From a virus: DNA of 25,744 nt. The stretch's first letter is position 1. Every line of letters starts with the position of its first letter. Of the stretch, positions 1-25,744 are shown one piece after another. Under the pieces are notes generated by a model, which was not told where the DNA came from, searched no databases, and was given only the letters and a program-made list of their open reading frames with translations. Location: positions 1 through 25,744 of the IMG/VR virus record IMGVR_UViG_3300031227_000373. One strand, 5' to 3'. The translations under genes and the position numbers were made by a program.

Positions 1-20
1 CACAGATTATAGGAGTTGAA

Positions 21-233
21 ATGGAGAAAGTTATATCGAAAGAAGTTACCTCAAAAGCAATTGGGGATAGTAAAATCGAGCTAATAGAAACGGTTGATAA
101 AGCTGAGTATATTGCTAAATGCAGAGGACAGCTAGAACATCAATATGAGATTATTGAATTTGCAGAAACAAAAATTGAACAGCTCAAAGCTGAACTTACG
201 AAGTATGAAGCGAAGCCAATAGAGGGCAAGTAG
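21..233 (+). CDS. Small coiled-coil hypothetical protein (70 aa)
   Basis: I do not recognise this gene. The start is supported by a TAGGAG ribosome-binding site at about 10-15. The product is short, charged and probably all-helical: residues 30-62 carry closely spaced Glu, Lys, Leu and Ile residues in a heptad-like pattern, suggesting a coiled coil. There is no signal peptide or membrane segment, and one cysteine. Its stop codon touches the start codon of the next gene, so it is the first visible member of a three-gene group (small coiled coil, membrane protein with HExxH, membrane protein with coiled coil) that precedes the packaging genes. No function can be assigned. Confidence 0.7.
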   Translation: MEKVISKEVTSKAIGDSKIELIETVDKAEYIAKCRGQLEHQYEIIEFAETKIEQLKAELTKYEAKPIEGK

Positions 234-737
234 ATGGATAGAGGTTCCGTTACTGTTGGTATTATCATACTTATCTGCGCTTTACTAGGAATTGGTGGAG
301 CAATTACAGGTGTAGTTCTTTCTGAAGATTCAGTTAGAGCAAAAACTACAAAAACTTATGGTTTAAAAGTTGTTGATAATACAAATAATTTTGACAGAAA
401 GGATATTGATTATTGTGTAGAAGAATCTTGGCACAAAGATATTAAAAATCGATCATTTCATAATTATACTTTTAGTAAATATGTAAAATGTTTAAATCAA
501 TATCTTTATATAATGGAAGATACTTCTTTTAAGGTTAATGGTGTTTGTAAAGACGGAAAACCTAATTGTATTATAGAAGCAAATGGATCTCTGAATCATG
601 CTTCAAAAAAAATAAGATTTGCTGGAGATGTATTTGATTGTAAACTTTTCACTCACGAAGCGAAGCACGGAATTTTACTATGCAACGGTGAAGATTCTGA
701 CTACCTTCATAAACGATCTGATGTTTGGGGTAAATAA
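234..737 (+). CDS. Membrane-anchored Cys-rich protein with HExxH motif; possible small zinc peptidase
   Basis: Residues 8-29 form one hydrophobic, glycine-containing segment (GIIILICALLGIGGAITG), read as an N-terminal signal anchor; it lacks a convincing lipobox. The remaining 140 or so residues look extracytoplasmic, with six cysteines (61, 86, 105, 112, 136, 150), enough for three disulfides. Residues 141-145 read HEAKH, an exact HExxH motif of the kind used by zinc metallopeptidases, in a helix-compatible context (KLFTHEAKHGILL); H159 or acidic residues at 153-156 could supply a third ligand. HExxH can occur by chance and I recognise no family, so the peptidase role is inference. The ATG directly follows the previous stop, and the stop overlaps the next start by one base (TAATG), suggesting translational coupling. 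Confidence 0.75.
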   Translation: MDRGSVTVGIIILICALLGIGGAITGVVLSEDSVRAKTTKTYGLKVVDNTNNFDRKDIDYCVEESWHKDIKNRSFHNYTFSKYVKCLNQYLYIMEDTSFKVNGVCKDGKPNCIIEANGSLNHASKKIRFAGDVFDCKLFTHEAKHGILLCNGEDSDYLHKRSDVWGK

Positions 738-1096
738 TGTCTACTAAGTTTGATATAAATTTTAAGAGAATAACAGGAATAATATTTTTCGGCGCGTTTG
801 TAATAGCATCTCTCTGGGGTATCTTCGAGATGGTAAATAGCCGTCCTGTATCAGCACAAATTAATCAACAAATAAGTAACATTAATACAAAGATAGAGAA
901 AAATGAAGAATGTCTTAATGATTTAACTGTTAAGATAGAACTAGAGTGTCAAAAGATAGAGAATACAAACGAAAATATTGATAATGTAAATAAGAATCTT
1001 GAGAATATAAATATAAAACTTTATGATCTTTCCATCAATCAAGGTACAATGGAGGGAAGACTTAAAATTATTCAGGATTACTTGTTGAAGGATTAA
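737..1096 (+). CDS. Membrane protein with N-terminal TM and coiled coil; i-spanin-like topology
   Basis: The basic N-terminus (residues 1-12) is followed by one transmembrane segment at about 13-33 (TGIIFFGAFVIASLWGIF) and then an almost continuous Asn/Lys/Glu/Ile-rich coiled coil from about 40 to 112, with cysteines at 58 and 70. An N-in anchor followed by a periplasmic coiled coil in 119 residues is the layout of inner-membrane spanins (lambda Rz type). Small tail or membrane-tether proteins can look the same, and no outer-membrane lipoprotein partner is visible in the window, so the spanin idea is only a candidate. The start codon overlaps the upstream stop by one base, which ties its expression to the HExxH protein. 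Confidence 0.7.
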   Translation: MSTKFDINFKRITGIIFFGAFVIASLWGIFEMVNSRPVSAQINQQISNINTKIEKNEECLNDLTVKIELECQKIENTNENIDNVNKNLENINIKLYDLSINQGTMEGRLKIIQDYLLKD

Positions 1097-1097
1097 A

Positions 1098-1820
1098 ATG
1101 GATACACCGGAAAAACTCACAATAAGTTCAGCGCTTACAAACTATTCTGAGAAAAATAGTTCAAGCTGGTTTAATCAGTTAGTACCTTATCTAGAAGGTT
1201 ACGATAATGTTTCTCTAACTGAAACTGAGATTAAACTTATATCTAGGATAACAGAAGAACAGGATGCTGGTATCTTACGTCATATCCCTGTTATTTGTAA
1301 AGGTCCAGATTGTCCTTTCGCGGCAACCTGTCCTTTTATAGCAATTTGGAAGAAGGCAGAGAAAGAAGGAGCTGAGGATGCTAGTAGAAAGCTTCCTTTA
1401 GATCAACCTTGTCCATTAGAAAAAAGAACCTTAATTGTTAGAACGGCTCATTATGCAGATGAATTGAATGTCGCTCCTCAGAATAAAATGGAACTATCTT
1501 TATGTGTAGAGCTTGCCGAACTTGATGTCTTTAGTGAAAGATTAAACTATTATCTTTCGTCTAATCTTAAACAAGCAGAACTGATAGAAGATGAAATCGC
1601 TACTATTACAGAAGACGGAGAAGCTATCTATCGTAAAGTTATCTCCCCTGCTATAGAATTAAAACTCAAACTTGCTGCTCGCCGCTCCAAGATCCAATCT
1701 GATTTACTAGCTACTAGAAAAGCTAAGATGTCTGTTCTTAAAGATACAGGTAAGAATCAAACAGCAGCAGGGCTTATGGCTGAAATTAAGAGTGCATTAG
1801 AAGCTAATAAAAAGGTGTAG
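1098..1820 (+). CDS. Four-cysteine helical protein; terminase small subunit candidate
   Basis: A 240-residue soluble protein with two visible parts. Residues 67-105 carry a cysteine cluster, C67-x4-C72-x5-C78 with C105 farther on (CKGPDCPFAATCPF, then QPCPLEK), suited to a zinc or iron-sulfur site. Residues 130-212 are helical and charged, followed by a basic stretch around ATRKAK (205-210) that could contact nucleic acid. Position at the head of the block leading to the large terminase, size and helical make-up fit a terminase small subunit, but no helix-turn-helix can be shown by eye and the cysteine cluster is not typical of that family. Alternatives are a DNA-binding or virion accessory protein. 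It starts one base after the previous stop and ends two bases before the dual nuclease gene. Confidence 0.75.
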   Translation: MDTPEKLTISSALTNYSEKNSSSWFNQLVPYLEGYDNVSLTETEIKLISRITEEQDAGILRHIPVICKGPDCPFAATCPFIAIWKKAEKEGAEDASRKLPLDQPCPLEKRTLIVRTAHYADELNVAPQNKMELSLCVELAELDVFSERLNYYLSSNLKQAELIEDEIATITEDGEAIYRKVISPAIELKLKLAARRSKIQSDLLATRKAKMSVLKDTGKNQTAAGLMAEIKSALEANKKV

Positions 1821-1822
1821 CT

Positions 1823-4183
1823 ATGACTTCTTTTTCAGAAGCTTATGAACAGAAGCTCGCTCCTGTCTATAAAAAACTAGGAGTCGATAGAACTAGCTTA
1901 GGTTCTAAGGGTTTAAGAAGAGCTGCTTTCTTAGATATTGAAACTACTGGATTAAGTCCTACATTAGATGCAATGCATGAAGCTGCTGTGGCTTATTACA
2001 AGCCCGGTGGTGAGGTTTCAGTCCCATCCCCTATAGGAACTAGGGGTATGTATATCAAACCCGTTACAGCGGCAGGAGAGGTTACACCGTGGGAATCTGT
2101 AAACCCCTGGGTCAAGAAGTCTTTAATAGGAAGATTTGAAGGAAGGAAAGATGCTGATGCATTAGCTCGACAGCTTTATCTTAAGAAGGTAGGTCAAGGA
2201 GTAGAGAGTAAGGGTGCTATAAATCAGATCTATTCTTTATTAAATAAAAGAGATCTATGGGTACAGAACTTACAATTTGAGTCTTCTTTCTTAGAACAGT
2301 TTGGAGATACACGAGATTTCGAAAACTTTATGTTAAAAAATCGCGTATATAATCCTTATCAAGTTAAAGGAAGAGGAGCTAAGAGGTTGTTTACCGCCGC
2401 CCCTGAGATAGACCAATTGGTCTCTAAGGCGTTTGTAGCTACAGGTACAGAAGAAATTTTGGGTGCATGGTCTGACGTTTTTACTAAAGGGTTTGAAAAA
2501 GAATTACCTCGTACTAGAGAATTTACTAGAGTAATAGATCTAATGTCTTTAACTCGTTCTGTTCATGCTATGGCTCAACAAAAAGGTTATATGCAAGCTA
2601 CAGGAGATCTTAGTGGAACTCTAAAAGTAAATACATTTTCAAGATTAATGATGGGAATACCAGAACCTCATACTGCTATTGGTGATGTTAGATTAGAATC
2701 TGTGATGGCAGAGTTCTACTTAAACGTTGGTGAGGCAATGTCTAAAGGAGATGAATTACCTACAGAAGTTGCTAAGTATTTCGAGAACGTAGATAAGGCG
2801 AGTAATTATTTAAGACAAAATACAGCTAAAACTCAGTTATTAGATGCTCATTCTCAATTAGCTACTGAAGGAACTTGGATTGCAAAGATGAATCCAAAAG
2901 AGAGACAGGTTCCTTTTTACGAAGCTGGTACTGGTAAAAAGCTTGGTATGAGAAGTATTTATGTGTCAGAACGGAAGAACCTTGAAGCAATTGAAGATGT
3001 AGCCGAGTTCCTTAATAATAGAAGAGAGAGAAACTTTGGCCGACTTCATGGATTAGATTATAAGAATATTTTAGAAGATCTAAAGAAAGATGTCTTTCCA
3101 AAAATAAGAGAAAATGTTAAGCAGATTGACAATAGTTATATCGTTGGTAATGCAGTTACTGCAAATGACGAAGCAAGAAAAGCTTTTAGAAATGAAGTTG
3201 AACATCAGAAATCTTATTTTACAGCAGAAGGTGATTCAATAATAGATAATGTAAACAAACTTCGAAAGAAAAATTATATTGGAGAATTACTTACACCTAA
3301 AAGACTACTAGTTGGTGGTGGTATATTAGCTGGTGGGGCATTAATATTAGGTTTGCTAATGGGAAAGGATACGGATTCAGATGTTGCAAATGATATTTCA
3401 AGTGAGTATGCGCCTATATCAAGATCTTATAAGATTATGCGAGCCTCTACTCTATCTCATTCAATACCGGAAGTATACCAATCATATACTACAGGTAAAA
3501 CAATAACCAATAAGTTAGCCTTAGCTTCTATGGAAACAGGAACAGCTCTACATAGAGTTATTCAGAAAAGAGCTTTAGCTGCTGGAGTTGCAGCAGATGT
3601 AGAAACTCCAATCTATGATGAGAAAACTGGTATCACTGGCCATGTTGATATTCTATATAAATCAGGTGTAGCGTCTGATGTCAAAACCTTATCTGATAAA
3701 AGATTTCAACAGGCTATGTATCAGGGTGAACCCTTTAGAGAGCATAGGCAACAGGTAGGGTTCTATGCACATGTTTTAGGTCAGCCATACGCTGCTGTAG
3801 AGTATGTAAGCGCAACTGATCCTTCTAAGCATTTAACTTATTCTTGGCGGGATACTGGTCAAGAGTATGAAGAAATGGTATCTAAAGCTGCTGTTGTTAG
3901 ACATATGATACACGATAGTAATATGCCAGTAACACAATATACCTCTCCTTTATATAATAAGATGAAACAAGGATTTGATAAGTTTAATGACTTTATCCTT
4001 ACTTCAAATGATACCGCTCTAAATGCCTATAAAGAAAAGAGAAAAGAATATAATGCTGTACGAAGCGGAACCTTACATGATAGAATACAGAGAGTGCAAT
4101 ATAGCACTAATACAAGGATGCAGCTATTGATGCAAAAAGAGAATGTCGTAAGACATGGACAGATAAATAACAGGGCATATTAG
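1823..4183 (+). CDS. DEDDh exonuclease - membrane segment - PD-(D/E)XK nuclease fusion protein
   Basis: Three regions are visible in 786 residues. The N-terminal DnaQ-like 3'-5' exonuclease has Exo I at 36-43 (FLDIETTG; D38, E40), an Exo II-like stretch at 149-153 (NLQFE, Glu in place of the usual Asp) and Exo III at 283-288 (HTAIGD; H283, D288), making it DEDDh type. Residues 494-514 are a glycine-rich hydrophobic stretch (RLLVGGGILAGGALILGLLM) long enough to cross a membrane. The C-terminal RecB/Cas4-like nuclease has GTALH at 573-577, E594, GHVDIL at 606-611 (D609), SDVKT at 618-622 (D619, K621) and Q644-x3-Y648. I find no cysteine, so there is no Cas4-type Fe-S cluster. The start is supported by AAGGTG just upstream. 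The motifs make nuclease chemistry likely; a packaged, ejected or membrane-bound role is inference from the hydrophobic segment and neighbours. Confidence 0.85.
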   Translation: MTSFSEAYEQKLAPVYKKLGVDRTSLGSKGLRRAAFLDIETTGLSPTLDAMHEAAVAYYKPGGEVSVPSPIGTRGMYIKPVTAAGEVTPWESVNPWVKKSLIGRFEGRKDADALARQLYLKKVGQGVESKGAINQIYSLLNKRDLWVQNLQFESSFLEQFGDTRDFENFMLKNRVYNPYQVKGRGAKRLFTAAPEIDQLVSKAFVATGTEEILGAWSDVFTKGFEKELPRTREFTRVIDLMSLTRSVHAMAQQKGYMQATGDLSGTLKVNTFSRLMMGIPEPHTAIGDVRLESVMAEFYLNVGEAMSKGDELPTEVAKYFENVDKASNYLRQNTAKTQLLDAHSQLATEGTWIAKMNPKERQVPFYEAGTGKKLGMRSIYVSERKNLEAIEDVAEFLNNRRERNFGRLHGLDYKNILEDLKKDVFPKIRENVKQIDNSYIVGNAVTANDEARKAFRNEVEHQKSYFTAEGDSIIDNVNKLRKKNYIGELLTPKRLLVGGGILAGGALILGLLMGKDTDSDVANDISSEYAPISRSYKIMRASTLSHSIPEVYQSYTTGKTITNKLALASMETGTALHRVIQKRALAAGVAADVETPIYDEKTGITGHVDILYKSGVASDVKTLSDKRFQQAMYQGEPFREHRQQVGFYAHVLGQPYAAVEYVSATDPSKHLTYSWRDTGQEYEEMVSKAAVVRHMIHDSNMPVTQYTSPLYNKMKQGFDKFNDFILTSNDTALNAYKEKRKEYNAVRSGTLHDRIQRVQYSTNTRMQLLMQKENVVRHGQINNRAY

Positions 4184-4185
4184 AT

Positions 4186-4998
4186 ATGGGATTTGTTAGG
4201 GAATCAGGCAGAGAAATCGGTGATGTTTTAAAAGCTGGTGCTAGAGAGGCAGCGCAGCTACCTTTCTTAGGTGCTTGGGTTAGTGGTAAAGCTCTTTGGA
4301 AAGGTGTAGGTCATGCCGCTTCTTTAACGGGTTATGGTCTCATACCTGGTTATTATGCAGGTAAGGGTGCAGTTGAATTATCTAAAATGTATATGGGGAC
4401 GCGGAGAGATCTAGCGGGAGCTTTCTACGGCACTAATAAAATGACTCGTGAAGCTCACGGTGCTTTGGAGAGAGTCTTTTGGCCTACAGGTAAAGTAACA
4501 AGGTTTCTAAGTAGAAATCCTTTAGAACATATCAATGCTGGATTAGAAACAACAGCAAGAAGTTTCAAGCCTTCTTACTTAGGTATGGAACTTGGTGTCT
4601 CTACATTATTTGCAGCAATGGCTACTGATTATAGAGACATGTTGAAGCCGGAAGGTTTTGCTCGTGAATTTACTTCTATGTCAATGTATGCTCCCGGTTG
4701 GGTAGCTGGAGGTATGGCAGGAGCAGCGATAGGTTCAGCTATACTTCCTGGTATTGGTACAGCAGTAGGCTATCTTGCAGGTGCTTTTATGGGATCAGAG
4801 ATGACTGAAAGTGTAGCAATGTTACCATGGGAGTTGGCAGAGCGAGGAAAGAAACTTAGATACCAAAGAACTATGCCAACATATATAGATACTCCTAGAG
4901 CAGCTACTTCAAGACAAAGAGCAATGGGAGCTATATATCAAAGTCAATTAAATGCAAGATCTTCTCTTGGTATGGAGGCCATAACTTATCACCGATGA
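4186..4998 (+). CDS. Glycine-zipper membrane-like protein, possible internal or ejected virion protein
   Basis: I do not recognise a named family. The 270-residue product is rich in Gly and Ala and lacks cysteine. Residues 171-203 form a long small-residue hydrophobic run with GxxxG-type spacing (GWVAGGMAGAAIGSAI, then GIGTAVGYLAGAFMG), a glycine zipper able to insert in or oligomerise on membranes; 134-147 and 26-58 are further hydrophobic stretches. The C-terminal 50 residues are basic and polar. It starts two bases after the dual-nuclease gene and overlaps the HNH gene by four bases (ATGA), so all three are coupled. Such proteins near head genes may be internal or ejection proteins that form a channel, but holin-like or membrane-anchor roles are also possible. 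Confidence 0.75.
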   Translation: MGFVRESGREIGDVLKAGAREAAQLPFLGAWVSGKALWKGVGHAASLTGYGLIPGYYAGKGAVELSKMYMGTRRDLAGAFYGTNKMTREAHGALERVFWPTGKVTRFLSRNPLEHINAGLETTARSFKPSYLGMELGVSTLFAAMATDYRDMLKPEGFAREFTSMSMYAPGWVAGGMAGAAIGSAILPGIGTAVGYLAGAFMGSEMTESVAMLPWELAERGKKLRYQRTMPTYIDTPRAATSRQRAMGAIYQSQLNARSSLGMEAITYHR

Positions 4999-5339
4999 GA
5001 AAGAAAAAGAAAAGAAGAAAGATAAAGGTAAGGACTACTCCTGTATTAAGAAGAAAAGTAAGGAAAGTAGTTTATAATAGTGCTGTTTATAAGAAATGGA
5101 GAGCTAAGGTATTTGAGAGAGATTTATTTACATGTCAGATGTGTGGTAAAAAAGGCGGATATTTAGAAGCACATCATATCTTTCCTAAGGCAAAATATCC
5201 CAAATTGGTATTAGTAATAAGTAATGGTATTACACTATGTAAAAAATGTCATATTAAAGTAACAGGTAAAGAACTTAAATATGTCGATAGATTAACGAAG
5301 ATTTTAAAGGATAAAAAGAGATGTTTCAATCGCAAATAA
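4995..5339 (+). CDS. HNH endonuclease next to the terminase
   Basis: A 114-residue HNH nuclease. The first 25 residues are strongly basic (KKKKRRKIKVR) and may bind DNA. The core contains C47-x2-C50 (TCQMCGK), the HH pair at 60-61 (LEAHHIFP), N77 in SNGITLC, and C82-x2-C85-H86, i.e. the His-Asn-His catalytic set in a zinc-stabilised beta-beta-alpha-metal fold. Short HNH proteins encoded beside the terminase and portal of many cos-type phages (HK97 gp74 is the known example) cooperate with the terminase in cutting genome ends; the position here suggests the same job. A free-standing homing endonuclease is the main alternative, but the ATGA overlap with the gene before and the 19-base overlap with the gene after argue that it is an integral member of the operon. 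Confidence 0.88.
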   Translation: MRKKKKRRKIKVRTTPVLRRKVRKVVYNSAVYKKWRAKVFERDLFTCQMCGKKGGYLEAHHIFPKAKYPKLVLVISNGITLCKKCHIKVTGKELKYVDRLTKILKDKKRCFNRK

Positions 5340-6133
5340 ATACTCCTCCAAGTAACAACGCTTGGTCAGGTGCAAGTTTAGCAATAGGTGTGGCAGGAAG
5401 TCTAATGGGAATAGGAGCAGTAGCGAAGTTATGGGGAAGAATTGGACCCAAGACTTCGTCTTTGGCAAGGTCTGGCTCTTTCTGGGGAGATGTTCTTGGA
5501 AAAGCAACTCGTCCCGGTGGAAACTATTCTCCTTTGAGAAGACTGGGTGCAGAATTTGTAGGACCCGGTGGAGCAAAGGGATTTGGAAAAAGTGCGTTGA
5601 ATTACTTTTCAGGAGCTGGATATGCAAATAGAGGTTTTGTAGGTGGAGCAAGAACAGGTGGATTACTTGCTGGAAGCATGGCCTTATCTTATGCAAACCC
5701 CTTTACTGATTCTGGTGATATAAGTGGAACTCTAGGGACAGCAGGAATGCTTCTTGGTGGTTCTGCTTTGTATAAATTTGGTAGAAGAGGTTATGCAAAT
5801 AAATTTATGAAACCTGACGCTATAAGAAAAGATTTGAGTGTAGCTAGAACTCGTGCTAAAAAAGCTTTTGGCCCAATTGGTAGAACTCTTAATAGTCCTA
5901 GTACTAATAAGCCTGTGCAATCTATCAGTGATTATTTTTCTAGTATGGGTGCTTCACCTGGAGCATCTAAAAGTGTGCATGGTAGAAAAGGAGCTATACC
6001 TCGACAGTCCACAGTTATGTCTATGGCTGGTGGCGGAGGTATGATGCCTTCAATGAATGTACAGAATATAAGTAGAAGAAAATACAGTGCTCCTAATTTT
6101 ACAGATGCAAGTATAGGTGGATTCTTTAAGTGA
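5321..6133 (+). CDS. Glycine-rich protein with several hydrophobic segments, possible internal virion protein
   Basis: Unrecognised 270-residue protein, the same length as the other glycine-zipper protein and likewise free of cysteine. Hydrophobic small-residue segments lie at about 17-38 (GASLAIGVAGSLMGIGAVAKL), 109-124 and 136-152. The middle and end are basic and Gly/Ser-rich, with a low-complexity MAGGGGMMPSMN stretch at 235-246 and a conspicuous aromatic C-terminus (IGGFFK). The start at 5321 overlaps the HNH gene by 19 bases and has AAAGG about 10 bases upstream; a shorter start at 5405 (M29) is possible but would leave a gap unlike the rest of the operon. Its stop overlaps the GTG of the terminase gene. 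A membrane-active virion role is inferred from composition and context only. Confidence 0.75.
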   Translation: MFQSQINTPPSNNAWSGASLAIGVAGSLMGIGAVAKLWGRIGPKTSSLARSGSFWGDVLGKATRPGGNYSPLRRLGAEFVGPGGAKGFGKSALNYFSGAGYANRGFVGGARTGGLLAGSMALSYANPFTDSGDISGTLGTAGMLLGGSALYKFGRRGYANKFMKPDAIRKDLSVARTRAKKAFGPIGRTLNSPSTNKPVQSISDYFSSMGASPGASKSVHGRKGAIPRQSTVMSMAGGGGMMPSMNVQNISRRKYSAPNFTDASIGGFFK

Positions 6134-8076
6134 CAGTAGACCTAAAAAAATATCCAGACTATTTACATCCCTATTGCAAGAAATGTATTGAGGAGAATAC
6201 TCTTAAAAAGGATGTAATTGAAGATGGGAAAGTAGTACACAAAACCGGCAAGTTTTGTATTAAGTGTACCGGTATACCAAAAGACTTTTATAAGTATGTA
6301 GAACATTTTATTGTAGGAGAAGATATCTGGGCTTCGTATTCTGAAGAGAAAAGAGAATATGTTACCAGTTTATATAGTCCTACTATTTGGGCTAAGAATA
6401 ACTTACATGCTCAAGGTGGCAAAGAACCTTTTTATACAAGATCCGCAACTAAAGCTAATATTAAAAAGTATGATTTAGAAGATGGTGCGGATGAATACCA
6501 ATTCCTATTAATGGAATGTACCTCTCTTGAGACAGTATGTCGTTTAGGAAGACGCACAGGTAAAACTTACGGCACCGCTGCTAAGACACTATGGAAGATG
6601 TTTACAAGGGAAAGATTAGAAGTTCTACTTGTAACACCTATGGTTTCTCATTTAGAAACTATGTTCTCTCAGATTAAAGATTTTATATATAATGAACCTC
6701 ATCTTAAAGCTTCTGTAGTTACTGATAAGGGACAGCCTTATCCTGTTATAAAACTAGATAACGGTTCTGTTATTAGAGGATTTCCTTCAGGACAGGGTGA
6801 GAAAGAGAATACAGCTATTCGTAGTAAAGCTTGTCAAGATCTAATAGGTGATGAAGCAGACTTTATTAATGAAGCTACTATGTCTGTTGCTTTAGCTCTT
6901 TTAATGGATCAGAAGGATGTTCCGCAAACCCTAACCTCTACTCCATGTGGTCGGAGAGATTATTTTTATGACCAAGATATGTCTCCAGAAACAAAATCTT
7001 TTTGGTTTCCAAGCATGGTAAGTCCCGTTTGGGATGAGTCTATGGAACGTAGGATTAAGAAACAATATCCAACAAAATTAGCTTATACACATGAGGTTCT
7101 AGCAAAGTACGGTTCTCAGGAAGCTGGTGTCTTTCAGATAGGTTATGTAGACGCTGCTAGAGCTAAGTATAGATACTATGCTGGAGATGCTGAAAATCCA
7201 ATGGAATTCGGTGGCCCCGAACCTGGATGGGTGTATCTCATGGGAGTAGATTGGAATCCTGAAGCCGGTGTTGAGATAGTAATGATAGGTGTTAAACAAG
7301 AGAAGTCAGCAACTAAGGTAAGGGTTGTAGATGCTTTTCATATAGAGAAGGAAGCCTTTAGTCAGGTGAAAGCTAACGAAAAGATAATAGAAATGAATAG
7401 GATATATAATCCTAGTAAAATATATATTGATGATGGTGGCGGCGGATCAACTGCAATAGAATATTTACATGCCTTTTCTTTTGATTTACAGAACGAGAAG
7501 ACTGCTCAAGAAGCAGATGTAAGAATACTAGAAATCGCTAAAGGTATAAACTTTGGTAGTCAAATAGAAACAAAGGACCCTTTTACTGGTGAAGATAAAA
7601 AACGCCCAATGAAACCTTTCATGGTTGAAAACGCGGTAAGATTTTTTGAACAATTTAGAATAGAAATATCTGAATATGACGAGAAATTAGTTAAGCAATT
7701 AGAAGAATATGTTATTAAGAATATATCTCCTAATGGTGTTCCGACTTACACAGTTAAAAGTACTAATGTACAAGACCATAGATTAGATGCTTTAATGTTA
7801 GCCTTACTTGCTTTAACAATGGAATCATCTTATCTAGGTAGAGTAGCAGAAGATAATATAGGTGTTTCGTTTGTAAAACTACCACATCTAGGTAACTTTA
7901 CAAGTGAGGAAGAAGAGAAGAAGAAGACAGAAGACGGCACATTTATGGAAAATAAAAAGCAGGATGCTCTATCAGCCAAAAGTCCTACTATACCTAGATC
8001 GGGTAGAACTAGCATTACTGGCAAAAGAGTGGTAAAATCGAGGCATGGATCTCGACCACATAGAACAAATATTTAG
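6130..8076 (+). CDS. terL: Terminase large subunit (packaging ATPase and nuclease)
   Basis: This is the motor that translocates DNA through the portal into the prohead and cuts the genome. The ATPase part shows Walker A at 138-146 (RLGRRTGKT), Walker B at 238-242 (LIGDE; catalytic E242) and a coupling motif around 268-272 (LTSTP). The C-terminal RNase H-fold nuclease shows acidic residues D374 (MGVDWN), D434/D435 (IYIDDGGGGS) and D553 (HRLDAL). At 648 residues it is longer than many TerL proteins because of an N-terminal extension with two CxxC pairs (C16/C19 and C43/C46), a likely zinc knuckle, and a Lys/Arg/Ser-rich tail after about 590. It starts with GTG, overlapping the previous stop (GTGA). 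The family is certain; packaging type is not visible. Confidence 0.97.
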   Translation: MTVDLKKYPDYLHPYCKKCIEENTLKKDVIEDGKVVHKTGKFCIKCTGIPKDFYKYVEHFIVGEDIWASYSEEKREYVTSLYSPTIWAKNNLHAQGGKEPFYTRSATKANIKKYDLEDGADEYQFLLMECTSLETVCRLGRRTGKTYGTAAKTLWKMFTRERLEVLLVTPMVSHLETMFSQIKDFIYNEPHLKASVVTDKGQPYPVIKLDNGSVIRGFPSGQGEKENTAIRSKACQDLIGDEADFINEATMSVALALLMDQKDVPQTLTSTPCGRRDYFYDQDMSPETKSFWFPSMVSPVWDESMERRIKKQYPTKLAYTHEVLAKYGSQEAGVFQIGYVDAARAKYRYYAGDAENPMEFGGPEPGWVYLMGVDWNPEAGVEIVMIGVKQEKSATKVRVVDAFHIEKEAFSQVKANEKIIEMNRIYNPSKIYIDDGGGGSTAIEYLHAFSFDLQNEKTAQEADVRILEIAKGINFGSQIETKDPFTGEDKKRPMKPFMVENAVRFFEQFRIEISEYDEKLVKQLEEYVIKNISPNGVPTYTVKSTNVQDHRLDALMLALLALTMESSYLGRVAEDNIGVSFVKLPHLGNFTSEEEEKKKTEDGTFMENKKQDALSAKSPTIPRSGRTSITGKRVVKSRHGSRPHRTNI

Positions 8077-8084
8077 GAGAAGTG

Positions 8085-8600
8085 ATGGCTGAAAATTATT
8101 TAAATGTTTACAAGTTTGAAAACGGAGCGTATACCCAGATATCTGAAAATGCAGATATGACTAATCCTATCTTTGCAAATATAGATGGTTCGGCGGGTGG
8201 GTCTATAATAAAGAAATATTATTTAAGAAATATAGATGAAGACTATTTCTATATTAATGTAAACTTAAAACCAATGCCAGAAATATCTGTTCAATCTGGT
8301 AATCTTTTAGGGCTGGAACTAAGACTGCTCTCTGGAGATTCAGAACCGACTTCTACTGAATGGGATACTGTAGCTTCAGGTAACTCTCTTATATCTACTT
8401 CTGATTATCTTTCTGCTTCACCTAAGAGATGGTATTTTCCTGAACTAGTTTCTAAAAATGCTAGTGGAACAGCTATAGGCGCGGACAATAATTATTATCC
8501 TTTTTGGGTTAAATGGACAGTTCCTCCAAGAAGTAATGTTACAGATATAACATCTATTTATTTTGAGTTATCAGCAACTGAAAACTATAAAACCTGGTAG
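8085..8600 (+). CDS. Hypothetical beta-rich structural protein (171 aa)
   Basis: I chose ATG 8085 rather than the in-frame GTG at 8082: the AGGAGA site at 8075-8080 sits four bases from the ATG but only one from the GTG. The product has no cysteine, no signal peptide and no membrane segment. Alternating polar and hydrophobic residues (IKKYYLRNI, DYFYINVNLK, YFELSATENY) suggest an all-beta fold, as in many phage decoration or baseplate accessory proteins. It lies between the large terminase and three genes leading to the portal, so a virion role is likely, but the particular part cannot be named. Confidence 0.75.
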   Translation: MAENYLNVYKFENGAYTQISENADMTNPIFANIDGSAGGSIIKKYYLRNIDEDYFYINVNLKPMPEISVQSGNLLGLELRLLSGDSEPTSTEWDTVASGNSLISTSDYLSASPKRWYFPELVSKNASGTAIGADNNYYPFWVKWTVPPRSNVTDITSIYFELSATENYKTW

Positions 8601-8604
8601 TAAA

Positions 8605-9042
8605 ATGTCTAAGAGAATTAGTGCTCATCTTGTAATAAGATATCCAAGAAAGTCTCGCAAGCTTACAAATACAGATAGAGATATATTATCTGGTTCACAA
8701 AAGCCAAACCTTCCTAAAAAGTATAGTGGGGATACCACTCTTAATGCAATGACCGTAGAAGAGGAAAAGGATAAACTTCCTGATACTATATTTACAAGCC
8801 TTTCAGAGATAAAAGAAGGTTATACCGCAATCAAACAATATGGCGCTAACTTAATCTCTTTGTTAGCAGATAACTTAAGAGGGAAAGCTTTAGAGTTCAG
8901 GATAACTCCTTCACAAATACCAGAGTGGGAAGCATTAAATGCTACATTCAAAAATCATAAAGGACTAATTAATTACGATATGTATATCACTTTACAATCC
9001 TATAGAGCAGGATTAGTTAAGGAGCTTTCTAAAGTCACATGA
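8605..9042 (+). CDS. Hypothetical protein (145 aa) upstream of portal
   Basis: The start at ATG 8605 is preferred because it avoids overlap with the previous gene; a longer in-frame reading from 8563 would run over its end by 38 bases. The ribosome-binding site is weak (GGTAG in the previous stop region), which suggests coupling. The protein has a basic N-terminus (KRISAHLVIRYPRKSRK) followed by a mixed alpha/beta body and no cysteine or hydrophobic segment. No family is recognised. It ends in an ATGA overlap with the next gene, which places it firmly in the terminase-portal operon. Confidence 0.72.
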   Translation: MSKRISAHLVIRYPRKSRKLTNTDRDILSGSQKPNLPKKYSGDTTLNAMTVEEEKDKLPDTIFTSLSEIKEGYTAIKQYGANLISLLADNLRGKALEFRITPSQIPEWEALNATFKNHKGLINYDMYITLQSYRAGLVKELSKVT

Positions 9043-9500
9043 TACCTAGGCCAAATAGAACAGATGTTGAGGTTCAGCTTGAACAAATGGAAAAGCTCTA
9101 TATGAGACTTTATCCTTTTATGATACAAGACTTTAGAAATAAGCTAGACCATGACACCTTCGTTAAAGAGATTGAAGCAGAGATGGCTCTTTGGCAAGGA
9201 CAGATAAATTCTCTTATGACATCTTTTAATGCTTTAGTCGTTAATTATGGGTTACATGTACATCCTGTTGCAGGACCTAATACTCTTCCACAGGCGAATG
9301 TCTTTGCAGCTACAGCTACTCCGCTTAAGCCTATCGCTACAACACCTAGAGATGCTATAGGGATAGCTTTTATAGATGGAGCGCCACCTCCGTTTACCGC
9401 AAGAAAACCGCTTCCCTTGGGAGTAGCAATAAGTTCGATAGCTGACCAACCTTTTAATGTGGATGGTGCAGGTATGTCTATTCTTGAGGGACTTTTATGA
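9039..9500 (+). CDS. Hypothetical structural protein with His-x-His motif (153 aa)
   Basis: The N-terminal 70 residues are predicted helical (EVQLEQMEKLYMRLYPFM onward). They are followed by NYGLHVHPVAGP at about 69-80, and then a Pro/Ala-rich second half with several short beta-prone stretches. An aromatic/hydrophobic stretch followed by HxH and a Gly/Pro-rich loop occurs in various phage structural proteins, where the histidines can bind metal, but I cannot assign a specific role such as a tail-spike tip. It begins and ends with four-base ATGA overlaps and is thus translated with the 145-residue and 599-residue proteins. Confidence 0.75.
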   Translation: MIPRPNRTDVEVQLEQMEKLYMRLYPFMIQDFRNKLDHDTFVKEIEAEMALWQGQINSLMTSFNALVVNYGLHVHPVAGPNTLPQANVFAATATPLKPIATTPRDAIGIAFIDGAPPPFTARKPLPLGVAISSIADQPFNVDGAGMSILEGLL

Positions 9501-11296
9501 GCCAAGATCTTCATCAGCAAATTAACTATGCTAATACTTTAATAGAGGCGTATCAAGAGTTTTTATTAGAGCTTGCGAGAGGTGATAGCTCTTCTTCAGT
9601 AAGTGCAATAATGGGACTTACAAGTCCTTCTATTGCAAAGATAGTTGTAGGAGCGGATGCAGGAGAAGCCTTTACTAAAGCTCTGACCGAAACCAAACAG
9701 ACTAAAGAAGCCCATCGGCTAAAAGAAGATGGCGACTCCAAAGCTCCTGATTGGTATAATGATATTGCAAATGACTCTCATAGAAAAGACTCTTGGGATT
9801 ATAAAAAGAATTTTGAAGAGTGGTCTGACCGCCAAGAACTTAAAGGCCCTGATCAAATAAAGAAAAATATTGAGAGACAAAAAGAATATGAAGGCAGAGC
9901 AGGTGCTACTGATAAAGATGTATCAAGAGCAGTATCTGATATCATTGCTGGATTAGAAGATCCCGATTGGGACGAAACATGGGAACAGATGAAGGATTGG
10001 GTAGGAGACTGTATTCCTTGTATGGATAGATTTAGTGATCTAGGGTCTCTTTTAAGAGGAGACGATCTATGGAATATGCTTGAAGCTGATCTAACTGATA
10101 GATTAAATTGGTTAGATGATATTGCAGGTCTTTTCTCTAATACAGATTTTATGGATGGTATATGTGATATCATTAGACACTTGATGATATTTAGATGTCT
10201 TCCTGATTTTGCTGCTATTCTTGCGATACTTGCTTCATTAAAAGCAATGGCATTAGACTCTTTAAAGCTTTCTATCTCAGGTGTTATGTGGGACATAATC
10301 GGCCAGCTACTTCAGCCTTTCCTTTCTGCTTTAGATAATCTTATTAGGAAAATGCTTAATACTTTATTTGCTCCTATAGAATGTATTATAGATGCTTTAA
10401 TGTATCAAATGACTAAGATACCTATATACCAAGATGAGACGATAGGATTTCTACAATCAATTAGAAGTGAAACTGGCGCAGCCAAAGCAGCGACTTATAA
10501 GACATTCCGTTCAGAGAGAACGAATACTATGTCTGGTACAGAAGATGTAGATTATTATCTAGGTTCACAACAGAATGCGGATACTATAAAAGCTAATGCT
10601 AAAGCAAGACAGAAACAGTCTCTTACAGAGAGAATAGGAAGTGATTGGGGCGATTTAAATCAAGCAGCAAAAGACAAGTGGGAGAATGTAGGTGGTAAGA
10701 AGGGTGATTCAATGTTTGGCTTTTCTATGCTAGACACTATGGAAGATTACCTCTCTCTATTAACCTTCTATCTTTCGTTAGGTTGGCGCTATCTCCTTAC
10801 TATAATTAAACAAATAGAACTTAGTTTAAAAGAAATACTCGAAGTAACCGGAGGTGATAATAACTTATCCTTAGGTGATAATAACTTATCCTTACATTTA
10901 CTTCGTCTTGCAAGACTAATAGGATTAGTGATTCAGATAATAAGAGTCTTAAAAGATAATGAGTTATGTCCCGAACCAGAAGACAAGATTCGAGAAGTCT
11001 CTACAAATATGGCTAACATAGAAGTTTTTTACGAAGGTGACGATTTATCTTTTACTCCTGTTAATAATTTAAAAATAGATACAGTAAGACCTCCATTTTT
11101 AAATAGGATTATTACTTTTAGAGAAACAGATATACCTACTGTAACATCGGAAGATGATGAAAATAAAGGGGAAGTCTCGCAAGATTTATTCAAACGTGTT
11201 AATATAGATGTTACTGGTTGCTTCTCTGGTGTAAAAGAAGCCGATAGAAACAAACTTTTAACTTGGGTTGAAGAAGTAGAAAGAGATGGACGATGA
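9497..11296 (+). CDS. Large helical protein of unknown function upstream of portal (599 aa)
   Basis: No family recognised. Residues 1-160 are acidic and helical. Residues 165-300 contain a cysteine set (C172-x2-C175 in GDCIPC, then C223, C234, C296) and a strongly hydrophobic helical region at 226-300 (FAAILAILASLKAMALDSL and following) that could be membrane-active or a buried helical bundle. Residues 415-445 are another hydrophobic helical stretch. A perfect 21-base tandem duplication encodes GDNNLSL twice at 453-466. It overlaps the genes on both sides by four bases, being translated directly ahead of the portal. Possible roles include an internal head or ejection protein or a portal-associated factor; all are inference. 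Confidence 0.8.
   Translation: MSQDLHQQINYANTLIEAYQEFLLELARGDSSSSVSAIMGLTSPSIAKIVVGADAGEAFTKALTETKQTKEAHRLKEDGDSKAPDWYNDIANDSHRKDSWDYKKNFEEWSDRQELKGPDQIKKNIERQKEYEGRAGATDKDVSRAVSDIIAGLEDPDWDETWEQMKDWVGDCIPCMDRFSDLGSLLRGDDLWNMLEADLTDRLNWLDDIAGLFSNTDFMDGICDIIRHLMIFRCLPDFAAILAILASLKAMALDSLKLSISGVMWDIIGQLLQPFLSALDNLIRKMLNTLFAPIECIIDALMYQMTKIPIYQDETIGFLQSIRSETGAAKAATYKTFRSERTNTMSGTEDVDYYLGSQQNADTIKANAKARQKQSLTERIGSDWGDLNQAAKDKWENVGGKKGDSMFGFSMLDTMEDYLSLLTFYLSLGWRYLLTIIKQIELSLKEILEVTGGDNNLSLGDNNLSLHLLRLARLIGLVIQIIRVLKDNELCPEPEDKIREVSTNMANIEVFYEGDDLSFTPVNNLKIDTVRPPFLNRIITFRETDIPTVTSEDDENKGEVSQDLFKRVNIDVTGCFSGVKEADRNKLLTWVEEVERDGR
10853..10894 (+). repeat. Perfect 21-bp tandem duplication inside the 599-aa gene
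   Basis: The unit GGTGATAATAACTTATCCTTA is present twice without a mismatch (10853-10873 and 10874-10894). It keeps the reading frame and encodes GDNNLSL-GDNNLSL. Complete identity, including third codon positions, points to a recent duplication. Confidence 0.95.
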
Positions 11297-12759
11297 GCTT
11301 TCTTAAAGATATACCAATAATATCCTTATCACAGTCTGTTCCAAAACCTGTGGTAGTTGATAATAAAGAATCAGATGCTAAACGAAGCTCTGGGATTGAT
11401 ATAGCTAGAACTAATCCTGTATCTTATTATAATAGACTTTTAAGTAGTGCCCGTTGGAATATCTTTGGTTCAGAAACTGTATACGATCTAAAAGAAATAA
11501 ATAGGATAGAAGATGTTGAGTCCTATTTCATGCAAGCTATTCTAAGAAAATGGTCCTTAGCTGTAAAAGAGGGATGGAAGTTCTCAGGTAGAGATAACGA
11601 TGTATTAGATTATATTAATACTCGCTTTAGAGAATTAGATAAAGCACAGGGCCGATGGGAATCAACCAAACAATTGGTTAACTTAATAATTAGAGACCTT
11701 ATTAAATTCCATTCAGCATTCCTTATTAAAGTAAGGAAGGACGGAATAAATTCTGGTAAGGTCAGGACTGTAGGAACTAAGTCTTACAATCCTGTGGCTG
11801 CTCTTTTCATTGCACCACCTGAAACTATAATTCCTGAAATTAGTCAACAAACTGGAAAACATATTGGTTGGATCCAAAGAATTTCTGGCGAGCCTGATAA
11901 GAAGTTTAAGCTACACAATGTTGTAGTTTTTACTTTCAATACCAAAACTGGTCTTTTGATGGGAACGCCGGAAATAAATCCTCTTAAAGATGATATTAGA
12001 GCTTTAAGAAATATGGAAGAGAACCTTGAGCTTTTAGTTCACCAACATCTTTTTCCTATTATTCATTTTAAAGTAGGAACAGAAGGTAGACCTGCCGTTA
12101 CAGATAAAGATGGTTTAAATGAAGTTAAGAGACTCAGATCTGAAATAGAAAGTATGCCACCTGAAGCTTCTCTTGTAACTTCAGATAGATATGAAGTAGA
12201 AGTACACTCTATTAAGAGTACCGCTTTAGATGCAGGTTATATATTAAAGCATTTTAAACAGAGAATTATAACTGGATTAGGTTTAAGTCCCGTAGACTTT
12301 GGAGAAGCAGATTCTTCAAATAAATCAACAAGCGAGACTTTAAATAATATTGTTATTGATAGAATTAAATTATATCAAATAGAATTCGAACTGGTTATGA
12401 ATAAAGAGGTTATTGATGAGCTTCTATTAGAAAGCCCATTTCAAGACCCTTTCCATCCTAAGAAAAGAGTTTCGTTTGTCTTTAACGAAATAGATATTCC
12501 TACTCGAATAGCAAAAGAGAATGAAACGATTTTACTTTGGCATGGCGGTTTGTTAACAATTGATGAGGCAAGAAAGGATCTAGGTAGAGATCCTATAACA
12601 GACCAAGAGATGGCAAGAACATATCCTTATTTAGCAGCAGAGATTAGTCAGAAGTTTGCTGTAAAAACTCAAGTAGCTGCTGGCAATTCTGCCCAAAACC
12701 AGACCACTCCTACTAACCAACATAAAACTAAACAAGGACCGAGCGGGAAGAAAAGTTAG
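11293..12759 (+). CDS. Portal protein
   Basis: The portal is the dodecameric ring at one head vertex through which DNA is packaged and ejected and to which the neck is attached. Evidence is the overall pattern of the family: an N-terminal stretch with NRIEDVESYFMQAILRKW, the beta/alpha wing (residues about 120-225, with a substrate-like LFIAPPETIIPE strand), the long helical region around 230-300, and KHFKQRIITGLGLSPVDFGE near 320-338, where portal proteins place the crown/stem transition. The C-terminal 30 residues are a polar Gln/Thr/Lys tail. Length (488) is usual. It is coupled to the upstream 599-residue gene by ATGA and followed by a promoter for the capsid genes. Confidence 0.92.
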   Translation: MSFLKDIPIISLSQSVPKPVVVDNKESDAKRSSGIDIARTNPVSYYNRLLSSARWNIFGSETVYDLKEINRIEDVESYFMQAILRKWSLAVKEGWKFSGRDNDVLDYINTRFRELDKAQGRWESTKQLVNLIIRDLIKFHSAFLIKVRKDGINSGKVRTVGTKSYNPVAALFIAPPETIIPEISQQTGKHIGWIQRISGEPDKKFKLHNVVVFTFNTKTGLLMGTPEINPLKDDIRALRNMEENLELLVHQHLFPIIHFKVGTEGRPAVTDKDGLNEVKRLRSEIESMPPEASLVTSDRYEVEVHSIKSTALDAGYILKHFKQRIITGLGLSPVDFGEADSSNKSTSETLNNIVIDRIKLYQIEFELVMNKEVIDELLLESPFQDPFHPKKRVSFVFNEIDIPTRIAKENETILLWHGGLLTIDEARKDLGRDPITDQEMARTYPYLAAEISQKFAVKTQVAAGNSAQNQTTPTNQHKTKQGPSGKKS

Positions 12760-12776
12760 CGATGACTTCTAAGTCC

Positions 12777-12805
12777 TTGACATAGAAGAAAAAACCCTTT
12801 AGAAT
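12777..12805 (+). promoter_or_regulatory. Sigma70/sigmaA-type promoter for the capsid operon
   Basis: A perfect -35 box TTGACA (12777-12782) is followed after exactly 17 bases by TAGAAT (12800-12805), five of six matches to TATAAT. It lies in one of the few intergenic gaps, between portal and the protease-scaffold gene, with transcription expected to start near 12811-12813. Confidence 0.8.
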
Positions 12806-12808
12806 AGT

Positions 12809-12823
12809 CTTAACGTTGTTAAG
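12809..12823 (+). repeat. Inverted repeat at the predicted 5' end of the capsid mRNA
   Basis: CTTAAC-GTT-GTTAAG is a perfect six-base inverted repeat with a three-base loop, sitting where the transcript from the promoter at 12777-12805 should begin. It could be a 5' stabilising hairpin or a protein-binding site; both are inference. Confidence 0.5.
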
Positions 12824-12846
12824 CTTGCAACTGGAGATAGAAATTA

Positions 12847-14712
12847 ATGCCGAATAAAAATAAATTTGAATCAACAGTAACTATAAGTAGCCAATCTGTT
12901 GATCATCTGTACAGTGTTTATAAAGATGCGATTAAACAGAAGAATCCTAGTTCCGTTGTAGTAGATGCAGATGCCACATTCGGTGGTTATCTAAATGGTA
13001 ATATGAGTTTTTATTCTGGCCTTTCTATGAAAGGCGGTCTTTCTACTTGGATTAAACCTAATAAAAGTCCAGTTCTTATAAATCATGCTAGTTGGGAAGA
13101 TCCTATCGGTAGAATCTATAAAGCTAAATTTCTTGATATAGAAGTACCTAAAGGATTAGAAGACGTTGCTAAGATTATTCTTAAAACCAAAAAGATAAAA
13201 GAATTTACTGAAGCAGCTCATAAGGCCGTTAATTATCAGCACAACCATTCAGATTTTAAGGGGTTTTGTAAGGTAGGGTTAACTTATAAAGTTACGGATC
13301 TAACTGCTATTCCTAAAATTTTAGACGAGAGATATCTTACCGTTTCCTCTAGTTTTGTAGCTTCAAGAGCCTTTTGTTCTATTTGTGGACAAAATTATGT
13401 TAAAGACGGATACTGTGACCATAAATGGGGCGCTACTTATGAAGATGAAGATACTGGGGAAGAGAGAACTTGTTTTAGAATTGCTTTTGGTGATTATAAA
13501 TATGGCGAATTAAGTTATGTAAACTTTCCTTCATTCGATCATGCTGTTCAAACTTCGGTCGAAATGAATGATTCAGAAATGGTAATTAAGGATTCCACAA
13601 TACATGTCCCAGACATTAGTTTATTTTGTTCTTTGGGAGATTGTGCTTGTGCAGATACTAAGACAGAGGAGGGAAACCAAGAAAAAGATAGTATTAATGA
13701 AGAGGAAGAAGACGATAGTTTTGATAAAATTTATAAGTCTCTTGAGAGTTTTGATGATAAACTTTCAGCTAAAGAATGTGAAGTTCTTATTCTGACTAAT
13801 CTTCAGTTACTGAAAGATTATAAAGGAACGGGAGACAGAAAAAAAATTAGAAATTATATTTTAAGAAAGGCAAAAAAGATGGCAATTAAGGTCACTGTTA
13901 AAGACATGAAAGACATTAAGGCCCCTGAAAAGTTTGCACTTCTTCTTTCTGATAGTCTTCAGAGTTATGAAGTAATTAAGAGTTGTTTGTCGGAAGACAA
14001 ATGGCTTGATTCTGAGAAACTCGAAGGTTTAAAGGACGAAGATTTTGCAGCTCCTAATCGTATGATTCCTATGGTTGATAAAGACCATAAGGATGCCATT
14101 GGGAAACTTTTGGAAGAACTTAGTGAAGACGAGGAATGTAAAGTAGACTATACCTTTGAGTTAATCAAAGATAAGGTTGATAACTTTTGTCCAGAGTGCG
14201 ATGAGAAACCCAAAGATGACGCAAAGCCCACTGACAAAAAGGACATTACTATTGGTCTTCAAAAGGATAAAATCAAAGAGCTTACAGAAAAGATTAGTTC
14301 AAGAGAGAAGGAGATTAAAGACTCTATTTCTAATGAACTTTTGTTTGTCAAAGCTTTGGTTGACAAGGACAATTATGATGAAGAAGCTCTCAAAAAAGAG
14401 ATGGATTCACAGGATATCAAAACAATCAAAGCAAGGGTTACGGAGAATAAGGGCTTTCTTAAAGACTTTGTTCCCGCTAAAAAGGGGAAAGAAGAAGCTG
14501 CTAAAGAAGAGCCAGTAACTAATCCTATTACTAGAACTGTTGAGCCTGAAGATGGCGAAGAAGAAAGAAAAGAATTTATTGATAACGAATACAAAACAAG
14601 ATATAAACATTATGGTAAAGAAATGGCGGATGAATATCTTCGTGATATGAAACTTCGCGGTTATGTTTCTGAGAAATATAATGTCGAACCTGAAATTAAG
14701 GAGTCAAAATAA
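12847..14712 (+). CDS. Prohead protease fused to a scaffold-like domain
   Basis: Residues 1-240 look like a phage prohead serine protease: candidate catalytic His80 in NHASWEDPIGRI (79-90) and Ser in YLTVSSSFVAS (163-173), with a small zinc-knuckle insertion C177-x2-C180-x9-C190-x-H192. Such proteases cleave scaffold and capsid N-termini during head maturation. From about 270 onward the protein is acidic, Lys/Glu-rich and helical to the end at 621, as expected for a scaffolding domain, so protease and scaffold appear fused as in lambda C/Nu3-type systems. A second start at ATG 13879 (M345, AAAGG eight bases upstream) could make a 277-residue scaffold alone. The gene has its own promoter and a GGAG site at 12833. 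Protease assignment is fairly sure; the separate scaffold product is speculative. Confidence 0.85.
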   Translation: MPNKNKFESTVTISSQSVDHLYSVYKDAIKQKNPSSVVVDADATFGGYLNGNMSFYSGLSMKGGLSTWIKPNKSPVLINHASWEDPIGRIYKAKFLDIEVPKGLEDVAKIILKTKKIKEFTEAAHKAVNYQHNHSDFKGFCKVGLTYKVTDLTAIPKILDERYLTVSSSFVASRAFCSICGQNYVKDGYCDHKWGATYEDEDTGEERTCFRIAFGDYKYGELSYVNFPSFDHAVQTSVEMNDSEMVIKDSTIHVPDISLFCSLGDCACADTKTEEGNQEKDSINEEEEDDSFDKIYKSLESFDDKLSAKECEVLILTNLQLLKDYKGTGDRKKIRNYILRKAKKMAIKVTVKDMKDIKAPEKFALLLSDSLQSYEVIKSCLSEDKWLDSEKLEGLKDEDFAAPNRMIPMVDKDHKDAIGKLLEELSEDEECKVDYTFELIKDKVDNFCPECDEKPKDDAKPTDKKDITIGLQKDKIKELTEKISSREKEIKDSISNELLFVKALVDKDNYDEEALKKEMDSQDIKTIKARVTENKGFLKDFVPAKKGKEEAAKEEPVTNPITRTVEPEDGEEERKEFIDNEYKTRYKHYGKEMADEYLRDMKLRGYVSEKYNVEPEIKESK

Positions 14713-15671
14713 TGATTAATACTGCAACTTTTAAGAATTGGCAGGGAGTCGATTATATGACTCCCGATGTCGGTTGGTCAGAAGGTATAACCCCAAATAT
14801 TTCTGCTCATGTAGCTCCCTATCTTCCTTTACTTCGTAAAGAAGAAGAAGCCAAATGCTATATTACTAATAGCACTGGTAAAGTAGTTACTTTTGCTGAA
14901 GATGGTTTTATTATTCCGGCTGGTTATAGAATTGATATGGCTGCTGTTCGTGCCGCTGGCAATGTGACAGCCGCTACACATGCGTACACTGCAATTGATG
15001 TTGCGCAACAGGTAAGGAACTCAAACGGAGATCTTGCTACTTCTGGTGAAAAGGTCGTAGCTTCTATGTTTTCTCTTACGAGTGCTATTACTGGTGCAAC
15101 AGGTAAATCAACAAGACCTGTGGGGACAAGAGATAATAACGTCCAGCATCCGGTTGGTATTGCGCCGTATAACTATTATAGGAATAGTTCGAATAATCTT
15201 ACCCCTCCGGGTTTGGGTTCTGCTAATCCTGTACAAGTAGCTTCTAATAATAGATTGTATAATAGTTCGCCTCAGGAACATGTTGCAATTCTTTGTGACT
15301 ATGTATGCCAGTATGCGATTTGTACTTCCTATGATCCTACTTTTGAAGGTATGGCAGTCTTTATAGATGCTCTTGCAGATATCCATCCTGGTGAGTTTGT
15401 TACTTATGACATCGACTCTAACCTTGCTAAGGCTAATACTTCTACAGCAAGTTTCTTTGATGTTGTGGGTCAGGCTGTAAGGGTAGATACATATTGGCCG
15501 AAGAATTATACTGAGTTTGTTAAAACTCGTTATAGTACTTCGATCTCTGGTTTACCTGCATTTAATGATTTAGATAGAATGCCTGGTACCGCTACGGAAG
15601 GTCTCCCTGCGGAAATGACTTATGCAAACACTACGGTTGGCCTTGTAGTTGTCAACCTCATTCGTTTCTAA
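14712..15671 (+). CDS. Putative head decoration or accessory capsid protein (319 aa)
   Basis: Not recognised as a named family. It lies between the protease-scaffold and the major capsid protein, where phages often encode decoration proteins. The sequence is Asn/Thr/Ser/Ala-rich and mostly beta-prone, with no membrane segment, no signal peptide and four cysteines. Residues 60-80 (VVTFAEDGFIIPAGYRIDMA) and the C-terminal NTTVGLVVVNLIRF resemble compact beta-barrel strands. Its ATG overlaps the previous stop by one base and its stop is 15 bases before the capsid gene, so it is expected to be made in large amounts with the capsid protein. Minor capsid or tail-fibre-like roles cannot be excluded. 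Confidence 0.75.
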   Translation: MINTATFKNWQGVDYMTPDVGWSEGITPNISAHVAPYLPLLRKEEEAKCYITNSTGKVVTFAEDGFIIPAGYRIDMAAVRAAGNVTAATHAYTAIDVAQQVRNSNGDLATSGEKVVASMFSLTSAITGATGKSTRPVGTRDNNVQHPVGIAPYNYYRNSSNNLTPPGLGSANPVQVASNNRLYNSSPQEHVAILCDYVCQYAICTSYDPTFEGMAVFIDALADIHPGEFVTYDIDSNLAKANTSTASFFDVVGQAVRVDTYWPKNYTEFVKTRYSTSISGLPAFNDLDRMPGTATEGLPAEMTYANTTVGLVVVNLIRF

Positions 15672-15686
15672 AAGGAGTAACTTAAA

Positions 15687-16925
15687 ATGAGAAAAAATAT
15701 AACTGAGTATAAAGATTTTGAATTTATGTGGACTAATCGTGGCATTGATATGCACGAGGACCGGTGGAAACTACAGGACGCTCTTAATTTATCAAGGGCT
15801 CCTGAATTCGTTCCAAAGGTGATTAACGAAGCAGTTATTGGTCCTATCGAACCCAATCTGGTTATTACCGGACTTATGGATCATATGCCCTACGAATCTG
15901 GACAGCATATTACGATGCCCGTTATGGGTTCTTTGCAGGGAGAATGGGACGTTGGTCCTCAGGAAGAATTCCGTGAAGTGAACCTCTTCACTGCGGGTGG
16001 TGTGGCTATAAGTTCGGTAGGTAAAACTGGTGCCTCAATCAAATTTGATGAGGAAACAATGCGCTATGGTAAAGCTGGTTTTGGTATTGTTGAACATTAT
16101 ACTACAGAAGTTGTTAAAGCGTTAAGGCGTTATAAGGAACAGAAAGCAGTAAGAATGCTTATGACTACTGGCTTTGTCGCTTATGATAATATGATTCCCT
16201 CAGCTTCGCAATGGGGTAATACTCATGGGCGTGGATTCACTGGTGCTGGTAATGGCTCCTTCATAATGGAAGATTTGCTTCATGCTTCAATCTCTATTAT
16301 GGAAAATGGTTTCAACCCTAACCTTTTAATTATGCATCCTCTTTGCTGGTTAATCTTCATTCAGGATCCTAACTTTAGGCAGTTTGCTCTTAACAGCGGT
16401 GGCGGTGTATTCTTCCAGCGTTGGAATGGCAATGCTGTAGCTCAAGATCCAGTTGCAACAGCGTTGGGTGGAAAAGGTATTTCAGCAGGAAGAACTGTCC
16501 GACCTATGGCAGCTCCTAATGGTACCGCAAGTGATCCCAAAGCAACTGCTATAAATAGAACTGCTACTCCGATAATTCCTAGTTATTTTGGTGGTGGCCC
16601 TATTGATATTATAGTAAGTCCCTTTATGCCTTATGACGAGACCCGTAATGTTACGAGTATTGTTCTGGCCGATAGGGAACAACTGGGTTACTACTTCCTT
16701 GATGAAGAACTCGGTGCTGTGCGAATTGAAGAACCTTTAAGAGATATGTTCAAAATTAGACTGAAAGAGCGTTATAGTTTTGGAATTAAAAACGAAGGTT
16801 TTGGTATCTCTCATATCAGAAATATTAAGGTTGAACCTAATCAGATCGTACTTCCTGCTCAGGCTACTATTCCCGTGAGTGGTAGTTTAAGCGAGATTAG
16901 TACATCCGTTCCGGTTGTTACCTAA
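15687..16925 (+). CDS. Major capsid protein (HK97 fold)
   Basis: The shell-forming protein. A strong AAAGGAG site (15672-15678) precedes the start. Visible pattern of the family: N-terminal arm (1-50); an E-loop-like beta region at about 75-120 (GQHITMPVMGSLQGEWDVG, ISSVGKTGASIKF); the long spine helix at about 133-165 (GIVEHYTTEVVKALRRYKEQ); a P-domain segment with MEDLLHASISIMENGFNPN; and a C-terminal stretch (residues 330-400) running from ILADREQLGYYFLDEELG to FGISHIRNIKVEP. Length (412) fits. No obvious long delta domain is present, in keeping with the separate scaffold-like domain encoded upstream. An intrinsic terminator follows 18 bases after the stop, as expected for a gene needing high and bounded expression. 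Confidence 0.93.
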   Translation: MRKNITEYKDFEFMWTNRGIDMHEDRWKLQDALNLSRAPEFVPKVINEAVIGPIEPNLVITGLMDHMPYESGQHITMPVMGSLQGEWDVGPQEEFREVNLFTAGGVAISSVGKTGASIKFDEETMRYGKAGFGIVEHYTTEVVKALRRYKEQKAVRMLMTTGFVAYDNMIPSASQWGNTHGRGFTGAGNGSFIMEDLLHASISIMENGFNPNLLIMHPLCWLIFIQDPNFRQFALNSGGGVFFQRWNGNAVAQDPVATALGGKGISAGRTVRPMAAPNGTASDPKATAINRTATPIIPSYFGGGPIDIIVSPFMPYDETRNVTSIVLADREQLGYYFLDEELGAVRIEEPLRDMFKIRLKERYSFGIKNEGFGISHIRNIKVEPNQIVLPAQATIPVSGSLSEISTSVPVVT

Positions 16926-16942
16926 AACAAGAAATAAATACT

Positions 16943-16968
16943 TGGCTAGGGGGATCTCCCCCTAGCCA
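16943..16968 (+). terminator. Intrinsic terminator after the major capsid gene
   Basis: A GC-rich perfect hairpin: 11-bp stem (16943-16953 with 16958-16968, TGGCTAGGGGG / CCCCCTAGCCA) and a four-base loop ATCT, followed directly by TTTTAG and a T-rich stretch to about 16986. It is the clearest terminator in the window. No promoter is visible between it and the next gene, so some read-through into the neck and tail genes must occur unless they are transcribed from within the capsid gene. Confidence 0.92.
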
Positions 16969-17012
16969 TTTTAGTTGTAGTTTTTAAAGGAAAAAGGAAA
17001 GAGGTAAGGAAA

Positions 17013-17585
17013 ATGACAGAAGAAAAGAAACCAATCGAAGAGGCTATTGATTATCAAGAAGAGTTATTAAAGTATTCTAAGAAGAAAGGTCAGCTTGACC
17101 TTTATCTTGGAATTGATACTTTTTTCTTCTCTCTTGAAGGCTCAGATCCTAACACAGATTCGATTTTGAAGTTAAGTCAGGAAACATCTGGGCCCGTTAT
17201 TATTAAAGTTAAAGAACTGAGTGATAGTAATAAACAGATTCTTTATAAAGCTATCCAGCTTGGTCAGATTATTTTGACCAAACCAAAAGAAGACCAGAAG
17301 CTTAATTTTGATTCTATCGATGTAGAAATAGAGAGAGGGCTTCCTATGTTTAAGAAAAGAATTTCTCAGCTTGTAGAAAGAGGCCAATTTAAAGATCTTG
17401 ATAAAGCTGCAAAAGATTATTTTATTAGAAATAAATCTCAAAGGAATTTTCAGGTAGATGTAATACTTAAAAGTGGTCTTACTAAATCTACCCAAATTGA
17501 GAATTGTCCTGAAGCTCTTTTAATAGAACGACAAAAGATTGTTCAGGGTCTTGAACTTTTAAGGTTTAGAGTAGAAAAAAAGTAA
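17013..17585 (+). CDS. Hypothetical protein between capsid and neck genes (190 aa)
   Basis: No family recognised. The start follows a purine-rich leader with several possible ribosome-binding sites (AAGGAAAAAGGAAAGAGGTAAGG, ending at about 17008). The protein is charged, Lys-rich, alpha/beta and soluble, with one cysteine. Residues 25-45 (QLDLYLGIDTFFFSLEGS) and 60-70 (VIIKVKELS) look like beta strands; residues 110-140 are helical. It is the first gene after the capsid terminator. Genes at this place in other phages may encode assembly factors or capsid cement, but nothing in the sequence allows a choice. Confidence 0.75.
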   Translation: MTEEKKPIEEAIDYQEELLKYSKKKGQLDLYLGIDTFFFSLEGSDPNTDSILKLSQETSGPVIIKVKELSDSNKQILYKAIQLGQIILTKPKEDQKLNFDSIDVEIERGLPMFKKRISQLVERGQFKDLDKAAKDYFIRNKSQRNFQVDVILKSGLTKSTQIENCPEALLIERQKIVQGLELLRFRVEKK

Positions 17586-17591
17586 GGTGTT

Positions 17592-18617
17592 ATGGCTTTT
17601 ACAGTAACTAAAGTAATTCCCGAAGATGATGACAAGGGTATAGCTTTACTACAAACTATTTCTGCTGAATTTACCGAAGCGGTTGACATTGATTCGGTCA
17701 CTAACGGCCACTTTCTTGTAGCTACTACAGCTAAGAACTTGGTCGCTAGTGGCTCTGATTTTCATTATCTTACAAGAAGTGCAGATTTAAACGATGATAT
17801 TTTATCTTCACCCGAATTTAAAGGTATCCTTAATGGTAACTTTAGTTTTAGTGAGGATTTAAAGACTGTAAGGTTCGATCCTTCTGAACCTATGGAACCG
17901 AATACTTTACATTCGGTTATGTTAAGCAAGGACATTTTAACTAGAACAATTGGTCCTATTGTTACTGGACAGTATGGCCATGACAATCTAGGCACAGGTT
18001 ATATTGCTTTGAAGGGGCCTTATGAAGGCTCTCAGGAAGATACTCTTTGGATTGAGATTGTTACCCCCGGAGCTTTAAGAGTAGCTACATTTAGATACTG
18101 GTACGCCTCTGATCCTTCCTTTGGTTCGGAACCTATTACTTTAGACAATGAAATTGCTATAGAAGATAATATAACAATTCTTTTCGCTGAAGGCGACTAT
18201 AAAACAGATGATGCTTTTAGTGCTTGGTTAAAACCTGGTATAGGTCTTGATGAACTTTATATGTGGACCTTTGCTACAGGAAGCGGCTCTTTGGTTGCTC
18301 CTCCTGAGACTGATAAATCGAGATCACTAATAGGAGTTACATTAACTGAAGCTCAACTTTCTGGATCTCAAACGACATCAGCTTTCGAATTACTTTCAGC
18401 AAATCCTTCTGATTCGGCTGTTGATGTAGATCCTGATACTCGAACATTTATTATGACCTTCAATAAAGAGATTGACCCAACGACCGTTTCGTTAGATAAT
18501 ATAAGTGTTATGGCAAAGCCGATACAAAGTTTGGGTATAAGAGATAAGACAAAATATCCTCAAGTTATCACAGCTTCAGCGTCGGGTAGTAATTTAATAA
18601 TTAGAATCACAGGATAA
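17592..18617 (+). CDS. Structural protein with SbsA/Big_5-like Ig domains, last one truncated
   Basis: Two bacterial Ig-like modules of the Big_5 type are visible. The first begins at about residue 5 (KVIPEDDDKG, ISAEFTEAVDIDSV) and shows LKTVRFDPSEPMEPNTLHSV at 90-109, closing with YMWTFATG at 223-230. The second begins at 265 (FELLSANPSDSAVDVDPDT, FIMTFNKEIDPTTV), but the protein ends at residue 341 in SGSNLIIRITG, before the usual closing strands. A sequence resembling those missing strands occurs at the N-terminus of the protein starting at 19160. Ig-like domains on phage particles are often surface-exposed and may bind carbohydrates or host surfaces; location just before connector genes suggests a head-neck ornament. 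AAGGTG precedes the ATG. The stop (TAA) is three bases from, and in frame with, the next gene. Confidence 0.82.
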   Translation: MAFTVTKVIPEDDDKGIALLQTISAEFTEAVDIDSVTNGHFLVATTAKNLVASGSDFHYLTRSADLNDDILSSPEFKGILNGNFSFSEDLKTVRFDPSEPMEPNTLHSVMLSKDILTRTIGPIVTGQYGHDNLGTGYIALKGPYEGSQEDTLWIEIVTPGALRVATFRYWYASDPSFGSEPITLDNEIAIEDNITILFAEGDYKTDDAFSAWLKPGIGLDELYMWTFATGSGSLVAPPETDKSRSLIGVTLTEAQLSGSQTTSAFELLSANPSDSAVDVDPDTRTFIMTFNKEIDPTTVSLDNISVMAKPIQSLGIRDKTKYPQVITASASGSNLIIRITG

Positions 18618-18620
18618 ATA

Positions 18621-19160
18621 ATGAAAGTATATAATCCCAAGATCGACGAAACTCTGTACAGTCACAATGTAATTGAAACCTTTGATGTCGCTGATACAGT
18701 TATTACTTTTACAGATGTTCACGAAGAGCTTATAGATGGCGCAATTCTCCAACGAACATGGAGCTATAATGTAGCCAATATATTAGTTAGTATTAGTGAG
18801 TGGGTTTTTAGTAATCCTCCTGCTCCTACAGCGGTAACTCCGGCTTCTTTTCAGATTACAGAAGCTACTGCTTTTGAGATAGCTGGTACTAACTTTGGTA
18901 CTGATACTGATAATATTCAGGTCATCTTTCATATTACGACTCCTTCTGGTAATTGGTCAGGGAGATCGTTTAATATCCAAGCTGCTATTACTAGCTGCGC
19001 TGATAATTTGATACAAGGTATTCTAACCTTAAATGATATACCGGATAAACCTGTAATGGCAGGAGCTACTACTACTGTTTCTGTCTTTAGAGTAGATATG
19101 ATGGTCGAATCTAGCGAGTTGGATGCAGCAGTTACAGCAAGACCAGGGAGCGTTTTTTAG
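18621..19160 (+). CDS. IPT/TIG Ig-like domain structural protein (179 aa)
   Basis: Residues 72-155 read as an IPT/TIG-type Ig domain: TAVTPASFQI, then FEIAGTNFGTDTDNIQVIFH with the hallmark GTNFG, then later strands to TTTVSVFRVDM. The N-terminal 60 residues are a separate beta-prone part. An AGGA site at 18611-18614 six bases before the ATG supports independent translation, though the gene is in the same frame as the upstream Big_5 protein and separated by only one TAA and one sense codon. The stop overlaps the GTG start of the connector gene. Probably an exposed virion ornament or neck component; function inferred from the fold only. Confidence 0.78.
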   Translation: MKVYNPKIDETLYSHNVIETFDVADTVITFTDVHEELIDGAILQRTWSYNVANILVSISEWVFSNPPAPTAVTPASFQITEATAFEIAGTNFGTDTDNIQVIFHITTPSGNWSGRSFNIQAAITSCADNLIQGILTLNDIPDKPVMAGATTTVSVFRVDMMVESSELDAAVTARPGSVF

Positions 19161-19810
19161 TGGCACTAGATCAGAATCAAGATGTTACTATATCTATTTC
19201 CGGTTTGCTCTCTGCAACTGGCGATAGCATGTCACCAACTACTGTCGAGTTTATGACAGAGCTTGAGCCTTATTATTCTACTGTAGAAAGAATTCGTATT
19301 GAGATAGGTCCTTACATTACCGATATTACAGATAATGAAATTGCTAGAATTATTTATAATTATTCTTATAGAGCCGACAGACTAAACTTTCTTTCTGAAG
19401 AAATAACTGATACATTTTATCGTTGGCTTGTTCTTGAATATGTTGTTTGTGGAGTTATATATACTCTATTAGGTATAGTAGTTCCTATGAAGGATCCTTC
19501 GCGCTCTCACCAAAAACTATTGGCAGATATGCAGGTTACACTTGGTAAGGCTACACTAACAGTTGCTGACTTAGCTAACAAAGCTAAGGATTGCGTCGAG
19601 ACATTAGAGCAACAAATTAAGAATGGTGGCTACGAAGATCTCTTCCCTGAATATGCTGTTAAGGGAGAGAATGATATTAATAGACCAAGGTTTGGTAGGA
19701 GATGGGATCCTACAGTCGCTCCTGGAACATTACCCGTTGGGAACTTTACGGAAATAATCTTTAGACGAGCTTATAAGACATCTGATCCTACTAACGCAGT
19801 GGATAAGTGA
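19160..19810 (+). CDS. Likely head-tail connector (adaptor) with an N-terminal Big_5 remnant
   Basis: Starts with GTG overlapping the previous stop (TAGTG). Residues 8-35 (VTISISGLLSATGDSMS, then EFMTELEPYY) match the closing strands of a Big_5 domain, whose opening part seems to be at the end of the protein ending at 18617. The remaining 180 residues are mostly helical: DNEIARIIYNYSYRADRL at about 58-75 and the hydrophobic FYRWLVLEYVVCGVIYTLLG, with a basic tail. A helical body of this size, two genes ahead of the tail-completion candidate and after the capsid gene, fits the ring of adaptor proteins that binds the portal (HK97 gp6/SPP1 gp15-like). Position and make-up support this; no signature motif proves it. 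Confidence 0.72.
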   Translation: MALDQNQDVTISISGLLSATGDSMSPTTVEFMTELEPYYSTVERIRIEIGPYITDITDNEIARIIYNYSYRADRLNFLSEEITDTFYRWLVLEYVVCGVIYTLLGIVVPMKDPSRSHQKLLADMQVTLGKATLTVADLANKAKDCVETLEQQIKNGGYEDLFPEYAVKGENDINRPRFGRRWDPTVAPGTLPVGNFTEIIFRRAYKTSDPTNAVDK

Positions 19811-19811
19811 G

Positions 19812-20390
19812 ATGTCGAACTTTTATAACACAATAAATAATGTTACTGAAATCAGCATGAGAGATATGCTGCATGGTATTCTCTATGGTTCTTCTATAGA
19901 TATCCGTAAGGGCCAAACTGTAGTCTTTAGAAGAATGCGGAGAAAAGAAGGGGTTGTTTATCCTTCTAGTGAACAAGACCTAGTCCTCTCTCCTGCTATT
20001 AATCCAGAGACTCAAGTAGCTGATACTGTATATCCTAATCAATGGTCTGATTCAGAAAGATATATGTTTGATGATTATTTAGTTACAACTTATAGAACTA
20101 ATCTTTTTAGTATCTTAGATAGAGAGAAAACATTAGAAGTAGGTTTACTACAAGATACAACCTCTGTATTCTTTTTTGAACATTGGTTAATGCCAACAAG
20201 ATATGACATTATTCTATTGCCCATTTTTGATAAGGATGGTGTAATAGAAAATCCTGTTAGGATTAAAGAACGTTATGATATTAGTATGACAGAACCTCTC
20301 CGTGCTGATACAGGTAGAATAGAATTCTGGAGATGTATTACTAATAAGAATCTCTCTTCAATGATAGAGATAACCCCGGAGTCAACATGA
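19812..20390 (+). CDS. Putative head-closure (stopper) or neck protein
   Basis: A 192-residue, beta-rich protein without cysteine pairs or membrane segments (one Cys, at about 178). Segments such as GQTVVFRRMRRKEG, YMFDDYLVTTYRTNLFSILD and YDIILLPIFDKDG suggest a barrel-like core; head-closure proteins (SPP1 gp16 type) are small beta barrels at this position, between adaptor and tail-completion genes. The start is one base after the previous stop with a weak site (AAGTGAG), and the end overlaps the next gene by four bases (ATGA), so production is coupled. Assignment rests on gene order and predicted fold. Confidence 0.68.
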   Translation: MSNFYNTINNVTEISMRDMLHGILYGSSIDIRKGQTVVFRRMRRKEGVVYPSSEQDLVLSPAINPETQVADTVYPNQWSDSERYMFDDYLVTTYRTNLFSILDREKTLEVGLLQDTTSVFFFEHWLMPTRYDIILLPIFDKDGVIENPVRIKERYDISMTEPLRADTGRIEFWRCITNKNLSSMIEITPEST

Positions 20391-21082
20391 GCGGCGAAAT
20401 CCTTACTAGCCAAGTCGTAGGTTATCCTATTCTAAATCTTGATGCTGCTGTTCCTGGAATAGATTATGCTGGGAAGAGATATGTAGATGTAGCTGGGTGG
20501 TCAGAAATCCTCCGTAATATTATAGAGACGGCAGAAGAAGAGGACGGACTAGATAAGAAGGTTCTTTATACTTCTGAATACGGTGGAATGTTAGATCTCT
20601 CTTCTGAAGATTTTACCTCTAGGGGTTATAATAAATCTAATACTGTAACTTGGAATCATTATAAAAGATTACCTGGTTTGATGGCTAAAGGTCCTCCTAA
20701 TTCTACAGCACCTAGAGCAATAAGACCTATTCAAGAAGATCTAATAGCCTCTACTGATGTTCCTGGATATATGGATACAATTCTAATACATCCTTTTGAT
20801 AATTGGCTTACAGTCATTGGATGGAGCACTAATGTTCTTGAAGCCCAGCGATTAGCAAGATGGTTAGAAAGCTTACTAGTTCGCTATACCTTCTATTTTA
20901 AGGGTAGCGGAATTGTAGATATGTGGTATAATGGACAAGGAGACATACGAAAGAGAGAGAAGCCACAGATATTGTTAGGCTATCCTTTAGATATATGGAT
21001 TCGAACTTACACAGTTTATACTGTTAGACAAAAGACAATTGAAAGATTGAATATTAATTTAGAAATTGCTCAAGGAGAATAA
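20387..21082 (+). CDS. Putative tail-completion or neck protein
   Basis: A 231-residue mixed alpha/beta protein placed directly before the sheath. Its second half carries the pattern of tail-terminator/completion proteins: DVPGYMDTILIHPFDNWLTV, then a helix VLEAQRLARWLESLLVRYTF and closing strands IRTYTVYTVRQKT and RLNINLEIAQ. In contractile phages this protein caps the top of the tube and sheath and joins tail to head. An ATGA overlap ties it to the preceding neck gene and only two bases separate it from the sheath gene. Family-level assignment is by context and secondary-structure impression. Confidence 0.7.
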   Translation: MSGEILTSQVVGYPILNLDAAVPGIDYAGKRYVDVAGWSEILRNIIETAEEEDGLDKKVLYTSEYGGMLDLSSEDFTSRGYNKSNTVTWNHYKRLPGLMAKGPPNSTAPRAIRPIQEDLIASTDVPGYMDTILIHPFDNWLTVIGWSTNVLEAQRLARWLESLLVRYTFYFKGSGIVDMWYNGQGDIRKREKPQILLGYPLDIWIRTYTVYTVRQKTIERLNINLEIAQGE

Positions 21083-21084
21083 TT

Positions 21085-22827
21085 ATGGCTATAAGCATGA
21101 ACATAAATAACCTTCCTCGTGTAGAAGCAAACTTACTGGATGGAAATTTAGGTGTTACATCACCAAATTTAGGTCCTGCTGTTTTAGTTATTGGAACTGG
21201 AACTTCAGGTAGATCGGAGTATATAACTCCTATCGGTAAGTTGGAAGAGGGAGCTATTTATTTTGGTACTGGATCTCTTTCTCAGGGGATTACAGAAGCA
21301 AGAAACGCAGGTGCAAAAAACTTGTATGGTTATCGTATTGGAGCAACCGCTGCAAGTGTTGCGAATATCGGTAACTCGTTAAAGACAGCAGATAAGGGTG
21401 TAACCGTTACAACTGCTTTAAAAGACAATACTATTGGTGATGATTATTATCTCTCTTGGGATGATACTGCTGGTAGATTGAGAGCATGGGATTCGAACGG
21501 AACCTTAATCTATGATAACAATCCCACAGGTCTTGCCGTTGATAATGGCGAGCTTTATGTCGAAGGTGATGTTGACGGTGTTACCGGATCTTCTTTTGGT
21601 ACCTCTACTGTTGGTATTAAGATGTCATTACTTGACGAGACCGTCTCAGGTGGCGTTACAGGCATTGTTTATACTGCTGGTACAGATGGTTCAACACTTA
21701 CTTTAAGAGCGCTCTATGAATTCCTAAACGAAGCCTATAGAGCATTGGTAGATGTGGACCTCGATATAGTAGTTCCGATGGGAGCTTTCTTAGATGATGA
21801 AAATATTGCTGATGATGCAACCTTAGCTGGTACTAGTGAAGATTTCTTAGGTTGGTGTAAAATAACAATCGTAGATGGTGAGTACGTTTATACTTGGAGC
21901 TCTCTTGCTGCAAAGCCTGATGACCACCATGAAGTAAACTTTGCTCATCAATTAGCAGGTTTCTGTTATTATGCAACTAAGAACTTTAATTCCTGTCGTG
22001 GTATTATAGGAGCGAATGCTCCTGATAGTTCTTCGCCTGGTGGTGTATATCGTTGGGTTGGAACTGCTCCTACGAAGGATGTCAATACGGATGTCATTAC
22101 AGTTAATGGTACCGGTCTATTGGGTAATAAGTTCACCGCAGGAACGACCGCAAGAGACCCTGGTTTCTTCGCAACTTCAAGTGGCTTCTTGGATGGCACT
22201 GTTGTAACTGACGCTGGAGAACATAATATAGATATCGGGAAGTATATAGACATTACTCCTGGTTGGCATACTTTCTCCAATACTTATTCTACGACTTCTT
22301 ATATTGCGAATGCAGCGGCTATGTACGGTGGTGCAACATCAAGAATAGCTGCAAATCATGGTACTTATAATATTCGTTTAAGTAATGGTGTTGTAGACTG
22401 GTATAAGCTTCGTATTGAGCAAATGGATGATCTTGCTGGATGTAGCTATACTCCTACGACTTATGATAGATTGCTTGGTCTGATAGCAAAGGATGCTCCT
22501 TCAGCAGCTTTGTCAACTTCAGACTATGCCTTAACTTCTACGGTTCGTATAGCAATAGACTTTGTTAATTCAGCTAGGACTGTTGCTTCTCCGTTTATTG
22601 GATTGCCGTCTTCGACAATACAGAGATCTGCTTTAAAGGGTCAACTTGAAGAGATGATTGGTGATAAGATTACGGCGGAGTATATCAATTCTGGTATTAT
22701 TGCTGTTAACCGAACCGCTTCTTTTACTATATTGGGTGAGTATGATCTTGATTTTCAGATTGTACCTGCATTCCTCTTCCGTAAATTAAATATAAACCTC
22801 GGACTCGTCCGTGATAACGGTTTATAA
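21085..22827 (+). CDS. Contractile tail sheath protein
   Basis: This is the subunit whose contraction drives the tube into the host, and it defines the particle as a myovirus. Signs of the family: N-terminal beta strands including VLVIGTGTSGRSEYITPIG; a large variable middle (residues 100-330, with DYYLSWDDTAGRLRAWDSNG and Ig-like strands) as in long sheaths that carry surface domains; and the conserved C-terminal domain from about 430, ending KITAEYINSGIIAVNRTASF, then DLDFQIVPAFLFRKLNINLG, the standard closing strand that forms the sheath mesh. AAGGAGA precedes the ATG. At 580 residues it sits within the range of long sheaths. The tube gene follows 17 bases later. Confidence 0.92.
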   Translation: MAISMNINNLPRVEANLLDGNLGVTSPNLGPAVLVIGTGTSGRSEYITPIGKLEEGAIYFGTGSLSQGITEARNAGAKNLYGYRIGATAASVANIGNSLKTADKGVTVTTALKDNTIGDDYYLSWDDTAGRLRAWDSNGTLIYDNNPTGLAVDNGELYVEGDVDGVTGSSFGTSTVGIKMSLLDETVSGGVTGIVYTAGTDGSTLTLRALYEFLNEAYRALVDVDLDIVVPMGAFLDDENIADDATLAGTSEDFLGWCKITIVDGEYVYTWSSLAAKPDDHHEVNFAHQLAGFCYYATKNFNSCRGIIGANAPDSSSPGGVYRWVGTAPTKDVNTDVITVNGTGLLGNKFTAGTTARDPGFFATSSGFLDGTVVTDAGEHNIDIGKYIDITPGWHTFSNTYSTTSYIANAAAMYGGATSRIAANHGTYNIRLSNGVVDWYKLRIEQMDDLAGCSYTPTTYDRLLGLIAKDAPSAALSTSDYALTSTVRIAIDFVNSARTVASPFIGLPSSTIQRSALKGQLEEMIGDKITAEYINSGIIAVNRTASFTILGEYDLDFQIVPAFLFRKLNINLGLVRDNGL

Positions 22828-22844
22828 GATAAAAGGAGATTAAA

Positions 22845-23510
22845 ATGGGTACAACGACTTATAAAGAATATTCCACTTTCTCTGGATGTGATGTTAAAGC
22901 CGTGTTCCATAACCAGGTGGTTGGGAACTTACAGGCTATTTCGTATTCATGTCAAAGAGAAATCGCGCCTATCTATACGATGGGTAGTGAGAATATGAGA
23001 GCGGTAGCAAAGGGTAAGCGTGGTATTGCTGGTGCAATCATCGCTATCACCTTTGATATTAATGGTCTTTTAAGACTTGCCGCAAATGGTACAAAAGAAG
23101 AGTGGGGTCATTATAAATGGAATGATGTCCCTAACCCCGTAGACGCTAATGGCGGCTATGGTAAGAGTACAGGGAATGCCCCTGCGGCAAACTTTAATGT
23201 AGAAACAGGAATGTCTTCTGCTGAAGGATTAGTAAGAACAGTTAATGATCCTAATGATGTTCTTGATGAAGTTACTTTGAGATATCCTCAGTATGTAGAT
23301 CAGCTTCCTCCGTTTACTATTATGTTGGCGGCAGTTAATGAAGTTGGTTCAAAAGCTAAGATGCACATCTATGGTGTTCATTTGATGAATGAAGCTTCAG
23401 GTACAAGCATTGACGATACTACAACTGAGATTCAAACGACATATTTAGCTACAGGTATCTATCCATGGACTCCGATATCTAGCGATGTAATTAGAGGTGT
23501 TTCTCCATAA
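22845..23510 (+). CDS. Tail tube protein
   Basis: The 221-residue protein follows the sheath, as the tube gene does in most myoviruses, with a strong AAAGGAG site upstream. It shows a beta-rich architecture: FSGCDVKAVFHNQVVGNLQA (13-32), SYSCQREIAPIYTMGSE (residues ~34-50), a small-residue region KGKRGIAGAIIAITFD, the marker QLPPFTIMLAAVNE, and HIYGVHLMNEASG near the end. These blocks recur in the next two genes, showing that the three share one fold. As the gene nearest the sheath with the most regular spacing it is the best candidate for the main tube subunit. Its stop is 71 bases before the next gene, separated by a long hairpin. Confidence 0.82.
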   Translation: MGTTTYKEYSTFSGCDVKAVFHNQVVGNLQAISYSCQREIAPIYTMGSENMRAVAKGKRGIAGAIIAITFDINGLLRLAANGTKEEWGHYKWNDVPNPVDANGGYGKSTGNAPAANFNVETGMSSAEGLVRTVNDPNDVLDEVTLRYPQYVDQLPPFTIMLAAVNEVGSKAKMHIYGVHLMNEASGTSIDDTTTEIQTTYLATGIYPWTPISSDVIRGVSP

Positions 23511-23530
23511 TAACTGTTTCCGGTCCTCCT

Positions 23531-23573
23531 TCCTCCCCGGTGTAGTGGAGTTGTCTCTGTTACACCGGGAGGA
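23531..23573 (+). promoter_or_regulatory. Long hairpin sequestering the ribosome-binding site of the second tube paralog
   Basis: The 5' arm 23532-23544 (CCTCCCCGGTGTA) pairs with the 3' arm 23561-23572 (TACACCGGGAGG) with one bulged C. The 16-base loop can fold further (G48-A-G50 with C55-T-C57 plus three G-U wobbles) to a four-base tip. The 3' arm contains GGAGG of the Shine-Dalgarno site for the gene starting at 23582, so the folded RNA would hide it. A second pyrimidine stretch (TCCTCCT, 23524-23530) offers an alternative partner. A weak terminator is the alternative, since the hairpin is followed by TTTTA. Confidence 0.8.
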
Positions 23574-23581
23574 GATTTTAA

Positions 23582-24301
23582 ATGTCCGCAGTAATTGAAG
23601 CAACCAGCAATGATACACGATATGACAGAGGGCTTTATACTCTTAAGTCTTTTAGTGGTACTGATATCAAAGCTTATGTTAGCATCTCTCCATGGCGACA
23701 TGATATTCAACATAGCGGCGAAGATACCCTCTTTGAATTAGGAAATATACATACACTTACATATTCTTCTTATAGAGAGAAAAGTCCTGTTAGAACTTTA
23801 GCTAGGATTGGACCTAAACAGTTTGTTAGTGGTCCTAGAACAATAGCTGGTTCTCTTATCTTTACTGTCTTTAATAAAGATCCTCTTTTAGATCTAATGT
23901 GGACAATGCGTAAGAAAGATTTAGATGTTAGTAAAACAGCGTCTAATGCTATTAACTATGCTAACCCAGATCAGTTACCTCCATTTGAAATCCTTTTAAG
24001 AGGATTGACAGAGGGCGGCTATGAAGCTTATATGACACTTTATGGAATAGAGTTAGTTTCAGAAGGTCATGTTATCTCAGTGGATGATATATATACAGAG
24101 AAACAGTATCAGTTTGTAGCAAGAGATAAGAGTCCTATTATACCAATAGAGTTTGGGACTGTTGATATGGGAAACGGAACTATAATAAGAACAGGTGAGG
24201 AGTCTAAGATTACTACTCAAAAAGGTTATACCTTTAATGATTTAATGTATGGTCCTATAGCGCAGAAGCTTATAACTAGATCAAGGGATATATTTTATTA
24301 A
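23582..24301 (+). CDS. Second tail-tube-fold protein (tube paralog; possible baseplate-tube junction)
   Basis: A 239-residue protein with the same blocks as the tube gene before it: FSGTDIKAYVSISPW (20-34), an extended NIHTLTYSSYREKSPVRTL, RTIAGSLIFTVFNKDPLL, DQLPPFEILLRGLTEG, and MTLYGIELVSEGH. The paralogy is visible by eye. In T4 the tube fold is reused by gp48 and gp54, which begin the tube on the baseplate; that role, or a second tube type, is likely here. Its GGAGGAG site is inside a hairpin, so lower or controlled translation than the main tube is expected. The stop overlaps the next start by one base (TAATG). Confidence 0.78.
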   Translation: MSAVIEATSNDTRYDRGLYTLKSFSGTDIKAYVSISPWRHDIQHSGEDTLFELGNIHTLTYSSYREKSPVRTLARIGPKQFVSGPRTIAGSLIFTVFNKDPLLDLMWTMRKKDLDVSKTASNAINYANPDQLPPFEILLRGLTEGGYEAYMTLYGIELVSEGHVISVDDIYTEKQYQFVARDKSPIIPIEFGTVDMGNGTIIRTGEESKITTQKGYTFNDLMYGPIAQKLITRSRDIFY

Positions 24302-25377
24302 TGGGTGATTTTACAAATAGAAGCGAGAGTGCTAGTATTGATTACGAGATCCCTTTACCTCCTGTAGATGGTTTAGATACTGGTCCTCCTCGAACTGGAG
24401 GAGGACGTATATATGATCCAGCGCATACTCCTGTAACGCCCGGTAAAACTACTACTGATGAAGAAAGAAACCCAGCGCGGAGAGATAATAATCCTCCTCC
24501 AGTTACTTCAGATGCAAAAAAGTATTATTATGAAACAGATTATTTTAATGGTAGTGTAGTTTCAGTTTATTTTGGAGATGTCTTTGTTGACGATATCAGT
24601 TTTATAACCTTTAGTGCTACTACTCCTAAGATACCTGTTTTTCCATATAATAAAGATATTCCTTCCGCGCTCTTGAACGGCAATTCTTTTGTACAAGGTT
24701 CCTTTGGTATTAACTTTAAAGAGTCAGCTTACCTATATGTAATTCTACAGAGATTTATGGAACAAAAGAAAAAGATACAAAGTGTCGCGCCTTATAATGC
24801 TGAGAAAGAGAAGGAGCTGCAAAAGGCTTATACTAAATATTTACATACTATAAAGAATTATAATAAATCTTTTTATACTAAATATTTACATACTATAAAG
24901 AATTGTAATAAATCTTTTGATTCTCTTGACCCTATATCTAGGGAAGAATATATTAATAATGCTTTAACTGAACTAAGTAAATTCAATGACGGTAAGATAA
25001 GCAGAGAAACTATAGAGAAGATGAAGAATACTAAAGGCTCCGCCGCTTCCTTTGATTATAATAAAGAAAATACTTTAGAGAGTGATATAGCAATGGGAAT
25101 GCTAATGGGGTTAGAGAACGACCTTCAGTTCGAAAGTTTAGCAGAAGCTTTTGAAACTAAGATCTGGGCATCAGCAGATGATAAAGATTTTGGTAGAGTA
25201 GACAAGTTACCTGCCTTTGATATCTTTATTGTTTATGGCGATTTTGATAACCAACTAGCTAACCATACTGTTCGTAAGATTAGACATGCAAAGCTTACTG
25301 GTGTTCAACAGCAAGTTAATGTTTCCGGCGAACCTATCCAAGAGCTATATACCTTTATGGCTTTTGATTATCGTTAG
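24301..25377 (+). CDS. Third tail-tube-fold protein with a helical insertion
   Basis: A 358-residue protein starting with a 75-residue low-complexity, Pro/Asp/Gly-rich leader. Then come tube-fold blocks: YFNGSVVSVYFGDVFVDDIS (81-100), FVQGSFGINFKESAYL (130-145), DKLPAFDIFIVYGDFD (301-316) and KIRHAKLTGVQQQVNVSGE at 326-344. Between them residues 150-290 form a charged helical insertion, in which a 15-residue unit (YTKYLHTIKNYNKSF) is repeated in tandem at 177-206. Size and the insertion argue for a specialised end piece of the tube, e.g. baseplate-tube junction or tail-terminator, rather than a helical repeat unit. It overlaps the previous gene by one base. Paralogy is inferred from shared short motifs. 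Confidence 0.75.
   Translation: MGDFTNRSESASIDYEIPLPPVDGLDTGPPRTGGGRIYDPAHTPVTPGKTTTDEERNPARRDNNPPPVTSDAKKYYYETDYFNGSVVSVYFGDVFVDDISFITFSATTPKIPVFPYNKDIPSALLNGNSFVQGSFGINFKESAYLYVILQRFMEQKKKIQSVAPYNAEKEKELQKAYTKYLHTIKNYNKSFYTKYLHTIKNCNKSFDSLDPISREEYINNALTELSKFNDGKISRETIEKMKNTKGSAASFDYNKENTLESDIAMGMLMGLENDLQFESLAEAFETKIWASADDKDFGRVDKLPAFDIFIVYGDFDNQLANHTVRKIRHAKLTGVQQQVNVSGEPIQELYTFMAFDYR
24829..24918 (+). repeat. Near-perfect 45-bp tandem duplication in the third tube-fold gene
   Basis: Unit 24829-24873 and its copy 24874-24918 differ at one base only (A to G, changing Tyr to Cys in the second protein copy). The frame is kept, adding 15 residues of helix-prone YTKYLHTIKN sequence. The high identity indicates a recent event. 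Confidence 0.95.
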
Positions 25378-25413
25378 ATTGTTACAGTTAAAAATAGTTT
25401 AAAAAGATATGTA

Positions 25414-25442
25414 TTGACAAGAAAATGCTAAAATGTTAGAGT
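25414..25442 (+). promoter_or_regulatory. Promoter with extended -10 for the gene starting at 25484
   Basis: A perfect TTGACA (25414-25419), a 17-base spacer, and TAGAGT (25437-25442), four of six matches to TATAAT, preceded by TG at 25434-25435 as in extended -10 elements. It sits in the 106-base gap after the third tube-fold gene, the longest gap in the window. No terminator hairpin is visible in that gap, so upstream transcripts may also run through. Confidence 0.65.
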
Positions 25443-25483
25443 ATTTTTAGTGGATTTTAGATTGAAATATTTAAGGAGGATTA

Positions 25484-25744
25484 ATGGAGAAGCAAGAATT
25501 TAAAGGTATCGTATACTTCAATGGAGAACCAGCTCCAATACATTCATTTCTCTGGCGACCGTCAGAGGAGCCAGCTAGAGGACCAAAAGAATATGTAACG
25601 ATCTGTGAGTATGATCCTTCTATCTTTGATAAATATCCTGGAGATGTAAAGGAGATAGCAGTTTCTTTTGGAAGTCAGGATCTTGTATTCTTTGTTAAGG
25701 AATATGCTCCACTTAGTGGTCATGTAGGTCTTGGGCCGAACAAT
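25484..25744 (+). CDS. Partial hypothetical protein, cut by the window end
   Basis: Open from ATG 25484 to the last base (87 codons, no stop). The start is fixed by an excellent AAGGAGGA site at 25473-25480. The visible N-terminus reads MEKQEFKGIVYFNGEPAPIH and continues with an acidic, aromatic-rich beta-prone segment and one cysteine. It has no membrane segment or recognisable domain. Its own promoter and position after the tube genes would suit a tail-assembly chaperone, but the sequence gives no positive sign of one. Confidence 0.75.
   Translation, partial: MEKQEFKGIVYFNGEPAPIHSFLWRPSEEPARGPKEYVTICEYDPSIFDKYPGDVKEIAVSFGSQDLVFFVKEYAPLSGHVGLGPNN

What the first reader, a model, noticed from the sequence alone, without database searches (positions are those of the whole stretch)
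1823..4183. Two nucleases joined through a membrane-type segment in one virion-region gene
Seen: DEDDh motifs (D38/E40, E153, H283/D288), a 21-residue glycine-rich hydrophobic stretch at 494-514, then PD-(D/E)XK motifs (E594, D609, D619-x-K621, Q644-x3-Y648) in 786 residues. Known: both folds act in DNA repair and recombination, normally as separate proteins. Inference: a membrane-crossing or membrane-tethered double nuclease encoded among packaging genes may be carried in the head and delivered to degrade host DNA or process incoming genomes. I know of no described family with this order.
Basis: partly seen in the sequence, partly recalled or inferred. Interest (0 to 1): 0.78.

Follow-up and report, generated by a model that had tools for sequence, protein, structure and literature searches.

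The report
Two-nuclease protein in phage head operon
An uncultured relative of jumbo phages carries, next to its DNA-packaging gene, one protein that joins two different DNA-cutting enzymes through a membrane-like segment; relatives fill the same gene slot with the same kind of first enzyme and a swapped second one, which suggests a tool kit that may be carried in the virus particle, though carriage is not shown.

Summary
Window 1823-4183 encodes one 786-aa protein with a DEDDh-type exonuclease domain (phrog_192, E 1.8e-6), a Gly-rich hydrophobic segment (494-514) and a PD-(D/E)XK domain (phrog_1706, E 2e-15; Foldseek to RecE, lambda exonuclease and Cas4, probability 1.00). The same order occurs in a second phage contig (L122; PD-(D/E)XK 37% identical, E 2e-21), so an assembly accident is unlikely. 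In related contigs the same gene slot, upstream of the large terminase gene, holds a 530-2085 aa protein, usually with a DEDDh domain and often a Gly-rich hydrophobic segment. The part after it is swapped: staphylococcal-type nuclease in 20 of 45 non-identical proteins, elsewhere kinase-like, protease-like or DnaJ domains, or nothing (Acinetobacter phage ME3). The window is the PD-(D/E)XK variant of this family. A modular host-acting effector carried in the head and ejected is the most likely reading (about 0.5). No virion mass spectrometry, activity or topology data exist here, so carriage, membrane crossing and DNA targets remain inferred. The C-terminal domain is not Cas4: it has no Fe-S cysteines. 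I found no description of this architecture in the papers searched.

The parts
1823..4183 (+). 786-aa protein P0001: DEDDh exonuclease domain - Gly-rich hydrophobic segment - PD-(D/E)XK nuclease domain - basic tail
1910..2752 (+). DEDDh (DnaQ-like) exonuclease domain, residues about 30-310
   Evidence: phrog_192 E 1.8e-6; blind profile of relatives E 1.6e-60
1934..1942 (+). exo motif I, D38-I-E40
   Evidence: invariant in nine relatives
2267..2281 (+). exo motif II, N149-L-Q-F-E153 (Glu in place of canonical Asp)
   Evidence: N-x2-F-E shared with the marine subgroup, Asp in L122/L141
2669..2686 (+). exo motif III, H283-x4-D288
   Evidence: invariant in nine relatives
3302..3364 (+). Gly-rich hydrophobic (membrane-type) segment, residues 494-514; basic residues before it, acidic after
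   Evidence: similar segment at the matching place in L016, L010, L006, L122 and near the end of ME3_11
3515..3964 (+). PD-(D/E)XK nuclease domain, residues 565-714
   Evidence: phrog_1706 E 2e-15; ColabFold core pLDDT about 75-91; Foldseek to LHK-Exo, RecE, lambda exonuclease, Cas4, MGME1; L122 37% id, E 2e-21
3602..3685 (+). catalytic residues E594, D609, D619-x-K621
   Evidence: aligned with stand-alone phage Cas4-like nucleases and L122
3752..3766 (+). Q644-x3-Y648 motif of RecB/Cas4-type nucleases
   Evidence: conserved
4139..4180 (+). C-terminal tail ENVVRHGQINNRAY, similar to the family's C-terminal I/V-x-H-x-x-M/I motif
   Evidence: motif comparison by eye, no statistic
1098..1820 (+). 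240-aa gene directly upstream, four conserved Cys; homolog in the same place in relatives
   Evidence: phmmer 3e-22 to 4e-18; alignment A9
4186..4998 (+). 270-aa Gly-zipper protein ending NARSSLGMEAITYH; homolog downstream of the nuclease gene in relatives
   Evidence: phmmer 1.9e-23 to L016; alignment A8; PF13488 below cut-off
6130..8076 (+). terminase large subunit, the syntenic anchor used to find relatives
   Evidence: phrog_2 E 7e-23; related to MTATph1, ME3, KLEB27-3

Best explanation
P0001 is a two-nuclease member of a family of modular proteins encoded in the head/packaging operon of a large, mostly uncultured group of ME3-related phages. Shown: a conserved DEDDh 3'-5' exonuclease-type domain, a Gly-rich hydrophobic segment, then an exchangeable enzyme part, here a lambda-exonuclease/RecE/Cas4-type PD-(D/E)XK domain. 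Inferred: the protein is packaged in the head, ejected with the DNA, held at the inner membrane near the entry site by the hydrophobic segment, and attacks host DNA (or nucleic acids of a defence response) with two nucleases of different type. The second nuclease is a swappable cargo, because relatives have a staphylococcal-type nuclease, kinase-like, protease-like or chaperone domain there.
For: Both domains supported. The same DEDDh - hydrophobic - PD-(D/E)XK order in L122. Same slot and flanking genes in relatives. Modular C-terminal parts: SNase, kinase-like, DnaJ, zinc-protease-like HExxH or HExxE sequences (read by eye). Of 45 non-identical proteins, 20 have SNase, 2 PD-(D/E)XK, 38 the three exo motifs by pattern. 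Host-directed enzymes inside one protein of a head operon resemble the polyvalent proteins of PMC5512222, inferred there to be packaged and injected.
Against: No virion proteomics for any member was found. No usable structure model of the DEDDh domain. Motif II carries Glu. The hydrophobic segment could be buried or a self-association helix, and its flanking charges would put the two nucleases on opposite sides of a membrane. Several members (ME3_11, L026 clade) have no detected second enzyme. P0001 itself has no Pfam domain of any kind.
Confidence: 0.5

Rival explanations
1. A packaging or head-maturation nuclease: it acts inside the producing cell on concatemers, stalled DNA ends or at head completion, and is not delivered.
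For: Gene lies next to the terminase gene and its position is conserved; in ME3 the gene just upstream is annotated head completion protein; nucleases act in packaging in known phages (general knowledge).
Against: Kinase-like, protease-like and DnaJ domains in relatives have no obvious packaging role; a hydrophobic segment is not needed for it.
Confidence: 0.2
2. A late or middle enzyme of DNA metabolism or host takeover that merely sits in the operon; membrane-bound in the cell, never in the virion.
For: Stand-alone Cas4-like phage nucleases lie beside RuvC-like resolvase genes, and DnaQ-like exonucleases are usual replication partners (general knowledge).
Against: Conserved block with Gly-zipper and terminase genes rather than with replication genes.
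Confidence: 0.2
3. An internal structural protein whose nuclease folds are no longer active.
For: Motif II Glu in place of Asp in several subgroups; low overall similarity.
Against: Catalytic positions are the invariant columns in diverged relatives, and E594, D609 and K621 are kept in L122.
Confidence: 0.08

Closest known systems
Polyvalent proteins of phages and conjugative elements (Iyer et al. 2017, PMC5512222)
   Same: Several enzyme domains in one protein encoded among virion genes, inferred to be injected and to act on the host
   Different: The terms RNase H, SNase, REase and transmembrane do not occur in the main text searched; no Pfam domain was hit in P0001; DEDDh plus hydrophobic segment plus exchangeable nuclease was not found there
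ME3_11 of Acinetobacter phage vB_AbaM_ME3 (the only annotated relative found, besides a partial match in phage PBAB25)
   Same: Related DEDDh domain (blind profile E 1.2e-11), Gly-rich hydrophobic segment near the end, two genes upstream of the terminase gene
   Different: Ends shortly after the segment, no second nuclease
Lambda exonuclease / RecE / Cas4 type PD-(D/E)XK nucleases
   Same: Fold and active-site residues
   Different: Fused to another nuclease; no Fe-S cysteines; encoded in the head operon
Ejection proteins of giant Salmonella phage SPN3US (PMC5694885, abstract) and T7-type internal proteins (general knowledge)
   Same: Working idea: head proteins delivered with DNA; Gly-rich hydrophobic proteins in the same operon
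   Different: No sequence relation tested; delivery not shown here

Membership tests
DEDDh (DnaQ-like) exonucleases | D-x-E, motif II acidic residue, H-x4-D in order | tested here: met
   D38/E40, E153, H283/D288; conserved in relatives except that motif II is Glu or Asp
DEDDh (DnaQ-like) exonucleases | Significant match to a family profile | tested here: met
   phrog_192 E 1.8e-6, PADLOC DEDDh 1.8e-5; no Pfam match
DEDDh (DnaQ-like) exonucleases | RNase H-like fold | tested here: inconclusive
   ColabFold model of the whole protein had mean pLDDT 39.5
PD-(D/E)XK superfamily | Alpha-beta-beta-beta-alpha-beta core with E, D and (D/E)xK | tested here: met
Cas4 | Four Fe-S cluster cysteines | tested here: not met
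   No Cys in all 786 residues; stand-alone relatives have them
Cas4 | Curated family score | tested here: not met
   TIGR00372 24.9 bits against a cut-off of 65
Polyvalent proteins | Two or more enzyme domains in one protein encoded among phage virion genes | tested here: met
Polyvalent proteins | Carries domains typical of that class | tested here: not met
   No Pfam family at all in P0001 at E up to 1
Polyvalent proteins | Delivered into the host | not testable with these tools
   Needs virion proteomics or a translocation assay
Membrane proteins | A membrane-spanning helix | tested here: inconclusive
   One 19-21 residue hydrophobic Gly-rich segment; no topology evidence

The most novel reading that the evidence does not exclude
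A whole group of uncultured jumbo-type phages injects a membrane-anchored double nuclease with its DNA: a fixed DEDDh exonuclease and an exchangeable second nuclease (SNase or PD-(D/E)XK), with further kinase, protease or chaperone modules in some lineages, forming a head-delivered effector system unlike the described polyvalent proteins.
Probability: 0.3. Interest if true: 0.8.

Novelty: new variant of a known kind. Interest (0 to 1): 0.62.

Why it matters
It turns an isolated oddity into a testable family: one conserved gene slot beside the terminase gene in many uncultured large phages holds a multi-enzyme protein with a fixed exonuclease and swappable parts. If these are delivered at infection, they would show how such phages act on the host before any phage gene is expressed, and the cultured phage ME3 offers a direct place to test it.

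Tried and rejected
Close-relative scans with P0001 alone found nothing; relatives came only through terminase and neighbour genes. ColabFold of the full protein with five sequences failed; a mixed full-length alignment misplaced the Cas4-like sequences and was not used. Profile-profile comparison did not join the window's DEDDh group with the L026 clade (probability 23%) or with L012/L014 (11%), so those links rest on motifs, PHROG family and gene slot. Neither the N-terminal profile nor the L122 N-terminal domain matched PDB sequences. The idea that the C-terminal domain is a Cas4 was rejected (no Fe-S cysteines). Assembly chimera was judged unlikely because L122 has the same order and the flanking genes match those of relatives. 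The repeated linker of relatives (SGxDDxYNxIEGLxHxGxAGxxRxxxTDFGSG) was considered as a maturation-protease site; not tested, and absent from the window. 0305phi8-36 is not in the collections and its proteome paper is not held.

Full report
What is there. The window is the whole of a 25,744-base IMG/VR virus record, probably a genome fragment. Frame 1823-4183 (+) encodes 786 aa; it starts two bases after the preceding gene and ends two bases before the next. PHROG profiles give a DnaQ-like exonuclease at 32-160 (E 1.8e-6) and a Cas4-like nuclease at 565-714 (E 2e-15); PADLOC gives DEDDh and Cas4 matches, NCBIfam Cas4 below its cut-off, Pfam nothing.

The second nuclease. Stand-alone Cas4-like nucleases of Streptomyces and Rhodococcus phages and of IMG/VR contigs (about 252-260 aa) align with the window's E594, D609, D619-x-K621, Q644 and Y648. 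They carry Fe-S-type cysteines; P0001 has no Cys. A ColabFold model on that alignment is confident for the core (blocks of pLDDT about 65-91, residues 53-177 of the piece) and poor elsewhere. Foldseek against the PDB gives LHK-Exo, RecE, Cas4 SSO0001, lambda exonuclease and MGME1, all at probability 1.00. The PD-(D/E)XK fold is thus well supported.

The first nuclease. Relatives were found through the terminase gene and the downstream Gly-zipper gene. L010, L006, L016 and ME3_11 share the N-terminal part; a profile of L010, L006 and L016 alone finds the window at E 1.6e-60 and ME3_11 at 1.2e-11. In a nine-sequence alignment the invariant columns are M1, D38, E40, N149, H283 and D288. In 13 marine-type proteins the near-invariant residues include D14/E16, N207-F210-E211, E357-x-H359 and D364, the same N-x2-F-E and E-x-H-x4-D signature as in the window. 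The label 'marine' is mine for convenience; habitats were not looked up. The fold itself was not modelled, and three exonuclease subgroups could not be joined by profile comparison.

The same order elsewhere. L122:6003-9041 (1012 aa) has the DEDDh domain (profile E 6.8e-27), a Gly-rich hydrophobic segment with the family linker, and a PD-(D/E)XK domain 37% identical to the window's (E 2e-21), followed by a linker and a HESFH sequence that looks like a zinc protease. A further scan found no third case. The fusion is therefore real and rare in these collections.

The family. In relatives the slot upstream of the terminase gene holds a large protein preceded by a homolog of gene 1098-1820 and followed by a homolog of gene 4186-4998. 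Of 45 non-identical proteins, 38 show the three exonuclease motifs by pattern, 20 have SNase and 2 PD-(D/E)XK (some rows are near-duplicates, two are cut at contig ends, and the pattern counts are loose). SNase is supported by Pfam at E 2e-10 to 4e-22. L016 and L012 have kinase-like domains, L014 a DnaJ-like match (below the curated cut-off). L007 and L018 lack a recognisable DEDDh domain. Many members end in a short I/V-x-H-x-x-M/I tail; the window's VVRHGQI resembles it, without a statistic. A Gly-rich hydrophobic segment passed the scan in the window and in about a dozen others, and was read by eye in more.

Mechanism. Shown: architecture, motif conservation, gene slot, modular replacement of the C-terminal part. 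Inferred: packaging in the head, ejection, membrane tethering, attack on host DNA. The inference rests on the operon and on host-acting enzyme types in relatives, which a packaging role would not easily explain. The flanks of the hydrophobic segment (basic before, acidic after) would by the positive-inside rule place the two nucleases on opposite sides of the host inner membrane, which fits a simple DNA-degrading role badly; the segment may instead bury on folding or self-associate. Rivals are a packaging nuclease, an intracellular enzyme, and an inactive structural protein.

Known relatives in the literature. The polyvalent-protein paper (PMC5512222) and the jumbo-phage overview (PMC7824862) were searched by term: SNase occurs in neither, DEDD not in the second, and RNase H, REase and transmembrane not in the first. 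Searches for papers joining these features returned none. Most subscription papers are not held, so novelty is judged only within that limit.

Noticed in passing
L010, L006, L016, L014, L012, L007, L018, L122, L141 large proteins upstream of terminase: A repeated linker, about SGxDDxYNxIEGLxHxGxAGxxRxxxTDFGSGxxG, separates enzyme modules (up to four or five copies per protein); its role is unknown and it is absent from the window.
   Followed up: partly
window 1098-1820: The gene upstream of the nuclease has four invariant cysteines (C67, C72, C78, C105) in seven diverged relatives, as in a metal or Fe-S site; function unknown.
   Followed up: partly
window 4186-4998 and relatives: Gly-zipper protein with a strongly conserved C-terminal end, TMRQRxxxxIxxSxMNARSxLGxEAxxYH, across the group.
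   Followed up: partly
L004:9152-11434 and L005:5296-8250; also 1013-1086 aa terminase genes in L012, L021, L142, L143: Large insertions that look like inteins interrupt the terminase large subunit near its Walker A motif in ME3 and KLEB27-3; other long terminase genes may be similar.
   Followed up: no
window 4995-5339: A free-standing HNH endonuclease gene (PF01844 E 4.6e-10) lies between the Gly-zipper gene and the terminase gene.
   Followed up: no
L010:1454-7711, residues about 1840-2040: A possible ADP-ribosyltransferase-like stretch (FFHGTPIANRANILAEGL) near the end of the 2085-aa relative, read by eye only.
   Followed up: no
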